A stretch of 64,000 bases of DNA, taken from positions 310,001-374,000 of the forward strand of contig NZ_QFXK01000039.1 in NCBI RefSeq assembly GCF_003261635.1. The letters are read 5' to 3'. Both the position numbers and the translations under genes were made by a program. Of this stretch, positions 1-64,000 are shown piece by piece (the first letter of the stretch is position 1; every line of letters starts with the position of its first letter). Source of the stretch: Kribbella monticola (GTDB lineage Bacteria; Actinomycetota; Actinomycetes; Propionibacteriales; Kribbellaceae). A model generated the notes under the pieces. The model had not been told where the DNA came from, did not search any database, and saw only the letters and a list, made by a program, of their open reading frames with translations.

Positions 1-786
1 ATGGCGCTGGTGAAGGGCCGCCTCATCCTCGGCGGCGCCTTCGGCAAGAAGCTGATGGCAGTCAATCCCGCCACCGGCGCCGACACCGGCTACATCAAGC
101 TCGCCATCACCGGAGCACCCGGTGGCACGAACGCCGGCCAGACCAAGGTGTTCCGCTTCGCGGTGAACCCGGCCGGCACCCGGCTGGCGATCGTCGGCAC
201 CTTCACCTCGGTCGGCGGCCAGCTCCGGCGGCAAGCCGCCTTGATCACCCTCGGCACGTATGGGGCCTGGACGAGCACCTGGTACTCGACGCTGTTCGAC
301 AAGCCCTGCTGGAGCGAGACGCCGACGTACACCCGTGATGTCGACTTCTCGTACGACGGCACGTTCTTCGTCATCGTCACGACCGGCGGCACGTCCCCCA
401 ACAACAGAGACCTGATCTGCGACGCCGCGACCCGGTGGAACACGAACGACGCCCGTACGACGTACCCGGTCTGGGTGAACTACACCGGCGGCGACACCCT
501 GCTTTCGGTGCAGGTCACCCGCGCAGCCGTCTACGTGCAGGGGCACCAGCGCTGGATGAACAACCCGGGTGGCAACAACACCGCCGGTCCCGGCGCGGTA
601 TCGCGGCCCGGCATCGCAGCACTCAACCCACACAGCGGCCTCGCCTACTCGTGGAACCCGACCAAGGACCGCGGCATCGGTGGGTACGACCTGCTGCTCA
701 CCTCGACCGGTCTGTGGGTCGGCTCGGACACCACCCATATCGGCGGCGAAGTGCACGAGCGACTCGCCTTCCTGCCACTTCCGTGA
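1..786 (+). CDS. beta-propeller (delta-60-like repeat) protein, C-terminal part
   Basis: The visible 261 residues read as the C-terminal blades of a repeat beta-propeller. Segments such as 'LILGGAFGKKLMAVNPATG' near residue 8 and 'LWVGSDTTHIGGEVHERLA' near the end resemble the delta-60/DUF5122 pattern (hydrophobic strand, GG.F, then a closing 'a.ldpatG'). There is no signal peptide and the first codon is base 1, so the true start probably lies left of the window and this Met is internal. Such proteins are usually secreted and structural or ligand binding; the substrate cannot be told. It ends in TGA at 784-786, ahead of a promoter-like region. Confidence 0.6.
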   Translation: MALVKGRLILGGAFGKKLMAVNPATGADTGYIKLAITGAPGGTNAGQTKVFRFAVNPAGTRLAIVGTFTSVGGQLRRQAALITLGTYGAWTSTWYSTLFDKPCWSETPTYTRDVDFSYDGTFFVIVTTGGTSPNNRDLICDAATRWNTNDARTTYPVWVNYTGGDTLLSVQVTRAAVYVQGHQRWMNNPGGNNTAGPGAVSRPGIAALNPHSGLAYSWNPTKDRGIGGYDLLLTSTGLWVGSDTTHIGGEVHERLAFLPLP

Positions 787-837
787 CGGCGTGAATTTGC
801 CGGGCGGCGCGCGGGAACAATTCCGCCGAGAAATGCA

Positions 838-867
838 TTGACTCCGAGTGTGTCGTCGGGTGAAACT
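838..867 (+). promoter_or_regulatory. candidate vegetative promoter
   Basis: TTGACT at 838-843, an 18-nt spacer and GAAACT at 862-867 resemble a -35/-10 pair. It lies 40 nt upstream of a small ORF with a strong ribosome binding site. The -10 match is weak, so this is only a suggestion. Confidence 0.3.
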
Positions 868-906
868 TATGCCCGCAAGGTCAACCAGAGCTGATAGGAG
901 AAGGTC

Positions 907-1050
907 GTGTTCGGGAAGCGGAACGTAGGGCGGGAGTGGCGGGAGCAGTACGCCGTCGCGCCGACGTGCCTGCGATCCCTGCCCAGTCACGCCTCGACCT
1001 CCTTGCGCGATGCCGAGTTCAGCCCGACCTCCGGCGGCCCACCTGTCTGA
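907..1050 (+). CDS. possible small 47-aa protein
   Basis: A GTG start at 907 is preceded by AGGAG at 896-900 with 6-nt spacing and reads 47 codons to TGA at 1048-1050. The product begins MFGKRNVGREWREQY, is basic at the N terminus and Ser/Pro rich at the C terminus, and has one cysteine. It is followed 18 nt later by a textbook intrinsic terminator, and a promoter-like pair lies upstream, so it has the layout of a monocistronic unit. I do not recognise the family. It may instead be the untranslated leader of a small RNA. Confidence 0.35.
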   Translation: MFGKRNVGREWREQYAVAPTCLRSLPSHASTSLRDAEFSPTSGGPPV

Positions 1051-1068
1051 TCTGATCGCAGATCACAG

Positions 1069-1114
1069 GAGCCGCCCGAGTCGGGATACCGACCCGAGGC
1101 GGCTCTTTCTTTTT
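1069..1114 (+). terminator. intrinsic terminator upstream of the tRNA array
   Basis: GAGCCGCC at 1069-1076 pairs with GGCGGCTC at 1098-1105, with further imperfect pairing inside, and a T-rich tract (TCTTTCTTTTT) follows to 1114. It is the only hairpin in this region with a classical U tract and separates the upstream small ORF from the tRNA array. Confidence 0.85.
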
Positions 1115-1137
1115 GCCCCGAACTATGCCACACCGTC

Positions 1138-1206
1138 GTCGGTGCGCAATGGCTGCCGGCCGGATTCCAAACCCGCGCCGCGAGGGTTCGATTCCCTCCA
1201 CCGATG
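1138..1206 (+). tRNA. tRNA-Trp(CCA)-like, reduced D-arm
   Basis: The acceptor arms GTCGGTG (1138-1144) and CACCGAT (1199-1205) pair fully with one G-U. The T-arm is GAGGG-TTCGATT-CCCTC, and the anticodon loop TTCCAAA gives CCA at 1167-1169. The discriminator is G1206, as bacterial TrpRS expects. It is only 69 nt long: the D-arm shrinks to about 3 bp (GCA/TGC), and the anticodon stem keeps three central pairs with A-C and C-C mismatches at its ends. CCA is not encoded. It may be a degenerate but chargeable tRNA, a tRNA mimic, or a pseudogene. Confidence 0.5.
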
Positions 1207-1241
1207 CTTTTGTCGACGCTTACGAGCGGCGAATTGCAGAA

Positions 1242-1247
1242 TTGACA
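1242..1247 (+). promoter_or_regulatory. consensus -35 element before tRNA-Pro
   Basis: TTGACA is an exact -35 hexamer inside an unusually AT-rich 40-nt gap. The hexamer 17 nt downstream (AATTCC) is a poor -10. It lies within the loop of an 8-bp inverted repeat (GAATTGCA 1231-1238 / TGCAATTC 1262-1269). Confidence 0.25.
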
Positions 1248-1267
1248 ACTGGATATGCCATTGCAAT

Positions 1268-1296
1268 TCCCCGGGGCCTCCAAGGGCACCCGGGGA
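1268..1296 (+). other. GC-rich hairpin immediately 5' of tRNA-Pro
   Basis: TCCCCGGG (1268-1275) pairs perfectly with CCCGGGGA (1289-1296). GCC/GGC extends the stem to 11 bp with one bulged A. It ends 3 nt before the mature tRNA-Pro 5' end, so no promoter fits between them. Confidence 0.7.
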
Positions 1297-1299
1297 GAG

Positions 1300-1375
1300 C
1301 GAGCTGTGGGCCAGCGGCCAGGCCACCTCATTTGGGATGAGGGGATCGGGAGTTCGAATCTCCCCAGCTCGACCA
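1300..1375 (+). tRNA. tRNA-Pro(TGG)
   Basis: Complete cloverleaf: acceptor CGAGCTG/CAGCTCG, D-arm GGCC/GGCC, anticodon stem CCTCA/TGAGG with loop TTTGGGA (anticodon TGG at 1333-1335), and T-arm GGGAG-TTCGAAT-CTCCC. C1-G72 and A73 match ProRS identity elements. It is the only array member with an encoded CCA (1373-1375). Confidence 0.9.
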
Positions 1376-1423
1376 GGCGCCCGCAGCAAGCTCAGCTACC
1401 GGCCGAGCGGGCGCCCCAAACGT

Positions 1424-1462
1424 GCCCTGCGCCGGAAATCCGCAACCCATCCGGCGCAGGGC
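1424..1462 (+). other. 13-bp perfect hairpin 5' of tRNA-Arg(ACG)
   Basis: GCCCTGCGCCGGA (1424-1436) and TCCGGCGCAGGGC (1450-1462) are perfect inverted repeats with a 13-nt loop. It lies 48 nt after tRNA-Pro and ends 12 nt before the next tRNA. No T-run follows, so it is a terminator of the U-less type or a processing element. Confidence 0.75.
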
Positions 1463-1474
1463 GCAACGCAACGA

Positions 1475-1548
1475 ACGCCCGTGGCTCAATCGGAGAGAGC
1501 ACCTGCCTACGAAGCAGGAGGTTGCAGGTTCGAGTCCTGCCGGGCGTG
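1475..1548 (+). tRNA. tRNA-Arg(ACG)
   Basis: Canonical cloverleaf: acceptor ACGCCCG/CGGGCGT, D-arm GCTC/GAGC, anticodon stem CCTGC/GCAGG with loop CTACGAA (ACG at 1509-1511), T-arm GCAGG-TTCGAGT-CCTGC, discriminator G1548. CCA is not encoded (CTG follows). It lies 103 nt before the HNH gene on the same strand. Confidence 0.92.
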
Positions 1549-1651
1549 CTGTGGCCGCCCCTGCGCGGCGTAGTACGGGACACCGAGCCGCACCGGGAGA
1601 GCCGTCCCGGCTGTGAAGCGTCGGGCACACTGGATGAGAGGAGGAACCAGC

Positions 1652-2098
1652 ATGAGCGGTGTCATAGTGCTCAACGCCTCGTACGAGCCGCTGCACGTGG
1701 TGTCGATCCCGCATGCCATCCGGATGCTCGTCCGGGAAGTGGCGGTCGTCGAAGAGGCGCACGACGGCGCCAGCATCGGCCCGTTCCCCCTCCCCCGCGT
1801 ACTACGGCTGGTGCGCTACGTGGTGACGAAGTGGCGCTACGCCACTGGGCGACTGCAGTACACCCGAGTCGGCGTACTGAAGCGTGACAAGTACCGCTGC
1901 GCCTACTGCGGCCGTACTGGCGCCACCACGATGGATCACGTCGTACCACGGTCCCGTGGCGGGCGCGGCGAGTGGCTGAACGCAGTAGCGGCCCATGCCT
2001 CATGCAACGAGAAGAAGGGCTCACGCACGCCAGAGGAAGCCGGTATGCCGCTGTTGTGGCAGCCGTGGATTCCGACGCGTGCCGAGTTAGCACTCTGA
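1652..2098 (+). CDS. HNH endonuclease
   Basis: A 148-aa HNH nuclease starting at ATG 1652 after GAGGAGG. The C-terminal half carries the zinc/active-site pattern: a YRCAYCG knuckle near residue 88, TMDHVVPRSRGG near 101 (catalytic DH), and NAVAAHASCNEKKG with the second Cys and closing N. The N terminus (VIVLNASYEPLHVVS) is the standard opening of stand-alone actinobacterial HNH proteins of this size, so the protein is complete. It is expected to cut or nick DNA; the target is unknown. It lies between tRNA-Arg(ACG) and tRNA-Gln, and its stop codon lies inside the 5' arm of the hairpin before tRNA-Gln. Such genes are often single-copy and conserved outside mobile DNA, so the array context does not prove a mobile role. 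Confidence 0.88.
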   Translation: MSGVIVLNASYEPLHVVSIPHAIRMLVREVAVVEEAHDGASIGPFPLPRVLRLVRYVVTKWRYATGRLQYTRVGVLKRDKYRCAYCGRTGATTMDHVVPRSRGGRGEWLNAVAAHASCNEKKGSRTPEEAGMPLLWQPWIPTRAELAL

Positions 2099-2126
2099 CC
2101 CGGCGCCCCCAGGTGTCGCGTCAGAG
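2093..2126 (+). other. hairpin overlapping HNH stop, 5' of tRNA-Gln
   Basis: CTCTGAC (2093-2099, containing the HNH stop codon) pairs perfectly with GTCAGAG (2120-2126). It ends 3 nt before tRNA-Gln. It may act as a U-less terminator for the HNH gene or as a tRNA-processing structure. Confidence 0.6.
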
Positions 2127-2129
2127 CGA

Positions 2130-2202
2130 TGCCAGGTGGGCGACGGCGTCCCATCCTCGGTTCTGACCCGAGGCCTCGCAGGTTCGAGCCCTGCCCTGGC
2201 AG
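2130..2202 (+). tRNA. tRNA-Gln(CTG)
   Basis: Acceptor TGCCAGG/CCTGGCA, anticodon stem CTCGG/CCGAG with loop TTCTGAC (CTG at 2163-2165), T-arm GCAGG-TTCGAGC-CCTGC. U1-A72 and G73 are known GlnRS identity elements, supporting a chargeable tRNA. The D-stem is short (GGG/CCC). No CCA is encoded. It lies 49 nt upstream of the rtcB start. Confidence 0.82.
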
Positions 2203-2251
2203 CTCTGTACCGCGGCACGCCAGGCCGCAAACCAGCCAAAGGAGTGGGGAG

Positions 2252-3445
2252 ATGAACGTTCAGTACCCCGTCGAGTTGAGCGGGGCCAAGAGCTCCACTC
2301 TGATGTGGGCTCAGGAGCACGAGGTGGGCGCGCAGGCCCTTCAGCAGTTGCGGAACATTGCAGCGCTGCCGTGGGTGCACGGCGTCCGGGTGATGCCGGA
2401 CGTGCATCTCGGCAAGGGCGCGACGGTGGGTTCGGTGATCGCGATGTACCAGGCTGTCTCGCCGGCCGCTGTCGGGGTCGACATCGGCTGTGGGATGGAG
2501 GGTGTGCTCACGTCGCTGACCGCGTCGGATCTGCCGGACGACCTCAGCGGGATCCGGTCGCGGATCGAGGCCGCCGTGCCGGTCGGCTTCCGGGCGCACG
2601 AGAACGCGGTGAGTGTCCGCAAGCTCGGGCTGGATCGCGGCTGGGACCGGTTCTGGGGAGCGTTCTCGAGCCTGCACGACGGCGTCCAGGACCGGGAGAA
2701 GAAGGCGCAGCAGCAGATGGGTTCGCTGGGTGGTGGCAACCACTTCATCGAGGTCTGCCTGGACGACGACGACCGGGTCTGGCTGATGCTGCACTCGGGT
2801 TCGCGCAACATCGGCAAGGAACTGGCCGAGCGGCACATGCGGATCGCGAAGGCCCTTCCGCACAACGCCGATCTGCCGGACCGCGACCTCGCGGTGTTCT
2901 TGTCCGGTACGCCGGAGATGGACGCGTACCGGCGCGACCTCACCTGGGCGCAGGAGTACGCATCGCGGAACCGCGCGGTCATGCTCGCCCTGGTGATGCA
3001 GGCGGTGCGCGAGTCGTTCGAGCAGGAGATCACGTTCGAGCAGCCGATCTCGTGCCACCACAACTACGTGGCGGAGGAGACCATCGACGACCTCGACCTG
3101 CTCGTCACCCGCAAGGGCGCGATCCGGGCCGGCAAGGGCGATCTCGGGCTGATCCCGGGCTCGATGGGCACCGGCTCGTACGTCGTCCGTGGGCTCGGCT
3201 CGGAGCAGTCGTTCTACTCGGCCTCGCACGGGGCAGGCCGGCGGATGAGCCGCAACGAGGCGAAGCGCCGCTACACGGTCGACGACCTGATCGCCCAGAC
3301 CGCCGGCGTGGAGTCCCGCAAGGACGCCGGTGTGCTCGACGAACTGCCCGCGGCGTACAAGGACATCGAGTCGGTCATCGCGGCTCAGTCCGACCTGGTC
3401 GAGGTCGTTGCCCACCTCAAGCAGGTCGTCTGCGTCAAGGGCTGA
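2252..3445 (+). CDS. rtcB: RNA-splicing/repair ligase RtcB
   Basis: A 397-aa RtcB-family ligase, which joins 2',3'-cyclic phosphate (or 3'-phosphate) and 5'-OH RNA ends using GTP and Mn2+. All signature blocks are present: GVDIGCGM near residue 80 (metal-binding Asp/Cys), SLGGGNHFIE near 160, LHSGSRNIG near 180, CHHNYV near 268, GSMGTGSYVV near 305 and SHGAGRRMSR near 327 (the GMP-accepting His is expected here), with the usual terminal LKQVVCVKG. Length is normal. ATG 2252 is chosen for AAAGGAG upstream. It lies 49 nt after tRNA-Gln and 116 nt before tRNA-Ser, all on one strand, which suggests tRNA-derived substrates. No archease, RtcA, Ro or CARF-type regulator is adjacent. Confidence 0.95.
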   Translation: MNVQYPVELSGAKSSTLMWAQEHEVGAQALQQLRNIAALPWVHGVRVMPDVHLGKGATVGSVIAMYQAVSPAAVGVDIGCGMEGVLTSLTASDLPDDLSGIRSRIEAAVPVGFRAHENAVSVRKLGLDRGWDRFWGAFSSLHDGVQDREKKAQQQMGSLGGGNHFIEVCLDDDDRVWLMLHSGSRNIGKELAERHMRIAKALPHNADLPDRDLAVFLSGTPEMDAYRRDLTWAQEYASRNRAVMLALVMQAVRESFEQEITFEQPISCHHNYVAEETIDDLDLLVTRKGAIRAGKGDLGLIPGSMGTGSYVVRGLGSEQSFYSASHGAGRRMSRNEAKRRYTVDDLIAQTAGVESRKDAGVLDELPAAYKDIESVIAAQSDLVEVVAHLKQVVCVKG

Positions 3446-3457
3446 CACCCCGTACTA

Positions 3458-3490
3458 CGGACCGCCGCGCTCAGGGGACGCGACGGTCCG
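3458..3490 (+). other. hairpin after rtcB
   Basis: CGGACCG (3458-3464) pairs with CGGTCCG (3484-3490) across a 19-nt loop, 12 nt after the rtcB stop. There is no T tract. It may be a terminator-like structure. Confidence 0.4.
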
Positions 3491-3527
3491 CAGACCCAAC
3501 CGCCGGAGACACCGGTGGCATCGAATA

Positions 3528-3557
3528 GCCCGGTCGCCGGAGGGACGGCGGCCGGGC
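3528..3557 (+). other. 11-bp hairpin 5' of tRNA-Ser
   Basis: GCCCGGTCGCC (3528-3538) pairs with GGCGGCCGGGC (3547-3557) with a single G-U and an 8-nt loop. It ends 4 nt before tRNA-Ser, repeating the hairpin-then-tRNA arrangement seen at Pro, Arg and Gln. Confidence 0.65.
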
Positions 3558-3561
3558 CGTT

Positions 3562-3651
3562 GGTGAGGTCCGCCTGATGGCAAAGGCAGCGGTTTGCTAA
3601 ACCGTCGACCGGCCATCGACCGGTCCGCGAGTTCGAATCTCGCCCTCACCG
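3562..3651 (+). tRNA. tRNA-Ser(GCT)
   Basis: A 90-nt class II tRNA: acceptor GGTGAGG/CCTCACC, anticodon loop TTGCTAA (GCT at 3596-3598), a long variable arm with a 6-bp stem GACCGG/CCGGTC, T-arm GCGAG-TTCGAAT-CTCGC, discriminator G3651. The 3' half from 3604 is duplicated at 4888-4937, marking it as a probable integration target. Confidence 0.93.
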
Positions 3652-3653
3652 CG
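3604..3653 (+). repeat. 50-bp direct repeat, left copy (att-like)
   Basis: This segment covers the variable arm, T-arm and 3' acceptor strand of tRNA-Ser plus two following bases. It matches 4888-4937 at 46 of 50 positions; all four differences are transitions. A 3' tRNA segment repeated at the far end of a low-GC stretch is the usual product of tyrosine-recombinase integration. Confidence 0.75.
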
Positions 3654-3741
3654 TTAGACGATTCAAGGCCGACGACAAAGTGGGTCGAACCCTTGCGGTC
3701 ATCCGCATGCACCCGAGGGCTCATGGGCTGCGTACATGACG

Positions 3742-4290
3742 TCAGATTCTGTTGAGAAGCTCTGCCTTCTTGGTCTCGAACTCTTGATCAGTGAGCACGC
3801 CAGCGTTGCGTAGCTCTCCAAGCTTCGCAAGTTGCTCGTAGATGTCCGGCTTGAAATCCTCAGTCACCGGCGAAGATACCTGCTGAGATTCGAGACCGGA
3901 CTGCGGACTCTCGGTAAGCTTGGCACGAAGGGCATCTGTGATGGCCTTGCCATCAGCCTTCTGTACGTTGGTTATTTCCGCTTTGTTGCCGGCAGCAAAG
4001 ACAATGATCTTGCCCAGGAGCATCCCCGACGACCACTGCACCGAACTGATCTTTACCAGCGGAAAATCCTCAGAGGTCTTCGACATCAGACCGTCCTTGA
4101 GGAAGAACAGCCGCCGGTCTGTCAGAACGACGATGCCAGTGCCAGCGCCGTACGTGCCACTGGTGATCATGGCGACCCGTTCCCCCTCCCAGAGGTGCTC
4201 GGGCAGCTTCTTGATTTCTCGCCTGCTGCCAACCTTCGAACTCATCTTTGCCATGGCAGCTTGAATGTCCGCACGCAGTTCGTCACCCAT
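3742..4290 (-). CDS. bacterial PH-domain (bPH) and SHOCT-domain protein
   Basis: A 182-aa protein. Residues about 30-125 form a bacterial PH-like domain (EGERVAMITSGTYGAGTGIVVLTDRRLFFLK, followed by 'FPLVKISSVQWSSGMLLGKI'). The last 30 residues are a SHOCT motif (IYEQLAKLGELRNAGVLTDQEFETKKAELLNRI). SHOCT tails usually mediate oligomerisation or peptide binding, and bPH proteins often sense membrane or stress states; no enzyme activity is expected. The gene is the only sizeable one in the islet, is read opposite to the tRNAs, and is close to 50% G+C where sampled, against about 70% around it, supporting recent acquisition. Confidence 0.75.
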   Translation of the reverse strand: MGDELRADIQAAMAKMSSKVGSRREIKKLPEHLWEGERVAMITSGTYGAGTGIVVLTDRRLFFLKDGLMSKTSEDFPLVKISSVQWSSGMLLGKIIVFAAGNKAEITNVQKADGKAITDALRAKLTESPQSGLESQQVSSPVTEDFKPDIYEQLAKLGELRNAGVLTDQEFETKKAELLNRI

Positions 4291-4632
4291 GCTACGGAGC
4301 GTAAACCTAGATCCGTCGGACAGCTACCGCTCGGCTCCGTCCGAGCCTCAATCGGAGAATCATCGCGGCACGATCTTCCCTACCGCTACGCAAGTCTTGG
4401 CGAACGACGCGTTGGGGCATCGCCTCTCCTCAGCTCCGGAGGCTGACTCGTCGGCTGCAACTATGTTGACGCTCCATGGAGCAGCTGCCACACTCGCTTA
4501 GCTGGATTGAGCCCGGTAACCCGGGTGCTGGCAGTGGCGCTACTTGTTCTTGCAGTCATTTTTTGCCTTGTTTCGAACGCACTCCTTCGGCGCTCTATGC
4601 AATGTGAAGGTACCGAGCGAAAGGAGGTCGCC
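4291..4632. other. non-coding part of the low-GC islet
   Basis: No convincing gene. It contains a perfect 12-bp palindrome (GCTCCATGGAGC, 4471-4482) directly after TTGACG (4466-4471), a possible operator/-35 combination facing the downstream small peptide. An open frame with a hydrophobic stretch runs from TTG 4507 into that peptide and could be a longer 75-aa form. Confidence 0.4.
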
Positions 4633-4734
4633 ATGACCGTTAAGCAGAAGTTCTACGCCATTGGCTCCGCCACTGCGTCGATCATCAGCGGCCTTCTAAC
4701 GAATGTCGCGGCTGCCGCCGCAGTGCCAGGCTGA
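4633..4734 (+). CDS. 33-aa hydrophobic peptide
   Basis: ATG 4633 follows an excellent ribosome binding site (AAAGGAGG, 6-nt spacing to the start). The product starts MTVKQKFYAIGSATASIISG and ends in an Ala-rich stretch with a single predicted membrane-spanning segment and two N-terminal lysines. I do not recognise it. Its small size, hydrophobicity and islet location are compatible with a type I toxin-like or membrane-active peptide, but nothing proves that. Upstream in-frame starts at TTG 4507 or GTG 4525 would add another hydrophobic segment; the strong site at 4620-4626 argues for the short form. Confidence 0.45.
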   Translation: MTVKQKFYAIGSATASIISGLLTNVAAAAAVPG

Positions 4735-4887
4735 GTCCAGCAGCCTATTGTTGAAGTCCACATCGCTACACAGATCAGTTGCTGTCAAGGACACCACAGC
4801 GGTCCTAGCCGGAATCGAGCTCAGCTCTACCCGGTGTTCGCTTACCTATGAGATGGAGCGCTGACAGCGGGTCCGCTTCCTAGACCC
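4735..4887. other. distal end of low-GC islet, no gene seen
   Basis: No ribosome binding site with a credible frame. Short inverted GGGTC/GACCC arms at about 4869-4887 precede the tRNA-Ser fragment and might be the residue of a decayed tRNA anticodon arm. Confidence 0.3.
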
Positions 4888-4937
4888 ATCAACCGGCCAT
4901 CGACCGGTCCGCGAGTTCGAGTCTCGCCTTCACCGCG
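4888..4937 (+). repeat. 50-bp direct repeat, right copy: tRNA-Ser 3' fragment
   Basis: A partial copy of the 3' half of tRNA-Ser (46/50 identity). It retains the variable arm, T-arm (TTCGAGT loop) and an acceptor strand altered to CTTCACC, but no matching 5' half with a proper acceptor or seryl anticodon precedes it. It is best read as the distal attachment site of the islet between 3652 and 4887. Confidence 0.75.
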
Positions 4938-4949
4938 GAGTAACAGCAA

Positions 4950-5023
4950 GCCTCGTTGGCCTAGTGGCTCAGGGCACCCGGTTGTCAGCCGGGGGATCGC
5001 CGGTTCGAATCCGGTACGAGGCG
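4950..5023 (+). tRNA. tRNA-Asp(GTC)
   Basis: Acceptor GCCTCGT/ACGAGGC, anticodon stem CCCGG/CCGGG with loop TTGTCAG (GTC at 4984-4986), T-arm GCCGG-TTCGAAT-CCGGT, discriminator G5023 as AspRS prefers. It is the first of a tight quartet, 12 nt before the next tRNA. No CCA encoded. Confidence 0.9.
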
Positions 5024-5035
5024 CGGAACGAGTAG

Positions 5036-5108
5036 GCCCCGTTGGTCTAGTGGGTAGGACGTCCGGTACTCAGCCGGGAGATCGCCGGTTCGAATCCGGT
5101 ACGGGGTA
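5036..5108 (+). tRNA. tRNA-Glu(CTC)-like with A33
   Basis: Acceptor GCCCCGT/ACGGGGT (first pair G-U), D-stem GTCT/GGAC, anticodon stem TCCGG/CCGGG, loop TACTCAG. The anticodon is CTC at 5069-5071 but position 33 is A5068 instead of the near-universal U. The T-arm GCCGG-TTCGAAT-CCGGT is identical to the preceding tRNA-Asp. Discriminator A5108. It may decode poorly or act in a non-decoding role. Confidence 0.75.
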
Positions 5109-5113
5109 CGCAG

Positions 5114-5187
5114 GGCGCAGTGGACGAACGGGAAGAGTCGCCGCGCTTTCACCGCGGAGTTTACGGGTTCGAGTCCCGTCTGCGCTG
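5114..5187 (+). tRNA. tRNA-Glu(TTC)
   Basis: Acceptor GGCGCAG/CTGCGCT (first pair G-U), D-stem GAC/GTC, anticodon stem CCGCG/CGCGG with loop CTTTCAC (TTC at 5148-5150), T-arm ACGGG-TTCGAGT-CCCGT, discriminator G5187. It starts only 5 nt after the previous tRNA, so the two must come from one precursor. Confidence 0.85.
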
Positions 5188-5203
5188 CAAGTACTACCTA
5201 TGA

Positions 5204-5285
5204 GCAGGAGCGCCACCGTGGGAGAGGTGGGATGGGTTGTAACCCCGTCGTCTCGGCTGAGCAGGTTCGAATCCTGTCTCCTGCA
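5204..5285 (+). tRNA. tRNA-Tyr(GTA)
   Basis: A class II tRNA with acceptor GCAGGAG/CTCCTGC, D-arm CCACC/GGTGG, anticodon stem ATGGG/CCCGT with loop TTGTAAC (GTA at 5239-5241), a longer variable arm, T-arm GCAGG-TTCGAAT-CCTGT and A5285 as discriminator. All agree with bacterial tRNA-Tyr. It starts 16 nt after tRNA-Glu(TTC). Confidence 0.92.
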
Positions 5286-5321
5286 CTCCAACCATCAAGT
5301 AGTAAGAGAGGAGGACCGGCC

Positions 5322-5519
5322 GTGGCCGATCTCAGAAACAAGCGCAGGAAGATTCCTGGCGGTAGGACCGGTGCTCCGGTTCAGCAAGGGCATGCCTTGC
5401 GGCGGGTGCAGCTCGCCTGTGGGCATGTGCAGCGCGATCGGATCGCGCACGTGGGCGATCACGTGTGGTGCGAGTCCGACTGCTCCGACTGGGTCCGCGT
5501 GATCACGGTCGAGGAGTGA
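5322..5519 (+). CDS. 65-aa basic protein with zinc-knuckle-like C/H pattern
   Basis: GTG 5322 is preceded by GAGAGGAGG with good spacing, only 36 nt after tRNA-Tyr. The product starts MADLRNKRRKIPGGRTG, a strongly basic tail. A compact core follows with C-G-H, then H-V-W-C-E-S-D-C, compatible with one zinc-binding knuckle (CxH...CxxxC). Basic tail plus knuckle suggests nucleic-acid binding, which would suit its place among tRNA genes, but I do not recognise the family. The reading frame is open further upstream through the tRNA-Tyr gene, which is not coding. Confidence 0.65.
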   Translation: MADLRNKRRKIPGGRTGAPVQQGHALRRVQLACGHVQRDRIAHVGDHVWCESDCSDWVRVITVEE

Positions 5520-5523
5520 CCAA

Positions 5524-5552
5524 CACCCCGGTGCCGCAAAGCGCCCGGGGTG
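5524..5552 (+). other. 8-bp perfect hairpin 5' of tRNA-Arg(CCG)
   Basis: CACCCCGG (5524-5531) pairs perfectly with CCGGGGTG (5545-5552) across a 13-nt loop. It starts 4 nt after the small-protein stop and ends 4 nt before tRNA-Arg(CCG). Confidence 0.65.
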
Positions 5553-5556
5553 GAAG

Positions 5557-5625
5557 CTCCCTGGTGACGGATGCACGCCTGGCCCTCCGAAGGCCGGGTT
5601 CCTGGTTCGACTCCAGGCAGGGAGA
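5557..5625 (+). tRNA. tRNA-Arg(CCG)-like, reduced D-arm
   Basis: Acceptor CTCCCTG/CAGGGAG, anticodon stem TGGCC/GGCCG with loop CTCCGAA (CCG at 5587-5589), T-arm CCTGG-TTCGACT-CCAGG, discriminator A5625. It is only 69 nt; the D region offers at most GTG/CAC as a stem and lacks a clear GG motif. It ends one base before the stop codon of the convergent GlcD-like gene. Confidence 0.7.
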
Positions 5626-5626
5626 C

Positions 5627-6994
5627 TCAGAGGAACAGCTTGTCCGGGTTGAGGAGGCCGGCGGGGTCGAAGACCGACTTGAGTTGGCGTTGCAGGCGCA
5701 GGCCGACCGGGCCGAGTTCCTGGGCCAGCCACTGGGACTTGAGTTTGCCGATGCCGTGTTCGCCGGTGATCGTGCCGCCCAACGACAACCCGAGCTGCAT
5801 CACCGCACCGAAAGCCTCCAGAGCGCGAGCCTCGGCCGCGGGATCGTCGCGATCGAAGACGACGGTGGGATGCATGTTTCCGTCACCTACATGCCCAGGG
5901 CAATAAATCTGTACGCCGTACTTCGCGCCGATCTCCCCGACGCCGTTGAGCAGCGCGACCAGCTTGCTGCGCGGTACGGCGATGTCGTCCACCAGCGTCA
6001 CGCCACGCAACTCCAGTGCGGGGTTCACCAGCCGACGTGCCTCCAGCAACAGACGCGACTCCTCCGCATCGGAGGCCTCGGCGACCTCGACAGCCCCGAA
6101 AGCCGTGCAAATACGGGCGATCTCGGCAACATCGGCAGCCGCTCGCGGACCACGGTCGGACTGCGCGATCAGCAGTGACCCGACGTCAGCAGGCAAGCCC
6201 ATGTCCCGATAGTCCTGGATCGCCCGAGCCGTCAGCCCGTCCAGGAACTCCAGCAACGAAGGTCGCAAACCAGACGCCATCACCGCGGCCGCCGCAGCTA
6301 TCCCGTCCTCGATCGACAAGAACGTGGCAGCCGCCGTCAACGCAGCCTCGGGGGCGGGACGCAACGCCAGAGTCGCCTCGGTGACCACGCCCAGGGTCCC
6401 CTCGGAGCCGACGATCAGCCGGGTCACGTCGTACCCAGCCACACCTTTCACCGATCGCCGCCCGGTGCGGATCACCTCGCCAGAGGCGAGAACCACCTCG
6501 AGCGCCCGCACGAAGTCGCCCGTCACGCCGTACTTCACGCAGCACAACCCACCCGCGTTCGTGGCGATGTTTCCGCCGATCGTGGACATCTCCCACGACG
6601 ACGGATCCGGCGGATAGAACAGCCCCTTCTCGAGCACGGCGGCAGACAACACAGAGTTCACCACTCCGGGCTGAACCACGGCGACCTGATCCTCGACCGA
6701 GATCTCCAGGATCCGATCGAGCCGCGAGGTCGACAGCAACACACACCCGTCCAGCGCATTCGCCGCCCCCGACAACCCGGTCCGGGCGCCCTGCGTCACC
6801 ACCGGTACGCCGTACTCCGTGCACGCCCGCAGCACCTCCTGCACCTCGGCGGTGGACGAAGGCCGGACGAGCACGAGCGGCACACCCGCAGTACAGAACG
6901 AGGCATGATCGTTGCGATGGCTGTCCAGTACGTCGGGGTCGGTGACGACCGCCTTCTCTCCGAGAGAGGAGGTCAGCCTCGCGATCAGGCTCAT
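5627..6994 (-). CDS. FAD-binding oxidase, GlcD/D-lactate dehydrogenase family
   Basis: A 455-aa flavoprotein of the glycolate oxidase subunit GlcD / D-2-hydroxyacid dehydrogenase type. The N-terminal PCMH FAD-binding domain has PVVTQGARTGLSGAA (about 65-79), WEMSTIGGNIATNAGG (about 134-149), KYGVTGDFVRALEVVLASGE and IVGSEGTLGVVTEATL. The C-terminal FAD_oxidase_C domain carries PGHVGDGNMHPT and TGEHGIGKLK with the metal/substrate histidines. It probably oxidises a 2-hydroxy acid to the 2-keto acid. It is the last gene of the sugar-acid operon, its start overlapping the upstream stop by ATGA. The acceptor and exact substrate are unknown. Confidence 0.9.
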   Translation of the reverse strand: MSLIARLTSSLGEKAVVTDPDVLDSHRNDHASFCTAGVPLVLVRPSSTAEVQEVLRACTEYGVPVVTQGARTGLSGAANALDGCVLLSTSRLDRILEISVEDQVAVVQPGVVNSVLSAAVLEKGLFYPPDPSSWEMSTIGGNIATNAGGLCCVKYGVTGDFVRALEVVLASGEVIRTGRRSVKGVAGYDVTRLIVGSEGTLGVVTEATLALRPAPEAALTAAATFLSIEDGIAAAAAVMASGLRPSLLEFLDGLTARAIQDYRDMGLPADVGSLLIAQSDRGPRAAADVAEIARICTAFGAVEVAEASDAEESRLLLEARRLVNPALELRGVTLVDDIAVPRSKLVALLNGVGEIGAKYGVQIYCPGHVGDGNMHPTVVFDRDDPAAEARALEAFGAVMQLGLSLGGTITGEHGIGKLKSQWLAQELGPVGLRLQRQLKSVFDPAGLLNPDKLFL

Positions 6995-7866
6995 TCCTCC
7001 TCCTGTTCCGCGAGCAATCGAAGGACCAACTCGGCCCGGCGGACGCGCTCCCGCCCGAGCGCCTCGGCGGTCGCGGCCAGGTGTGCGCCGGCCGGATAGA
7101 TGTTCGGCGCGTTCCGCAGCCCCATCTTCAGATAGACCGGCGCCGCCACCCGCACCACGTCCGGTACGTCGTAGAACCGCACGTGCCCGCCTTGATCATC
7201 AGGAACCTCGATATACATGTCGATCGGCACGGTCGTCATCGCCCGGATCTCCGCCAGCACGCTGATCGGCAGATCGGTCGAGACGTTGAGACTGGTCGCT
7301 CCGAGCCGCTCGTACAGCGCGGCGGTCGATGCGTTTGGCAACGGCATCAGCACCGACGTCTTCAGCACGAGGTCGGCCGGTAGCTCGCCTTCCTTCTTCA
7401 GCAGACCGAGCAGTTCCAGTACGCCGAGGTCGCCGACGAGCAGACTCCGCACCCCGAGCTCGACGGCCCGATACGCATCACACAGCGACGCGGCAACCAT
7501 GTCGTTGCCGCGAGCAACACCGCCGACGGCGGCCGAGACCTTGGCCTGGCCGCCGATGTCCCAGGCGCCGCGCGGACCCAGGAACAGGCAGACCTCCACG
7601 TCGTGGTCGGCACCGAGCGTGAGCATCTCGTCGATCTCGCTGTCGGTCAGCATCATCACGCCGCTGCCCTGCGAGACCCGGTGCACGGTGACGCCACGTG
7701 CGCCCGCCTCGTCCAGCACGGTCCGCATCACCCCCGGACCTTCACAGCTCGGTATCTCCACCTTGTACTGCGTACCGTCGCCGAAGCGCCCCGTCGAGGA
7801 GAACTCGGGCGCCGGCGTGATCAGTCCCCGATCCGCCAGCAGGGCACGGGCCTCGCGCAGGTTCAT
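6991..7866 (-). CDS. TIM-barrel protein, U32-peptidase-like (tentative)
   Basis: A 291-aa protein starting MNLREARALLADRGLITP. It has alternating strand/helix character: 'YKVEIPSCEGPGVMRTVLDEA', 'VHRVSQGSGVMMLTDSEI', 'DVEVCLFLGPRG', 'GVRSLLVGDLGVLELL', 'VLKTSVLMPLPNASTAALYERLGATSLNVS', 'PIDMYIEVPDDQGGHVRFYDV'. This recalls the barrel of U32-family proteins, but I cannot name a catalytic set. ATG 7866 is chosen because it overlaps the upstream stop (ATGA). Its place in a sugar-acid operon suggests an aldolase, epimerase or decarboxylation-like step, not proteolysis. Confidence 0.55.
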   Translation of the reverse strand: MNLREARALLADRGLITPAPEFSSTGRFGDGTQYKVEIPSCEGPGVMRTVLDEAGARGVTVHRVSQGSGVMMLTDSEIDEMLTLGADHDVEVCLFLGPRGAWDIGGQAKVSAAVGGVARGNDMVAASLCDAYRAVELGVRSLLVGDLGVLELLGLLKKEGELPADLVLKTSVLMPLPNASTAALYERLGATSLNVSTDLPISVLAEIRAMTTVPIDMYIEVPDDQGGHVRFYDVPDVVRVAAPVYLKMGLRNAPNIYPAGAHLAATAEALGRERVRRAELVLRLLAEQEEE

Positions 7867-9178
7867 CCCAGCTCCTGCCAGCCGGTGAGGCAGCCGGACG
7901 GATCGGTCAGATTCCGGGCGGTGCCGGCGATCTCCAGGTCGAACCGCTCCGCCACCTCGGTCAGCAGCGCCGGCGTGACCATCAACTCGTTCGGCGACAA
8001 GGTGTCGCGGATCCGGGCCAACCGCACCGAAGACCAGTCCCGCCGTCCGCTCATCGTGACGGCTGCCACCACCGCGGCCGCATCGTCCTCCAGCACCATC
8101 GGCAACCGCGACCGGCGCGCGCCACCGGCGCCGGACGTCAACGCGTTCACATAACTCGTCCGCAGATCGATCTGCTCCAGCAGCCGCGCGGGAATCACAT
8201 CCGCCAGGCCGAGCCCGGACGCGTTCCCGTGCGATGCCTCCGACAACGAGTGCACACTGACCGCCGCGATCGACGGCGACTCGAACTCGGGGATCCCGTG
8301 CACCCAGCACCGCCCGAGCACGTTCGTATCCATCCCGGTGCCCGACTTGTCCTTGCCCATCTCGTCCACCACGAGCACATCCAGCTCGTCGAACGGCAAC
8401 CGGCCCATCAAAGCCCCGGCCCGCTGCAACAAAGCAGTCTCCGCAGCGCCACCGATGCCCTCGGCAACCACCAGCTCCACCGCGGCCGTCCGCTCCAGTG
8501 TGTTCTCCAGAATCGCCAGCCCACCCAAGACCTTGCCCTGGGCAATCACCATCCGAGCCGCGGCCTCGATCGCACCACCCAGAGAGGGAATCCCGCCGGC
8601 GTGCAGAGCGGCCGCACCGGCGTGATTACCCAGCCCGATCGCGAGGATCTTCGCCAGCCCACTCTCCACCGGACCGTGGAAGTCGGTATGCGGCTTCACC
8701 CGGTTGACCAGCAGAACGCCGTCCGCCTTCGCCGCCAGCGCGTCGTGATGGATCGGCGTCCCGTCGTCCAAGGTGCCGACGACAACGGTCTCCATGGTCG
8801 CCTCGATCGGGCATCCCACCGACTCGGGCGTGACGCCGAGACCCGCCAGCATCTCCCGCTGCCCCTCGGCCGTCGCCCCACCGTGCGAACCCATCGCCGG
8901 TACGACGAACGGCTCAGCGCCGGCATCCCGGAGCCAGTCGACCGCTGCCCGAACCACGACGACCAGGTCATGGATGCCCCGACTCCCAGCGGTGACAGCG
9001 ATCCGCGCACCGGGTCGCACCGCCGGAGCCAACGGCGCCAAGGCCGCCTGCGCAGCGGCGTACGGGTCCTGCTCGGTCGGGACGTCCGGGAGCAGTCGCC
9101 TGATCGGCGTGACCTGCGGGATCACGCCGTCAGGGCGGAGTCCCCGGATCGCCTCGAACGGACCCCAGGAGGTGGACA

Positions 9179-9179
<1 letters not shown>
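7863..9179 (-). CDS. LarA-like protein (DUF2088 N-terminal domain)
   Basis: 438 aa. The N-terminal part matches the lactate-racemase LarA N domain/DUF2088 family: 'VRPGARIAVTAGSRGIHDLVVVVRAAVDWLRDAGAEPFVVPAMGSHGGATAEGQ', then 'GTPIHHDALAAKADGVLLVNRVKPHTDFHGPVESGLAKILAIGLGNHAGA'. The His-rich H-H-D, KPHTDF and GNHAGA blocks are where LarA binds substrate and cofactor. The remainder differs from true LarA, and no larB/C/E nickel-pincer genes are adjacent, so a hydroxyacid racemase or epimerase is only inferred. The start at 9179 overlaps the IlvD/Edd stop (TGATG); an upstream in-frame start inside the previous gene is unlikely. Confidence 0.7.
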
Positions 9180-11133
<1,954 letters not shown>

Positions 11134-11137
<4 letters not shown>

Positions 11138-12588
11138 CGAGACACCTCTCCTGTCGTCACGGTTCCGTTCACCCGGCGGCTGATCCCGGCCGGGTTCGCG
11201 TCACGCAGTACTGCGGGAAGCACCAGGTCGGGCGTGTCCTGGTAGGCCACGGGACGCTGGAAACGGCGCGCCGCCGTCACGCCGACGCTGGTGTGGATCG
11301 AGCCGACCGTCGACGGGAACGGACCACCATGGTGTTGCGCCCAACTGACGGCAACCCCGGTCGGCCACCCGTTCCAGAGCACCCGACCGGCCCTTGCCGT
11401 GAGCAACGGAAGTAGCTCGCGGGCCAGCTCGGCATCGGCAGCCTCTTCCGCGTGCAGGGTTGCGGTCAGGTTGCCCTCGAACGCCTCCACGGCCGCACGG
11501 AGTTCGTCCACCGACGAGTACTCGACCACGATCGACACCGGGCCGAAGCACTCTTCGAGGATCTCGTCACGCCGGGCCAGCAGTTCGGTCACCGTTGTCC
11601 CGAGCAACGTCGCGCCGCCGTCGCTCAGCACCCGCACGCCCTCGACCTTGCGCAGCCGGTCGAGACCGGACGAGAAGCCCTCCGCGATCCGGTCGTTCAG
11701 CATCTTCGCCTCGGCGACCGAACTCGTTGCCTCGATCAACTGGTCGTCGAGGCCGTGGCCGGCCGGCAGGAAGAGCAGGCCGGGCTTGGTGCAGAACTGG
11801 CCGACACCGAGCGTGAAGGATCCGACGTACCCGCCGGCAATCTCGTTGCCTCGGGCATCTACAGCCGCCTGGGTGACGAAGACGGGGTTGAGGCTGCCGA
11901 GTTCGCCGTAGAAGGGGATCGGCTCTGGCCTGGTCACCGCGATCTCGTGCAACGCCTTGCCGGCCGGGACGGATCCGGTGAAACCGGCGGCCGTGATCCG
12001 GGGATCCTTGAGCGCGGTGACACCCACGTCGTACCCCTGGATCAGGCCGAGGGTGCCGTCCGGAGCACCTGCGGCACGGAGCGCTTCGATCATGACCTCG
12101 GCAGTCCGGACGGACAGGTCAGGGTGGCCGGGGTGGGCCTTGACGATCACCGGGCATCCGGCCGCCAGCGCCGAGGCCGTGTCGCCTCCGCAGACACTGA
12201 AGGCGAAGGGGAAGTTGCTCGCGGCAAACACCAGCACCGGGCCGAGCGGAACGAGAACGCGGCGCAGGTCCGGCCGGGGTACCGGCTTTGCCTGCGGGTC
12301 CGCGGTGTCGATGACGACCTCGAGCAGCGAGCCCTCTTCCAGAACGTCGGCGAACATCCGGAGCTGACCACTGCTGCGGGCGACTTCGCCGCGCAACCTC
12401 GGCTCGGGCAGCGACGACTCGCGCATCGCGATCGGGACCAGCTCGTCGGCGGCGGCGTCCAGCGCGTCGGCGACGGCTCGGATCCACCCGGCCCGCGCGG
12501 CCGGTTCCGAGGCGGCCAGCGGCCTCGCGGCGTCGGCGGCGTCGGTCAGGGCCTGCTCGAGTTCGGCAGGGGTGGTGTCCGGGGTCAT
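11134..12588 (-). CDS. aldehyde dehydrogenase, 2,5-dioxovalerate (alpha-ketoglutarate semialdehyde) dehydrogenase type
   Basis: 484 aa NAD(P)-dependent aldehyde dehydrogenase. Visible: VFAASNFPFAFSVCGGDTASALAAGCPVIVKAHPGHP (about 140-176, cofactor binding with lysine), AGFTGS, the general-base Glu in FYGELGSLNPVFV (about 228-240) and the catalytic Cys in GVGQFCTKPGL. The motif set is that of ketoglutarate semialdehyde dehydrogenases used in Weimberg-type oxidative pentose or sugar-acid pathways ending in 2-oxoglutarate. It lies between the FAH-family enzyme and the IlvD/Edd dehydratase with ATGA overlaps on both sides, so all are co-translated. Confidence 0.9.
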
Positions 12589-13475
12589 CGGGTCTCCTCC
12601 AAAGTCTCGGCTGCCAGGAAGGCGAAAGGTTCCCGGCCGACTGCCACCGTATTCGTCAACGTGCCGATCTCGCTGATCGCGATCTCCACCACGTCGCCCT
12701 GCTGGAGCGCGAAGTCGAGTTCAGGCACGATTCCGGTGCCGGTCGCGAGGATCACGCCGTCGGGGAACTCGTTCGGTACGAACAGCACGTCGATCAGGTC
12801 CTGCAACTCGCGGACCAGGTTCTTGGTGGACGTCGTCCCGGTGAACACCTCGGCGTCGCCGCGTCGGATCACCAGGTCGATGGTGAGGTCCTTCGGGTCG
12901 GCGACCTCCCAGACCGGCCGGATCCCGGCCGCCAGCGCACAGCCGCCGGCGAACACCTTCGCCTGCGGGATGTACAGCGGGTTCTCACCTTCGATCGACC
13001 GCGAGCTGACGTCGTTGCAGACGGTGAACCCGACGATCTCACCGCGACTGTTGGCGACGATCGCGAGTTCGGGCTCCGGTACGTCGTGACCCGAGTCCGC
13101 CCGGATTCCGATCGGGTCGCCGTCCGTGACGACCCGCCACGCGGGTGCCTTGGGGAACAACTCCGGCCGCGGTGCGGAGTACACCCGGTCGTACACGGAC
13201 TGCTCGGTGCTCTCTTCCATCCGGGCACCGCGAGATCGCTCGTACGTGACGCCCGCACACCACACCTCGCCGTACCCGTCGAGCGGCGGCAGCAGCCGTA
13301 CGCCGGCCAGCGGGACCTCGTCGCCGAGCTTCGCCACGGCGGCGCGGAGCTCCTCGACTCCCAGCCGGAGGAGCTCCGCCATCCCCGTGACACCGCGAAC
13401 CGGTGCGACCGTGTCACCGGTTCGGACCCCGGCCTGGGGCGGTTGGCCTGGGAGCTGGAAACGGACCAGATGCAT
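12585..13475 (-). CDS. fumarylacetoacetate hydrolase (FAH) family enzyme
   Basis: 296 aa. The C-terminal FAH domain shows GIRADSGHDVPEPELAIVANSRGEIVGFTVCNDVSSRSIEGENPLYIPQAKVF with metal-binding E-x-E and D, then TSTKNLVRELQDLIDVLFV and GVILATGTGIVPELDFALQQGDVVEIAISEIGTLTN. In sugar-acid operons this family acts as 2-keto-3-deoxy-acid dehydratase or 2,4-diketo acid hydrolase, giving the semialdehyde oxidised by the next enzyme. The start MHLVRFQLPG (ATG 13475) is chosen by family N termini; a longer frame exists to 13565 but would encroach on an unlikely leader. It lies 31 nt after the UxaA-like gene. Confidence 0.88.
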   Translation of the reverse strand: MHLVRFQLPGQPPQAGVRTGDTVAPVRGVTGMAELLRLGVEELRAAVAKLGDEVPLAGVRLLPPLDGYGEVWCAGVTYERSRGARMEESTEQSVYDRVYSAPRPELFPKAPAWRVVTDGDPIGIRADSGHDVPEPELAIVANSRGEIVGFTVCNDVSSRSIEGENPLYIPQAKVFAGGCALAAGIRPVWEVADPKDLTIDLVIRRGDAEVFTGTTSTKNLVRELQDLIDVLFVPNEFPDGVILATGTGIVPELDFALQQGDVVEIAISEIGTLTNTVAVGREPFAFLAAETLEETR

Positions 13476-13506
13476 CAGGTTCTGCCTCTCACGATTCGGG
13501 ACACGG

Positions 13507-16281
13507 TTACATCGAGGTACCGAGCAGGCCACGGGTGATCTGGAAGCCGACGTTGCCTGAAGCAACCGCTTTGGGAATTTGCCGGCGGCTCGCCACCGCG
13601 GCGATCACGTCCAGGCCGGCTCGGGCTTGTTCAGCGGCGTCCCCGAGGGCGACGGCATCCAGATCCTCGCCGTACTTCGCGACCGTCGGCGGATCACTGC
13701 TGATCTCGACGACGGGCACGAACCGCTGCGCCGACAAGGTGCCGCCGGCAACATGCGCCAGGATCTGCTGTACTCCGCCGGCGCCGAAGCCGGTCGCCGT
13801 CTCCATCCAGTCGGTGCCCGGCATGCGCATCACGTGCCAGCCCGGCGTGGTGAATCGCTGGCCGTGCGCGATCGTCGGTTGGACCGGGGCCGGCGAGCCG
13901 AAGGCGGCGGATCGGAAGTTGTCGTCGGTGATCAGCGCGCCTCGCGAGGAGAGCACGACCGAGCCGCCGGCACCGACGATCTCGCGGCCGATCAAAGCCA
14001 TCGCCTCGGCGGTCTCCGGGCTGAGGTCGCCGCGAGCTTCGAGGCCGACGGTGAGCTCGCCGATGCTGCCTTCGACCTCTTCGGGCGCCGGGAGATGGAA
14101 GCTGCCGAACCAGTCTTTGACCCTCGTCGTCACCGCGTCGAGGCCGCCGTCCGCCTGGATACTTGCCCAGCCGAACCGGGACGGATCAGCACCGGCCTCG
14201 ACCAGCCGGGAACGGAAGTAGTCGTTGTGGGTCTTCTCGCAGCCGTGTTCGAGGAGCAGTGCCATCCGGACGTTCGGGTGGAGGAGGTAGCCGAGCATCG
14301 TCCGCGCGAAGGTCTCCTCGGAGGCACCACCGCTCGAACCACACCCCTCGGTGTGCGGCAACGCAACCATCCTGGTGACCGCATCCCCGGCCCAGCGTTC
14401 GGTTTCCGCCGTTTCCGCAAGTCTGAGCGCTATCTGCCCCGAGCAGAGACTGGTCGGCAGAATCAACCCGACCTGCTCGGGCACACGCTTTCCGTCCGCC
14501 TCCAACAGCGTCACGCGCATGGTTTCTGTTGCCTGCGGGGCGGAAAACGTCAGCGGTTTTGCCGGGAGGGGGGCGTCGCGGTCTTCGGCCGGGAGGTCGG
14601 CGAGCTTGCGCGACGTACGGCCGTCCGTGGTGATCGAGATACCTTCGCGGGGGCCGCTCTGCCGCCAGTTGCGCCAGATCGACACCTGGCTGTGGCCGGC
14701 CCGCTCCCCCGCACTCGGCTCACCCGACGCCACCCGCACGGTCAGGTCGAACGTCTCCGCGGTCAGCTCGTCCATCGGCGTACCGGTCAGGTAGCGGCCG
14801 GCGTCCACGTCCATCTCGGCGTGCAGCAACTCGTACCGCGTCGAGGTGGTGACGAACTTGATCGTCGGCACGAACGGAAAGTTGGTGATCGAGCCGTTTC
14901 CGGTGGTGAAGAAGATCAGGTTGCAACCACTGGCGACCTGCCCGGCGACGGACTCCAGGTCGTTGCCCGGACTGTCCATGAAGACGAACCCATGGCCGGG
15001 CATCGGTTCGGCGTAGTCGATGACGTGGTCGAGCCGCACGTCGCGATCGAGCTTGCGGGCGGCGCCGACGGACTTGAGCACGATGTTGTACAGCCCGCGG
15101 TACACGTTGCCGCCGGACGGATTCCCCTCGGCGGTGTGACCGTGCCAACCGACGCGTTCCTTGAACGACTGCACGGTTTTCAGGAACCGGCGAGCGGTCG
15201 GAAGATCCCGCACGTTCTTGAGTACATAGCCTTCCGCACCGATCAGTTCGTCGGTCTCAGCCAGTACTGCGACGCCGCCGTGCCGGATCACCTCGCGCGC
15301 GACGGCGCCGGACAGCGGGTTCGCGCTCACACCGGAGAAAGCGTCCGATCCGCCGCACTGCAAGCCGATCCAGAGATCCGCGAGCGGGACCTCTTCGCGT
15401 TGCTGGGCCGCCACGATCGGCAACCATGGCCGCACGAGCTCGGCCGCTTCTGCGAGGTCGTGCTCGAAACCTCCTTGCCGGGTGAAGTACGCGTGGGGCA
15501 CCCGGATCGGCGGATAGCCCTGCTCAACCATGAAGTCGCGAATCGCCTGCCCGGAGACGAGGTCGTCCTCGGTATCGACGATGAGGACGGCACCGACATT
15601 CGGGTTCAGCGCAAACCCGGCGAGGGTCGCCAGCAGGAGGTGCAGATTGTTCGGCGTACCTTCCTCGCCGCCTTCGGTATGCGCCACCGGCACGACGCCG
15701 TCGAACCCCTCCGCCCCGTCGAACCCTGCGGCGCCGTCGAACGCCGCGGCGCCGTCAGCCCCCTTCGCTCCGGCGAACCGCTTGGCGAGTTCGGTGACGA
15801 AGCCGCTGCTGCGGGAGCTGGTGGCGAGCAGTACTACGTGGTTGCGGGTGCCGGCCGGACCTTGTGCACGGGGATAGCCGAGGAACGTGCCCGGCTGCTC
15901 GACCGAAGTGACCTGCTGGCCGAGGTTGAGGGCGTTCTCGTCCAGCTCGTACGGATCCAGTGGTTCGTTGTCGGCCGACGGCTCACTCGGCAACCCCTCG
16001 ACACCTCGAGCCGACACGGCGGCCAGGCTGGTCGGCGTACAGACGTAGTCGCCGATCGACAGGTCGCGGCGGGCGCGGGCGAACGGGGTGTGCCAGGACA
16101 GCAGGGCCTCGCCGGCCGCGATCGGGCGGGCGACGATCCGGTGACCTTCGAGGACCGTGTGCGGCAGCGTCACCGCCGTACCGGCGAAGTCAATGACGGC
16201 ACCTTGCTCCAGCCGGCGAGAGCAGATCGCGACGTTGTCGCCCGGCTCGGGCAGCACACCGATCTCGTCGAATCTCACCAT
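13507..16281 (-). CDS. double-length UxaA-family altronate/galactarate dehydratase-like enzyme
   Basis: 924 aa, nearly twice normal UxaA. Residues about 1-90 are the SAF domain (VRFDEIGVLPEPGDNVAICSRRL). About 125-530 is a complete GD_AH_C module (YPRAQGPAGTRNHVVLLATS, VAHTEGGEEG, LQCGGSDAFSGVSANP, HTAEGNPSGGNVYRGL, FFTTGNGSITNFPFVPTIK, GRYLTGTPMDEL). After about 570 a second, partial module repeats the motif order (GLILPTSLCSGQIALRL, LPHTEGCGSSGG, LLHPNVRMALLLEHGCEKTHND). This suggests internal duplication. ATG 16281 is chosen for GGGAGG 8 nt upstream; an ATG at 16323 lies inside the GntR palindrome. It is the first gene of the operon, and an 18-bp tandem repeat lies inside it. Confidence 0.85.
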   Translation of the reverse strand: MVRFDEIGVLPEPGDNVAICSRRLEQGAVIDFAGTAVTLPHTVLEGHRIVARPIAAGEALLSWHTPFARARRDLSIGDYVCTPTSLAAVSARGVEGLPSEPSADNEPLDPYELDENALNLGQQVTSVEQPGTFLGYPRAQGPAGTRNHVVLLATSSRSSGFVTELAKRFAGAKGADGAAAFDGAAGFDGAEGFDGVVPVAHTEGGEEGTPNNLHLLLATLAGFALNPNVGAVLIVDTEDDLVSGQAIRDFMVEQGYPPIRVPHAYFTRQGGFEHDLAEAAELVRPWLPIVAAQQREEVPLADLWIGLQCGGSDAFSGVSANPLSGAVAREVIRHGGVAVLAETDELIGAEGYVLKNVRDLPTARRFLKTVQSFKERVGWHGHTAEGNPSGGNVYRGLYNIVLKSVGAARKLDRDVRLDHVIDYAEPMPGHGFVFMDSPGNDLESVAGQVASGCNLIFFTTGNGSITNFPFVPTIKFVTTSTRYELLHAEMDVDAGRYLTGTPMDELTAETFDLTVRVASGEPSAGERAGHSQVSIWRNWRQSGPREGISITTDGRTSRKLADLPAEDRDAPLPAKPLTFSAPQATETMRVTLLEADGKRVPEQVGLILPTSLCSGQIALRLAETAETERWAGDAVTRMVALPHTEGCGSSGGASEETFARTMLGYLLHPNVRMALLLEHGCEKTHNDYFRSRLVEAGADPSRFGWASIQADGGLDAVTTRVKDWFGSFHLPAPEEVEGSIGELTVGLEARGDLSPETAEAMALIGREIVGAGGSVVLSSRGALITDDNFRSAAFGSPAPVQPTIAHGQRFTTPGWHVMRMPGTDWMETATGFGAGGVQQILAHVAGGTLSAQRFVPVVEISSDPPTVAKYGEDLDAVALGDAAEQARAGLDVIAAVASRRQIPKAVASGNVGFQITRGLLGTSM
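15698..15769 (-). repeat. 18-bp tandem repeat inside the UxaA-like gene
   Basis: Four consecutive 18-bp units beginning CCGTCGAAC (15698, 15716, 15734) and a degenerate CCGTCAGCC (15752). They encode repeated AxFDGA-type hexapeptides between the two sides of the first GD_AH_C core, probably a flexible loop. Copy number may vary between strains. Confidence 0.75.
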
Positions 16282-16313
16282 CGCGGGCGCCTCCCGGTAG
16301 CTGTCCGGTGCCA

Positions 16314-16334
16314 AATCGTGCATGATGCATGATT
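16314..16334. promoter_or_regulatory. 21-bp palindromic operator, probable GntR site
   Basis: AATCGTGCAT (16314-16323), a central G, and ATGCATGATT (16325-16334) form an inverted repeat with 9 of 10 arm pairs matching. It lies in the gap between the divergent GntR gene (start 16410) and the UxaA operon (start 16281), where a regulator would control both. An FCD-type GntR dimer is the natural ligand. Confidence 0.75.
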
Positions 16335-16409
16335 ACAGTGCCACCCTGCCGAACAGAGCGGGCCGGGTCAAGGGCGCGACCAGTCCGTGGAGCGATCCTG
16401 GAGAATGCG

Positions 16410-17138
16410 ATGACGGAGACCGACCAGCACGTGGATCCCGGCGCAGCGCCTCTGCCAGGATCCGGTGCCGTGGAGCCGCAGGATCGCCGGCTGCTCCGGC
16501 GCCAGATGCTCGCCGACGACGTGTACGAGGCGATCAAGACGATGCTGATGGACCACACCATCCGCCCCGGTGCCCGCATCTCGATCGACGGGCTGGCTCG
16601 CGACTTCCAGGTCTCGTCGACTCCGGTGCGTGAGGCGCTCGCTCGGCTGGAGTCCGAGGGACTCGCCGACAAGGAACCGCTGAAGGGGTATCGCGCGACA
16701 CCGTTGCTCACGCTGGAGGAGTTCGACGACCTGTACCGGTTCCGGCAACTGCTCGAGCCGTGGGCCGCGCGCCGGGCCGCCGAGCGCATCGACGACGCAG
16801 GCCGGGCCCGGCTCCGCGCCGAACTCTCGACCGCGGTCGAGCCGACGGCGGTCGACTACGCGGGGTACAAGTCGCTCACCGCGCACGACAACCGCTTCCA
16901 CACACTGATCGCGAGTCTCTCCGGCAGCGACCAGGTCCGCCTCGCCTTCGAGCGAACCCACTGCCACCTGCACATCTTCCGCCTCCACTACGACCGCGAC
17001 ACCGGCCCCGAAGTCCTCGTCGAACACCGCCAGATCGTCGAAGCCATCACCACCGGCACCCCCACCGCCGCCGAAGCCGCCATGCACCACCACCTGGAAA
17101 ACTCCATGACCCACCGACTCCGAAAAATCTACGAATAG
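16410..17138 (+). CDS. GntR-family transcriptional regulator (FCD subfamily)
   Basis: 242 aa. The N-terminal winged helix is at about 30-95 (ADDVYEAIKTMLMDHTIRPGARISIDGLARDFQVSSTPVREALARLESEGL, the GntR signature). The C-terminal all-helical FCD domain has the metal-binding pattern: D in YKSLTAHDNRFH, H in FHTLI, then H in HRQIVEAI and MHHHLENSM. Such proteins release DNA when a sugar acid or hydroxy acid binds. ATG 16410 follows GGAG with 6-nt spacing; ATG 16329 upstream would overlap the operator. It is divergent from the sugar-acid operon and almost certainly represses it. Confidence 0.9.
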   Translation: MTETDQHVDPGAAPLPGSGAVEPQDRRLLRRQMLADDVYEAIKTMLMDHTIRPGARISIDGLARDFQVSSTPVREALARLESEGLADKEPLKGYRATPLLTLEEFDDLYRFRQLLEPWAARRAAERIDDAGRARLRAELSTAVEPTAVDYAGYKSLTAHDNRFHTLIASLSGSDQVRLAFERTHCHLHIFRLHYDRDTGPEVLVEHRQIVEAITTGTPTAAEAAMHHHLENSMTHRLRKIYE

Positions 17139-17291
17139 CCCATCAAGTCGAAGCTGCCATCGGCGTGCCGGTCAGGTAGCGATGGACCTTCTCGCGGTTG
17201 TCGGTGATGGACTGAATGGCGTCGCCCCGTTAGGTGCGGGACGGTGAGCGGCGCTGTTTGAGGGCGCCTAGCAGCCAGTCAGCCGAAGGCC
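17139..17291. other. intergenic stretch with a short coding-like remnant
   Basis: No gene start is supported. On the minus strand 17143-17226 reads as about 25 codons ending MAAST-stop with 'REKVHRYLTGTPM', which recalls the RYLTGTPM motif of the UxaA-like protein. It is preceded by an in-frame stop, so at most a gene fragment. Confidence 0.2.
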
Positions 17292-17337
17292 GGTGAAGAC
17301 GACTACCTGAAGCTTTCCGCGGGTAGTCGTCGTCACC
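17292..17337. terminator. 16-bp hairpin between convergent genes
   Basis: GGTGAAGACGACTACC (17292-17307) and GGTAGTCGTCGTCACC (17322-17337) pair at 15 of 16 positions around a 14-nt loop. It lies between the GntR gene and the convergent NAGPA gene, whose stop follows at 17341, so it is a likely bidirectional U-less terminator. Confidence 0.7.
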
Positions 17338-17340
17338 GTG

Positions 17341-19014
17341 TCAGCGGGTTGGGGTGATGACGAGGGCGTCTCCTACCGGGCGTTCGCCCGTGGCGTCGGA
17401 GGGGGAGTTGAGGACGTTGCCGTTGGCAACCATGGTGGTGGAGCCGCCGCCGTCGAGGTTGATGGCGTTGCGGAGGCCGAAGGACTTGGCGACGGCGGCT
17501 GTTTCGGCGATGCCGAGGCCGAGGCTGGTCTCCGAGCGGCCGTCGGCGGTGATGATGACGGTACGGCCGAAGGCGTCCACGCCGGCGAAGGTGCGCGGGT
17601 TCCGCTTGTGGACCCAGCCGTAGTAGAAGCTCGGGTTGTCGGCGGGCGCCATGCCGTCGGCGGCCGGAGTCGCGTGCAGTTGACCGTCGCGGACCAGTTC
17701 GGGACCGCCGTTGACGATGGTCGTGTGCGGCGAGAGGCGTACGTCGTGCCCGCGAGCATCGGTCAGCGCGGCACGGATCACCAAGCGCTTGCCGACCTTT
17801 GCAGCACCCAAGAGCAGCGGTACCTGGTTACCGGTCGCCTGAACCGTCCGGCCGCCTTCGGGGATCGCGCCCCCACGCGTCGTCGTACGGATTGCTGTCA
17901 CCACGCCATGCCGATCAACCACAACCTCTGCGCCCGGTCCGCTCGGCGTCGAGGCCGCGTACGCCGAATCGAAGGCGATCAGCTCGTCCGGGTCCGTGCA
18001 GGTCACGTCGTGCAAGGGTTTCGAGGTCGGCAGGTCGTCGGTCGTGCCACCGCAGTTGCGGATCAGCCCCGGCACCCGGTCCAGCCCGTCGAGCGGAAGT
18101 GGCCGCCCGATCCCCCGGACGTCGCCGTGCCAGCGGAAGCGCTCGACCGCAGTACCGCGGGCGTTGTCGTGGATCACCAGTGCGGGACGTCCTGCGGTCG
18201 GCTCGCTGACCAGGCGCCCGTCGTACACACCGACGCCGGCCGGGTCACCGGGCGCACCCGCCTTCGGGTCCAGGACGAAGAAGCCGGCGTTGGTCGCGGC
18301 GGTCGCGCCGGTGAGAGCGGCCAGTGTGCTGGTGGTCTCGCGCGCCTCGATGTCGATCCCGTACGACGCGTCGAGGCCGCCGCGGAACTTCTTCGGGTCG
18401 ATGGTGAGCACCTGGACGTGCCAGGGACCGGTGGATCCGCTGACATCGTCCGGCTCGCCGTCCCAGCCGGTGAAGATGCTGGACCCGCCGAGCCCGGCGG
18501 CGACGACCTTCGCCCGCAGCACCTCGGCCTCGGCCTTCGTCGCGAACGAGCCGAGCCGCACCCGGTACCCCAAGAGGTTGCCACCCGCGTCGGCAAGTCG
18601 AGGCGTCGGAACGTCCTCCACCCGCGGCTCCAGCCCGGCGGCTCGCAGTCGCGCGGCGGCCGCCTCTGCCGTCGCCTGATCGGAGATCGCAGTGGCCGGG
18701 GCGTCCGGATCAGGGGAACTGGACGGGATCGCCACCTCGACGGTCCAGACGGACTTCGGGTCCGCCTGACCGCGCACGATCGTCGTCAGCGTGACACCGG
18801 GCTGCAACACCCGGCTGTCCCTGGTCTCGGGCAAGCCGGCAGGACCGAGCGGCAGCCTCGCTTGACCGACCGACGCCACCACGCCGGCCGGTGATCCGGC
18901 GGGCGGCTGAGCAGACGCAGTACCGGCAAGGGCTGAGCCGATGGCGAGCGACGTGGACAACGCGACGCCGGCCGCCAGTCGGCGGCGGGAGCGGACAGCT
19001 GGGCGGGAAGTCAT
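17341..19014 (-). CDS. secreted SPOR-domain phosphodiester glycosidase (NAGPA family)
   Basis: 557 aa. Sec signal peptide at 1 to about 36 (RSRRRLAAGVALSTSLAIGSALAGTASA). A SPOR-like domain spans about 88-175, with the typical YRVRLGSFATKAEAEVLRAKV half-repeat, which in other proteins binds denuded peptidoglycan glycan. The C-terminal PF09992 NAGPA domain (about 215-557) shows AATNAGFF, the GVYDGRLVSEP turn and NLDGGGSTTMV close to the end. These enzymes hydrolyse sugar-1-phosphodiester or related bonds, so it may act on cell-wall or teichoic-type polymers. It is a monocistronic minus-strand gene. Confidence 0.88.
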   Translation of the reverse strand: MTSRPAVRSRRRLAAGVALSTSLAIGSALAGTASAQPPAGSPAGVVASVGQARLPLGPAGLPETRDSRVLQPGVTLTTIVRGQADPKSVWTVEVAIPSSSPDPDAPATAISDQATAEAAAARLRAAGLEPRVEDVPTPRLADAGGNLLGYRVRLGSFATKAEAEVLRAKVVAAGLGGSSIFTGWDGEPDDVSGSTGPWHVQVLTIDPKKFRGGLDASYGIDIEARETTSTLAALTGATAATNAGFFVLDPKAGAPGDPAGVGVYDGRLVSEPTAGRPALVIHDNARGTAVERFRWHGDVRGIGRPLPLDGLDRVPGLIRNCGGTTDDLPTSKPLHDVTCTDPDELIAFDSAYAASTPSGPGAEVVVDRHGVVTAIRTTTRGGAIPEGGRTVQATGNQVPLLLGAAKVGKRLVIRAALTDARGHDVRLSPHTTIVNGGPELVRDGQLHATPAADGMAPADNPSFYYGWVHKRNPRTFAGVDAFGRTVIITADGRSETSLGLGIAETAAVAKSFGLRNAINLDGGGSTTMVANGNVLNSPSDATGERPVGDALVITPTR

Positions 19015-19079
19015 ACGTCCTTCCTATGTCAGCCGCCAACCACCCGCAAGGCCCTCGCAGTGAACTGGCAACGACCTGA

Positions 19080-19871
19080 TCAGGAACTGAAGAGAGGATC
19101 CAGCGCGGCGAGCAGCTCATCGGCCGTCACCCGCCCCTCCCCCTCGAACTCGCCGACCTCGACTCCGACGATCTCGTGCTGCGCGGCGGCTTCGGCACAG
19201 GCGTGGAGATCTTCCAGGGACAGGCCGGCAGGCACCTGGTAGTCGGTCTGGACCAGGCCGGGCTCGAGGACGTCGCAGTCGAGGTGGAAGTAGACCGGCC
19301 GGCCGGCAAGAACGGCGGCCAGCCGATCGCCGAGATCAGGCCCGGCCTCGATCAGCTCGATCCGCCCCGAGCGGATGTGCTCCGCCTCGGCCGGGTCGAG
19401 ATCACGGGCACCCACCAGCACCGCGTGCCCGACACCGGCACCAAGACCTGAATCCCACCAGCCGAGCGGCCCCGACAGCGCCATCCCGCCGAGGAACCCG
19501 GTGGTGGTGTCAGCAGGAACGTTGATGTCGCCGTGCGCATCGAGCCAGACGACGACCGCATCCGGTCGATGCCGGGCGACGACCGGTTGAGTCGCAAGGG
19601 CCACTGCGCACCGGGTGATGGCCGACACCGGTACCAGCCCGTCGGTCATCACCGCGTCGATCCGGGCAGCCAGCTCGCCCAGTGGTCCACGGGCTCGCTC
19701 GAGCTCGAGCTCCCACGACTGTGGATCACTGGGCACCGGCGTACCGATCACTGTCGGCTCGACGCCTAGTCGTCTCGCCATCGCCTCGCCGACGACCCGG
19801 GCCGCCGCCATGGCCCGGTCGTTGTGGTCACCAGCCGGACCGATGTACGTCGTAAGCCCTGTCGAAGTCAT
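19080..19871 (-). CDS. arginase/agmatinase-fold protein, possibly lacking one metal ligand
   Basis: 263 aa ureohydrolase-fold protein. Two of the three manganese blocks are clear: VVWLDAHGDIN (D-A-H-x-D) and YFHLDCDVLEPGLV. The usual upstream GGDHS block is not evident; the corresponding segment reads GLVPVSAITRCAVAL. The protein may therefore hydrolyse a different guanidino or amide substrate, or bind one metal only. ATG 19871 is chosen by convention; GTG 19877 is two codons earlier. It begins 9 nt after the oxidoreductase gene, hence the same transcript. True arginases are about 300 aa. Confidence 0.7.
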   Translation of the reverse strand: MTSTGLTTYIGPAGDHNDRAMAAARVVGEAMARRLGVEPTVIGTPVPSDPQSWELELERARGPLGELAARIDAVMTDGLVPVSAITRCAVALATQPVVARHRPDAVVVWLDAHGDINVPADTTTGFLGGMALSGPLGWWDSGLGAGVGHAVLVGARDLDPAEAEHIRSGRIELIEAGPDLGDRLAAVLAGRPVYFHLDCDVLEPGLVQTDYQVPAGLSLEDLHACAEAAAQHEIVGVEVGEFEGEGRVTADELLAALDPLFSS

Positions 19872-19880
19872 GCGCACAGG

Positions 19881-21077
19881 TTAGGAGGGGGCGTCGCCGT
19901 GGTCGGGGATCTCCAGCTGTACGCCGCCTTGCAGGGCGGACTGGTGGGCGACGATCCCGGGGAGCGTGTAGCGGGCCGCGACCCAGGCGTTGACCGGCGG
20001 CAGGGTCTTGTCGGCGATCGCGCGGACGAAGTCGTCGGCGAGGAAGTGGTGCGAACCCTCGTGGCCGTTGTGCATTCCTTCGTACTCCGCAGGCAGGCGG
20101 CTGCGGTCGTGCACGGGCGACAGGCCCGAGCGGAAGGCGTCGCGCAGGGCCGGGTCGACATTCGCGAGGTCGGCGTCGTCCAGCGAGCTGCTGGGCTTCG
20201 TCTCCATCAGCGCGCTGATGTCCTCGACGCCCTCCTTGGTCTGCCACACGGTGGTCGTGGCGAGCTGCTCGAAGCTGCCCTCGGTGCCGAAGACGCGCAA
20301 CCGGGACTCACGCAGGTGCGACGGGTAGCCGACGCGGCGCATCTCGTTGGTCCGCATGATGCCGCCGTCGGCGAGTTTGAACAGCGCGGTCGCGTTGCTG
20401 AAGTCGTTGTCGAACTGGCTGATCTCCTTGTCGAACACGCCGTCGCCGCGGTCGTCCTTCACACCGATACAGGACACGTGCGTGGCGTGCTGCCCGGTGA
20501 CGGACAGAACGTTGCCGACGGCATGCGTCGGGTACAGCATGGGCGGGAACGACGCGGTCTTCTTCCAGTCCTCGCCGCCGGAGTACTGGTAGGCGGCGTA
20601 GAAGCCGAGATCCATGTCGTGGACGTAGTCGCCCTCGCAGTAGAAGACCCGGCCGAACTCGCCCTTGGCGAGCTTGTCGCGGCAGTACACCGAGGACGGG
20701 TAGTAGTAGCTCGTCTCGCCCATCATGTAGGTCAGGCCGGTCTCCTTGACCAGCTCGATGATGCGGGCGATCTGGTCGGCCTCGATCGCCATCGGCACGG
20801 TCGAGTACACGTGCTTGCCGGCTTCCAGCGCGCGGATCGCCATCTCGCCGTGGAACCAGCGCTGGGTGAAGATCGCGACCGCGTCGACGTCCGACTCGAG
20901 CATCTCCTCGAACGACTGGTAGGTGACCGCGATGCCTTGCTGGGCTGCCATCTCGGCGGTCCGATCCGGCAGCACGTCGGTCAGCCTGACCGACGAGACG
21001 TCCGGGTGAGCGGTCCACAACCGCAGGAACGAAGGGGCGAACTGGCCGGCGCCGACCACACCGATGCTGAGACTCAT
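19881..21077 (-). CDS. Gfo/Idh/MocA-family oxidoreductase
   Basis: 398 aa. The N-terminal Rossmann fold starts SIGVVGAGQFAPSFLRLW; the C-terminal alpha/beta domain carries YPTHAVGNVLSVTG, where the family usually has the DxxxH-type catalytic site. The classic EKP tripeptide after GKHV is replaced by YSTVPMA, so the usual lysine is missing. It likely oxidises or reduces a sugar or cyclitol with NAD(P). ATG 21077 is preceded by an AT-rich 63-nt gap, which may hold its own promoter. It is next to the ABC transporter/GDPD operon and an inositol-phosphatase-like gene, in keeping with polyol metabolism. Confidence 0.85.
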   Translation of the reverse strand: MSLSIGVVGAGQFAPSFLRLWTAHPDVSSVRLTDVLPDRTAEMAAQQGIAVTYQSFEEMLESDVDAVAIFTQRWFHGEMAIRALEAGKHVYSTVPMAIEADQIARIIELVKETGLTYMMGETSYYYPSSVYCRDKLAKGEFGRVFYCEGDYVHDMDLGFYAAYQYSGGEDWKKTASFPPMLYPTHAVGNVLSVTGQHATHVSCIGVKDDRGDGVFDKEISQFDNDFSNATALFKLADGGIMRTNEMRRVGYPSHLRESRLRVFGTEGSFEQLATTTVWQTKEGVEDISALMETKPSSSLDDADLANVDPALRDAFRSGLSPVHDRSRLPAEYEGMHNGHEGSHHFLADDFVRAIADKTLPPVNAWVAARYTLPGIVAHQSALQGGVQLEIPDHGDAPS

Positions 21078-21140
21078 ACCGCAAGGCAATCACACATTTG
21101 TCGTCTATGTAAGAACAGTTTTGCACATCAAGACGGAGGG

Positions 21141-21824
21141 CTAGGTGTGGGTGGGAGCCAACAGACGGTCGGGATGGTCTGTGGTTATTCCGTCCACGCC
21201 CAAGGCGATGGCGCGAGTGAGCGTGTCGGGGTCGGGGACGGGCCAGGCGGTGACGGTCAGGCCGTGGGCGTGCAGGGTGGCTACGCCTTCGGGGGTGAGG
21301 CCCTTGATGCCGCAGAGGGCGGTGGTGGCCTGGGCGTCCTGGCAGAGGGTGATGACGTCGGGGATGGGTGGAGTGCGGCCGAGGATGAGGCCCGTGTCGG
21401 CGGTGGGGCGCAGACGGCGTACGGCGAGTAGGACCTCCGACTGCGACGAGGTGATCAGGGTGCGGGCGGCCAGGTCCGGGTCGGCTTCGAGCGACTCGAC
21501 CAGGAGAGGAACCGCGGCAGCCGCCTTGATCTCCGCCTGGAAACGGATCGGTACCGCGGCGACCGTCTCGGCCCAAGTGGGAATCACCTCGCCGAGGCCC
21601 GCATCCAGTGCACGCAGCTGAGCAAGGGTGAGCTCCTCGACCGCGCCGGTGCCGTCGGTCGTGCGGTTGACGGTGGCGTCGTGGATCACCACCAGTTCGC
21701 CGTCCGCGCTGACCCGCAGGTCGAGCTCGACCTCGTCGCAGCCGTCGGCGGCCGCGCGACGGAAGGATCGCAGCGTGTTCTCCGGTTCGGTTCCGAGCGC
21801 GCCGCGATGGCCGGTGATGATCAA
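21141..21824 (-). CDS. glycerophosphodiester phosphodiesterase
   Basis: 227 aa GDPD TIM barrel that hydrolyses glycerophosphodiesters to sn-glycerol-3-phosphate and an alcohol. The start LIITGHRGALGTEPENTLRSF contains the HRG and PENT catalytic motif; EVELDLRVSADGELVVIHDATVNRTTDGTG supplies the E-x-D metal ligands and HD. A TTG start at 21824 overlaps the transporter binding-protein stop (TTGA), with GAGAAGG as ribosome binding site; no better start exists. The position after a UgpB-like protein parallels ugpQ in Ugp operons. It is cytosolic because no signal peptide is seen. Confidence 0.92.
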   Translation of the reverse strand: MIITGHRGALGTEPENTLRSFRRAAADGCDEVELDLRVSADGELVVIHDATVNRTTDGTGAVEELTLAQLRALDAGLGEVIPTWAETVAAVPIRFQAEIKAAAAVPLLVESLEADPDLAARTLITSSQSEVLLAVRRLRPTADTGLILGRTPPIPDVITLCQDAQATTALCGIKGLTPEGVATLHAHGLTVTAWPVPDPDTLTRAIALGVDGITTDHPDRLLAPTHT

Positions 21825-23137
21825 AGCACCTTCTCCTCGTACTGGCGCCGGACCTCGTCGCCGATCGCCTCGAGCCGCCGCGCGACCGCGCCGAACACCT
21901 TGCGCGGCGACGCGTTGTCGGCGTAGATCTGCTGCAACCCCGTGTAGATGGCCACATTGGAGTTCCGCCCGAAGAGCCGGATCGCGTCCTGCTTGCGGGC
22001 GTTCGTCAGTTGCGCGATCGCGACCCCGTAGTTGGGTTCGTCCGCGATCAGCTTCTTCAGCGCCGGATCCTCGCGCGCCTTGTCGACCACCGGCAGATAC
22101 CCGGTCTGGGTCGTCCACCAGGCCGAGTTCTCCGGCCGCGCGAGGAAGGCGAGGAACGCGGCCGCCGCCTGCTTGCGTTCAGCAGAAGCGTTCCGCAGCA
22201 TCCCGATTCCACCGCCACCAGTGGCGATCCCGGCCGCCACCTCCGACGGCACGAACCCGGCGCCGACCTTGAACTTCGCCTTGCTCATCGCGCTTTTCAG
22301 TCCACCGGTCGAGTCCTGCACCATCGCGACCAGCCCGTTCGCGAAGTCCGTCATCGCGCTGTTCGCCATGTAGGCGAAGCCGTCGTCGTGCACCATCCGC
22401 CGCTGCCACTCCCCGGCCGCGACCGCACCGTCCTGATCGATCGTCACGTCGAGCCCGTTCGAGTACGCCCCGCCGAACTGCCACACATTCCCCTGGAACT
22501 GCCAGTCGCCGTCGACCTTCGCCAACGCAAGACTCCGCAACGACCGCCCACCGGACTGAACGCGAGCCAGCGACGGCCCCCAGGACCGCAACTCGCTCCA
22601 GGTCCGTGGCGCCCGATCCGGCAGCCCGGCTTTGGCGAAAGCATCCCGGTTGAAGTACAGAATCGGCGTCGACCGCGCGAACGGCACACACCAACTCTGC
22701 CCCTTCACCACATACTCACCGAACAGCTTCTGCTGATAGACAGCCGGCCCGAAACCGTCGGTGAAGTACCCGTTCAACGGCTCCAGCGCGTCGTTCAAGT
22801 AGAACCGCTCCCAGGTGACATCCGACAGTACTGCGATGTCGGGCGCCTGCCGCGCGATCAACGAGGCAGCCACCTTCTGAGCGACGTCGTCATAACTGCC
22901 CTGGAACTGCGCCTCGACATACACGTCCTGCTGCGACTCGTTGAACTTGGCAACGAGCTTGTCGACTGCCTTCCCGTTCGCCCCGCCGTACGACGACCAG
23001 AAGACGACCCTGGTCCGCCCGGCGTACTGCTTCGGTACTGCGCCCGCCGGCTGCTCGTACTCCGCATCGACCGACCGGTACCCACACCCGGCCAGGGACC
23101 CAGCGGCGGCCAACCCCAAGAACGCGCGACGCCTCAT
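21821..23137 (-). CDS. ABC transporter substrate-binding lipoprotein, UgpB-like
   Basis: 438 aa family-1 solute-binding protein. The N terminus MRRRAFLGLAAAGSLAGCG is a lipoprotein signal with Cys about residue 18. The mature part has 'VVFWSSYGGANGKAVDKLVAKFNESQQDVYVEAQFQGSYDDVAQKVAASLIARQAPDIAVLSD', close to glycerol-3-phosphate binding proteins, and TWSEL and TGGGGIGML blocks. Neighbouring permeases and a GDPD gene support glycerol-3-phosphate or glycerophosphodiester uptake. The ATG overlaps the permease stop (ATGA). No ATPase gene is in the operon, so a shared MsiK-type ATPase is probable. Confidence 0.9.
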   Translation of the reverse strand: MRRRAFLGLAAAGSLAGCGYRSVDAEYEQPAGAVPKQYAGRTRVVFWSSYGGANGKAVDKLVAKFNESQQDVYVEAQFQGSYDDVAQKVAASLIARQAPDIAVLSDVTWERFYLNDALEPLNGYFTDGFGPAVYQQKLFGEYVVKGQSWCVPFARSTPILYFNRDAFAKAGLPDRAPRTWSELRSWGPSLARVQSGGRSLRSLALAKVDGDWQFQGNVWQFGGAYSNGLDVTIDQDGAVAAGEWQRRMVHDDGFAYMANSAMTDFANGLVAMVQDSTGGLKSAMSKAKFKVGAGFVPSEVAAGIATGGGGIGMLRNASAERKQAAAAFLAFLARPENSAWWTTQTGYLPVVDKAREDPALKKLIADEPNYGVAIAQLTNARKQDAIRLFGRNSNVAIYTGLQQIYADNASPRKVFGAVARRLEAIGDEVRRQYEEKVL

Positions 23138-23958
23138 CCTTTCAACGCTCCCTGAGTGATGCCCCCGACGATGTAGCGCTGCGCCACCAAGAAGATCAGT
23201 AGCATCGGCGCGAGAACCAGCAACGTGCCGGCCATGATCGTGCCCCAGTTGGCCAACCCCTCCTCGTCTTTGAGGATCAGCAGACCGACCGGCAACGTCC
23301 GCATGTCGGCGGTGTTGGTGACGATCAACGGCCAGACGAAGTTGTTCCACTCCTCCACCGCCGTGATCACGACAACCGTGATCAGCATCGGCTGCGACAT
23401 CGGCAGCACCACTCGCCACAGCGTCCGCAGATGACCCGCTCCGTCGACGGCGGCCGCATCCGTCACCTCCGACGGCAAGGTCAGGAAGTGCTGGCGCATC
23501 AGGAAGGTGGCGAACGCCGACCCGATCCCGGGCACGATCAACCCGGCGTACGTGTTGATCCAGCCGAGCGACGCGACGGTCAGGTAGTTCGGCAGCAACG
23601 TGACGTGTCCCGGCACCATCATTGCCCCGAGCACCAAAGTAAACAGCACCTTCTTGAACGGGAACCTCAAGTAGGCAAAGGCGTACGCGGTCAGTACGGC
23701 GTTGGCCACCTTCGCCGCGGTACCGACGACTGTGATGATCGTGGAGTTCAGGAAGAATCGGTCGAACGGAGCCGCCTTCCAGGCCAGCGAGAAGTTCTCC
23801 CAGGTCAGGTCGTGCGGCCACCAGGCCGGTGGCCACTGGTAGATGTCGGCCGGCTGCTTCAGCGCCGTACTGATCAACCAGTACAGCGGAGCCAGGAAGA
23901 TCGCGGCGACGCCGACCAGTACGACGTACTGCAGCGGCCTCGTGCCCAAGCGGCTCAT
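23134..23958 (-). CDS. ABC transporter permease, UgpE-like
   Basis: 274 aa inner-membrane permease of the carbohydrate/glycerol-3-phosphate type with about six membrane segments. The first is YVVLVGVAAIFLAPLYWLIS. The EAA loop for ATPase contact is at about 180-200 (EVTDAAAVDGAGHLRTLWRVVLPMSQPMLIT). It pairs with the upstream permease; both stop/start junctions are ATGA overlaps, giving translational coupling. Confidence 0.92.
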   Translation of the reverse strand: MSRLGTRPLQYVVLVGVAAIFLAPLYWLISTALKQPADIYQWPPAWWPHDLTWENFSLAWKAAPFDRFFLNSTIITVVGTAAKVANAVLTAYAFAYLRFPFKKVLFTLVLGAMMVPGHVTLLPNYLTVASLGWINTYAGLIVPGIGSAFATFLMRQHFLTLPSEVTDAAAVDGAGHLRTLWRVVLPMSQPMLITVVVITAVEEWNNFVWPLIVTNTADMRTLPVGLLILKDEEGLANWGTIMAGTLLVLAPMLLIFLVAQRYIVGGITQGALKG

Positions 23959-24908
23959 TTGTAGTGCACCCGCCTCTCCATCACCCGGGCCTGGACGGCG
24001 GTGACGATCAGCAGGATGACGAACATGATGATCGACAGGGTCGCCGCGCGGCCGGCGTTGAACGCCTGGAAGCCTTCGTTGTAGATCGACCAGCTCAACG
24101 TGGTGGTGGCATCACCAGGGCCACCACCGGTCATCACCGCGATCACGTCGAAGGCCTGGAACGTGCCGATCACCGTGGTGATCAGCAGGAAGAACGTGAT
24201 CGGCGCGAGCAGCGGCAACTTGATCCGCCGGAACCTGGTCCAGGTTCCCGCACCGTCGATCGCGGCCGCCTCGTCGAGTTCCTTCGGCAACCCCTGCAGG
24301 CCGGCCAGGTAGATCAGGGCCGTGAAGCCGACGTTCTTCCACAGGTACACGATCACCAGGCCGGGCAGTGCCCAGTCGGAGTTGTTCATCCAGTCCGGCG
24401 GTTCCGCGCCGAACGGCTCGATCAGCGCGCGCAGCAGTCCGTAGCCGGGATCGAAGATGAACAGCCAGATGGTCGCAACGGCGGCGCCGGAAAGGATGTG
24501 CGGCGCGAACGAGATCGTCCGCACGACACCGCGCCCCTTGAGCGGCTGGTTGAACAGCAACGCCAGCGCCAGCCCGATCACCAGGCTGCCGGCCACGATC
24601 AGCCCGGTGAAGACGAGCGTGATCCACAACGTCTTGTGGAAGGCGGGATCGGTGAGGATGTTGGCGTAGTTGGTCAACCCGACGAAGGTCGGGCGGGCCG
24701 CGATCATGTTCCAGTCGGTCAGGCTGAGAAACGCGTTGTAGAGGATCGGCCAGTACGCGAACACGGCGATCACCAGCAGGTTCGGTGCCACCAGCAAAGC
24801 GAACAGCCGGTACTCGCGGCGGCGGCGCCGACGCTGCTCCTGGTTGCCGCTGGCAACTTGTCGCCGTTCGTCCGGATGCGTCCGGACCGGTAGGTCGAGA
24901 GCGGTCAC
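23955..24908 (-). CDS. ABC transporter permease, UgpA-like
   Basis: 317 aa. A basic cytosolic N terminus (EQRRRRRREYR) precedes the first membrane segment LFALLVAPNLLVIAVFAYWPILY; the EAA motif is KELDEAAAIDGAGTWTRFRRIKLPLLAPITF. A GTG start at 24908 is chosen because GAGGAGG lies 5-11 nt upstream; a longer frame to 25016 lies inside the IMPase gene. It forms the heterodimeric importer with the next gene. Confidence 0.9.
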   Translation of the reverse strand: MTALDLPVRTHPDERRQVASGNQEQRRRRRREYRLFALLVAPNLLVIAVFAYWPILYNAFLSLTDWNMIAARPTFVGLTNYANILTDPAFHKTLWITLVFTGLIVAGSLVIGLALALLFNQPLKGRGVVRTISFAPHILSGAAVATIWLFIFDPGYGLLRALIEPFGAEPPDWMNNSDWALPGLVIVYLWKNVGFTALIYLAGLQGLPKELDEAAAIDGAGTWTRFRRIKLPLLAPITFFLLITTVIGTFQAFDVIAVMTGGGPGDATTTLSWSIYNEGFQAFNAGRAATLSIIMFVILLIVTAVQARVMERRVHYK

Positions 24909-24918
24909 GACAACCTCC

Positions 24919-25719
24919 TCACAGGCTGGGCCACGGTTCGAGCAGGTCGAGCAACGCGTCGGCGAGCCCGGGCGAAGCCGCCAGTACGCCGTCCGGCAGC
25001 GGGGTCCCCGGACCACCGACGGTCTGCGCGCCGGCCTCCCGGGCGATCAACCCACCGGCGGCGACATCCCATCGCTGGATCACGTGCTCGTAGTACGCAT
25101 CGACAGAGCCGTCGGCGACCGCGCACAGGTCCAGCGCGGCCGATCCACCACGCCGCAGATCCCGTACGGCGGGGAGCACTCGCCGCAGATACTCCGCCTG
25201 CTCGGCGCGCCGCTCCGCCAGGTATGAGAACCCAGTGCTCACCAGAGCAGCCGCTGTCCCGCGCGACTCCCGAACCGCCAGCCGTACGCCGTTCCGCGTG
25301 GCGCCGCCGTCGCGAACGGCCTGCCAGGTGAGGCCGGTCCTCGGTTGGTGCACGACCCCGACCAGCGCGCCGGCGTCGTCCTCGGCCGCGATACTGACCG
25401 CCCACTCGGGCCGGCCGTAGAGGTAGTTCACCGTCCCGTCGAGCGGGTCGATCACCCAGGTGATGCCGGAGACCGATGGCTTCGCGGCACCCTCCTCACC
25501 GAGCAGGCCGTCGTCCGGCCGGGCCATCGCCAGGCCGTCGGTGATCAGCTGCTCGGACGCGCGATCGGCAGCGGTGACCGGGTCGCTGGCCGAACTCTTG
25601 ATCTCCACGGCAGGTCCGTCGATGCTGACGGTCGCCTCCCTGGCCAGCAACTCCGCCCCCGCCGCGGTCGCGAGAGTGCTGGCGAGAGCTAGGAACTCAT
25701 TGACGTCAACAAGGCGCAC
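24919..25719 (-). CDS. inositol-monophosphatase-family phosphatase
   Basis: 266 aa Mg2+-dependent phosphatase of the IMPase/FBPase fold. GLLGEEGAA (about 72-80) and WVIDPLDGTVNYLYGRPEWAVSI (about 88-110) are the metal-binding motifs, and the C-terminal YEHVIQRWDVAAGGLIAREAGA (WDxAAG) closes the site. Substrate may be inositol-1-phosphate, a sugar phosphate or histidinol phosphate. It heads the Ugp-like operon, with a 10-nt gap to the permease. The AT-rich 68-bp region upstream (25720-25787), with GTGA/TCAC arms at 25723-25735, probably holds the promoter. Confidence 0.9.
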   Translation of the reverse strand: MRLVDVNEFLALASTLATAAGAELLAREATVSIDGPAVEIKSSASDPVTAADRASEQLITDGLAMARPDDGLLGEEGAAKPSVSGITWVIDPLDGTVNYLYGRPEWAVSIAAEDDAGALVGVVHQPRTGLTWQAVRDGGATRNGVRLAVRESRGTAAALVSTGFSYLAERRAEQAEYLRRVLPAVRDLRRGGSAALDLCAVADGSVDAYYEHVIQRWDVAAGGLIAREAGAQTVGGPGTPLPDGVLAASPGLADALLDLLEPWPSL

Positions 25720-25787
25720 GCCGTGAAATTATCACTGAATCGTGGTTTCGTATAGCTAATCCTTGTTATCTTCTCATCGAAATCACA

Positions 25788-26483
25788 TCAGTCGTCATCA
25801 TCGTCGCGCAGCCGCACGCCGGTGACGCCCTCGAGTTCGTCCAGGGCCAGGACCAGCGTCTGCAGCGGCGCCCGGCCGGTGAACCGCATCCCGGCCCGCA
25901 CCTGCCGCCTGCCGGCTTCCCGCTGCACCTCGGTGCCGAGCACCGACACCTCGAAGCCCATCGCACTGGCGGTGTGCAGGATCTCCCGCAGTACGCCGGC
26001 GCCGTCGAGGTACCGGACCGTGACGATCTTGCGGCGGTCCGGCGACGGCAGGTGCCGTGTCAACCGAGTGAACGGGCCGACGGCAACAAGATGCAGAACG
26101 GTGGCCGCTACCGCGAGGATCGGCATCCCCGCGCCACAGGCCATCCCGATCGCCGCGGTCATCCAGATCGTCGCCGCGGTGGTCAGCCCACGCACGACGT
26201 CGCGGCGCATGAAGATCACGCCCGCACCGAGGAAGCCCACGCCGGACACGACCTGGGCCGCGATCCGGGACGGATCGAGGTTCACCTCGGAGCCGAGCAC
26301 GTTCGCGAAACCGAAGCCGGAGACCAGTGTGAAGACCGCGGCGCCGGTGCCGACCAGCGTGTGGGTGCGGACACCGGCGCTCTTCTGCCGGATCTGCCGC
26401 TCGACGCCGATCAGCATCGACAGCACGAACGCGATCAGCAGCAGGAGCAGCTCGACCCAGGTGTCCGAGGTCGCCAGCTTCAT
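25788..26483 (-). CDS. MgtC/SapB family membrane protein
   Basis: 231 aa. The N-terminal membrane domain has the family signature: LLLLLIAFVLSMLIGVERQIRQKSAGVRTHTLVG, then ISxVGFLGAG in the form QVVSGVGFLGAGVIFMRR and VRGLTTAATIWMTAAIGMACGAG. A cytosolic ACT-like C-terminal domain (about 150-225) follows. MgtC proteins help growth at low Mg2+, partly by inhibiting F-type ATPase. It is possibly the last gene of the kinase/DeoR operon (28 nt after the dehydrogenase). The tail is a run of aspartates (DDDDD). Confidence 0.9.
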   Translation of the reverse strand: MKLATSDTWVELLLLLIAFVLSMLIGVERQIRQKSAGVRTHTLVGTGAAVFTLVSGFGFANVLGSEVNLDPSRIAAQVVSGVGFLGAGVIFMRRDVVRGLTTAATIWMTAAIGMACGAGMPILAVAATVLHLVAVGPFTRLTRHLPSPDRRKIVTVRYLDGAGVLREILHTASAMGFEVSVLGTEVQREAGRRQVRAGMRFTGRAPLQTLVLALDELEGVTGVRLRDDDDD

Positions 26484-26511
26484 GACCTCACCAGTGCCCA
26501 GGGGCGATTCA

Positions 26512-27528
26512 TCAAGCCACCTTGCCGACCGGATCCCGGCCCGCGAGGTAGGCGGCCACCGCTTCGGCCGCGATCGATCCGGCCCGGTGCGCGGTCTGCC
26601 GGGTGGCACCGGCCAGATGAGGAGTCATCACCACGTTGGGGGCCGTCAGCAACCGCGAGCCGGCCGGCAGCGGCTCCGCCGGGAACACGTCGAAGGCCGC
26701 GGCACTCAAGTGCCCCGACTCCAACGCATCGACGGTCGCGTCGTAGTCGAGCAGCCCACCACGAGCCGTGTTGACCAGTACGCCGCCTCTCGGCATCAGC
26801 GCCAACTGCTCGGCTCCGATCATGCCTCGAGTCTCGTCTGTCAGCCGCGCGTGCAGGCTGACCACGTCGGAGCGCCGAAGCAACTCGTCCAGGCCGGCCA
26901 ACTCGATCCCGTCAGTCGCGGTGGTGACGAACGGGTCGTTCACCAGCACCCGCGCACCGAAGGCAAGCATCACTCGCGCGACCCGGCGACCGATAGCGCC
27001 GAAGCCGATCAGCCCGACGGTCGCGCCGTCCAGCTCGCCGCCGCACTCGTCGTACGCATAGAGATCGCTGCGCCACTGCCCGTCTTCCAGGGTGCGCTGC
27101 AGCCGGGGAAGGTTGCGTAGGGCACCCAACATCAAGGTGACCGCGTGCTCGGCCGCGGCACCGGCGTTGCGACCGGGGGTGGACGACACGATGATCCCGC
27201 GCTTCGTTGCCGCAGGCACGTTCACGTTCACGGGACCACCACGGCAGCAGACCAGAAACCGCAGGTCCGGCGCCGCGTCGAGCACGCGCTCGGTAAACGG
27301 GCCCATCTGCGTGACGGCCACCTCGATCCCCGGTAGCGCCGCGATCAACTCCTCCTCGGCGTCGCTGGCTTCGTCCACCTCGGCCACCCGCCCGTACGGC
27401 GTGAGCGGCCAGGGCAAGGTGACTTCGCGGAAGTCGAAGGAGACCTCGGGCAGCTTGCCGAGTTCGGCTGCGAGCAGTTCGTTGCGGACGAAGTGGTCTC
27501 CGGCAAGCAGCGTGGCGACGGTTCTCAT
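26512..27528 (-). CDS. D-2-hydroxyacid dehydrogenase (SerA-like family)
   Basis: 338 aa NAD-dependent dehydrogenase of the D-isomer family. GATVGLIGFGAIGRRVARVMLAFGARVLVNDPF is the Rossmann GxGxxG segment (about 172-204). VNTARGGLLDYDATVDALESG gives the substrate Arg, and the catalytic His is in MTPHLAGATRQT. A regulatory ACT domain is absent, so this is not classical serine-biosynthetic SerA. Its location after an FGGY kinase and within a DeoR-controlled operon suggests oxidation or reduction of a carbohydrate-derived hydroxy acid. The gap to the kinase is 36 nt. Confidence 0.88.
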   Translation of the reverse strand: MRTVATLLAGDHFVRNELLAAELGKLPEVSFDFREVTLPWPLTPYGRVAEVDEASDAEEELIAALPGIEVAVTQMGPFTERVLDAAPDLRFLVCCRGGPVNVNVPAATKRGIIVSSTPGRNAGAAAEHAVTLMLGALRNLPRLQRTLEDGQWRSDLYAYDECGGELDGATVGLIGFGAIGRRVARVMLAFGARVLVNDPFVTTATDGIELAGLDELLRRSDVVSLHARLTDETRGMIGAEQLALMPRGGVLVNTARGGLLDYDATVDALESGHLSAAAFDVFPAEPLPAGSRLLTAPNVVMTPHLAGATRQTAHRAGSIAAEAVAAYLAGRDPVGKVA

Positions 27529-27564
27529 CGGACTCCTGGTCTCATCTGTGCAGGGCTTGAGGTC

Positions 27565-29007
27565 TCAGCGAGGCGCCGGGTCGGCCCACCGCGGGCGGGC
27601 GAGCTCGATCCGCCGCAGGTAGTGGGCGTATCCCTCGTCGTAGAAGGCGGCACGGGCCGGGTCCGGATCGAGTTGCCGGGTCTCCGCGATCCACTCGGAT
27701 CCCGTGCTGTCCGGGTCCACAGCGCGCCGGGCGCCGATCACGGCTCCACGCGCCGCGACCTGCGACGCCTCAGTCGTGTGCAGCGGGCTGTTGAGCACGT
27801 CCGCAAGGATCTGAGTCCATTCGGTACTGCGGGCGCCGCCTCCGCAGACGGTCACGCGACCCGACCACCCGGCCGCCTCCAGACAATGCCGAGCGGCGTA
27901 GGCGATCCCCTCGCAGGTCGCCCGGACCAGATCCGCCTGCGTGGTGGAAAGGTCGATCCCGTCGAATGAACCACGCGCACGGGTGTCCACGAACGGCGCG
28001 CGCTCGCCCGCCTCGGACAGATACGGCAGCACGGTCACACCACGAGCACCAGCCGGGCTCTCCGCGAGCAGCGCCGCCAACTGATCGGTTCCGAGCCCGA
28101 CAAGTGCGAGCACGCGGTCGAGCGCCGCCGTACCGACCATGGCCGGCATCGCCCGCAACCAGGTCCCGGGCGTCCACGTCCCCAGGAACAACCCGGCGGG
28201 CTCGCCATCGACCGGCAACTCCTGTGTGACCACCTGACAGGCGAGCGTCGTACCGACAGTCAGCAACGCGTCGCCGACTTCGGTGACACCGGCGCCGGTA
28301 GCAGCCGCAGGAAGATCGTACGGACCGGAAGAAACCCTTGTCCCCAAGGCCAAACCAGTACGGGCGTCGCGTAGCTCCCCCACCGGCCCGACCTCCACGG
28401 GAGCCAGCAAATGCTGCCAATCACCCAACCCACACGCAGCCAAGGCATCGGCGTCGTAGTGCCCGGTCCGAGGATCCAGGAAGGGCGCAGACGCATCGGA
28501 GACATCAGTCGCCCGCACGCCGGTGAGCCGCTGCATCACCACGTCCTTGCAGTACGCCGCCGTCTGCGCACGACCGAGAACGTCAGGCTCCTCAGCCAGT
28601 ACTGCGGCCAGCAGCGGGCCGGAAGCACCTGGGAACATCCTGTTGCCGGAGCGCCGGAAGACATCCTCGGCAATACCCTCAGACGTCCACCGCTCCAGGA
28701 TCGGACTGCTCCGCGCGTCCAGCCAGGAGATCGCCGGCCGCACCGGGCGCCCGTCCGCATCCACCAGCCAAAGTCCGTCACCCTGAGCAGTGATGGCCAG
28801 CACCCCGGGCCGCGCCGCCCCGGACGAGGCGAGCTCCCGCAACACCTCGTTGACTGAGGCAACGATCTCGTCGGTGTCGTGCTCGAACCGTCCCGGTCCC
28901 GGCCGGACCAGCCTGGTCGGCCGGGACGCCTCGGCAACCTGCCGGCCCTCGTCGTCGAACACGACCGCCTTGGTGACCGTCGTCCCGACATCCACACCGA
29001 CGTCCAT
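27565..29007 (-). CDS. FGGY-family carbohydrate kinase (xylulokinase-like)
   Basis: 480 aa ATP-dependent sugar kinase. DVGVDVGTTVTKAVVFDDEG is the phosphate-1 motif, LAITAQGDGLWLVDADGRPVRPAISWLDARS the substrate domain, and 'VTVCGGGARSTEWTQILADVLNSPLHTTEASQVAARGAVIGAR' the C-terminal FGGY signature. Substrate is a pentulose, hexulose or polyol; xylulose or erythritol-type are possible. AGGAGG precedes ATG 29007 and only 9 nt separate it from the DeoR gene. A second FGGY kinase lies three genes upstream in the same operon. Confidence 0.9.
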   Translation of the reverse strand: MDVGVDVGTTVTKAVVFDDEGRQVAEASRPTRLVRPGPGRFEHDTDEIVASVNEVLRELASSGAARPGVLAITAQGDGLWLVDADGRPVRPAISWLDARSSPILERWTSEGIAEDVFRRSGNRMFPGASGPLLAAVLAEEPDVLGRAQTAAYCKDVVMQRLTGVRATDVSDASAPFLDPRTGHYDADALAACGLGDWQHLLAPVEVGPVGELRDARTGLALGTRVSSGPYDLPAAATGAGVTEVGDALLTVGTTLACQVVTQELPVDGEPAGLFLGTWTPGTWLRAMPAMVGTAALDRVLALVGLGTDQLAALLAESPAGARGVTVLPYLSEAGERAPFVDTRARGSFDGIDLSTTQADLVRATCEGIAYAARHCLEAAGWSGRVTVCGGGARSTEWTQILADVLNSPLHTTEASQVAARGAVIGARRAVDPDSTGSEWIAETRQLDPDPARAAFYDEGYAHYLRRIELARPRWADPAPR

Positions 29008-29016
29008 CCGAGCCTC

Positions 29017-29817
29017 CTACAGTGCTGCGACTTCGACCGTGGCGCCGTGATCGCGCAGACCTTCGACCAGGTCGGCCGGGGTCTTCTCGTCGACCACCAC
29101 GAGATCGAAATCGGTCAGCGGGGCGAGTTTGTGCAGGGCGGTGCGCTGCAGCTTGCCGTGGTCCACCAGCAGCACCTTTGTCCGTGCGGACCGCAGCATC
29201 GCCTGCTTCACCAGGACGATCTCCTGCTCCTGGTGGAAGGCGTGCGTCGGCGAAACCGCCGAAACGCTGCAGAACAAGAAGTCCGGGTGCAGCGCCTCGA
29301 CCGCCTGCGCGCACGGCAGGCCGCCGAACGAGTCGTGCGACGGCGAATAGATCCCGCCGAGCGCGAGCAGGGTGATGTCGCGGAGCTGGCTCAGTTTGCT
29401 GATCGCCGGCAGGAAGTTGGTCGCCACGGTCAGCGGGGTGATGTCCTCGAACAGATCGATCAGCGCGAGTGCGCTGGTCGAGTCGTCCAGCATCACCGAC
29501 ATCCCCGGCTCGATCATCGCGCGGGCATGCCGGGCCAGTGCCGACTTCTCCGCCTGCGCGGTGTTCAGCCGGTAGGCCACGTTGCTCTCGAACACGCTGG
29601 TCGGCTGCGCCGTCACGCCGCCGCGGTACTTGCGGACCACCCCTTGGCGTTCCAGCTCGTCCAGGTCACGGTGCACGGTCATCACACTGACCCCGAACGC
29701 CTCGACCAGATCGTTGGCCGAGACGGAGCCGTGCTTGACGACGTACGCCGCGATCTCGGCCTGGCGCCGGGCCGGACGGCTCAGCTCCGGGGAGTCACCA
29801 TCGGGATCAGAACTCAT
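29017..29817 (-). CDS. DeoR-family transcriptional regulator
   Basis: 266 aa. The N-terminal DeoR helix-turn-helix is at about 15-70 (RRQAEIAAYVVKHGSVSANDLVEAFGVSVMTVHRDLDELERQGVVRKYRGGV). The C-terminal sensor domain of the DeoRC/isomerase fold (about 85-255) has MLDDSTSALALI and LLVDHGKLQRTALHKLAPLTDFDLVVVDE. These repressors respond to phosphorylated sugars made by their kinase targets. It is encoded inside the operon it probably controls, ATGA-coupled to the phosphatase; a perfect inverted repeat upstream of the first kinase is the expected operator. Confidence 0.92.
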   Translation of the reverse strand: MSSDPDGDSPELSRPARRQAEIAAYVVKHGSVSANDLVEAFGVSVMTVHRDLDELERQGVVRKYRGGVTAQPTSVFESNVAYRLNTAQAEKSALARHARAMIEPGMSVMLDDSTSALALIDLFEDITPLTVATNFLPAISKLSQLRDITLLALGGIYSPSHDSFGGLPCAQAVEALHPDFLFCSVSAVSPTHAFHQEQEIVLVKQAMLRSARTKVLLVDHGKLQRTALHKLAPLTDFDLVVVDEKTPADLVEGLRDHGATVEVAAL

Positions 29818-30434
29818 GCCAGCTTCTCCATTCGCACTGCCGGAACGTTGTACGCCTCCAGGCCCACTGTGTCCGGTTGCCAGCGGAATCGCACCAGCGC
29901 GGCAGGCCCGAGCGCTGGCAGCAGTCTGCGGTAGTCCCGCAACTCCAGCCCCAGCACCCGGCAGGTGAGCAGCCGGATCAGCGTGTTGTGCGCGACCACG
30001 AGCACCTTCTGGCCGGCGTGCGCCGTGCCGATCTCCTGGAACACCTCGTACACCCGGTCGGCCGCCGCGACCGGATCCTCCCCGCCGGGAAAGTGCCGGC
30101 CGACCGGATCCAGCTCGAACGCTTTCGCCACGTCGACAGGCAGTTCGCTGAGCATCCGGCCTTCCGCAGTACCGAAGTCCAGTTCGCGGAGACGTGCGTC
30201 GACGACTGGTTCGAGGTCGAGGAGTTCGGCGGTCGGGGTGATGGTCTGCCGGGCTCGCAGCATCGGTGACGACCAGAGCGCGTCCGGTGCGAACTCCGCC
30301 GCCCAGTCCTTGAGTTGATCCGCCTGCTGCCGGCCGACCTCGTCGATCGGCAGATCCGTGGCGCCGGTGTACCGGTTGCCGTGATGCCACTCGGTCCGCC
30401 CGTGCCGAGCCAGTACGACGATGGTCCGCGTCAT
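29814..30434 (-). CDS. histidine phosphatase (phosphoglycerate-mutase-like)
   Basis: 206 aa branch-1 histidine phosphatase. VVLARHGRTEWHHGNRYTGATDLPI holds the phospho-accepting RHG; SSPMLRARQTITPT, RLRELDFGTAEGR (acid Glu) and LVVAHNTLIRLL (second His) complete the site. Placed between two FGGY kinases, it most likely acts on a sugar phosphate and not on glycolytic phosphoglycerate. The start overlaps the upstream kinase stop (ATGA). Confidence 0.9.
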   Translation of the reverse strand: MTRTIVVLARHGRTEWHHGNRYTGATDLPIDEVGRQQADQLKDWAAEFAPDALWSSPMLRARQTITPTAELLDLEPVVDARLRELDFGTAEGRMLSELPVDVAKAFELDPVGRHFPGGEDPVAAADRVYEVFQEIGTAHAGQKVLVVAHNTLIRLLTCRVLGLELRDYRRLLPALGPAALVRFRWQPDTVGLEAYNVPAVRMEKLA

Positions 30435-31828
30435 CCCAGGTACCCCCGGCGATCCAGCTCGGCGACGAATTCGCCGTACAGGTTCTCGAGCCGCCCTCGT
30501 GGCCGCGGCTCCAGCACTGTCGCCACCTTGACCATCCGGGCAGCGGTCTCGGTCACCGAGGTCTCGCGCGAGGCAGCAAGGATCGCCATCCCGTATGCCG
30601 GATCCGGAGTGGCCGGGAGTTCCACCGGTACGCCGAGGACGTCGGCGCGGAGTTGGTTCCAGTAGCCGCTGCGCACAGCGCCGCCGGTGAGGGAGACGGA
30701 GCCGACCGGCTCTGCCCCGAGCTTCACCAGGTGCTCGAAGGCGAGCCGCTCGATGAAGGCGACGCCCTGCAGGACCCCGGCGTACCGGTGCAGGTCGTCC
30801 GGGAAGTCGCCGAGCTCGAAGCTGGTGGCGTCCGGTGCGACGAAGGGGAATCGCTCACCGCGCTTGGTGATCGGATAGATCGCGGCGTCGATCGGGCCGA
30901 GGTCGCGAGCCTGCCGGTCGAAGGCATCGAGGTCGGCGCCCGGCAGCAACGCGGTGAGCGCGCCGGCGCCGGTGTTCGAGGCGCCACCGGGGAGCCAGCC
31001 GCCGTCGGGGTGCCGGTGCGAGTAGACCGCGCCGGTCGGGTCGTCGAGCAGGTCCTTGCTGACGCCTTTGAGGACGAGCGTGGTGCCGAGGACGGAGTTC
31101 CACGCGCCCGGCGCGAGGGCGCCCGCGGCGAGTTGGGCCGCGCAGCCATCGGTCATGCCCGCGTACACGGGAGTGCCTTCGGGGACCCCGGTGACCTGGG
31201 CCTTTGCGGCCGAGACGCGACCGAGTTCGGTGCCGGGCAGGACGACGTCGGGGAAGCATTCGCGCGCCAGGCCGAGGCGGTCGAAGGCGTCGTACGGCCA
31301 GGTCCCGGCGACGAGGTCGTAGCCGGTCTTGAGCGCATGACTGGTATCGGTCGCGACGGGATGCCCGGTGAGCTGGGCAGCCACGGCATCCGCACTGTGC
31401 GCGATCCGCCATTCCGTACGCCGACCGTCGGTCAGCCAGAGGATCTTGGGGAGGGCCCAGGTGGGTTGCATCGCGGTGGACCAGCGAGCCGGGTCCGCGG
31501 CGACGATGCGTGGGAGCTCCGCGGCGGCGCGGGCGTCGTCGTACATCAAGGCCGTCGTGATCGGCTGCCCGGCCGTGTCGGTCAGCAGGACGGTGCCGGA
31601 GGTGGAGCAGATCGCGATGCCCTCGACCGAGGGGTCGGCGACCTCGGCCAGGGTGGCGTCGACGGCGGCGAACCAGTCGGCCGGATCCTGCTCGTGGCGA
31701 TCGTCGGCGGGGCGCGAACTGCTCAGCCCTCGCGTCGCCCGGCCGAGCACGGCCCCGGACGCGGCGACGCGGACCGCGCGCACGCTCTGGGTGCCGAGGT
31801 CGACGCCGATCCAGGACGGTTCCCCCAC
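30431..31828 (-). CDS. FGGY-family carbohydrate kinase
   Basis: 465 aa, first gene of the operon. SWIGVDLGTQSVRAVRVAASG is the N-terminal phosphate motif; TSGTVLLTDTAGQPITTALMYDDAR the sugar-binding region; TPVYAGMTDGCAAQLAAGALAPG and SVSLTGGAVRSGYWNQLRADVLGVPV lie in the C-terminal half. It is only distantly similar to the 27565-29007 kinase, so the two probably phosphorylate different substrates. GTG 31828 follows GGGAGG with 8-nt spacing. The DeoR-type inverted repeat at 31856-31884 is 28 bp upstream. Confidence 0.9.
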   Translation of the reverse strand: MGEPSWIGVDLGTQSVRAVRVAASGAVLGRATRGLSSSRPADDRHEQDPADWFAAVDATLAEVADPSVEGIAICSTSGTVLLTDTAGQPITTALMYDDARAAAELPRIVAADPARWSTAMQPTWALPKILWLTDGRRTEWRIAHSADAVAAQLTGHPVATDTSHALKTGYDLVAGTWPYDAFDRLGLARECFPDVVLPGTELGRVSAAKAQVTGVPEGTPVYAGMTDGCAAQLAAGALAPGAWNSVLGTTLVLKGVSKDLLDDPTGAVYSHRHPDGGWLPGGASNTGAGALTALLPGADLDAFDRQARDLGPIDAAIYPITKRGERFPFVAPDATSFELGDFPDDLHRYAGVLQGVAFIERLAFEHLVKLGAEPVGSVSLTGGAVRSGYWNQLRADVLGVPVELPATPDPAYGMAILAASRETSVTETAARMVKVATVLEPRPRGRLENLYGEFVAELDRRGYLG

Positions 31829-31855
31829 GCTCGCGCCTCCCGTTGTCGCCGCAGC

Positions 31856-31884
31856 GATGTTATGTCGGTTGGTAACATAACATC
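31856..31884. promoter_or_regulatory. DeoR-type operator: perfect 10-bp inverted repeat
   Basis: GATGTTATGT (31856-31865), a 9-bp spacer and ACATAACATC (31875-31884) are perfectly complementary. TGTTA/TAACA half-sites are typical of DeoR-family repressors. Position 28 bp ahead of the first kinase start suits repression of the whole operon by the DeoR protein at 29017-29817. Confidence 0.8.
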
Positions 31885-31914
31885 AAAGCGCGATAACAGG
31901 GTGGTGCAGGACGA

Positions 31915-32148
31915 TCAGGAATGCATCAGCAGCACGGCGCGATCGGCGGTGGCGAGCTCGAGGCGGCCGGCGTCGACGGCGCCGTACGCACCGATCGGGC
32001 CACTGGCCTTGCGGCCGTGCCGGTTGATCCAGAAGCCCCAGCCCGCGGGTGCGTCGGGCCACTCCGGGTCGGGCTCCCAGCCGAGCGGCGGACGCCAGGT
32101 GGCGGTCGGCGGCTCGGGCCAGCTGGGTGGTGGGTTGAATCGATGCAC
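31915..32148 (-). CDS. 77-aa tryptophan/proline-rich protein
   Basis: Starts MHRFNPPPSWPEPP and contains PPLGWEPDPEWPDAPAGWGFW, a W/P-spaced pattern resembling the DUF2510 or FHA-adjacent 'PAGWYPDP' modules of actinomycetes. The second half (GAVDAGRLELATADRAVLLMHS) is ordinary. ATG 32148 has GGGAGG 8 nt upstream, so translation is plausible. Function unknown; no membrane segment is seen. It lies between the kinase operon and the divergent PAP2 genes. Confidence 0.6.
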   Translation of the reverse strand: MHRFNPPPSWPEPPTATWRPPLGWEPDPEWPDAPAGWGFWINRHGRKASGPIGAYGAVDAGRLELATADRAVLLMHS

Positions 32149-32351
32149 GGGTGGCCCTCCCGGGTCCCCCAGGACCCCGATGATCAGGAACTGTCTGACA
32201 GGTCAACGACCGGCACTCGCGAAACGTCACGCCTAAATCTTGGTAAAGAATATGGGCCCGTCCGGCGCGTTGACCAGCTCACCGGACAGTGATCACCTAG
32301 TCACCGACAGGTATCTGCGTCCCGTTCGCGCCAGTGGGTACAGGAGCGGGG

Positions 32352-33062
32352 ATGGCGACGCGGCGCGCAGGTGCGACCACGATCGTCCGGACACGGAGTT
32401 TGCGCTTGCTCCGGGGCGTCCTGGCGATGGTGCTCTTCGCGCTGCCCGTGGCGCTGCTCGGTTTCGCCGTCCGGCAGCAGTTCGATCCGCTGGTCAGGGC
32501 CGACGAGTCGGCCAGCCGGACCGCGACCGGATTCAGCGTGCGGCACGGACTGGTACCTGCCCTGAAGGTGATCCAGCTCGTCAGCCAGCCGATCATCGTG
32601 TACGTCGTGGCGACCGTCGTCGTCGCCTGGGCCTGGCGGTCGAAGGACCTCCGGGCGCGCGCGCTGTGGGCCTTCGTCACGATGATGATCGGCTGGGGAC
32701 TCGGAGGCCTCGCCAAGCCGCTGGCCCAGCGCGCCCGGCCGGTCGTCGACGACGAGTCCTTCCCGCATGCCCACGGCTACTCGTTCCCGTCCGGGCACGC
32801 CCTGAACATCACGTTGGCCGCCGGCGTACTGGTGTTCCTGCTCTGGCCTGTGCTGTCGGCCACCCAGCGCCGCATCGCCGTCGCGCTGGCGATCGTGGTG
32901 TCTGTCATCGTCGGTCTGGACCGGCTTTTCATCGGTGCGCATTTCCCGTCCGACATCCTCGGCGGGCACGTACTCGGTTTGGGCATTATGTTCGCTTCAT
33001 GGATCGGATTCATCGGCAAGACGGCAGCGACCTCCTCACCCGGACCGTCGCACCCGGCGTAG
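32352..33062 (+). CDS. PAP2-family membrane phosphatase
   Basis: 236 aa with about five or six membrane segments, starting with LLRGVLAMVLFALPVALLGFAV. The three PAP2 motifs are complete: KPLAQRARP (KxxxxxxRP), SFPSGHAL (PSGH) and DRLFIGAHFPSD (RxxxxxHxxxD). Acts on phosphatidate, undecaprenyl or polyprenyl pyrophosphate at the outer face of the membrane. ATG 32352 with AGGAG is preferred over GTG 32334. The C-terminal end overlaps the next PAP2 gene by 64 nt in another frame. Confidence 0.88.
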   Translation: MATRRAGATTIVRTRSLRLLRGVLAMVLFALPVALLGFAVRQQFDPLVRADESASRTATGFSVRHGLVPALKVIQLVSQPIIVYVVATVVVAWAWRSKDLRARALWAFVTMMIGWGLGGLAKPLAQRARPVVDDESFPHAHGYSFPSGHALNITLAAGVLVFLLWPVLSATQRRIAVALAIVVSVIVGLDRLFIGAHFPSDILGGHVLGLGIMFASWIGFIGKTAATSSPGPSHPA

Positions 33063-33703
33063 CGCTCGGCGGCATCCTGGTCGGCTTCGGGCTCGCGCTC
33101 AAAGGACCCCTCGACGGCGTCTCCCACGCCGAGGAGGGGGTCAACAAAGACCTTGCCGCGCACCGGGACGGTACCTGGAACACGATCACCGCGGTGTGGT
33201 CCCAGATCGGCAACACCGCGGGCGTGGTCGCGGTCTGCATCGTCGTCTCGTCCCTGCTGCTGTGGCGGACCAAGGACCTGCGGCTGGCCTTCGTCGCACC
33301 GATAGCCATCGCCATGCAGGGACTGATCTTCCTGATCGCCGCCAAGGTCGTGGACCGCGACCGCCCACAGGTCCCGCATCTGGACAAGTCACCGCCGACG
33401 GCCAGCTATCCCAGCGGGCACGAAGGGGCGTCGACCGGCCTGTACCTCGCGTTCGCCCTGCTCGCGTTGGGCATCGAGCGCGCCTGGCTGCGCTGGACCA
33501 CCGTGATCCTCTGTCTGGCGATGCCGATGATGGTGGGATTCGCGCGGCTCTATCGCGGGATGCATCACGTCACCGACGTCAGCGCCGGCGTGCTCAACGG
33601 CGCCATCTGCGCGCTGCTCGCGTACGGCTGGTACCGGCACACCTCGAGTCGGCGAAGGGAGATCCGCGGCGCCGGTACGAAGTCGCTCGGCCGCTCTGGG
33701 TGA
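32999..33703 (+). CDS. second PAP2-family membrane phosphatase
   Basis: 234 aa. Hydrophobic segments begin VALGGILVGFGLAL. Motifs: KVVDRDRP (KxxxxxxRP), SYPSGHEGAS and RLYRGMHHVTDV. The starting ATG 32999 is the first good codon and lies 64 nt inside the previous gene; no start downstream of 33062 would keep the first membrane segment. The two are tandem members of one family but not close copies. Coupled translation is likely. Role as for other PAP2 enzymes: lipid phosphate hydrolysis, possibly recycling undecaprenyl pyrophosphate. Confidence 0.85.
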   Translation: MDRIHRQDGSDLLTRTVAPGVALGGILVGFGLALKGPLDGVSHAEEGVNKDLAAHRDGTWNTITAVWSQIGNTAGVVAVCIVVSSLLLWRTKDLRLAFVAPIAIAMQGLIFLIAAKVVDRDRPQVPHLDKSPPTASYPSGHEGASTGLYLAFALLALGIERAWLRWTTVILCLAMPMMVGFARLYRGMHHVTDVSAGVLNGAICALLAYGWYRHTSSRRREIRGAGTKSLGRSG

Positions 33704-33767
33704 CCCCCTTGACACCGGCCTCCCGCGGGCGGACCTTGAACTGAGCGATCGGCGTCGTGGGGGGACC

Positions 33768-34298
33768 ATGGATTCTGATCTGGGCACTCTTGTGCCGAAC
33801 ACGTTTCACAGGCCGGGCGGAGTTCTCGACCTGTTCAGCGGTACGCCGAAGTTCGCCACCGTGCGGGCGAATGTGGCGGTCGTCCGGGCGATCGCGGCGA
33901 ACGGGACGACCGCCGCTTTCTTCACCGTCGAGGGCGGTCGCGGCCCGTGTTCGCCTTGGCTGAGCGAGTACCGCGAACTCCTCGCCGCAGCGGTCGGGCC
34001 CTGGCTCGAAGAGCTGTCGGTCCCGTTGACCGATGCGTGGGCGGCGCTGGTGACGGGAGAGCGGCTGCAGTTGCGGCTGAACGGAGTTGCCGCGCACCGG
34101 ATCGCCTTGCAGCGGTTGACTCTGCGCAGCAACACCGGACTGTTCGCCCTGGTCGTCGACAGCTCCCGGGAGTTCGAGCAATGCGGTGCCACCGGGCTGC
34201 TGGCGGACGAGGTGGTCCGGCCGCGGATCGCCGCGTTGACCGCCACGATGGTTGCCCTGAACGAGAAGTTCCTCGCGGCCAATCCGCTCTGGCGGTAG
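33768..34298 (+). CDS. conserved-looking hypothetical protein, 176 aa
   Basis: ATG 33768 follows GGGGGG with suitable spacing. The sequence (start MDSDLGTLVPNTFHRPGGVL) is a soluble alpha/beta protein with LRLNGVAAHRIALQRLTLRSNTGLFALVVDSS near the middle and a helical end (IAALTATMVALNEKFLAAN). There is no signal peptide or membrane helix, and I see no catalytic motif. I do not recognise the family. Its codon use and GC match neighbours. It lies 68 nt before the GH43 gene but has no clear functional link. Confidence 0.65.
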   Translation: MDSDLGTLVPNTFHRPGGVLDLFSGTPKFATVRANVAVVRAIAANGTTAAFFTVEGGRGPCSPWLSEYRELLAAAVGPWLEELSVPLTDAWAALVTGERLQLRLNGVAAHRIALQRLTLRSNTGLFALVVDSSREFEQCGATGLLADEVVRPRIAALTATMVALNEKFLAANPLWR

Positions 34299-34366
34299 CG
34301 CGGGCCGACTATTCGATGCTGGTGTGAACGGTTTACGACCCGCTTCCATCGTTGTAGGAACGGGGC

Positions 34367-35806
34367 ATGAGGTTCCTCCGCCCCGCCCTGGTCATCGCGG
34401 TCCTCGCTGCACTGCTGACCGGTGTTCACACCGGTCCGGCGCCGGCCGCCGAGTTGCCCGACAAGCAGGAGAACGCGCTCTTGGCCCACAGCTTCCGCAA
34501 TCCGGTCAACGCCGGTGCCGACCCGTCGCTGTTCTTCTACAACGGCAAGTACTACGTAGCCACGACCACCGGTGACCACATCGGCATCTGGTCGTCCGCC
34601 AGTCTGGCCACCCTGCTGGTGGCGCCCGAGCAGGTCGTGTGGCGCGACACGGACACCAGCCGCAACACGCAGATGTGGGCGCCCGCGTTCCGGCACGTCG
34701 GCAGCCATTGGTACATCTACTACACCGCCTCCGACGGCGTGGACGCGAACCACCGGATGTACGTACTCGAGTCGTCCGGCAACGACCCGCTCGGCCCGTA
34801 CCACTTCAAGGCGAAGATCGCCGACTTCGGCGAGTACGCGATCGACGGCGAGCCGATCACGCACAACAACCAGCAGTACTTCGTCTGGACCGGCCCGGGT
34901 CGCGGCCAGGGTGGACCGGCGCAGCTCTACATCGTCCGGATGAGCAACGCCTGGACGGCGACCGGCAACCGGGTCGCCATCCCGGCGGACGGTGGCTGCC
35001 CCGAAGTACGGGAAGGTCCTACTCCGCTGTATCACAACGGCCGGACGTTCCTGACCTACTCGACCTGTGACACCGGGAAGCCCGACTACCAGTTGTGGAT
35101 GAAGAGCATCGCGAACGGCGCCGACCCGATGGTGGCGGCGAACTGGGTCCAGCACGCCGGCCCGATCTTCGCCCGCAACGACTCGACCGGCGTCTGGGGA
35201 CCGGGCCACCACTCCTTCTTCAAGTCCCCCGACGGCACCGAGGACTGGATCGCGTACCACGGCAAGAACACCAGCACCTACACGTACTCGTTCCGCACCG
35301 CCCGGGCGCAGAAGATCAGCTGGAACGCCGACGGTACGCCGAACCTCGGCAGCCCGCTGGCGGCCGGCGCCACCCAGACGCTGCCGTCCGGAGACCCGGG
35401 CTCGACCAACTACTGGATCAACGACACCGACGCCGGCACCGGGAGCAACCAGGTCGAGTACGCCGGCACCTGGAACTCCGGATCCGGCTGCGGGAACCAG
35501 TGCTTCTGGGGCAACGACCACTGGTCCGGCGAGACGAACGCGTCGGCCACGATCAGGTTCACCGGCGCCAAGGTCGCGCTGCTCAGTGTCGTTGACACAG
35601 GCAACGGAATTGCCGGCCTCTCGATCGACGGCGGTCCCGAACAGCGGGTCGACTACTACAGCTCGATCCGCGTCGGCGAGCAACTGGTCTACGTCAGCCC
35701 GGCCTTGCCGGCCGGCCCGCACACCCTGAAGGTCCGCGTGACCGGCGACAAGAACCCCGCGTCGTCCAGTACCGTCATCAGCCTCGACCGGATCGAGGTC
35801 TACTAG
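34367..35806 (+). CDS. secreted glycoside hydrolase family 43 protein
   Basis: 479 aa. Signal peptide at 1 to about 27 (RFLRPALVIAVLAALLTGVHTGPAPAA). The five-bladed GH43 catalytic domain (about 40-335) starts NPVNAGADPSLFFYNGKYYVATT with the base Asp; MWAPAFRHVGSHWYIYYTAS and IDGEPITHNNQQYFVWTG follow, and EGPTPLYHNGRTFLTYS contains the likely acid Glu. A C-terminal domain (about 345-479), rich in W and G with LSIDGGPEQRVDYYSS, looks like a beta-sandwich carbohydrate-binding module. Expected activity: alpha-L-arabinofuranosidase or beta-xylosidase on plant polysaccharide. Confidence 0.9.
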   Translation: MRFLRPALVIAVLAALLTGVHTGPAPAAELPDKQENALLAHSFRNPVNAGADPSLFFYNGKYYVATTTGDHIGIWSSASLATLLVAPEQVVWRDTDTSRNTQMWAPAFRHVGSHWYIYYTASDGVDANHRMYVLESSGNDPLGPYHFKAKIADFGEYAIDGEPITHNNQQYFVWTGPGRGQGGPAQLYIVRMSNAWTATGNRVAIPADGGCPEVREGPTPLYHNGRTFLTYSTCDTGKPDYQLWMKSIANGADPMVAANWVQHAGPIFARNDSTGVWGPGHHSFFKSPDGTEDWIAYHGKNTSTYTYSFRTARAQKISWNADGTPNLGSPLAAGATQTLPSGDPGSTNYWINDTDAGTGSNQVEYAGTWNSGSGCGNQCFWGNDHWSGETNASATIRFTGAKVALLSVVDTGNGIAGLSIDGGPEQRVDYYSSIRVGEQLVYVSPALPAGPHTLKVRVTGDKNPASSSTVISLDRIEVY

Positions 35807-36672
35807 TTGTCGTAGACCTCCAGTTCAACGATTCGTGAGTACGTCGGACCTTCGTTGCTCGCCAACGTGAGGACCCGTACTGCGGTGGCCGTCACCGGGG
35901 TGAAGGTGGAACTCTTCAGACCCGCCACGTTGCCTCTCACCTCGGCGACGGTCTGCCAGGCGTCACCGACCCTGGCCTGCACGTCCCAGTCCTTCAGGCC
36001 GTATCCGGCGGCCGGATACTGCTTGGAGTTCAGTGTGTAGAGGTCGACCCGGCCGACGCTCTGCGGTTGATCGAAGGTCACCTGCAACCAGTCCGGGAAG
36101 CTGCCCTTGGTCGCGTCGTTCCAGCCGGTGGTCTTGGCCCAGTGCTCGGAGTCACGATCGCCGTCGACCGCACCACAGGCCGGATACACCGGCAGGTGTT
36201 CGGTGGACGCACTCACCGGCACATAGCGCGCGAGGTTGCCGGTGGTGTCGGTCGGCGCCTCCCCTACCTGCACGGGCAGCGTGAGTTTCTGATCTCCTGC
36301 TCTGATCTCGATCGAGTAGGAGCCTTTCGCGGTCCCTCGTGGAGCGTTGACCGCGATCGGCACCTTGAGAGTGTAGCCCGGCGGCAGATAGCTGGAGACG
36401 AGTTTGCGCGACAGCGTGAGCGGAGCGGCCGCGTCGAGGAACGCATCGGCGTACACGGCGGTGGTGCCCGTGTTGCCGAAGCGCAGCTCGAAGCCTTGTT
36501 TCGCGCAGGGAACCGGTGTCACCGCGACCTGCGCGACATCGGTCCCGATGCTCAATCCACGCTGGACGGAACGATCGGCCGCAGCCGGACCGGTGATGCC
36601 TGCGGCAACCATCCCCAGGACGACGGCGCCCAGTACGGCAGCCGGACGCCAGCCTGAACGAAGCCTCATCAT
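35803..36672 (-). CDS. secreted discoidin (F5/8 type C)-domain protein
   Basis: 289 aa. Signal peptide at 1 to about 33 (RPAAVLGAVVLGMVAAGITGPAAA). The middle (about 45-135) is an NEW3-like beta-sandwich (RFGNTGTTAVYADAFLD...LPPGYTLKVPIAVNAPRGTAKGSYSIEI). The C-terminal discoidin/F5-8C domain (about 145-289) has VDGDRDSEHWAKTTGWNDATKGSFPDWLQVTFDQPQSVGRVDLYT. It binds carbohydrate and has no catalytic part. Its start overlaps the PhoD stop (ATGA), so it ends the GH106-like operon. Its stop shares the CTAG tetranucleotide with the convergent GH43 stop. Confidence 0.85.
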   Translation of the reverse strand: MMRLRSGWRPAAVLGAVVLGMVAAGITGPAAADRSVQRGLSIGTDVAQVAVTPVPCAKQGFELRFGNTGTTAVYADAFLDAAAPLTLSRKLVSSYLPPGYTLKVPIAVNAPRGTAKGSYSIEIRAGDQKLTLPVQVGEAPTDTTGNLARYVPVSASTEHLPVYPACGAVDGDRDSEHWAKTTGWNDATKGSFPDWLQVTFDQPQSVGRVDLYTLNSKQYPAAGYGLKDWDVQARVGDAWQTVAEVRGNVAGLKSSTFTPVTATAVRVLTLASNEGPTYSRIVELEVYDN

Positions 36673-38282
36673 CGGACCGCCTCCCCGGCAACGGTGTTCA
36701 GGCCCGGGTTGCCGGCCTCGACCACGAACGAGTGGATGGTGGAGATCGGCGCCCCCGGCCGGTCGATGTACGGAACCGCGCGTAAGTCGACCCGCAGTTC
36801 CTTCTCGTCGAAGCGGAGGACGGAGTACCCGCGTTTCTCGTTGACCAGCTTGAGATGCGGATTGGCGGCCAGGAACTTCTCGCCGTTCGCCGACACGTCG
36901 ACGCCGTTGCCGCCACTGCTGAAGGAGGTCGGTACGAGCTCCACGCCGTACGTCTGCGAGGACGGATCGGCGAAGTCGCGCTTCATCTCCATCGCGTAGC
37001 CCGCGTGCACGTCACCGGTCAGCACCACCGGATTGCGGTGCCGGTTCGCGGCCAGTCCGTCGAGCATCACCTTCTGCTCGGCCTCGTAGCCGTCCCAGGC
37101 GTCCATGTTGTAGAGATCCGCCGGGGTCGGGTCGAGATCCATCCGGCTCATGATCACCTGGTTGGCGAGCACGTTCCACGTCGCACGCGAGCGGTTCAGT
37201 CCGGCCAGGAACCACTGCGTCTGCTGCTGTCCGGCCAGTACTCGGGCCGGATCGCGCCGGGCCTCGGAGTCGGCCTTCCAACCGTCACCAGACGCCTGGT
37301 CCGACCTGTACTGCCGGGTGTCCAGCACGCTCAACTCGGCCAGCCGCCCGAAGCTGAACCGGCGGTAGAGCAAGTAGTTCGGCCCTTGTGGAGCAGGGCC
37401 GCGCAACGGCAGGTGTTCCCAGTACGCGCGGTACGCGTTCGCCCGGCGTACCAGGAAGTCCTCTACGGGGGCGTTGCTCTTGGAGACGAGCCCGGCGTAG
37501 TTGTCCTGTACTTCGTGATCGTCCCAGGTGGTGATCCAAGGAGTGTTGAGGTGGGCCGCCTGCAGGTTCGGGTCCGCCTTGTAGAGCGCGTACTGCAGGC
37601 GGTACCGGTCGAGCGTGTCCGCCTCGGTCCGAAACTGGTCCGGCACCGGATCGGCCAGGTTTCGCAACCCACCAGCTGCCGAGATGCCGAACTCGTAGAT
37701 GTAGTCGCCGAGAAAAACGACGGCGTCGACATCTTCGGACGCCAGATGCCCTTGGGCTGTGTAGTAGCCGTCGGTCCAGGCCTGGCAGGAGCTGACGCCA
37801 AGGGTCAGCTGACCACCTCGCTGGCCGGGCGCGGGCGCAGTACGGGTGCGGCCGGTCTGGCTGAGGTAGCCGTCGACGCGGAAGCGATACCAGTAGTGCC
37901 GGCCGGGCTGCAGGCCTTGTACGTCGACGTGCACGCTGTGCGCGTACTCCGGTCGAGCAGTGGCCCGGCCTGCTCGCACGACTTGGCGGAAGTGTTCGTC
38001 CTTCGCAACCTGCCAGTCGACGCCGACCTCTTTGTACGGTGCGCCGCCGAGTGGCTCGAAGGGCTTGGGGGCGAGGCGGGTCCAGATCACCACCGCGTCG
38101 GGTAGCGGGTCACCGGAGGCGACGCCGAGCGTGAAGGGGTTGCCGGTGAGTCCGCCGGTCGCACCACTGCCGACCGCGGTTCCGGGCAGGTTGGTCCCGA
38201 ACGCCACTGCGGTGGCGGCGCCGGTGAGGGTGAGGAACCGGCGTCGCGCCAGTCTCACCGCGGGTCTGAGATCTTCGGTCAC
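36669..38282 (-). CDS. phoD: PhoD-type alkaline phosphatase/phosphodiesterase
   Basis: 537 aa. Tat signal (ARRRFLTLTGAATAVAFG) and N-terminal PhoD_N domain (about 45-140). The metallophosphatase core has SSCQAWTDGYY, VFLGDYIYEFG, TTWDDHEVQDNYAG, and NPVVLTGDVHAGYAMEMK, matching the Fe/Ca site of PhoD. It is exported folded and hydrolyses phosphomonoesters and diesters, including teichoic acid. GTG 38282 follows AGAGGAG. It is 4 nt after the glycosidase stop, unusual company for PhoD. Confidence 0.92.
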   Translation of the reverse strand: MTEDLRPAVRLARRRFLTLTGAATAVAFGTNLPGTAVGSGATGGLTGNPFTLGVASGDPLPDAVVIWTRLAPKPFEPLGGAPYKEVGVDWQVAKDEHFRQVVRAGRATARPEYAHSVHVDVQGLQPGRHYWYRFRVDGYLSQTGRTRTAPAPGQRGGQLTLGVSSCQAWTDGYYTAQGHLASEDVDAVVFLGDYIYEFGISAAGGLRNLADPVPDQFRTEADTLDRYRLQYALYKADPNLQAAHLNTPWITTWDDHEVQDNYAGLVSKSNAPVEDFLVRRANAYRAYWEHLPLRGPAPQGPNYLLYRRFSFGRLAELSVLDTRQYRSDQASGDGWKADSEARRDPARVLAGQQQTQWFLAGLNRSRATWNVLANQVIMSRMDLDPTPADLYNMDAWDGYEAEQKVMLDGLAANRHRNPVVLTGDVHAGYAMEMKRDFADPSSQTYGVELVPTSFSSGGNGVDVSANGEKFLAANPHLKLVNEKRGYSVLRFDEKELRVDLRAVPYIDRPGAPISTIHSFVVEAGNPGLNTVAGEAVR

Positions 38283-38286
38283 TTGA

Positions 38287-41200
38287 TCAGGGCTCCTCTC
38301 GGAAGTGCCTCACTCGGACCGGCCCGAACAGGCCTGACGTCCGCTGTCCTGCGAACACGAAGTGGGTCGGGCTGACCGCGTCGAGGTACGGCGCGACGGT
38401 GCCGAAGACCTCGACGTCGAGCGTGTGCTCGCCGGCGGGAGCAGCAAGCTCGAAGACGTACGGCGCACAGAACCGGACTCCCGCGCTGCGGCCGTCGAGC
38501 AAGACCTCGGCCGTACCGCGAACCTTGCCGAGGTCGAGCTGGAACGGGCCGTCCGTGGTGATCCGGCGGCGATAGCGGACGCCCCCGCTGTACTCCGCGA
38601 GACCCAGGTCCTCCCAATCGCCCAAGCCGATCCGCCCCGGACCCACGGTCATGCGGATCGGTCCGTTGAGCGCTGCACCCACCTCGCGACCGGGCTTGGT
38701 CTGGAGCTTCAGCTCGCCGCCGCGCGCGCCGGCCGGCAGCTCCGCCACCAAGCGCCCGGATCCGGCAGCTACCTCGGTTCCGTCCACAGTGACGACAGCG
38801 TGGACCGCTAGATCGAACTCGAGGCGAACTGTGCCCGGCGGGAGATCGAACCGCAGGTACTCCGTCCGCTGTGGTTGAGTCCGCGGTACCGCGAAGGTGA
38901 TCGGCTCGGCCACTTCGTCCGTGCCGTCCAGCCAGGATGCCGCGGGCAACGGATGCGGACGGCGATGGAGATACAGGTCGGCCAGTGCGCGATGCCGTTG
39001 GCGCTTGCGAATCACCTTCGTCCGTTGGCCGGCGATTTCGCAGTACCAGTCGTGATCGGAGACGACGAGTCCGTCGACGAGGATCGGTGCGGAGCGGTCG
39101 AGCTCGATCGACACCTCGTTCTCACCGGGTCGCAGCGCCGCAGCCACGTCGTACCGGCGTACGCGCGGGGTGGGGCGCTCGTACGGAAGGAAGCCGCCTT
39201 GGCGACCGACCTCGGTGCCGTTGATCAACAGGCGCGCCGAGCCGCTTGCGGTCAATGTGAGTTCGGTTTCGCCGGTTGGTACGACGGTGGACGTCAGGCG
39301 GATCGCAGTACCGGGTGGTGGCTGCTCTGCGGGGGCGATCCACTCGGGGCGGCGGTAGGCCGCTGGGTCACGGACGAAGGCCAGGTTGGCGCGAAGCCAC
39401 AGTTCCTCGGATGCCGTGAGCTGGAGTGCCAGCTCGTGCCGGCCGGCCGAAAGAGTCACGGCGCCCGAGGCGAACTGGCCGCCCGCGTCGTCGATCGACA
39501 AACGTGTGCCGTCGATCATCAGTTGCTTGGCGGCGGGAGCGCCGATCACGACTGTGCTGTCGAGCGGCTCGTCGAGTTCGAAGCTGGCTTGGAAGGTGAC
39601 GGTCTGCCCGGCGGCGACCACGCCGAAGTCGAGGAACTCCTCCGGCACGTGTCCTTTCGGGCCGAGAGAGTCCTTGTGGATCGGGTCGTTACGGATGCCG
39701 AGGCGCTCCGAATACTCGACCGGCACGCCGTCGACCAGGCCGTGCGGGCCGAAGGTTGCGTGCGCGTCGGTCCACTCGGTGGAGCCGTCGACGCGATGCT
39801 GCAGCGCCCATCTCTCCACCACGACTTCGGTAGACGACTCGATCGCCGGAGTCGGCGCGGTCGGCGGCCAGGCGAAGTCACCCCAGGTGTTGTCCAGCGT
39901 CGGCAGCAGCGCGGCTTCCCAGTCGTCGTCGAGTACTTGCTCTTGCGCGGCCGCTGACGTGCGGCGGGATGCGATTTGGTTGCCCTCAGCAAACACCAGA
40001 AGTACCGCCGGTCCTCGGTCGAACGGGACGACCACCTCGGTCACGTCTCCATCGACGGTGAAGGCAAGCGGCCTCGGCTCGTCGCCGAACGGAGAGGCCA
40101 GCATCGGCGCACCTGGCGCGTTGCGAACCCGCACGGTCACTTCCCGCAGATACCGGCCGGGGTCGAAGTCGTAGCCGACAGTGGCCCAGTCGTGGCTGAT
40201 CCCCCGCTCGACCGGCCGTCCGTCGCCGACCCGGGTCGCGCTCCACTCGGTGGCGGTGACGAAGACGACCAGCGCTCCATCCACCTCGCGAGCCAGCGTG
40301 GGCACCTCGGCCTCCACCCGACGCGACAGCCGAGCCAGTACGCCGGGAACCTCCGCGGCCGTTGCCACCAAGTGCGCCTCACCTCGGGCGAACCGCTCTC
40401 TCAGCAGAGCGACGGCTTTGTCACCACCGGCCACACTTCGGGCGGGCAACGCACCCACCGCCACCAGCAGCCCACCGGCCGCGACGAACTCGTCGAGCCG
40501 CTCAGCGACCGGACCTTCCAAGACCGTTGCTGCAGGCAACACCACAGCGGCGTACTGCTCGTCGGCAACGAACAGCCGCGGCCCTTCACCCACCTCGGCA
40601 GCAGCCAGCGAGTCGTCGTCGATCACGTCAGCATCGATACGAGCCTGATCGAGCACTCCGAGCACCGGCGCGAACCAGGTCGCATCGCCGATCAATTCGC
40701 GATAGATCTCTTGCGCTCTGATCGCCTCAGCTCCCGGCCCGTCCATGGTCAGGTCCGCTTGCGCTGTCGCGTTGGGGAACAGTACGGCGACGTCGCAGAC
40801 GTGGCGGCCCATCGACAGGACGGCGCACAGGCGGGCGACCGTGTCGGCGAAGTGCTTGTGGTGCCGCCAGTACGGCTGTCGCCAGTCGGTCGACGGCGGA
40901 GCCCATTCCCACCAGCCGGCGCGAGTCGTGTAGTAGACCGCGTGCGGGTTGTAGAGGGTGGCGCCCGTTCGCAGCCACGGCAGCAACCAGTCGAACGTCT
41001 CCTCCAGCGTGCCGCCCCAGCCGGTGGAGTGAAAGGCCTCGATCCAGGTCCGTGGCCGGTCGTAGAGATGGGCGAGCGACGAATGGATCCGCGCGTCACC
41101 GTGATGATCCGAACCGGGTGCGCTGAACCAGCGATGGGTGCGCGCGTAGTCGGCGTACAACTGAACGCCCTCGACAGGACGGCCGGCCCGGGCAGGGTCT

Positions 41201-42108
41201 TGCTGGTCGCAGCCGATCATCAGTCCATAGCGCTCGTGCCACTCGTACAGGGGCTTGAAGAACGCCTCCTCGGCCAACGCAGCCCGGAGTGCGTGATAGT
41301 CGCGCCGCACCCGGGCCGCATCCGGTGACGCGCCGCCCCACAAGGCGCCGAGGTTCTCTCGCAGGTCGTAGCTGTATCTGCCGGCGAATTGCTCGGCGAA
41401 GTCGGCCGACCAGGTGGGCATCGAGGGAAGCTCATCCTGGAAGGAACCCACCACCACCTTGCCGAGCTTGGCGCCGAGCCGACGCGCGAATTCTCCGTGC
41501 ACCTGGTCGAGCAACGCAGTACAGGCTTCGGGGCTCAGGTAGTCGAAGCCGTGATCCGTCTCGTAGAACAAGGAAAGCCGGGATTCCGTCGGCGCCTCGC
41601 ACTCAGCGCCGTCGCCCGGCGTCGTTACTGGTTGCCCTGCGCCCCCATCCAGCGGCTCGAGCACCGCCGCGATCGGCCGCCCACCTGCTGGGCAGTGGGC
41701 AACGAGTCGCCCGGTCCCCTCGATCGTTGCCCGCTGCAATCGACGCCCGGCGTACGCCGCACGGCCCGCCACCAGCTTCGCCTGCAGGTCGGCGCCGGAG
41801 AAGCCGAGTTGGTCGTAGAACCAGAGCGAAACACCGAGCTCCTCGGCATCGGCGCAGACGCCGAGGAAGATGTCCCACCAGGCTTCGGACAGGAACGGTG
41901 GATCGTCGGCATCGCAACCGTGGTCGGATCCGGCCGGAGCCAGATTGAGCACGACCAGTTGGTAGACACCGCCCTCGACGAAGCGCTCGAGTTGCCAGCG
42001 CAACCTGGCCGGGTCCAGCGGCTCGCCGCTCCACCACCAGATGGGTACGGGTGAGAAGGACCTGGGCGGATCGGTGAGAGCCGCTGCCAGGCGGTCGGGG
42101 AGGGGCAC
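38287..42108 (-). CDS. very large glycoside hydrolase, GH106 (alpha-L-rhamnosidase)-like
   Basis: 1273 aa. N-terminal: PVPIWWWSGEPLDPARLRWQLERF and GVYQLVVLNLAPAGSDHG, the typical opening of GH106-like enzymes. VVGSFQDELPSMPTWSADF (about 218-236) is the probable catalytic region; IEAFHSTGWGGTLEETFDWLLPWL and TLYNPHAVYYTTRAGWWEW follow. A flavodoxin-like stretch (VAVLFPNATAQ...) and two or three galactose-binding-like sandwiches make up the C-terminal 550 residues. There is no signal peptide, so it acts on imported oligosaccharides, in keeping with the ABC importer 3 nt upstream. The exact substrate is uncertain. Confidence 0.7.
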   Translation of the reverse strand: MPLPDRLAAALTDPPRSFSPVPIWWWSGEPLDPARLRWQLERFVEGGVYQLVVLNLAPAGSDHGCDADDPPFLSEAWWDIFLGVCADAEELGVSLWFYDQLGFSGADLQAKLVAGRAAYAGRRLQRATIEGTGRLVAHCPAGGRPIAAVLEPLDGGAGQPVTTPGDGAECEAPTESRLSLFYETDHGFDYLSPEACTALLDQVHGEFARRLGAKLGKVVVGSFQDELPSMPTWSADFAEQFAGRYSYDLRENLGALWGGASPDAARVRRDYHALRAALAEEAFFKPLYEWHERYGLMIGCDQQDPARAGRPVEGVQLYADYARTHRWFSAPGSDHHGDARIHSSLAHLYDRPRTWIEAFHSTGWGGTLEETFDWLLPWLRTGATLYNPHAVYYTTRAGWWEWAPPSTDWRQPYWRHHKHFADTVARLCAVLSMGRHVCDVAVLFPNATAQADLTMDGPGAEAIRAQEIYRELIGDATWFAPVLGVLDQARIDADVIDDDSLAAAEVGEGPRLFVADEQYAAVVLPAATVLEGPVAERLDEFVAAGGLLVAVGALPARSVAGGDKAVALLRERFARGEAHLVATAAEVPGVLARLSRRVEAEVPTLAREVDGALVVFVTATEWSATRVGDGRPVERGISHDWATVGYDFDPGRYLREVTVRVRNAPGAPMLASPFGDEPRPLAFTVDGDVTEVVVPFDRGPAVLLVFAEGNQIASRRTSAAAQEQVLDDDWEAALLPTLDNTWGDFAWPPTAPTPAIESSTEVVVERWALQHRVDGSTEWTDAHATFGPHGLVDGVPVEYSERLGIRNDPIHKDSLGPKGHVPEEFLDFGVVAAGQTVTFQASFELDEPLDSTVVIGAPAAKQLMIDGTRLSIDDAGGQFASGAVTLSAGRHELALQLTASEELWLRANLAFVRDPAAYRRPEWIAPAEQPPPGTAIRLTSTVVPTGETELTLTASGSARLLINGTEVGRQGGFLPYERPTPRVRRYDVAAALRPGENEVSIELDRSAPILVDGLVVSDHDWYCEIAGQRTKVIRKRQRHRALADLYLHRRPHPLPAASWLDGTDEVAEPITFAVPRTQPQRTEYLRFDLPPGTVRLEFDLAVHAVVTVDGTEVAAGSGRLVAELPAGARGGELKLQTKPGREVGAALNGPIRMTVGPGRIGLGDWEDLGLAEYSGGVRYRRRITTDGPFQLDLGKVRGTAEVLLDGRSAGVRFCAPYVFELAAPAGEHTLDVEVFGTVAPYLDAVSPTHFVFAGQRTSGLFGPVRVRHFREEP

Positions 42109-42111
42109 TGG

Positions 42112-42939
42112 TTATCCCTTCAGGCCACTGGAGAAGCCGCGGATGACGTAGCGCTGCAGGATCAGGAAGACCACGAGGATCGGGAGCGCGGCGAGTACCA
42201 GGCCGGCCGCGACCAGTCCGTAGTCCGAGGTGTATTCGTTGACGAAGGCAAAGACCCGCACCGGCACGGTCTCCCGGCCGGAGCCGCCGAGGTAGAGCAA
42301 CGGGGTGAAGAAGTCGTTCCAGATGTGGACCGCGTTGAGGATCAGCACGGTGCCGGTGATCGGCCGCAACAGCGGGAAGATCACGTACCCGAACGCCTGC
42401 AGGTGTGAGGCGCCGTCGATCAACGCCGCGTTCGTGTAGTCGGCCGGCAGCGACCGGATGAATCCGGTGTAGAGGAACACGGTGAACGGCAACTGGATCC
42501 CGGTGTAGAAGAGGATCATGCCTTGGTAGGTCCCGAGCAGGCCGAGGTCGTTGACGAGTTGGTAGAGCGGGATCATGCCGAGCTGGAACGGCAGGATGAT
42601 GCCGACCAGGAACAGGATGTAGAGGCTGTAGCTCAGCCGCGACGCCCGGCGGGCCAGGAAGTACGCCGCCAGCGAGCCGAGCACGATCAGGGCGATCACG
42701 CTCGACACGGTGATCAGCGTGCTGTTGAGCAGCGCCGAGCCGAGCGAGGCCGACTGCCACGCAGTACCGAAGCTTTTCACCGATGGCGGGTTCGGTGGCG
42801 ACAGCGGTGCGTTCGCGATCTGGCCGGGATCCTTGAATGCCAGCGTGACGAGCGCGTAGACGGGAAAGAGGAAGGCGACCGCGGCGGCCACCATCACGAC
42901 TTCCAGCACGAAGGTGCGCGGCCGGTATCCGGTTCTCAT
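42112..42939 (-). CDS. carbohydrate ABC transporter permease (MalG-like)
   Basis: 275 aa. First membrane segment FVLEVVMVAAAVAFLFPVYALVTLAF; further segments include YSLYILFLVGIILPFQLGMIPLYQL. The EAA loop reads ADYTNAALIDGASHLQAFGYVIFPLLRPI, and the end FLILQRYVIRGFSSGLKG is typical of this subfamily. It is coupled by ATGA to the other permease. Together they import the glycan fragment cut by the downstream cytosolic glycosidase. Confidence 0.92.
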   Translation of the reverse strand: MRTGYRPRTFVLEVVMVAAAVAFLFPVYALVTLAFKDPGQIANAPLSPPNPPSVKSFGTAWQSASLGSALLNSTLITVSSVIALIVLGSLAAYFLARRASRLSYSLYILFLVGIILPFQLGMIPLYQLVNDLGLLGTYQGMILFYTGIQLPFTVFLYTGFIRSLPADYTNAALIDGASHLQAFGYVIFPLLRPITGTVLILNAVHIWNDFFTPLLYLGGSGRETVPVRVFAFVNEYTSDYGLVAAGLVLAALPILVVFLILQRYVIRGFSSGLKG

Positions 42940-43874
42940 GCGGCCGTCTCCCTGGAGCGCAGGTAGCCGATCTGGATGAACGACACGGCCGCGACGAAGA
43001 TCGCCAGCACCAGCGCGACGGCCGTGCTGTAGCCGAACTTGCCGAACACGAAGGCCTGCTTGTAGAGCACCGTCGACAAGGTGTCGGTGGCGTAACCCGG
43101 TCCGCCGTTCGTCATCGCGATGATCTGGGTGAACAGCGTGAGCCCGCCGACCGTGGACAGCATCACGTTGATCGTCACAGCGGGTGCCAGCAACGGCCAG
43201 GTGATGTGCCGGAACCGCGCGACCGTGCCGGCCCCGTCCACCATCGCCGACTCGTGCAGTTCCTGCGGCACGCCTTCGAGGCCGGCCAGGAAGATCACCA
43301 TCGAATAGCCCGCACATTGCCAGATCACGGTGAAGGCGACCGACCAGATCGCCAGCGACGGATTGCCCAGCCAGTCCTGCCGCAGCGATCCGAGGCCGAC
43401 CGCGTTCAGCGCGGCGTTCAGGCCGGCGTCCGGCGCGGGGTTGTAGACGTACTTCCAGAGGAACGACACCATTACCGGGCTCACCACGACCGGCGCGAAG
43501 AAGATCACCCGCAGCACCATCCGGCTCTTGATGGTGGTGTGGACGCCGAGCGCCAGCAGCAAGCCGAGCCCGTTCTGCACCACGACGATCGCGACCGTCA
43601 GGAACAACGTGTTCCGCAACGCCCCGAGCGCCTGGTCGTCGTGCAGCAACTGCTTGAAATTCGCCAGCCCGACAAAGGACCGCTGCTCCCCCACCCCCGA
43701 CCAATCGGTAAAGGCCGACCCGGCCCCGACAATGCTCGGGTACAACATCACCAACGCATAGACCAGCAGCGCAGGAGCGGCAAACAACCACGGCGGCGCG
43801 ATGCCACCGCGCCGGCCTACCCGTCGTACCGGCGGCGGGACCGGCGTGACGGGCGGCGACATGACCGCCGTCAT
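42936..43874 (-). CDS. carbohydrate ABC transporter permease (MalF-like)
   Basis: 312 aa. Membrane segments begin PPWLFAAPALLVYALVMLYPSIVGA; EAA loop QELHESAMVDGAGTVARFRHITWPLLAPAVTI. ATG 43874 overlaps the binding-protein stop (ATGA); a second ATG four codons later (43862) is also possible. Confidence 0.92.
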   Translation of the reverse strand: MTAVMSPPVTPVPPPVRRVGRRGGIAPPWLFAAPALLVYALVMLYPSIVGAGSAFTDWSGVGEQRSFVGLANFKQLLHDDQALGALRNTLFLTVAIVVVQNGLGLLLALGVHTTIKSRMVLRVIFFAPVVVSPVMVSFLWKYVYNPAPDAGLNAALNAVGLGSLRQDWLGNPSLAIWSVAFTVIWQCAGYSMVIFLAGLEGVPQELHESAMVDGAGTVARFRHITWPLLAPAVTINVMLSTVGGLTLFTQIIAMTNGGPGYATDTLSTVLYKQAFVFGKFGYSTAVALVLAIFVAAVSFIQIGYLRSRETAA

Positions 43875-45157
43875 GCGCGCTTCCGGTAGGCCTCGTCCAT
43901 CTTTTTCAGGGCTCCGTCGACGGTGGTCTTGCCGCCGAGTAGTTCCTGTACTACGGCGAAGTGGGTGGGCTGGACCTCGGCGTTCGGCCAGCGCTGGTCC
44001 ATGAAGGGGACCGCCTTGTTGTCGGCGAGGAACGGGAGGAAAGGCTTCAGCACGGGGTCGACCTTGGCCTCGCCGTCGGAGTACAGGGGGACACAGGCGA
44101 CCGCCTCGGCCCAGGCGTTGACGACGTCCGGCCGGCCGCAGAACTCGATGAACTTGCGGCCCTGGTCGGCCTTCTTGCTCTTGGCGCTGACCGCGATACC
44201 GACCACGATGCCGCCCGGGATCCAGTTGTCCGCGACGTTGTCGGTGGCCGGCAGCGGGAACATGCCGATGTCGTCCGGCGACGGCGCGGCTTCGCGATAG
44301 GCCTGCAGGACGGCCGAGACCTGGACCACCATCGCCGCCTTGCCGGTGCCGACCATCGAGGTGGCCTGCTCGTACGTCGTACCGTTCGGGTTGTCGTTGA
44401 AGAAACCGCGCTTCTGCAGTTCGAGGTACTTGTTCATCGCGTCGGCCCACCCGGAACCGGCGAACGTCGCGGACCCCGCGGCCATCTTGTCGTCGAAATC
44501 GGGCTGCTTGGCGTAGACCGTGCCCGGCACGAGGGCGTAGTTGATCAGCTGCGTCACCCACGGCGTCTGGGCACCGAGGGCGAGCGGCACGATGCCCTTC
44601 TTCTTCAGGGTTTCGCACACCGTCAGCAGTTCACTCCAGGTCGTCGGCGGCTGAACTCCGGCGGTGGCGAAGGCCTTCTTGTTGTAGATGACCCCGAGCA
44701 CGCTGGTGCCGGGCGAGAAGATACGGGTCTTGCCGTCCTGCTGGAAGGCACCCTTGAACCCGGACGGGATCTTCTGCGTCCAGGCCTGGTCGCTCAGATC
44801 CGCCAGCAGATTCGCCTTGCTGAGCTGGACCATCGACATCGCGCTGCCGTTGCCCGGGTAGACCGCGTGCAGGTCCGGCGCATTACCGGCCGCCAGCTGC
44901 GCGCGCAGCGCGGTCTGCAACTGGTCGGCGGGCGAGAAGGACAGGTTGTAGTCGAAGTCGGCGTTCTTCGCCTTGTACTCCTCCAGCGCCTTGCGGAGCC
45001 CGGCCTCCTGGCTGCCCGCGCCGATGATCTTCAGCTGGCCGCCACCACCACCGGACGACTTGCCGCCACAGGCAGCCAGAGTGCCGACCGCTGCGGCCCC
45101 GCCCATCAGCTGCAGGAGACGCCGGCGGCTGACGGGACGCTCGATTACGGATGCCAC
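43871..45157 (-). CDS. ABC transporter substrate-binding lipoprotein (family 1)
   Basis: 428 aa. N terminus SRRRLLQLMGGAAAVGTLAACGG is a twin-Arg-like lipoprotein signal with the lipid-accepting Cys near residue 30. The mature protein is a type-1 sugar-binding protein (KNADFDYNLSFSPADQLQTALRAQLAAGNAPDLHAVYPG; TWSELLTVCETLKKKGIVPLALG). GTG 45157 follows AGGAGG with 6-nt spacing. It is the first gene of a six-gene operon reaching the discoidin protein. A LacI-like site lies 23 bp upstream. No ATPase is encoded, so it is likely energised by a shared MsiK. Confidence 0.92.
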   Translation of the reverse strand: MASVIERPVSRRRLLQLMGGAAAVGTLAACGGKSSGGGGGQLKIIGAGSQEAGLRKALEEYKAKNADFDYNLSFSPADQLQTALRAQLAAGNAPDLHAVYPGNGSAMSMVQLSKANLLADLSDQAWTQKIPSGFKGAFQQDGKTRIFSPGTSVLGVIYNKKAFATAGVQPPTTWSELLTVCETLKKKGIVPLALGAQTPWVTQLINYALVPGTVYAKQPDFDDKMAAGSATFAGSGWADAMNKYLELQKRGFFNDNPNGTTYEQATSMVGTGKAAMVVQVSAVLQAYREAAPSPDDIGMFPLPATDNVADNWIPGGIVVGIAVSAKSKKADQGRKFIEFCGRPDVVNAWAEAVACVPLYSDGEAKVDPVLKPFLPFLADNKAVPFMDQRWPNAEVQPTHFAVVQELLGGKTTVDGALKKMDEAYRKRA

Positions 45158-45179
45158 GGTTCCTCCTGAGCTCGGAGCG

Positions 45180-45191
45180 TGAAACGCTCCA
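45180..45191. promoter_or_regulatory. LacI-type half-symmetric site
   Basis: TGAAACGCTCCA has the LacI-family shape (TG-A-central CG-T-CA; four of six pairs symmetric) and lies just upstream of the transporter/glycosidase operon. No LacI gene is in the window. Confidence 0.3.
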
Positions 45192-45362
45192 GAAAATATC
45201 GCTGATTGACGTGAACTACTCGGAATGAGGTGTTAATTTCCTCACGCCGGGCACGCTACGGACGCCTTGGAGGAGGTGTCAAGAGGTCCGCCGCCATCAA
45301 TTGAAAGGATTCAGCCCAGCGGTGGCGCAGCGCAGGGCAGCCTGACTGCGACGGATGTCAGA

Positions 45363-45983
45363 ATGGGCGCTGTGCCTGAGACGACCCGTGCCCTGTTGAG
45401 TGGCCAGGAGACGGCCTGGAAACTCATCCTGGATCACCCGTTCGTGGCGCAGACCTCGGCGGGCACGCTGCCTCGCACGGCCTTCGATCGCTGGCTGGTC
45501 GAGGACTACTACTTCGTCCGGTCGTTCCGTGCGTTCCTCGCCGACCTAACCGCCATCGCGCCGGACGACCAGGCCCGGGAAGTGCTGGCCGGCGGATCGG
45601 CCGCACTCGTCCCCGAACTGGAACTGTTCGAAGCGACCGCGGCCGACCGCGGGCTGGACCTCGACGTCGAACCGTCCCTGCTCAACCTCGGCTACACCTC
45701 CTATCTGGCTGCCTCGGCGCCCGCCGGCTGGCCGCTCGGCATCACCGTCCTCTGGGCCGTCGAGAAGGCGTACTACGACGCCTGGGCCTCTGTCCGCGAC
45801 ACGACCGGCCCGGACACGCAGTACGCCGGGTTCATCGCGAACTGGTCGTCGCCGGAGTTCGCGGCGTACGTCGAACAGCTCGGCGCACTGGTGGATCGTG
45901 AGCAACTGAGCGCGGACCTCAGCCTCGCCTTCGACCGGGTGGTCCGCTTCGAACTGGCTTTCTGGGATCTGGTGGCCGGGTGA
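45363..45983 (+). CDS. TenA/THI-4 family protein without cysteine
   Basis: 206 aa all-helical TenA-like protein. DRWLVEDYYFVRSFRAFLADL (about 38-58) and NLGYTSYLAASAPAGWPLGITVLWAVEKAYYDAW (about 112-145) match the aminopyrimidine-binding helices. Classic TenA uses a cysteine nucleophile; this protein contains none, so it belongs with the TenA_E branch, or has another hydrolytic or chaperone-like role. ATG 45363 has a weak ribosome binding site; an in-frame GTG follows at 45372. No thiamine riboswitch motif was seen upstream. The next gene starts inside its stop (GTGA). Confidence 0.82.
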   Translation: MGAVPETTRALLSGQETAWKLILDHPFVAQTSAGTLPRTAFDRWLVEDYYFVRSFRAFLADLTAIAPDDQAREVLAGGSAALVPELELFEATAADRGLDLDVEPSLLNLGYTSYLAASAPAGWPLGITVLWAVEKAYYDAWASVRDTTGPDTQYAGFIANWSSPEFAAYVEQLGALVDREQLSADLSLAFDRVVRFELAFWDLVAG

Positions 45984-46678
45984 GGACATCGGTCCTGGCG
46001 AGCGGCATCGTCCTGCTCGCCGTTGCCGGCGCCGCCGCGGGCTACTACGGCGGCGAACTCACAGGCCCGGCCACCGTCCGCGAAGCCGCCCCGGCAGCAC
46101 CGCTGAGCGCCCGGCCCACCGATCCCCCACTCCCGCGGAAGACACCCGAGCCGTCCGCGGTACCGTCGCTGACCACCGACGAGCTGGACTTCCACACCCA
46201 GAACTTCACCATCCACGACGACTCCGGCTCGCCGGTGGGCATGGCGATCAGGATCCCGCGCGGATGGCAGCTGACCCGGGATCCGAAGATGCCACGTGAG
46301 GTCAAGTTCCTCGACCCGCTCAAGGAACGAGCGGTCCGGGTCGAGTCCGCACTTCCACCACCGGCGACGTCGACCACCGACTCGATGACCCAACTGGTGG
46401 CCAACCTGAAGTCGAGTCAGCCCTACGAGAACGATCTGCGGATCCTCTCCCAGACCGACGAACAGCTCGAGGCCAACGGAGAGACCCGGACGGTCTCCAC
46501 GCTGACCTACACCTACATCCCGAAGAAGACCCTCCGCTACGTGATCGTCCGCTGGATAGCAACCGACGGCGACGACAACGCGACCGTGGAGATGAGCATC
46601 ACCGGCCTGCCCCAGGACGCGGCAGCCCTTCGCGCCCTGCTCCTGGAAACCTCCCGCTCGGTCCACCAGACCGGCTGA
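45980..46678 (+). CDS. membrane-anchored extracytoplasmic protein, paralogue A
   Basis: 232 aa. One N-terminal membrane segment (VLASGIVLLAVAGAAAGYYGG), then a Pro/Thr-rich linker (about 35-65) and a globular domain (about 68-230) with MAIRIPRGWQLTRDP and TLRYVIVRWIATDGDDNATVEMSITGLPQDAAAL. The domain order recalls the PsbP/Mog1/LpqN-like fold. It shares the 'LRYV.VRW.A.D' and 'VEMS.TGL.QDA.AL' blocks with the following gene, so the two are duplicates. GTG 45980 overlaps the TenA stop. Confidence 0.75.
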   Translation: MRTSVLASGIVLLAVAGAAAGYYGGELTGPATVREAAPAAPLSARPTDPPLPRKTPEPSAVPSLTTDELDFHTQNFTIHDDSGSPVGMAIRIPRGWQLTRDPKMPREVKFLDPLKERAVRVESALPPPATSTTDSMTQLVANLKSSQPYENDLRILSQTDEQLEANGETRTVSTLTYTYIPKKTLRYVIVRWIATDGDDNATVEMSITGLPQDAAALRALLLETSRSVHQTG

Positions 46679-46777
46679 GGATCACGGTTGGGTGACAGGT
46701 CGGAGAGCGAAGCGAACCTGCGGGCGGGCTAGCGTGTCAAAGGAGCGTAGTTGGGTGGACCGGGAGGAGGGGTGATC

Positions 46778-47515
46778 GTGGCCGGACGTGGGATCGGGCG
46801 CGCTCTGCTCGGTTCTGGCCTGCTCGCGGTGACCGTGCTCGGGGGAGCAGGCGGTTACGGCATCGGGCTGCTGACGAGTGCAGCCTCCGAGCCCAACGGG
46901 CGCGCAGTACCGCTGGGTGCTGTGACGCCGCCGGAATCGACGCCGACACCTGCGCCGACGAGCACGCCGACGGAGACGCTGAAGCCACAAAGGACCCCGA
47001 CACCGGACAACTCGGCGCCGCTGCGAGCCGACGACCTGAGCTACCAGACGCGTGAGTTCGACACCGAAGGCGTGGTGCGTTCGAGGGTCACGGTGAAGGT
47101 GCCGCGGAACTGGTGGATGACCCAACCCGATCCCAAGCGTGAGGCCCGGTTCACCGATCCCACCGCCAAGCGCTGGGTCCGGATCGAGTCCGGCTTCAGC
47201 CTGACCCGACCGCCGGCCGCCTCGATGGAGCTCCGGATCGAGGTGCTCAAGACCCAGGTCCCGGCCGACCAGCTGCTCACGATCCACAGCCAGAAGGTCG
47301 ACCCGTCGGGCCGGACCGCCACGCTGTCGTACAGCTACCTACCCGCCGGAGCGACAACGCTCCGGTACGTCTTCGTCCGCTGGGCCGCCCTGGACGCGAG
47401 TGGCAAAGTCGCCGTGGAGATGAGCTCGACCGGGCTGCGGCAGGACGCGGACGCTTTGCTCGACGTGCTTGATCACGCGACCGACAGCGTTACCCGGAAG
47501 GACTCGCCGCTTTAG
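46778..47515 (+). CDS. membrane-anchored extracytoplasmic protein, paralogue B
   Basis: 245 aa. Membrane segment LLGSGLLAVTVLGGAGGYGIGLL, then a TPTPAPTSTPT linker and a domain with VTVKVPRNWWMTQPDPKREARF and TTLRYVFVRWAALDASGKVAVEMSSTGLRQDADALL, parallel to paralogue A. GTG 46778 is preferred since AGGAGG ends 7 nt upstream; GTG 46772 is the alternative. It ends in a 4-nt convergent overlap with the ArsR gene. Function unknown. Confidence 0.75.
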   Translation: MAGRGIGRALLGSGLLAVTVLGGAGGYGIGLLTSAASEPNGRAVPLGAVTPPESTPTPAPTSTPTETLKPQRTPTPDNSAPLRADDLSYQTREFDTEGVVRSRVTVKVPRNWWMTQPDPKREARFTDPTAKRWVRIESGFSLTRPPAASMELRIEVLKTQVPADQLLTIHSQKVDPSGRTATLSYSYLPAGATTLRYVFVRWAALDASGKVAVEMSSTGLRQDADALLDVLDHATDSVTRKDSPL

Positions 47516-48264
47516 TTGCCCTCGGCCAACAACTTCAGGTCGGTGAGCGCGGCCCGGCCGGCTGGGGTGAGGTCGATGGCGCGGTGACGAGGGCGGCGGG
47601 TGATCCACTCGCGGTCGAAGAGGGCGTTCGCGAGGGATGCTCCGAGGCGGCCGGCCAGGTGGTGTTTCTGTTCGCTCCAATCGACACAGAACCGCAACAA
47701 ACGGCGCGACGGGCTGCCTGTCGACAGGTCGACGCCGAGTTCACCAAAGATCTCGGGCGCAGCCGGGCCGAGCTCGTACGGGCCGTCCGGCAATTGCTGA
47801 GCCAGGGGGTCGTCCGGTCGCCGCGCCGCGCCGGAGCAGCCATCAGTTCGGAGGAGCGCCTCCCGGCGTACGAGGCCTTCCAGGAGGGCGACTCCTAGTC
47901 TCCCGGCGACGTGGTCGTAGCAGGTGCGGGCTTCGCGGAGCGCTGCGGCTCTGGTGCTCTGCTTCAGCGACTTGATCGGCTCTGGGCGGGCGATGCGGGC
48001 TACGGCTTCCACTGCGGCTGCAACCTCGGGACCGGCGAGGCGGTAGTACCTGTGCCGGCCAGAGGTCTCCACTGTGAGCAGTCCTCCGTCCAGCAGCTTG
48101 CGGAGGTGTGCGCTGATCGTCTGCGCTGACACGCCTGCCTCCGTTGCCAACAGTGAGGCAGGCAGCGCTCTCCCGTCGGCCAAAGCCACCAGTACCTTGG
48201 CTCTGGCCGGCTCAGCGAGCAGTGTTGCGGCTGCCGCCACATCCGCGTCTCCGGCTCGTTCCAT
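47512..48264 (-). CDS. ArsR-family regulator with C-terminal extension
   Basis: 250 aa. Winged helix at about 10-85 (AAAATLLAEPARAKVLVALADGRALPASLLATEAGVSAQTISAHLRKLLDGGLLTVETSGRHRYYRLAG). The C-terminal half is a second winged-helix-like region found in long ArsR proteins (RFCVDWSEQKHHLAGRLGASLANALFDREWITRRPRHRAIDLTPAGRAAL). The HH and C in CVDWSEQKHHL may bind metal or ligand. It is divergent from an MFS exporter 64 bp away, so it probably represses it and itself. Confidence 0.88.
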   Translation of the reverse strand: MERAGDADVAAAATLLAEPARAKVLVALADGRALPASLLATEAGVSAQTISAHLRKLLDGGLLTVETSGRHRYYRLAGPEVAAAVEAVARIARPEPIKSLKQSTRAAALREARTCYDHVAGRLGVALLEGLVRREALLRTDGCSGAARRPDDPLAQQLPDGPYELGPAAPEIFGELGVDLSTGSPSRRLLRFCVDWSEQKHHLAGRLGASLANALFDREWITRRPRHRAIDLTPAGRAALTDLKLLAEGN

Positions 48265-48283
48265 ACCTCCATGGTTCCACCGA

Positions 48284-48310
48284 CACGCTTCGATGCGCCC
48301 CGAAGTGTTA
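48284..48310. promoter_or_regulatory. imperfect palindrome between arsR-like gene and MFS gene
   Basis: ACACGCTTCG and CGAAGTGT surround a short GC spacer in the 64-bp divergent region. It is a plausible ArsR-family operator; symmetry is interrupted by two bases. Confidence 0.35.
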
Positions 48311-48328
48311 GCGGTACAGACTGGAAAC

Positions 48329-49558
48329 ATGTTGCTCGCAGTGCTTTGTGTCGGAATCTTCCTGGTGCAACTGGACGTCACCGTCGTCAATGTGGCGTTG
48401 CCCGCGCTCCGGATCGGACTCCACGCCAGCCTCGCCGGCCAGCAGTGGGTGGTCAGCGGCTACATGATCACTCTCGCCGCCCTCCTCCTCGTCTGCGGCG
48501 CCGCTGGTGACCGGATCGGCCATCGCAAGGTGGTGCTGACCGGACTCAGCGTCTTCGGTCTGGCATCGCTGGGCTGCGGTGTCGCACCCAGCATCGAGCT
48601 ACTGGTAGCTGCACGAGCACTTCAGGGCATAGGCGCTGCCCTCTTGCTGCCCGGCACTCTCGCCGTCATCACCGACCTGTACTCCGACGGCGCCGCTCGT
48701 GCCCGGGCTGTCGGGATCTGGGCCGGTGCCGGTGCCCTCGCTCTGCCATCGGGTCCGATCCTTGGCGGCTTGCTGGTCAGTACGTTCGGCTGGCGCGCTG
48801 TGTTCCTGATCAACCTGCCACTCATCGGAGCCGCCATTCCCCTCGCCGTACGGCTTGTTCCGGCTCGGTCGCCGAGTGCTCCGTCGGCTCGGTCGCGGCT
48901 GGCCCTGAACCGGGCCTTTGTCGGCAGCAACGTGATCGCCGGCCTGATGAACCTCGTCGGGCTCGGGACGATCCTCGTGATGACGCTCTACCTGCAGGAG
49001 CGACTCGGCCACGGCGCTCTGCGGGCCGGGCTGGAGTTGCTGCCCTTGTTCGTGCCGCTCGCGGTACTAGGGCCGGTCAGCGGGCGTATCACCGCGCGTC
49101 TCGGGCCGCGGCTGCCGATGACGGCCGGGCTACTCCTCGGGGCAGCAGGATCTGCTTGCCTGCTACTGGTGCGGCCCACCAGCGCGTACGCCGCCGTCGT
49201 ACCGGTCGAGCTCGGCCTCGGCCTGGGGATGGGGTGCCTCACCGCCGCGGTCGTCAGCGCGGCGATCGCCTCGCTGCCGGCCGATCGCGCCGGCTTCGCG
49301 AGTGGGGTGAACAACACCGCACGGCAGGCTGTCGGGGCGCTCGGAATCGCCTTGTACGGCGCGGTTGTGGGCAGCCCGGCAACCCGCCCGGGCTTCGTGC
49401 GCGGGCTGCATCAACTCGCGTGGATCGGTGCCGGGCTGTGGTTGGCCGCGGCGCTACTCACCTGGCTGACGATCTCGTCAGCGCGGCCAGATGGTCCGGA
49501 ACACGACAGAACGCAGCCGGTAGAACCGGCGACGTCCGGACTGGAGCAGAGCGGGTGA
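48329..49558 (+). CDS. MFS drug transporter (DHA2-like)
   Basis: 409 aa. LVQLDVTVVNVALPAL at the N terminus is the DHA2 signature; GDRIGHRKVVLTG is motif A between segments 2 and 3; ARALQGIGAALLLPGTLAVITD is the motif-B region. Length and hydrophobic pattern fit 12 segments, short for the usual 14 of DHA2. The C-terminal 30 residues are hydrophilic. Proton-driven efflux of a drug or metabolite, controlled by the divergent ArsR protein. Confidence 0.88.
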   Translation: MLLAVLCVGIFLVQLDVTVVNVALPALRIGLHASLAGQQWVVSGYMITLAALLLVCGAAGDRIGHRKVVLTGLSVFGLASLGCGVAPSIELLVAARALQGIGAALLLPGTLAVITDLYSDGAARARAVGIWAGAGALALPSGPILGGLLVSTFGWRAVFLINLPLIGAAIPLAVRLVPARSPSAPSARSRLALNRAFVGSNVIAGLMNLVGLGTILVMTLYLQERLGHGALRAGLELLPLFVPLAVLGPVSGRITARLGPRLPMTAGLLLGAAGSACLLLVRPTSAYAAVVPVELGLGLGMGCLTAAVVSAAIASLPADRAGFASGVNNTARQAVGALGIALYGAVVGSPATRPGFVRGLHQLAWIGAGLWLAAALLTWLTISSARPDGPEHDRTQPVEPATSGLEQSG

Positions 49559-49584
49559 CGGCCGGAGCCGTTCGACGTCAATCC

Positions 49585-51291
49585 TCACGAGTTCCCATCA
49601 CCGGCGTAGGAGATCGAATTGGCAATCTCGAGTGCGCGGGCCTGATCGGCGGCTGACACCTGCACCTGAACGAGCAGGGAGTAACCGCCGAAGGTCGCGA
49701 CTCGCTGGAGCAGCATATTGCCGCCCGGGCAGCCGGTCGAGATCCTGTCCACGGCGTCGTAGCCGTTGATACTGCTCTTGGTGAGCTCGTTGTCGCTGTT
49801 GCAGCCGTACTGCGCTCCGCCGGCCAGCTTCTTGTCCGCATCGGTTGCCTGCGGCATCACTCCGACGAACAGGCCGCGGGTGGAGGTTCCGGGCGCGGTC
49901 CAGTTGTCGTCCCGGCTGACCCGGAAGGCCGGGCGATCGGTCGGGCTGCCGGGCGGACGCCAGTTGCCCTGGACCACGAAGCCGGCCAGTTCCTTGGGCA
50001 CCTTGGCGGTGAAACTCCCTTGGCTGACGGGGACGACGCGACGCGGTTCGTAGTACCGCTCGGCGAAGAAACCTGCGCCACCGCCGAGGATCAGCGCGAG
50101 CAAGGCGGCAACGACCCATCGGCCACGCCGCCGCTTCTTCGGTGCGGCGGTCGCACTGGCTGGCTCGACGCCTTGGCTGCCGAGAAGAGCAACATGCGCC
50201 GCGGCATCCGCACCGGCACCGGACAAGGACAAGGTGCTCTTACCGGAGTCGTTGCCATCGCTTTCGTCGTCGGTGTCGATTGGTGCTTCGACGCCGGCTG
50301 GCGCGGTGTCGTCGGTGGGTTTGATCACCGTTGGTGCGTTCGAGTCGCTCAGGGCGGTGGTCTCGCCGGCTGGGTCGATCGTCGCGGTCTCGGCGTCAGC
50401 CGTTGCCAGCCCGGTCTTCACCTCGGCGACGGCGGCTGCAGCCGTCGCGGGCTTGACCTGGGTGACGAAGTGCTGGGTGGTCTCGTCGAGGGCTCCGACG
50501 AGTTCGCGGGTGAAGGTGGCGACGTCCGGCCAGCGCTTCTCCCGGTCCGGATCGAGCGCGCGCACGATCGCAGCGTCCACCCGGTCCGGTACGGCGAACC
50601 CCAGCGAGCTCGGCGGCGGCGGCGCCTGCACCCGCCCGGCCGCGCCCAGACCGTCGACCTGATGTGGCGAGCGGCCGGTCAACGCGGCATACGCGACCGC
50701 GCCGAGCGAATACTGATCGGCCCGCTGGTCGAGTCGGTCTCCCATCGCCTGCTCGGGCGCGACGTACGACGGCGTACCGCCGGGCATCGTGATTCTCGAC
50801 ACCTCGTCCAGCGATTTGCCCAGGCCGAGGTCGGACAGGACCGCCCGGTCCCCCTCGTCGGTACTGCGGAAGAGCACGTTGGCGGGCTTCACATCGCGAT
50901 GCAGCAACCCGCGCCGGTGCAGCGCCTGCAGCCCGCGACCCACCTGGACGATGACGCCGACGGCCGCGTCCAGGGCGAGCGGCTCCTTCTTCAACCGGTC
51001 GGCGAGCGTGCCGCGGTCGGCGTACGTGAGCACCAGGAACGGCCGGCCGTCCTCCAGTTCGCCCACATCGTGGACCTGGACGACGTGCTCGGACTCCACC
51101 CGGCGCAGGAACCGGCCCTCCTCGAGGAACCGGCGGCGGACCGAATCGTCGTGCGCCCAGTTGTCGGCCAGCACCTTGACCGCGACCTCGGCGTCGAGTT
51201 GCTCGTCGTACGCGAGCCACACGGTGGCGAAACCGCCTGAGCCCAGGCGTCGGCGCACGACGTACCGGCCTAGTCTGGATGGGACCCCCAT
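49585..51291 (-). CDS. PknB-like serine/threonine protein kinase with extracellular domain
   Basis: 568 aa. Kinase domain at about 7-275: GSGGFATVW (P-loop), VAVKVL (Lys), HRDVKPANVLF (catalytic loop), DLGLGK (DLG in place of DFG), GTPSYVAPEQ. Then a Ser/Thr/Asp-rich cytosolic linker, KKRRRGRWVVAALLALILGGGAGFF as membrane segment (about 390-412), and a 155-aa extracellular domain with FTAKVPKELAGFVVQGNW, similar in style to the paralogue pair at 45980-47515. GTG/ATG choices at 51291 and 51300 both precede GRYVVRRRLG. It is divergent from an ECF sigma gene. Confidence 0.92.
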   Translation of the reverse strand: MGVPSRLGRYVVRRRLGSGGFATVWLAYDEQLDAEVAVKVLADNWAHDDSVRRRFLEEGRFLRRVESEHVVQVHDVGELEDGRPFLVLTYADRGTLADRLKKEPLALDAAVGVIVQVGRGLQALHRRGLLHRDVKPANVLFRSTDEGDRAVLSDLGLGKSLDEVSRITMPGGTPSYVAPEQAMGDRLDQRADQYSLGAVAYAALTGRSPHQVDGLGAAGRVQAPPPPSSLGFAVPDRVDAAIVRALDPDREKRWPDVATFTRELVGALDETTQHFVTQVKPATAAAAVAEVKTGLATADAETATIDPAGETTALSDSNAPTVIKPTDDTAPAGVEAPIDTDDESDGNDSGKSTLSLSGAGADAAAHVALLGSQGVEPASATAAPKKRRRGRWVVAALLALILGGGAGFFAERYYEPRRVVPVSQGSFTAKVPKELAGFVVQGNWRPPGSPTDRPAFRVSRDDNWTAPGTSTRGLFVGVMPQATDADKKLAGGAQYGCNSDNELTKSSINGYDAVDRISTGCPGGNMLLQRVATFGGYSLLVQVQVSAADQARALEIANSISYAGDGNS

Positions 51292-51353
51292 ACAAGGCAT
51301 TATGGAGTACTCGGAGTCCCACGCCCGGGGGACCGCTGACAACGAAGGCGCAG

Positions 51354-51914
51354 ATGAGCGAAAGCAGCAGCCCGACCGACGAGCTGGCCGTCCTGGCCGA
51401 GCGTGCCGCCGGCGGTGACAAGAACGCGATGGACGACCTGTTGCGGCAGGTCCATCCCCGCGTGCTGCGGATCTGCCGCAGTGTGCTGCCGTACTCCGCC
51501 GACGCCGAGGACGCCGCTCAGGAGGCGCTGCTCAACATCGCCACCAAGATCCACACGTACTCCGGCCGCAGCAGCTTCTCGACCTGGGTGCACTCCGTCG
51601 CGGCGAACTCGGCCCGCTCGACGTACCGCAAGCTCAAGCGCACCGCCCAGGCGGCCCACAACCCCGAGCAGATGGAGAAGCCGGACCCGCGGACGACCAG
51701 CGTCATCGCCGGCACTCGCCTCGACCTGCTCGAAGCCCTGGAAACCCTCGAGCGCGACCGCCCGCAGATGGTCACTCCGCTCGTACTGCGCGACGTCTAC
51801 GGCCTCTCGTACGAAGAGATCGCCGCCGAAGTCGGAGCCCCGCTCGGCACCATCAAGTCCCGCATCCACGACGCCCGCGAGGTAGTCCGCCCCCTTCTGC
51901 GCCCGAAGGACTGA
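51354..51914 (+). CDS. ECF-type RNA polymerase sigma factor
   Basis: 186 aa. Region 2 at about 22-90 (MDDLLRQVHPRVLRICRSVLPYSADAEDAAQEALLNIATKIHTYSGRSSFSTWVHSVAANSARSTYRKLKR); region 4 at about 125-180 (RDVYGLSYEEIAAEVGAPLGTIKSRIHDAREVVR). No anti-sigma gene follows. The divergent PknB-like kinase suggests phosphorylation-controlled activity, as is known for some kinase-linked sigma factors. ATG 51354 follows GAAGG. Confidence 0.92.
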   Translation: MSESSSPTDELAVLAERAAGGDKNAMDDLLRQVHPRVLRICRSVLPYSADAEDAAQEALLNIATKIHTYSGRSSFSTWVHSVAANSARSTYRKLKRTAQAAHNPEQMEKPDPRTTSVIAGTRLDLLEALETLERDRPQMVTPLVLRDVYGLSYEEIAAEVGAPLGTIKSRIHDAREVVRPLLRPKD

Positions 51915-51953
51915 CCGCTCCGCCCTGACCTGGTGTGACCGTACTCTCACGGC

Positions 51954-53195
51954 ATGGCCGGGCCGAGACGTCTACTGCACAACGGGGACTATCTCCGGTT
52001 GATGAGTGGGCAGAGCATCAGCTCGCTCGGTACGGCGATGAGTTCGTTCGTGTTCACCCTGCTGGGCATGGCGATCACCGGGTCGCCGGTTCAGGCGGGA
52101 CTGGTCGGTACTGCGGCTGCGCTCGGCGGCACGCTGGTCTCGCTGCCGGCGGGAGCTCTGGTCGACCGGCTCAACCGCCGGAAGGTACTCGTCAGCTGTG
52201 GTCTCGTCGGCACCGTGCTCTACGGCTCGGTCGCGGTCGCGGGCTGGCTCGACCGGCTGACGATCGCGCATCTCCTCGTCGTCGCTTTCGGTAGTGGTGC
52301 CGCCAACTCCTTCTTCATGCCGGCCCAGAACGCCGCACTCCGCAAGATCGTCGAACCGGAAGACCTCGGTACTGCGATGGCCGCCAACGAGGGCCGGCAG
52401 CACGTCGCCGGGCTGCTCGGCGCACCGCTGGGTGGAGCGCTCTACTCGGTCAGCCGGGTGCTGCCGATCGCCTTCGACGCCGTGTCCTACCTGTTCATGA
52501 CCGTCATGCTGATGACGATCCGGCGCCGGCTGCCGGCACCCCGGCCCGACGGGGACAAGCACGAGCCGATGCTGCGGGCGATCCGGACCGGGCTCAAGTG
52601 GGTCGTCCGTCAACCGGCCATCCGGGCGATGGCGGCGTCCGCGACGCTGATCAACTTCGCCGCCGGTGGGGCGCTGTTGGTGCTGATCCTCAATCTGCAA
52701 CGCAGAGGTGTGCACGCCTCGACAATCGGCTTGCTGGAGACCGGCATCGGCATCGGCGGCGTCCTGGGTGCGATCGCGGCACCGAGGCTGCTTCGCCGGT
52801 TCCGGACCGGGAGGCTCGGGATCGTGGCGGCCTGGATCATCACGCTGGCGTTCGCCACGACCGCATTCCTCACTCGCCCGGTGATCCTGATCGTTCTGCT
52901 GGCCGGCGCGATCTTTCTGGTCCCCGCCTTCAACTCGGGGCTGTTCGGCTATCAGGTGATGATCACGCCCGATGGCATGCAGGGACGGGCCCAGAGTGCG
53001 ATCGGTTTCCTGGCCAATGCCACGACCCCCCTCGCCCCCGCACTCGGCGGGATCCTGCTGGCCCATGCCGGTGCCCGCGCCGCGCTGCTCGTGTTCAGCG
53101 GGATCATGACGCTGTCGGCCGTCATGCTCACGCTCAGCGGTCCGATCCGTGCGATCCCGCTACTGTCCGAGGCAGCCGCGTCCCAGGCCGGCTGA
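51954..53195 (+). CDS. MFS transporter (EntS/MFS_3-like)
   Basis: 413 aa with about 12 membrane segments. [39 protein letters not shown] is the opening of the MFS_3/enterobactin-exporter group; [15 protein letters not shown] is motif [37 protein letters not shown] is typical of these macrolide/siderophore exporters. It lies 39 nt after the sigma factor on the same strand, with no other linked gene to give a substrate. Confidence 0.88.
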
Positions 53196-53283
53196 ACCGG
53201 TCCCGCCGTACGACGAGCCGTCGCGGACGGCGTACGGAGTTCGGGGGCTCCCCTTGCGGCGTTCGGTGTGCTCAGATGGGTCC

Positions 53284-54288
53284 ATGAAGAAGCTCATCAA
53301 CGACCCTGCCGATGTTGTGAGTGAAGCGCTGCTGGGGATGGAGGCCGCGCACCCTGATCGCCTGCGGGTGGATCACCAGAACCGGATCGTCTACCGCAAG
53401 GAAGCGCCGAGAGCCGGGAAGGTCGGGCTGATCTCGGGTGGCGGGTCGGGGCACGAGCCGATGCACGGCGGGTTCGTCGGGCTCGGGATGCTCGATGCCG
53501 CGTGTGCGGGTGAGGTGTTCACCTCGCCGGTACCGGACCAGATGATGGCCGCGACGAAGGCGGTGGACGCGGGCGCCGGCGTACTGCACATCGTGAAGAA
53601 CTACACCGGCGACGTGATGAACTTCGAGATGGCCGCCGAACTGGCCGCCGCCGACGCGGGCACCGAAGTACTGTCCGTGGTCACCAACGACGACGTCGCC
53701 GTCCAGGACAGCCTCTACACGGCCGGTCGGCGCGGTGTCGGCGTGACCGTGCTGCTGGAGAAGATCGTCGGCGCGGCCGCCGAGGAGGGCCGCCCGTTGC
53801 AGGAGGTCGCCGACCTCGCCAGGCGCGTGAACGACAACGGCCGCAGCATGGGTATGGCGCTCACCTCGTGCACGGTGCCGGCCGCGGGCAAGCCCACGTT
53901 CGAGCTGGCCGAGAACGAGATGGAGGTCGGCATCGGCATCCACGGCGAGCCCGGCCGGCAACGGTTGCCGCTGGCATCGGCCAAGGAGGTCGCGGCGATG
54001 CTGGTCGACCCCGTCCTCGGCGATCTGCCTTACAGCAAAGGCGATTCGGTCATCGCGTTCGTGAACGGGATGGGCGGTACGCCGTTGATCGAGCTCTACC
54101 TGATGTACAACGAGGTGCACCAACTGCTGGATCGCGCCGGCATCACGGTCGCCCGCTCACTGGTCGGCAACTACATCACCTCCCTGGAAATGGCCGGCTG
54201 CTCGGTCACCCTCCTCAAGGTGGACGACGAACTGATACGCCTCTGGGACGCCCCAGTGAACACCCCCGGCCTACGCTGGGGCGCGTGA
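53284..54288 (+). CDS. dhaK: dihydroxyacetone kinase subunit DhaK
   Basis: 334 aa. [23 protein letters not shown] is the canonical start. [19 protein letters not shown] (about 47-65) and [13 protein letters not shown] (about 115-127) bind dihydroxyacetone; the substrate-linked His is in [15 protein letters not shown] (about 217-231). Phosphorylates dihydroxyacetone with phosphate passed from DhaM through ADP bound on DhaL. ATG 53284 is supported by family alignment. It is the first of the dhaKLM operon. Confidence 0.95.
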
Positions 54289-54290
54289 GC

Positions 54291-54911
54291 ATGGGTGTGG
54301 AGGACTTCGCGAACTGGTTGCGAGATTCGGCTCGGGTGTTGCACGAGAATGCGGGGTATCTGACTGAGCTCGATTCCGCGATCGGGGATGCGGATCATGG
54401 CAGCAACATGGATCGTGGGTTCGCGGCGATCGTTGCCGTGCTCGACGAGACGAGCTTCTCCGCCGTGGACGAGTTGCTGAAGAAGGCCGGGATGACGCTG
54501 GTCAGCAAGGTCGGCGGCGCGAGCGGGCCGTTGTACGGAACGTTCTTCCTCCGCTTCGGGACCGCGCTGGCCGGTGCGGAGATCACGCCGGCCTCGATCG
54601 GCGAGGCGCTGAAGGCCGGCGTCGGCGGGATCCTTGCCCGCGGCAAGGCCGAACTCGGCGACAAGACCATGTACGACGCCTGGGCGCCGGCCCTGGAGGC
54701 GTACGACGCGGCCGTCGCGGGCGGCTCGGATCTCGCTGGGGCACTCGCGGCGGCAGCCGAGGCGGCGGCGAAGGGCCGGGACGCGACGACTCCGCTGGTC
54801 GCCCGGAAGGGCCGCGCGAGTTATCTCGGTGAGCGCAGCGTGGGCCACCAGGATCCCGGCGCGACCAGCACCACCCTGTTGCTGGAGTCGGCCGCTCGCA
54901 CGCTGGCATGA
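54291..54911 (+). CDS. dhaL: dihydroxyacetone kinase subunit DhaL
   Basis: 206 aa ADP-binding subunit. YLTELDSAIGDADHGSNMDRGF has the Asp triad that holds two Mg2+ ions and ADP; GGASGPLYGTFF and ALEAYDAAVAGGSDLAGALAAAAEAAAKGRDAT and SYLGERSVGHQDPGATST follow as in E. coli DhaL. ATG 54291 is used; GTG 54285 would overlap the dhaK stop (GTGA) and is equally possible. Confidence 0.95.
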   Translation: MGVEDFANWLRDSARVLHENAGYLTELDSAIGDADHGSNMDRGFAAIVAVLDETSFSAVDELLKKAGMTLVSKVGGASGPLYGTFFLRFGTALAGAEITPASIGEALKAGVGGILARGKAELGDKTMYDAWAPALEAYDAAVAGGSDLAGALAAAAEAAAKGRDATTPLVARKGRASYLGERSVGHQDPGATSTTLLLESAARTLA

Positions 54912-55017
54912 TGCTCGCTGACATCCGCCGTCCCGGCCCGCGCCTCGCCGAGGGCCTGATCATCCGGAGGGCCGAGGGTCCTGCCCCACGAGCGCTGCGG
55001 CGTTCAGGGGGCGACTG

Positions 55018-57387
55018 GTGATCGGGATCGTGGTGGTCTCGCACAGTCGCGCGTTGGCCGAGGCCGCAGTCGGACTGGCGTCCGAGATGGTTGCCGAGGG
55101 CGACCGTCCGGTGATCGAGATCGCGGCTGGACTGGACGAGACCACCTTCGGGACGGACGCGGCCGCCGTTGCCGAGGCGATCGGCGCGGCGGACAGCACG
55201 GACGGCGTACTGGTGTTACTGGATCTGGGCAGCGCGGTGCTGAGTGCCGAAATGGCCTTGGAATTCGTGGATCCGGAAGTCGCTGAGCGGGTCAAGCTGT
55301 CGAGCGCTCCGCTGGTCGAGGGACTGGTCGCGGCGGTGGTGACGGCTTCGACGGGAGCACCGCTGGACACCGTACTGGAAGAAGCTTCGCGAGGGCTGGC
55401 CGGGAAGCAGGATCATCTCGGGGACGGCCCTGCGGCCACACAGCAAGTGGTTGCTTCTGACAACTTCATTGATATTGCCGTCGGCAACGAACATGGGCTG
55501 CACGCCCGGCCGGCGGCGAAGGTGGTGGGGCTGGCTCGACGGTTCGATGCCAGGGTCAGCTTGACGAACCTGACGACCGGGCGCGGGCCGGTCGACGCGG
55601 GCAGTCTGAGCATGGTCGCGACACTCAACGCGCAACAAGGCCATCGGCTGCGGGTCGGGGCAAGCGGTCCGGAGGCGCAGGAAGCGCTGACTGCGATCAG
55701 CGCCTTGGCTGAGCGCGACTTCGACGATGCACCGGCTGCACAACCATCGGTCGGCACTAGCAACAGCAAGAGCGGGTCGGGCCTGGACGTGGCGATCGGG
55801 CCGGCCATCGTGGCCGATCGGGACGTCGACCTCCGTGGATATCGAGCAGGTGGAAACGAGCAGGAGCGCGCACAGGACGCGCGCCGAGCAGCGGAAGAGC
55901 AACTGCAGACGCTGAGAGAGCGTACGGCGGAGAACGTCGGCGCCGCCGAAGCCGCAATCTTCGATGCCCAGTTGGCGTTGCTGGACGACTCAGTCGTGCT
56001 CGATTCCGTGGCAGAGAACATCGGCAGAGGCGAGAACGCGCCGCAGGCCTGGAAGTCTGCCCTCGACGCACTGGCGTCGACCTTCGAAGGGCTCGACGAC
56101 CCGTATCAGCGCGAGCGCGCGCAGGATGTCCGGAGCGTCCTCGATCGCGTACTACGGGCGCTGGTCGGCGCAGCCGAGCCGGTCACGGCCGACGCGGGTG
56201 TGCTCGTAGTACGGGAGCTGGATGCTGCTACCGCGGCTGCCATCGATGCCGAGCGAATCACCGGGATCGCTGTCCGGGCGGCCGGGACGACCGGGCACGG
56301 CGTGATCGTGGCCCGGTCCCGCGGAATCCCTTTGATCACTGGGATCGGCGAGGTCGACGTACCGTCCGGCACCCTGGTCGGCTTCGACGCGCGCGCCGGG
56401 TCGTTCGTGGTCGAACCGGACGCAAATGTTTTCCGTACTGCGATCCGCGAGCGGACCGCTGAGCGAGAGGCCGCCCTGGCTGAGGCGGAACAGCCCGCGG
56501 TGACCGTGGACGGACAGACGATCCAGGTGTTCGCCAATGTGGGGTCGGTGCAGGACGCGACGGACGCACGTGGTGCCGACGGATCCGGTCTGGTGCGGAC
56601 GGAGGTGCTGTTCGGGGATCGCCGAGTGGCGCCGACCGTCGAGGAGCAGGTCGAGGCGTTCCGGGCGATCGCGGCCGCGTTCGGCGGGAAGCCGATCACG
56701 ATCCGCACCTGGGACATCGGCGGCGACAAGCCGTTACCGTTCCTTGCCCAGGGCAAGGAAGCGAATCCGTTCCTGGGCGAGCGCGGGATCCGGGTGTTCC
56801 GGCGGCGTCCCGAACTCCTGCGCGACCAGCTCAAGGCGATCTGTCAGGTGGCGCTCGAAACGCCGGTCCAACTGATGTTCCCGATGGTGACGACCGCCGA
56901 GGAAGTCGCCTGGGCGCTGGCCGAACTGGCCGACATCGGCTCGTCCGGCTGGGGCGTGAAGGTCGGCATCATGGTCGAGGTCCCGGCCGCCGCGCTGCGC
57001 ATCTCGTCGCTGGCCGAGGGCCTGGATTTCGTCAGCATCGGCACCAACGACCTCACGCAGTACACAACCGCCGCCGATCGCGGCAACAGCGCCGTCGCTC
57101 CGCTGGCCGACGGGCTCGACCCGGCTGTGCTCCAACTCATCGACCGGGTCGTGCGAGAGGTGCCCACCGGCGTCGAGGTGGCGGTCTGTGGCGACCTGGC
57201 GAGCGATCCGGATGCTGCGGTTCTCCTTGCAGGGTTGGGAATCCGGGAGCTCAGCGCCGTCGGCCCACAGGTCCCGGTGATCAAGTCCCGCCTGCGCCGG
57301 ACCGACCTCACCGAGGCCGCGAAGACCGCAGCGCAGGCGCTCACCCTCCCCAGCGCCACCGCAGTCCGCGAACTCCTCGCCGAATAG
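55018..57387 (+). CDS. dhaM: DhaM-HPr-enzyme I multidomain phosphotransferase
   Basis: 789 aa fusion. Residues 1 to about 130 are DhaM/EIIA-Man (MIGIVVVSHSRALAEA with phospho-His 9). About 148-235 is HPr (VGNEHGLHARPAAKV with active His). About 245-789 is enzyme I: phospho-His in AGTTGHGVIVARSRGIP (the usual TSH is TGH), PEP-binding IRTWDIGGDKPLPF, IGTNDLTQYT, and Cys/Asp in VAVCGDLASDP. PEP phosphate thus reaches DhaL within one chain. GTG 55018 has AGGGGG upstream. The gap from dhaL is 106 nt. Confidence 0.95.
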   Translation: MIGIVVVSHSRALAEAAVGLASEMVAEGDRPVIEIAAGLDETTFGTDAAAVAEAIGAADSTDGVLVLLDLGSAVLSAEMALEFVDPEVAERVKLSSAPLVEGLVAAVVTASTGAPLDTVLEEASRGLAGKQDHLGDGPAATQQVVASDNFIDIAVGNEHGLHARPAAKVVGLARRFDARVSLTNLTTGRGPVDAGSLSMVATLNAQQGHRLRVGASGPEAQEALTAISALAERDFDDAPAAQPSVGTSNSKSGSGLDVAIGPAIVADRDVDLRGYRAGGNEQERAQDARRAAEEQLQTLRERTAENVGAAEAAIFDAQLALLDDSVVLDSVAENIGRGENAPQAWKSALDALASTFEGLDDPYQRERAQDVRSVLDRVLRALVGAAEPVTADAGVLVVRELDAATAAAIDAERITGIAVRAAGTTGHGVIVARSRGIPLITGIGEVDVPSGTLVGFDARAGSFVVEPDANVFRTAIRERTAEREAALAEAEQPAVTVDGQTIQVFANVGSVQDATDARGADGSGLVRTEVLFGDRRVAPTVEEQVEAFRAIAAAFGGKPITIRTWDIGGDKPLPFLAQGKEANPFLGERGIRVFRRRPELLRDQLKAICQVALETPVQLMFPMVTTAEEVAWALAELADIGSSGWGVKVGIMVEVPAAALRISSLAEGLDFVSIGTNDLTQYTTAADRGNSAVAPLADGLDPAVLQLIDRVVREVPTGVEVAVCGDLASDPDAAVLLAGLGIRELSAVGPQVPVIKSRLRRTDLTEAAKTAAQALTLPSATAVRELLAE

Positions 57388-57393
57388 GCGGAT

Positions 57394-57437
57394 CTGGGGA
57401 GCCCTACCCACCGCCCCGGGTATGCGGCGCTCCCCAG
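57394..57437. terminator. hairpin between convergent dhaM and cupin genes
   Basis: CTGGGGAGC (57394-57402) and GCTCCCCAG (57429-57437) are perfect inverted repeats 7 nt after the dhaM stop. It lacks a T tract and is followed by a G-run block. Confidence 0.6.
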
Positions 57438-57448
57438 TCCAGGTCGGC

Positions 57449-57479
57449 GGGGGGAGGGAGGGGGCAGGGGGGAGGCGGG
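57449..57479 (+). other. G-quadruplex-forming G-run block
   Basis: Runs of 6, 3, 5 and 6 G separated by 1-2 nt (57449-57472), plus further G2/G3 runs to 57479, meet the G3+N1-7 four-tract rule with very short loops. It ends 2 nt before the cupin gene stop. Confidence 0.7.
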
Positions 57480-57480
57480 C

Positions 57481-58128
57481 TTAGGTGGAGTAGTAGCGGA
57501 GTTCCACGAGGTTGAAGCCCGGGGCCTGGCTCGTCTTGGTCGGCAGCGTGTGGGATTCGCCCGGGTTGAGGTACGTGACAGTGGGCGAATCCAGATCGAG
57601 GTCCACCACGAGAGCCGGGTAGGCGCCGGTGCGCCAGGTGAGGCTTTCGCCGGCGCCGGGGGTGACGTGCTGGACCCGGACGTCCGCCTCGTCGACGACG
57701 GTCTTCGCCGAAATCTCGCCGGCTTCGGTGAAGCCGCTCTCCTGGGCGACGCCGGGCGCGACGTCGTACGGCGTACCACTGGCCTCTTCGCCGAGGTCGA
57801 GCAGTTCGACGAGCCGGTTGAGGTACGGCGAGTCGCCGTCGTTCGTGAGCATGTGAACCGGGGACACCGGGCGATAGACCGAGCCGCCGATGGTCTCACT
57901 GAGCTGCCGGGCGGGACTGCCGTCGAGCCAGTCCATGTGGCAGGGCGACGTGGCGAGGCAGAGTACGACGTACGGGTTGTGGTGCAGGTGCCACGCCTGT
58001 GCCTCGCCGGGCCCGAGCGAGACCTCCCAGACACGGACACGGGAGTTCTCCAGCAGGGCCCGGGTGCCGATCTCCCCCAGCACGACCTCGGTGCCGTCGG
58101 GTGCCTGGACGGTGGTGCCTGCGGTCAT
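57481..58128 (-). CDS. cupin-fold protein
   Basis: 215 aa with two cupin barrels. The first (about 20-75) has RVWEVSLGPGEAQAWHLHHNPYVVLCLA with the metal-binding H-x-H; the second (about 140-210) has VRVQHVTPGAGESLTWRTGAYPALVVDLDLDS without clear histidines. It is probably a small-molecule-binding or dioxygenase-like protein of unknown substrate. The ATG overlaps the acetyltransferase stop (ATGA), so the two are co-expressed. Confidence 0.75.
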   Translation of the reverse strand: MTAGTTVQAPDGTEVVLGEIGTRALLENSRVRVWEVSLGPGEAQAWHLHHNPYVVLCLATSPCHMDWLDGSPARQLSETIGGSVYRPVSPVHMLTNDGDSPYLNRLVELLDLGEEASGTPYDVAPGVAQESGFTEAGEISAKTVVDEADVRVQHVTPGAGESLTWRTGAYPALVVDLDLDSPTVTYLNPGESHTLPTKTSQAPGFNLVELRYYST

Positions 58129-58676
58129 CGTGCGTCTCCGATCTGATCGACTGAACGTTCCATCGCGACACCACCGAGGACAACGCCGTCCGGCATGGTC
58201 AGCTCGGCGGCCTCGACCTCGGTGAAACCGAAAGACTTGTACAGCGGTACGCCGGGAAGCGTGGCCATCAACGCGAGCCGGGTGAAACCCTCGGCGCGGG
58301 CGGCGTCCACGCACGAGGTGAGGATCGCCCGGCCGAGTCCACGCCGGGTCCAGTCGGAGCGGACGAACATCGCCCGGATCCGGGCCGGCTCGGTCGCCGG
58401 GTCGAGCAGCCGCTCGTCGGCACCCGCGGTGGAGCCGTTGAAGAGTTTGTTGCGCCGGCTCCAGCCACCGCACGCGACGATCTCGCCGTCGGCCTCGTGC
58501 ACGTAGTACGTGCCGTCCTCGATCAGCGCGAGATCGAGGACCGCGACGTGGGCGATGGCGCTGGCGACCTGGCGGGCGTCGTAGTACGCACCGAACAGCT
58601 CGGCCACCGAGGCGCGCATCAGTTCTGCGACGGCGGGTGCGTCGGCCGGCTCGGCAAGACGTTGTGCGGCGATCAC
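58125..58676 (-). CDS. GNAT-family N-acetyltransferase
   Basis: 183 aa. The acetyl-CoA motif A is IRAMFVRSDWTRRGLGRAILTSCVDAARAEGF (about 98-130), followed by ALMATLPGVPLYKSFGFTEVE (motif B). N-terminal residues 1-95 form the substrate part. GTG 58676 is the only suitable start. Substrate unknown; the cupin partner gives no decisive hint. Confidence 0.88.
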   Translation of the reverse strand: MIAAQRLAEPADAPAVAELMRASVAELFGAYYDARQVASAIAHVAVLDLALIEDGTYYVHEADGEIVACGGWSRRNKLFNGSTAGADERLLDPATEPARIRAMFVRSDWTRRGLGRAILTSCVDAARAEGFTRLALMATLPGVPLYKSFGFTEVEAAELTMPDGVVLGGVAMERSVDQIGDAR

Positions 58677-58783
58677 CCGGCCAGGCTATTTCAGCCCCGA
58701 TCCACGCCCACGAGCAGGCCCTGAGCGGCAGGGACCTCGGGTGGGGTGAAATGAGCGGCGCGGGTGGCGGACATGTGGAGGGT

Positions 58784-59371
58784 ATGACCGAGATTTCGAC
58801 CAGGGCCCGGCCGGGGCCGGTTAGTGAGGCGGGCGTGCGGCACGAACCCAGGGCGAGGTTCGAGCAGTTCTTCGCGGCCAACCGCGAGGCGGTGCTCGGC
58901 TACCTGCTCCGCCGGACGGCGAACCGGCACGACGCCGCCGACCTGCTCGCTGACACCTTCCTGGTCGCCTGGCGGCGGCTCGACGACGTACCGCCCGGCG
59001 ACCAGACCAGACCATGGCTGTACGGCGTGGCGCGGCGAGCGCTGGCCAACCATCGCCGAGGCGAAGGCCGCCGGCACGCCCTGGCGGACCGGCTCCGCAG
59101 CGAACTGACCGAGCAGCTCGAGCCGCAACCGATGGCGGACAACAGTCCAGCGGCCATCGCCTTCCGCGCGCTGTCCGAGCAGGACCAGGAGCTGCTGTCG
59201 CTGGTCGCCTGGGAAGAACTCGACACCGCGCAGATCGCGACTGCGCTCGGCATCACGCGCAACGCCGTACGGATCAGGCTGCATCGGGCGAGGAAGCGGT
59301 TCGCCAGGTCGCTGACCGCTGCTCGGCCCCGGACCGTCCTCAGAGAAGAGGCTTCGCATGAAGACGCATGA
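58784..59371 (+). CDS. sigma-70 family (ECF-like) RNA polymerase sigma factor
   Basis: 195 aa. Region 2 at about 27-85 (QFFAANREAVLGYLLRRTANRHDAADLLADTFLVAWRRLDDVPPGDQTRPWLYGVARRALANHRRGE); region 4 at about 120-170 (LSEQDQELLSLVAWEELDTAQIATALGITRNAVRIRLHRARKRF). ATG 58784 is close to GGAGGG; ATG 58751 is an alternative giving 206 aa. It overlaps the next gene by 14 nt, a typical sigma/anti-sigma arrangement. Confidence 0.9.
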   Translation: MTEISTRARPGPVSEAGVRHEPRARFEQFFAANREAVLGYLLRRTANRHDAADLLADTFLVAWRRLDDVPPGDQTRPWLYGVARRALANHRRGEGRRHALADRLRSELTEQLEPQPMADNSPAAIAFRALSEQDQELLSLVAWEELDTAQIATALGITRNAVRIRLHRARKRFARSLTAARPRTVLREEASHEDA

Positions 59372-60206
59372 CCTCGACGCCGTGACCCGCGGCCTCGGCC
59401 CTTCCCCCAGCACGCAGATCACCGAGTCCGCGTGGACCGAGCTGTCGGACGGCATCACCGCAACGATGCAGGACGCGCCGGCCCCAGTACGCCGTACGCC
59501 GGCTCGCCCCCGTCTCCTGCTCGCGGCCGCCGGCCTGCTGCTCATCGGCGGAGTGGTCGCCGCGACGGTGGCGAACCGTCTCGGCCAGGATCTCCCGCAG
59601 GCGCTGTCCGTCGCCGACCGCGGTACGTCGCTGACCGTCCGGGTCGTCGATCAGGACGCCGACCCCAAGGCGTACAACCAGCAGTTCAAGAAGCTCGGGC
59701 TCGACATCAAGGTGCGGATGGTCGGCGTCTCCCCGTCCAACGTCGGCAACTATGCGACGTTCCTCTACAACACCGGCAGTGACGGCAGCGAGCTGCACCT
59801 GCTCAAGCCTGGCGAGAACTGCCCGGCGACCCTGAACGCGAGCGATCCGGGCTGCCAGTACGGCGTCGAGGTGAGCAAGTCGTTCAAGGGCCATGCCGAG
59901 ATCGAGTTCGGCCGGGCTGCGAAGCCCGGTGAGATCTACCGGGCCTCACCGGCCGAGGCCAACGCTCCTGGCGAGGAGCTGGCGGGTGTGTCGTACCGCA
60001 ACCAGCGAGTGGCCGACGTACAAAAGCTGCTCGCCACGCACGGCCTGTCCGTCGAGTCGTACTTCAATTCGAAGACCGAGCTGGTCAACGGCGTCAACAC
60101 TGCCAAGGAGGTCGACCCGGTGCCGGCCGACTGGTACGTCCACAGCATCCAGCCGCATTCGCCGGGCAAGGTGATGCTCTGGATCGGCCCGGAGCCGGAG
60201 AAGTAG
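59358..60206 (+). CDS. single-span membrane protein, probable sigma partner
   Basis: 282 aa. The cytosolic part (1 to about 48) is short, with no zinc HxxxCxxC motif, so it is not a classical ZAS anti-sigma. The membrane segment is LLLAAAGLLLIGGVVAATVA (about 52-71). The extracytoplasmic domain (about 75-282) has VRVVDQDADPKAYNQQFKKLGLDIKVRMVGVSP and a pair of Cys (ENCPATLNASDPGCQYG) that may form a disulfide. Overlap with the sigma gene argues for a regulatory role. Confidence 0.7.
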   Translation: MKTHDLDAVTRGLGPSPSTQITESAWTELSDGITATMQDAPAPVRRTPARPRLLLAAAGLLLIGGVVAATVANRLGQDLPQALSVADRGTSLTVRVVDQDADPKAYNQQFKKLGLDIKVRMVGVSPSNVGNYATFLYNTGSDGSELHLLKPGENCPATLNASDPGCQYGVEVSKSFKGHAEIEFGRAAKPGEIYRASPAEANAPGEELAGVSYRNQRVADVQKLLATHGLSVESYFNSKTELVNGVNTAKEVDPVPADWYVHSIQPHSPGKVMLWIGPEPEK

Positions 60207-60210
60207 CGGG

Positions 60211-60708
60211 TCAGCGGCGGCGGTCGGGGGCGCTGCGGGCCCGGGTGCCGTTGCGGGCCCAGCGCCAGGTGGCGAGGACCCAGACGGTGGACGGGATGCC
60301 GAAGATCGCGGCCGCCACCTCACGGCCGAAGAGCAGGAAGACCAGTCCGGCCAGCATGAACGGGAGCGCAAGCCAGACCGTGGCGATGAAGGCGGCCCAG
60401 CGCCAGCGGCCGGGTTTGCGTGGCTCGCGCAGGTACAGCTGCGGGACCGGCAGTCCTTCGAAGACAGCCACCAGGTCGCCATGGGTGACGGCCATGTGCA
60501 GCAGGTCGAGCCGCTGGTCCAGTTCGCGGACGTCGAGCCGGCCGACCGCGAACTGCTCGGCCAGATCGTCCGAGCAGATCCGGCGCTCCTGATCGGTCAG
60601 CCGGACCGCCTGCACCTTCCGGCGCGCCGCCGCCTCCCGGGCCTCCCGCCCGGCCGCAGCCGCCATCCCGGTCAGATTCACCAGATTCGGCTTCGCCTTC
60701 TCGGCCAT
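60211..60708 (-). CDS. DUF1707 domain membrane protein
   Basis: 165 aa. The SHOCT-like DUF1707 domain at about 35-85 (VRLTDQERRICSDDLAEQFAVGRLDVRELDQRLDLLHMAVTHGDLVAVF) is followed by two hydrophobic segments (AAFIATVWLALPFMLAGLVFLLF and AAIFGIPSTVWVLATW). Such proteins are common in actinomycetes and lack known activity. It is convergent with the sigma-partner gene, 4 nt apart. Confidence 0.85.
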   Translation of the reverse strand: MAEKAKPNLVNLTGMAAAAGREAREAAARRKVQAVRLTDQERRICSDDLAEQFAVGRLDVRELDQRLDLLHMAVTHGDLVAVFEGLPVPQLYLREPRKPGRWRWAAFIATVWLALPFMLAGLVFLLFGREVAAAIFGIPSTVWVLATWRWARNGTRARSAPDRRR

Positions 60709-60759
60709 CCACTCTCCCCACTCGCCTCCCTTCGAGTGTGCCAGACGCCTGGTCGACGC

Positions 60760-61260
60760 TCAGCCGGTCAGCCGCTCGCGGAGACGGTCCAGCTGCTCGA
60801 AGGTGAGGCCGCTCGCGGTGAGGTAGCCGGCGACATCGGTGGAGCCGAGGAACGCCACCATCGCCAGACACGCGTCCGCGCAGTACAGGTCGAGGGCGCC
60901 TTCGTTCAGCGGCTCCGGTGCGGTCTCGTTGGCCGCGCGGAGGTCGAGTTCGTAATCGTCCAGGATGTCCGCGACCGGCGTACCCGCGAGGGTCTGCAGC
61001 ATCGCGGCGATCATCGAGGTGCGGTCCCCGAAGACCAGTACCTCGCCGGGCTCAGCATCCGCGATCCGCGCGAAGACCGACGTGACCGGACCGGGCGAGC
61101 GCCGCAGCGCCTCCCCGTAGTACGCCGGTCCATCGGATCCCTCGTCGGGCGCCTCGACCCCGGTGACTCCGGCAGCGATCAACTGCTCCCGTACTGCGTC
61201 ACTCGGCGGCCCAGATCGGTAGACCTGGCCGCCGAGCTGACGTGCACCTTCCCAATCCAC
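60760..61260 (-). CDS. degenerate tyrosine-phosphatase-like (Y_phosphatase3) protein
   Basis: 166 aa. The order 'VTSVFARIADAEPGEVLVFGDRTSMIAAMLQTLAGTPVADILDDYELD' parallels the PF13350 phosphatase core, in which HCxxGKDRTG precedes the helix and DY segment. Here only GDRTS remains and the catalytic Cys is absent, so it is probably inactive or regulatory. GTG 61260 is chosen, 4 nt after the purL stop; the frame is open further up inside purL. Length is below the usual 240 aa, the N-terminal part of the fold being short. Confidence 0.5.
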   Translation of the reverse strand: MDWEGARQLGGQVYRSGPPSDAVREQLIAAGVTGVEAPDEGSDGPAYYGEALRRSPGPVTSVFARIADAEPGEVLVFGDRTSMIAAMLQTLAGTPVADILDDYELDLRAANETAPEPLNEGALDLYCADACLAMVAFLGSTDVAGYLTASGLTFEQLDRLRERLTG

Positions 61261-61264
61261 TCGA

Positions 61265-63526
61265 TCAGCCGAGGGCGGCCGGGAGGGTGGCAGTCCAGGT
61301 CTCACGGAGTTCGGACAGCGAGACCTCGAACTGGTCCTGGACGTCGAGGGACTCGCCGGTGACGACGCCGATCTTGGTGTGCGGGAAGCGGCGCGCGGTG
61401 CACATGTCGGTGAACCGCACCTCCTCGGTGCGCGGTACGGCGACGACCGCGCGGCCGGCCGACTCGGCGAACAGGAAGAGGAACGGGTCGAGGCCGTCCG
61501 GCGCCCACACCCGCGCGCCGACGCCACCGCGGAGGGCGGACTCGACCAGCACCTGGGCGACACCGCCGTCGCTGACGTCGTGGGCCGCGTCGATCAGGCC
61601 GTCGCGGGACGCGTTGATCAGGATGTCCGCGAGCTGTGCCTCGGCGGCCAGGTCCACCGCCGGCGGGCGACCGCCCAGGTGGCCGTGGATGACATGCGCC
61701 CACTCCGACCCGGACAGCTCTTCCTCGGTCTCCCCGAGCAGGTAGAGCTGGTGGCCCTCCATGTCGGCGGTGAAGCCGATCGGCGTACGGCGGGTCACGT
61801 CGTCGATGACTCCGAGCACACCGACGACCGGCGTCGGCAGGATCGGGGTCTCGCCGGTCTGGTTGTAGAACGACACGTTGCCACCGGTGACTGGGATGCC
61901 CAGCTCGATGCAGCCGTCGACCAGGCCGCGGATGGCCTCGGAGAACTGCCACATCACGCCCGGGTCCTCCGGCGAACCGAAGTTGAGGCAGTCGGTCACC
62001 GCTGCTGGGCGGGCACCCGTGGTGGCGACATTGCGGTAGGACTCTGCCAACGCGAGCTTGGCACCCGTGTACGGGTCGAGCTTGGCGAAGCGGCCGTTGC
62101 AGTCGGTGGAGACCGCGACACCGAGGCCGCTGGTCTCGTCGACCCGGATCATCCCGCTGTCCTCGGGCTGCGAGAGCACCGAGTTGCCGAGCACGTACCG
62201 GTCGTACTGGTCGGTGACCCAGGACTTGTCGCACAGGTTCGGCGAGGCGATCAGCTTCAGCAGGGTGTCCCGGAGCTCCGCACCGGTGGTTGCCCGCGGC
62301 AACTTCTCGGCGCCGTCGGCCTGCAGGGCGTCCATCCAGTCCGGCCGCGCGTACGGGCGCTCGTAGACCGGACCCTCGTGCGCGACGGTCCGCGGCGGTA
62401 CGTCGACCACTCGCTCGCCGTGCCAGTCGATCTGCAGCCGGCCGGTGTCGGTGACCTCACCGATCACGTCCGCCTGGACGTCCCACTTCTCGCAGATCTT
62501 CAGGAACTGCTCGACGTTCTCCGGCGTGACGACCGCCATCATCCGCTCCTGCGACTCGCTCATCAGAATCTCTTCCGGAGCAAGCGAGGCGTCCCGCAGC
62601 GGCACCTTGTCGAGCGAGACGAACATGCCGCCGTCACCCGCGCTGGCCAGCTCCGACGTCGCACAGGACAGGCCTGCGCCACCGAGGTCCTGGATGCCCT
62701 CGACGATCCGGGCCGCGAACAGCTCGAGCGTGCACTCGATCAGCAGCTTCTCCATGAACGGGTCGCCGACCTGGACGGCGGGGCGCTTCGTCGGCCCACC
62801 TTCGGCGAAGGTCTCACTCGCCAGCACCGAGACACCGCCGATGCCGTCGCCGCCGGTCTTCGCGCCGTACAGGATGATCTGGTTGCCGATGCCGGTCGCG
62901 TTCGCCAGGTGCAGGTCCTCGTGCCGCATCACGCCGACGCAGAGCGCGTTGACCAGCGGGTTGCCCAGGTACGTCGCGTCGAAGACGACCTCGCCGCCGA
63001 TGTTCGGCAGGCCGAGGCTGTTGCCGTAGCCGCCGACACCGGACACGATCCCCGGCAGGACGCGCTTGGTGTCCGGCGCGTCCAGCGGCCCGAACCGCAG
63101 CGGGTCCATCACCGCGACCGGGCGGGCACCCATCGCGAGGATGTCGCGGACGATGCCGCCGACCCCGGTCGCCGCGCCCTGGTACGGCTCGACGTACGAC
63201 GGGTGGTTGTGCGACTCGACCTTGAACGTGACGGCGTAGCCCTCACCGATGTCGATCACGCCGGCGTTCTCGCCGATCCCGGCCAGCATCTTGCCGGCCG
63301 GGGTCTCCTGCGGGATGTCGCCGAACTTCTTGAGGTGCACCTTGGACGACTTGTACGAGCAGTGCTCGCTCCACATCACCGAGTACATCGCCAGCTCGCA
63401 GCTGGTCGGCCGCCGGTCCAGGATGTCGCGGATCCGCTGGTACTCGTCCGGCTTCAGCCCGAGCTCCGCCCACGGCTGCTCCACGTCCGGCGTACTGGTC
63501 GCGTTACTGACGGTGTCGGTCGACAC
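61265..63526 (-). CDS. purL: phosphoribosylformylglycinamidine synthase subunit PurL
   Basis: 753 aa small-type PurL (needs PurS and PurQ). Converts formylglycinamide ribotide to the amidine using ATP and ammonia. [20 protein letters not shown]-type start, [31 protein letters not shown] (ATP/Mg site), [23 protein letters not shown] and [11 protein letters not shown] match the family. GTG 63526 is used; it lies 23 nt inside the upstream gene. No purS/purQ is in the window. Confidence 0.97.
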
Positions 63527-64000
63527 TTGATGACTCCTGAACTAGGTGGGACTCGGGTGAAACGGTAGCTGCCATCAGGTGAGCTACGAGCAGGGGAAGG
63601 GTGAAACCGGCCATGATCGCGGGCAGTGCAACCCCGGCGTCGTTGAGCAACATGCCGACCAGGCCGCAGGTCGACAGGGCGAGCAGGGTCGGCCGGATCA
63701 TCGGCCGGCTGACGTAGTACCGGCGGTAGGTCTCGAACGGGACCTTGTCCGGCCGGACGGTCGCGATCATCGCCAGCACGACGCCGGCGAGCATGAACCA
63801 GCCCGCAGGAGTGTGGAAGAACGCCAGCGACATCTGCAGCTTGCGGATCAGCACATCGCCCACGTCACCGTCGAGCAGTCGCGCTACGAAGGTGCCGAAG
63901 TGGCTGCGCTGGTCCTCGGGTCGCAGGTAGTCGAGGAAGGCGACCGCTGACACCGCGAGCACTCCTGCGACGCCGATACCGATCAGAGCCTTCAGTGAGA
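63504..64000 (-). CDS. polytopic membrane protein, C-terminal part (truncated by window edge)
   Basis: The frame stays open from 63504 to the right edge, with [22 protein letters not shown] as a membrane segment reading in from outside. Further segments are [39 protein letters not shown] and [18 protein letters not shown], separated by basic loops ([18 protein letters not shown]). I do not recognise the family. It overlaps purL by 23 nt on the same strand. Confidence 0.6.

What the first reader, a model, noticed from the sequence alone, without database searches (positions are those of the whole stretch)
5627..16281. Seven-gene translationally coupled sugar-acid pathway with two unassigned steps
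UxaA-like, FAH, semialdehyde dehydrogenase, IlvD/Edd, LarA-like, U32-like and GlcD-like genes are joined by 1-4 bp overlaps except for one 31-nt gap. Known chemistry explains dehydration, cleavage or hydrolysis and oxidation to 2-oxoglutarate or pyruvate-level products. The LarA-like and U32-like proteins have no obvious place, so an epimerase entry step or a new sugar acid is possible. Two distinct dehydratase families in one operon imply two substrates or two epimers.
Basis: partly seen in the sequence, partly recalled or inferred. Interest (0 to 1): 0.5.

Follow-up and report, generated by a model that had tools for sequence, protein, structure and literature searches.

The report
Sugar-acid operon with an unassigned enzyme
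A tightly packed set of seven bacterial genes probably breaks down five-carbon sugar acids to 2-oxoglutarate; one of its proteins looks like a nickel-dependent epimerase of unknown substrate, and another may be an unrecognised kind of dehydratase.

Summary
Seven minus-strand genes (5627-16281) overlap by 1-4 bp except for one 31-nt gap. All seven are in order in 18 of 18 larger Kribbella-type loci read; the LarA-like gene is in 38 of 38 genomes of the genus.

[quoted passage not shown] The LarA-like protein passes NCBIfam 'nickel pincer cofactor-dependent isomerase, group 22', the genome has LarB, LarC and LarE, and several relatives sit beside acid-sugar genes. A C2-epimerase is likely; its substrate is unknown.

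The U32-like protein is a conserved TIM barrel. In five genomes of one family it fills the only empty step of a dehydrogenase, lactonase, dehydratase, aldehyde-dehydrogenase operon, and no FAH relative and only one DHDPS-type protein was found in each. I propose a third type of 2-keto-3-deoxypentonate dehydratase (about 0.4); an aldolase is the main rival, and many of its other contexts remain unexplained.

New details: the UxaA protein is a tandem whose four family cysteines are split 1+3 between halves, and a conserved palindrome lies in the divergent promoter.

The parts
13507..16281 (-). Tandem UxaA-family protein (924 aa), probable sugar-acid dehydratase; C309 in half 1, C613/C647/C681 in half 2
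   Evidence: Pfam PF20629/PF04295; cysteine pattern
12585..13475 (-). FAH-fold protein, probable 2-keto-3-deoxypentonate dehydratase (D form)
   Evidence: 2q18 at 181 bits
11134..12588 (-). NADP-type aldehyde dehydrogenase, probable 2-oxoglutarate semialdehyde dehydrogenase
   Evidence: Pfam PF00171; contexts of relatives; no equivalog
9179..11137 (-). IlvD/Edd protein of the pentonate dehydratase kind
   Evidence: NF009559 863.5 vs 882; 8ej0, 5j83, 9evv
7863..9179 (-). LarA homologue, nickel-pincer isomerase group 22, probable C2-epimerase
   Evidence: NF052515 469.9 vs 400; alignment
6991..7866 (-). U32-like TIM-barrel protein, proposed 2-keto-3-deoxypentonate dehydratase or aldolase
   Evidence: Pfam 22.9 vs 22.4; model pLDDT 89; contexts
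5627..6994 (-). GlcD-like FAD oxidase, substrate unknown
   Evidence: TIGR00387 423 bits vs 567.9; PF02913/PF01565
16329..17138 (+). GntR/FCD regulator, divergent (likely start 16410)
   Evidence: PF07729, PF00392
16319..16329 (.). Palindrome TGCATGATGCA, probable operator

Best explanation
The operon is a locally regulated, translationally coupled pathway that turns five-carbon sugar acids (pentonates) into 2-oxoglutarate. The group-22 LarA protein inverts C2 of a sugar acid with a nickel-pincer cofactor and so feeds a stereoisomer that the dehydratases accept. Two dehydratases of different families (tandem UxaA and IlvD) remove water to give 2-keto-3-deoxypentonates, perhaps of opposite C4 configuration. 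Two second-step dehydratases of different fold (FAH for the D form; the U32-like TIM barrel, by inference, for the L form) give 2-oxoglutarate semialdehyde, which the aldehyde dehydrogenase oxidises. GlcD oxidises a 2-hydroxy acid by-product or alternative substrate. Shown here: gene content, coupling, conservation, family matches, presence of the cofactor genes, conserved palindrome. Inferred: all substrates, the stereochemical split, and the U32-like step (about 0.4 by itself).
For: Seven genes in order in 18 of 18 loci; LarA22 in 38 of 38 genomes of the genus. [quoted passage not shown] IlvD is near L-arabinonate dehydratase. A UxaA-family D-arabinonate dehydratase is known (PMC6336799). 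LarA22 passes NF052515; LarC is in 43 of 46 LarA22 genomes against 205 of 350 others, and this genome has LarB, LarC and LarE. LarA22 relatives adjoin a DUF1537 kinase and PdxA, with a tandem UxaA about 8 kb away in Rubrobacter, or UxaA and LarC. U32-like: in 5 of 5 f20 genomes read the operon is U32L, MR/MLE, Zn-alcohol dehydrogenase, ALDH, SMP-30-like lactonase (Pfam for one of the five); these genomes gave no FAH relative at E<=1e-10 and one DHDPS-family protein each. U32L also lies near arabinofuranosidase-type genes and directly before IlvD in some loci.
Against: U32L also occurs where this role has no obvious use: beside a homoserine kinase cluster in 19 of 54 loci clustered; in 7 of 8 Nonomuraea loci with no other match to my reference set; in Geodermatophilaceae with CoA-transferase, MaoC, DHDPS and GlcD genes. 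Three Streptomyces genomes with U32L have 5-6 DHDPS-family proteins, the best at 183-190 bits, so the step is not clearly empty there; L051 has a DHDPS gene near U32L. Two MAG loci have a Route III-like hydrolase, below cut-off. The Kribbella operon already has FAH, so U32L is not strictly needed. ALDH has no equivalog. LarA22 found no solved LarA by profile, matched a LarA of the same genome only weakly, and its AlphaFold model failed; 3 of 46 LarA22 genomes gave no LarC. The U32L fold resembles many barrels. GlcD has no assigned step. The operon has no aldose dehydrogenase or lactonase.
Confidence: 0.45

Rival explanations
1. Same pentonate pathway, but U32L is a 2-keto-3-deoxypentonate aldolase (Dahms type): it makes pyruvate and glycolaldehyde, the aldehyde dehydrogenase makes glycolate and GlcD makes glyoxylate.
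For: It gives GlcD a job. GlcD is within reach of U32L in 6 of 68 named non-Kribbella loci, among them four Geodermatophilaceae with GlcD 64% identical in the one compared. The f20 operon fits this too. Several class II aldolases are among the fold matches.
Against: ALDH relatives stand in pathways that end in 2-oxoglutarate semialdehyde, by context. FAH of the dehydratase kind is in the same operon. Fold matches do not discriminate.
Confidence: 0.2
2. The operon degrades a six-carbon or other acid sugar (for example an altronate-like hexonate or an aldarate), and the enzymes named after pentonates act on longer substrates.
For: UxaA-family enzymes are mostly hexonate or aldarate dehydratases (PMC6336799). 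Pantoea's tandem UxaA lies by a 2-keto-3-deoxygluconate permease. Some LarA relatives epimerise gluconate/mannonate (PMC7583248).
Against: FAH is nearest a pentonate-route enzyme, IlvD near L-arabinonate dehydratase, and no kinase or known 2-keto-3-deoxyhexonate aldolase is in the operon.
Confidence: 0.2
3. LarA22 or U32L are accessory (repair, regulation or a neighbouring pathway) and not steps of the main route.
For: U32L has many unrelated contexts. LarA22 lacks a close solved relative.
Against: Both are embedded and translationally coupled in 18 of 18 loci.
Confidence: 0.15

Closest known systems
Weimberg (Route II) pathway: Caulobacter xylXABCD, Sulfolobus D-arabinose route, Azospirillum L-arabinose route
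   Same: Pentonate dehydratase, 2-keto-3-deoxypentonate dehydratase of the FAH fold, aldehyde dehydrogenase, adjacent regulator
   Different: No aldose dehydrogenase or lactonase; adds a second first-step dehydratase, a LarA group 22 protein, a U32-like protein and GlcD
LarA superfamily, nickel-pincer isomerase group 22 (NCBIfam NF052515)
   Same: Score over cut-off; R67, H99, H164, K177, H193 invariant in 24 relatives
   Different: None of the 13 proteins assayed in PMC7583248 Table 1 is of group 22, and I saw no substrate for it in the papers read; here it is in a Weimberg-type operon
UxaA/GarD family (D-altronate, D-galactarate, D-idonate, D-arabinonate dehydratases)
   Same: Pfam domain pair; four cysteine positions present in the chain
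   Different: Fused tandem of about 900 aa with the cysteines shared out 1+3; among loci read, seen in Kribbella-type loci, Rubrobacter and Pantoea
Peptidase U32 family (MK0906, PDB 5d88)
   Same: TIM-barrel core; Pfam match just over cut-off; fold match Z 15.4, rmsd 2.9 over 186 residues
   Different: No conserved cysteine in 48 relatives; often near sugar-acid genes; CutC and other barrels match equally well

Membership tests
LarA nickel-pincer isomerase, group 22 | NCBIfam NF052515 score over curated cut-off | tested here: met
   469.9 bits vs 400
LarA nickel-pincer isomerase, group 22 | Residues equivalent to LarA R75, H108 and H174 | tested here: met
   R67, H99, H164 invariant in 24 sequences; equivalence from a weak profile alignment to a LarA-family protein of the same genome, E 0.0045, probability 7.7%
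LarA nickel-pincer isomerase, group 22 | Residues equivalent to LarA K184, H200 and D72 | tested here: inconclusive
   K177 and H193 are invariant, but one search does not align them to the expected residues; I match them by position only. No D72 equivalent is seen.
LarA nickel-pincer isomerase, group 22 | Host has LarB, LarC and LarE | tested here: met
   LarC 417.8 bits, LarE 279 vs 150, LarB 263.1 vs 175; two other LarA-family proteins in the genome could also need them
LarA nickel-pincer isomerase, group 22 | Bound cofactor and epimerase activity | not testable with these tools
   Needs purified protein
Weimberg pathway | Pentonate dehydratase of the IlvD clade | tested here: inconclusive
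   863.5 vs cut-off 882; 9evv and 5j83 among best solved relatives
Weimberg pathway | 2-keto-3-deoxypentonate dehydratase | tested here: met
   By homology only: 2q18 at 181 bits; activity not tested
Weimberg pathway | 2-oxoglutarate semialdehyde dehydrogenase | tested here: inconclusive
   No equivalog over cut-off; solved relatives 1eyy and 3v4c only; contexts of relatives support it, one does not
Weimberg pathway | Aldose dehydrogenase and lactonase in the operon | tested here: not met
   Absent from the seven genes
UxaA/GarD family | Both GD_AH domains over Pfam cut-off | tested here: met
   PF20629 295.4 bits, PF04295 138.7 bits
UxaA/GarD family | Four conserved cysteines within one unit | tested here: not met
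   One in half 1, three in half 2; 20 of 20 tandem proteins aligned. Equivalence to the cysteines of PMC6336799 is by motif and spacing.
Peptidase U32 | Pfam PF01136 cut-off | tested here: met
   22.9 vs 22.4 bits, marginal, residues 134-219 only
Peptidase U32 | Conserved cysteines of Fe-S type U32 proteins (recalled) | tested here: not met
   No cysteine among invariant or nearly invariant columns of 48 sequences
Known 2-keto-3-deoxypentonate dehydratases (FAH, DHDPS/NAL) | U32L belongs to either family | tested here: not met
   Only PF01136 matched at E<=0.1; the review section lists only FAH and DHDPS/NAL structures (PMC9795676)

The most novel reading that the evidence does not exclude
The U32-like protein founds a third, unrelated family of 2-keto-3-deoxypentonate dehydratases, acting on the L form in arabinose-type pathways of actinobacteria and others, while LarA group 22 is a nickel-dependent C2-epimerase of tetronates and pentonates. 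Together they let one operon funnel several stereoisomeric pentonates into a single semialdehyde.
Probability: 0.3. Interest if true: 0.7.

Novelty: new variant of a known kind. Interest (0 to 1): 0.52.

Why it matters
It gives testable jobs to two protein groups for which I saw no assigned substrate. A third type of 2-keto-3-deoxypentonate dehydratase would fill a gap in sugar oxidation by actinobacteria (U32L is in 51 of 296 class genomes, the window's own included) and could serve routes from hemicellulose sugars to 2-oxoglutarate. A substrate for LarA group 22 would extend nickel-pincer chemistry. The tandem UxaA looks like a duplicated metalloenzyme that kept one composite metal site.

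Tried and rejected
U32L as a Fe-S U32 protein: no conserved cysteine. LarA-like/U32-like as a recurrent pair: only Kribbella-type loci held both, among those read; in the 396-genome phylum draw no match was marked 'same class' besides the window's own genome. The palindrome as mark of a wider regulon: its 15-base form is exact once in the genome; 8 further places with one mismatch are fewer than the reversed control pattern gives (36), so no linked transporter was found (the short 11-base form was not searched genome-wide). LarA22 against PDB: nothing by sequence or profile at E<=1. Comparison with the LarA-family protein of L001 was weaker than with L002. AlphaFold of LarA22 from 12 close sequences failed, pLDDT 37, and was not searched. 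Fold search of U32L: CutC, U32 MK0906, RuBisCO-type barrels and aldolases at similar scores, so no function was taken from it; families absent from those rows are not excluded. Tandem UxaA plus this FAH as a fixed pair: Pantoea's FAH is another type. In my reference set the label 'Gfo' is in fact a zinc-binding alcohol dehydrogenase of Natronococcus, and one reference from a cut gene was probably out of frame; neither is used as printed. The 20 unnamed loci were picked by me for diversity, and 54 of the 80 named loci were clustered, so those counts are not random samples. Gene calls come from a simple caller of mine; families there are by eye unless a Pfam or NCBIfam call is cited.

Full report
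Observation. Overlaps are 4, 4, 1, 4 and 4 bp, with one 31-nt gap between the UxaA-like and FAH genes. A GntR/FCD regulator is divergent. The window lies in an 8.03-Mb, 90-contig genome. I take it to be a Kribbella: of the 12 named loci with the operon, 11 bear that genus name and one is titled Streptomyces sp. SID13031.

Conservation. LarA22 was found in 38 of 38 genomes of the family, which form one genus. In 30 of 30 short loci held from that search, the window's own among them, IlvD, LarA22, U32L and GlcD lie together. In 18 of 18 larger loci (6 unnamed, 12 named, possibly overlapping in organism) all seven genes are present, one with UxaA cut by the contig end, and the start-stop overlaps are largely kept. 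A palindrome, TGCATNATGCA, lies between regulator and operon. It occurs once in the window, expected 0.00. A 15-base form is exact once in the genome. One copy is in each of 17 of 17 loci scanned, 119-223 bp beyond a GntR landmark in all 17, and 78-91 nt before a UxaA landmark in the 10 of 17 where that landmark was found. This is a probable private operator.

The core route. IlvD scores 863.5 against a cut-off of 882 for L-arabinonate dehydratase; its best solved relatives are 8ej0, 5j83 and, titled L-arabinonate dehydratase, 9evv. [quoted passage not shown] ALDH has no NCBIfam equivalog. Its relatives stand in an Arthrobacter cluster with DHDPS, proline racemase and FAD oxidoreductases, which I read as hydroxyproline degradation, behind an SMP-30 lactonase and a DHDPS gene in Azospirillum, and in the Pseudosulfitobacter araD cluster; a Rhodococcus relative is in a CoA-transferase cluster and says nothing either way, and a Corynebacterium relative lies with enolase-type and FAH genes. 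Together these point to pentonate, 2-keto-3-deoxypentonate, 2-oxoglutarate semialdehyde, 2-oxoglutarate. Family knowledge used is in PMC9795676 (passages and section 11 read) and PMC6336799 (passages and section 8 read); the latter reports a UxaA-family D-arabinonate dehydratase, which makes a pentonate role for the UxaA-like gene possible. Passages only were seen of PMC6475665 and PMC8563752.

Tandem UxaA. The 924-aa protein has two GD_AH units (two stretches each). Of the four cysteines conserved in the family (PMC6336799), matched here by motif and spacing through a single-unit relative, half 1 keeps only the fourth (C309) and half 2 the first three (C613, C647, C681). The pattern holds in 20 of 20 tandem proteins aligned: the window, 17 Kribbella-type loci, Rubrobacter and Pantoea. 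I infer one composite iron site per chain.

LarA group 22. The protein passes NF052515, as does the Pseudosulfitobacter relative. R67, H99, H164, K177 and H193 are invariant in 24 sequences. A weak profile alignment to a LarA-family protein of the same genome pairs the first three with the expected arginine and histidines, but not K177 and H193. The genome has LarB, LarC and LarE. In the 396-genome phylum draw, 46 genomes hold LarA22 at E below 1e-20; three weaker matches (4e-4 to 6e-4) were dropped. LarC is in 43 of the 46 and in 205 of the other 350, Fisher p about 1e-6; I take the two draws, which share handles, to be the same genomes. The genomes are related (28 of the 46 are one family), so the p value overstates the evidence. 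Neighbours elsewhere: DUF1537 kinase and PdxA in Rubrobacter and Natronococcus, the Rubrobacter pair scoring best as D-threonate kinase and D-threonate 4-phosphate dehydrogenase, both below cut-off, with PdxA over its cut-off, and a tandem UxaA about 8 kb away; UxaA, LarC, LarB, a gene I read as LarE, and araD in Pseudosulfitobacter. A Halocatena relative has no such neighbours. Group 22 is not named in the text of PMC7583248 or PMC11770544 (term searches; sections read; further passages). PMC12611868 (introduction, parts 1-2 of results and section 2.6 read) treats another branch. PMC11770544 reports C2-epimerisation of 4-deoxytetronates and D-arabinarate by other LarA proteins.

U32-like protein. 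AlphaFold2 gave pLDDT 89 and eight strands. Invariant polar residues (E37, R63, Q66, R99, K169, N194, E220, D223, K247 among others) lie in or just after these strands, as an active site would. Fold matches are many barrels: CutC first at Z 15.7, U32 MK0906 at Z 15.4 over 186 residues, rmsd 2.9. Context: 14 of 20 unnamed loci chosen for diversity have an IlvD or MR/MLE match. Of 68 named non-Kribbella loci, 20 do if weak MR/MLE hits are counted. Arabinose-type glycosidases are neighbours in several: GH127 in L192 and, by cluster membership only, L203; ArfA over cut-off in L043; GH43 in L044 and L049.

The key case is family f20. Five genomes carry, in one operon, U32L, MR/MLE, Zn-alcohol dehydrogenase, ALDH (480-519 bits to the window's ALDH) and an SMP-30-like lactonase; four of the five have a LacI-like gene upstream (Pfam for one; the rest by eye and by match). 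None of the five gave a FAH relative at E<=1e-10, and each gave one DHDPS-family protein at 53-73 bits, which I take to be DapA. They are draft genomes, 95-99% complete. Since the review lists FAH and DHDPS/NAL enzymes for the second dehydration, U32L is the obvious candidate. Paper searches joining U32 with sugar acid or arabinonate found none.

What does not fit. U32L is beside a homoserine-kinase cluster in 19 of 54 clustered loci and beside an RraA-like cluster in 9 (families confirmed for L177). Seven of eight Nonomuraea loci show no other match to my reference set. Geodermatophilaceae, with the closest U32L outside Kribbella (73-79%), have U32L, DHDPS, in L151 a glycerate kinase, then GlcD, and further off FAH and, in the two followed upstream, ALDH, but also CoA-transferase and MaoC genes. 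Three Streptomyces genomes have 5-6 DHDPS-family proteins. L052 and L053 hold U32L with both IlvD and FAH, L052 with a GntP permease, as in Kribbella. Two MAG loci have a Route III-like hydrolase below cut-off. L051 has DHDPS near U32L. GlcD within reach of U32L in 6 of 68 named loci speaks for the aldolase rival.

Verdict. The operon is real, fixed in its genus as sampled, and most probably a pentonate pathway with an epimerase step. The most interesting open part is U32L. I rate it a new variant of a known kind of pathway.

Noticed in passing
L001 (G000:C73:412464-416036) and L002 (G000:C76:50537-53980): Two further LarA-family proteins in the same genome; the one in L002 matches PDB 4nar at 212 bits and LarA structures weakly. 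The cofactor genes are scattered: LarB/LarC on C75, LarE on C76.
   Followed up: partly
L140: A record titled Streptomyces sp. SID13031 carries the whole operon with U32L 95% identical, so its genus label may be wrong.
   Followed up: no
L177, L205 and other Acidobacteria loci: U32L follows a homoserine kinase gene in 19 of 54 clustered loci and adjoins an RraA-like gene in 9; no explanation.
   Followed up: partly
L042:11029-13286: An APH-type kinase and a protein over the enolase cut-off lie downstream of U32L in an unnamed 1.3-Mb genome.
   Followed up: no
L247 (Pantoea soli plasmid): Tandem UxaA with another FAH type and a 2-keto-3-deoxygluconate permease behind a GntR gene.
   Followed up: partly
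window 19080-24908: Arginase-family, Gfo/Idh/MocA, GDPD and ABC transporter genes beyond the regulator, on the minus strand; no link to the operon was tested.
   Followed up: no
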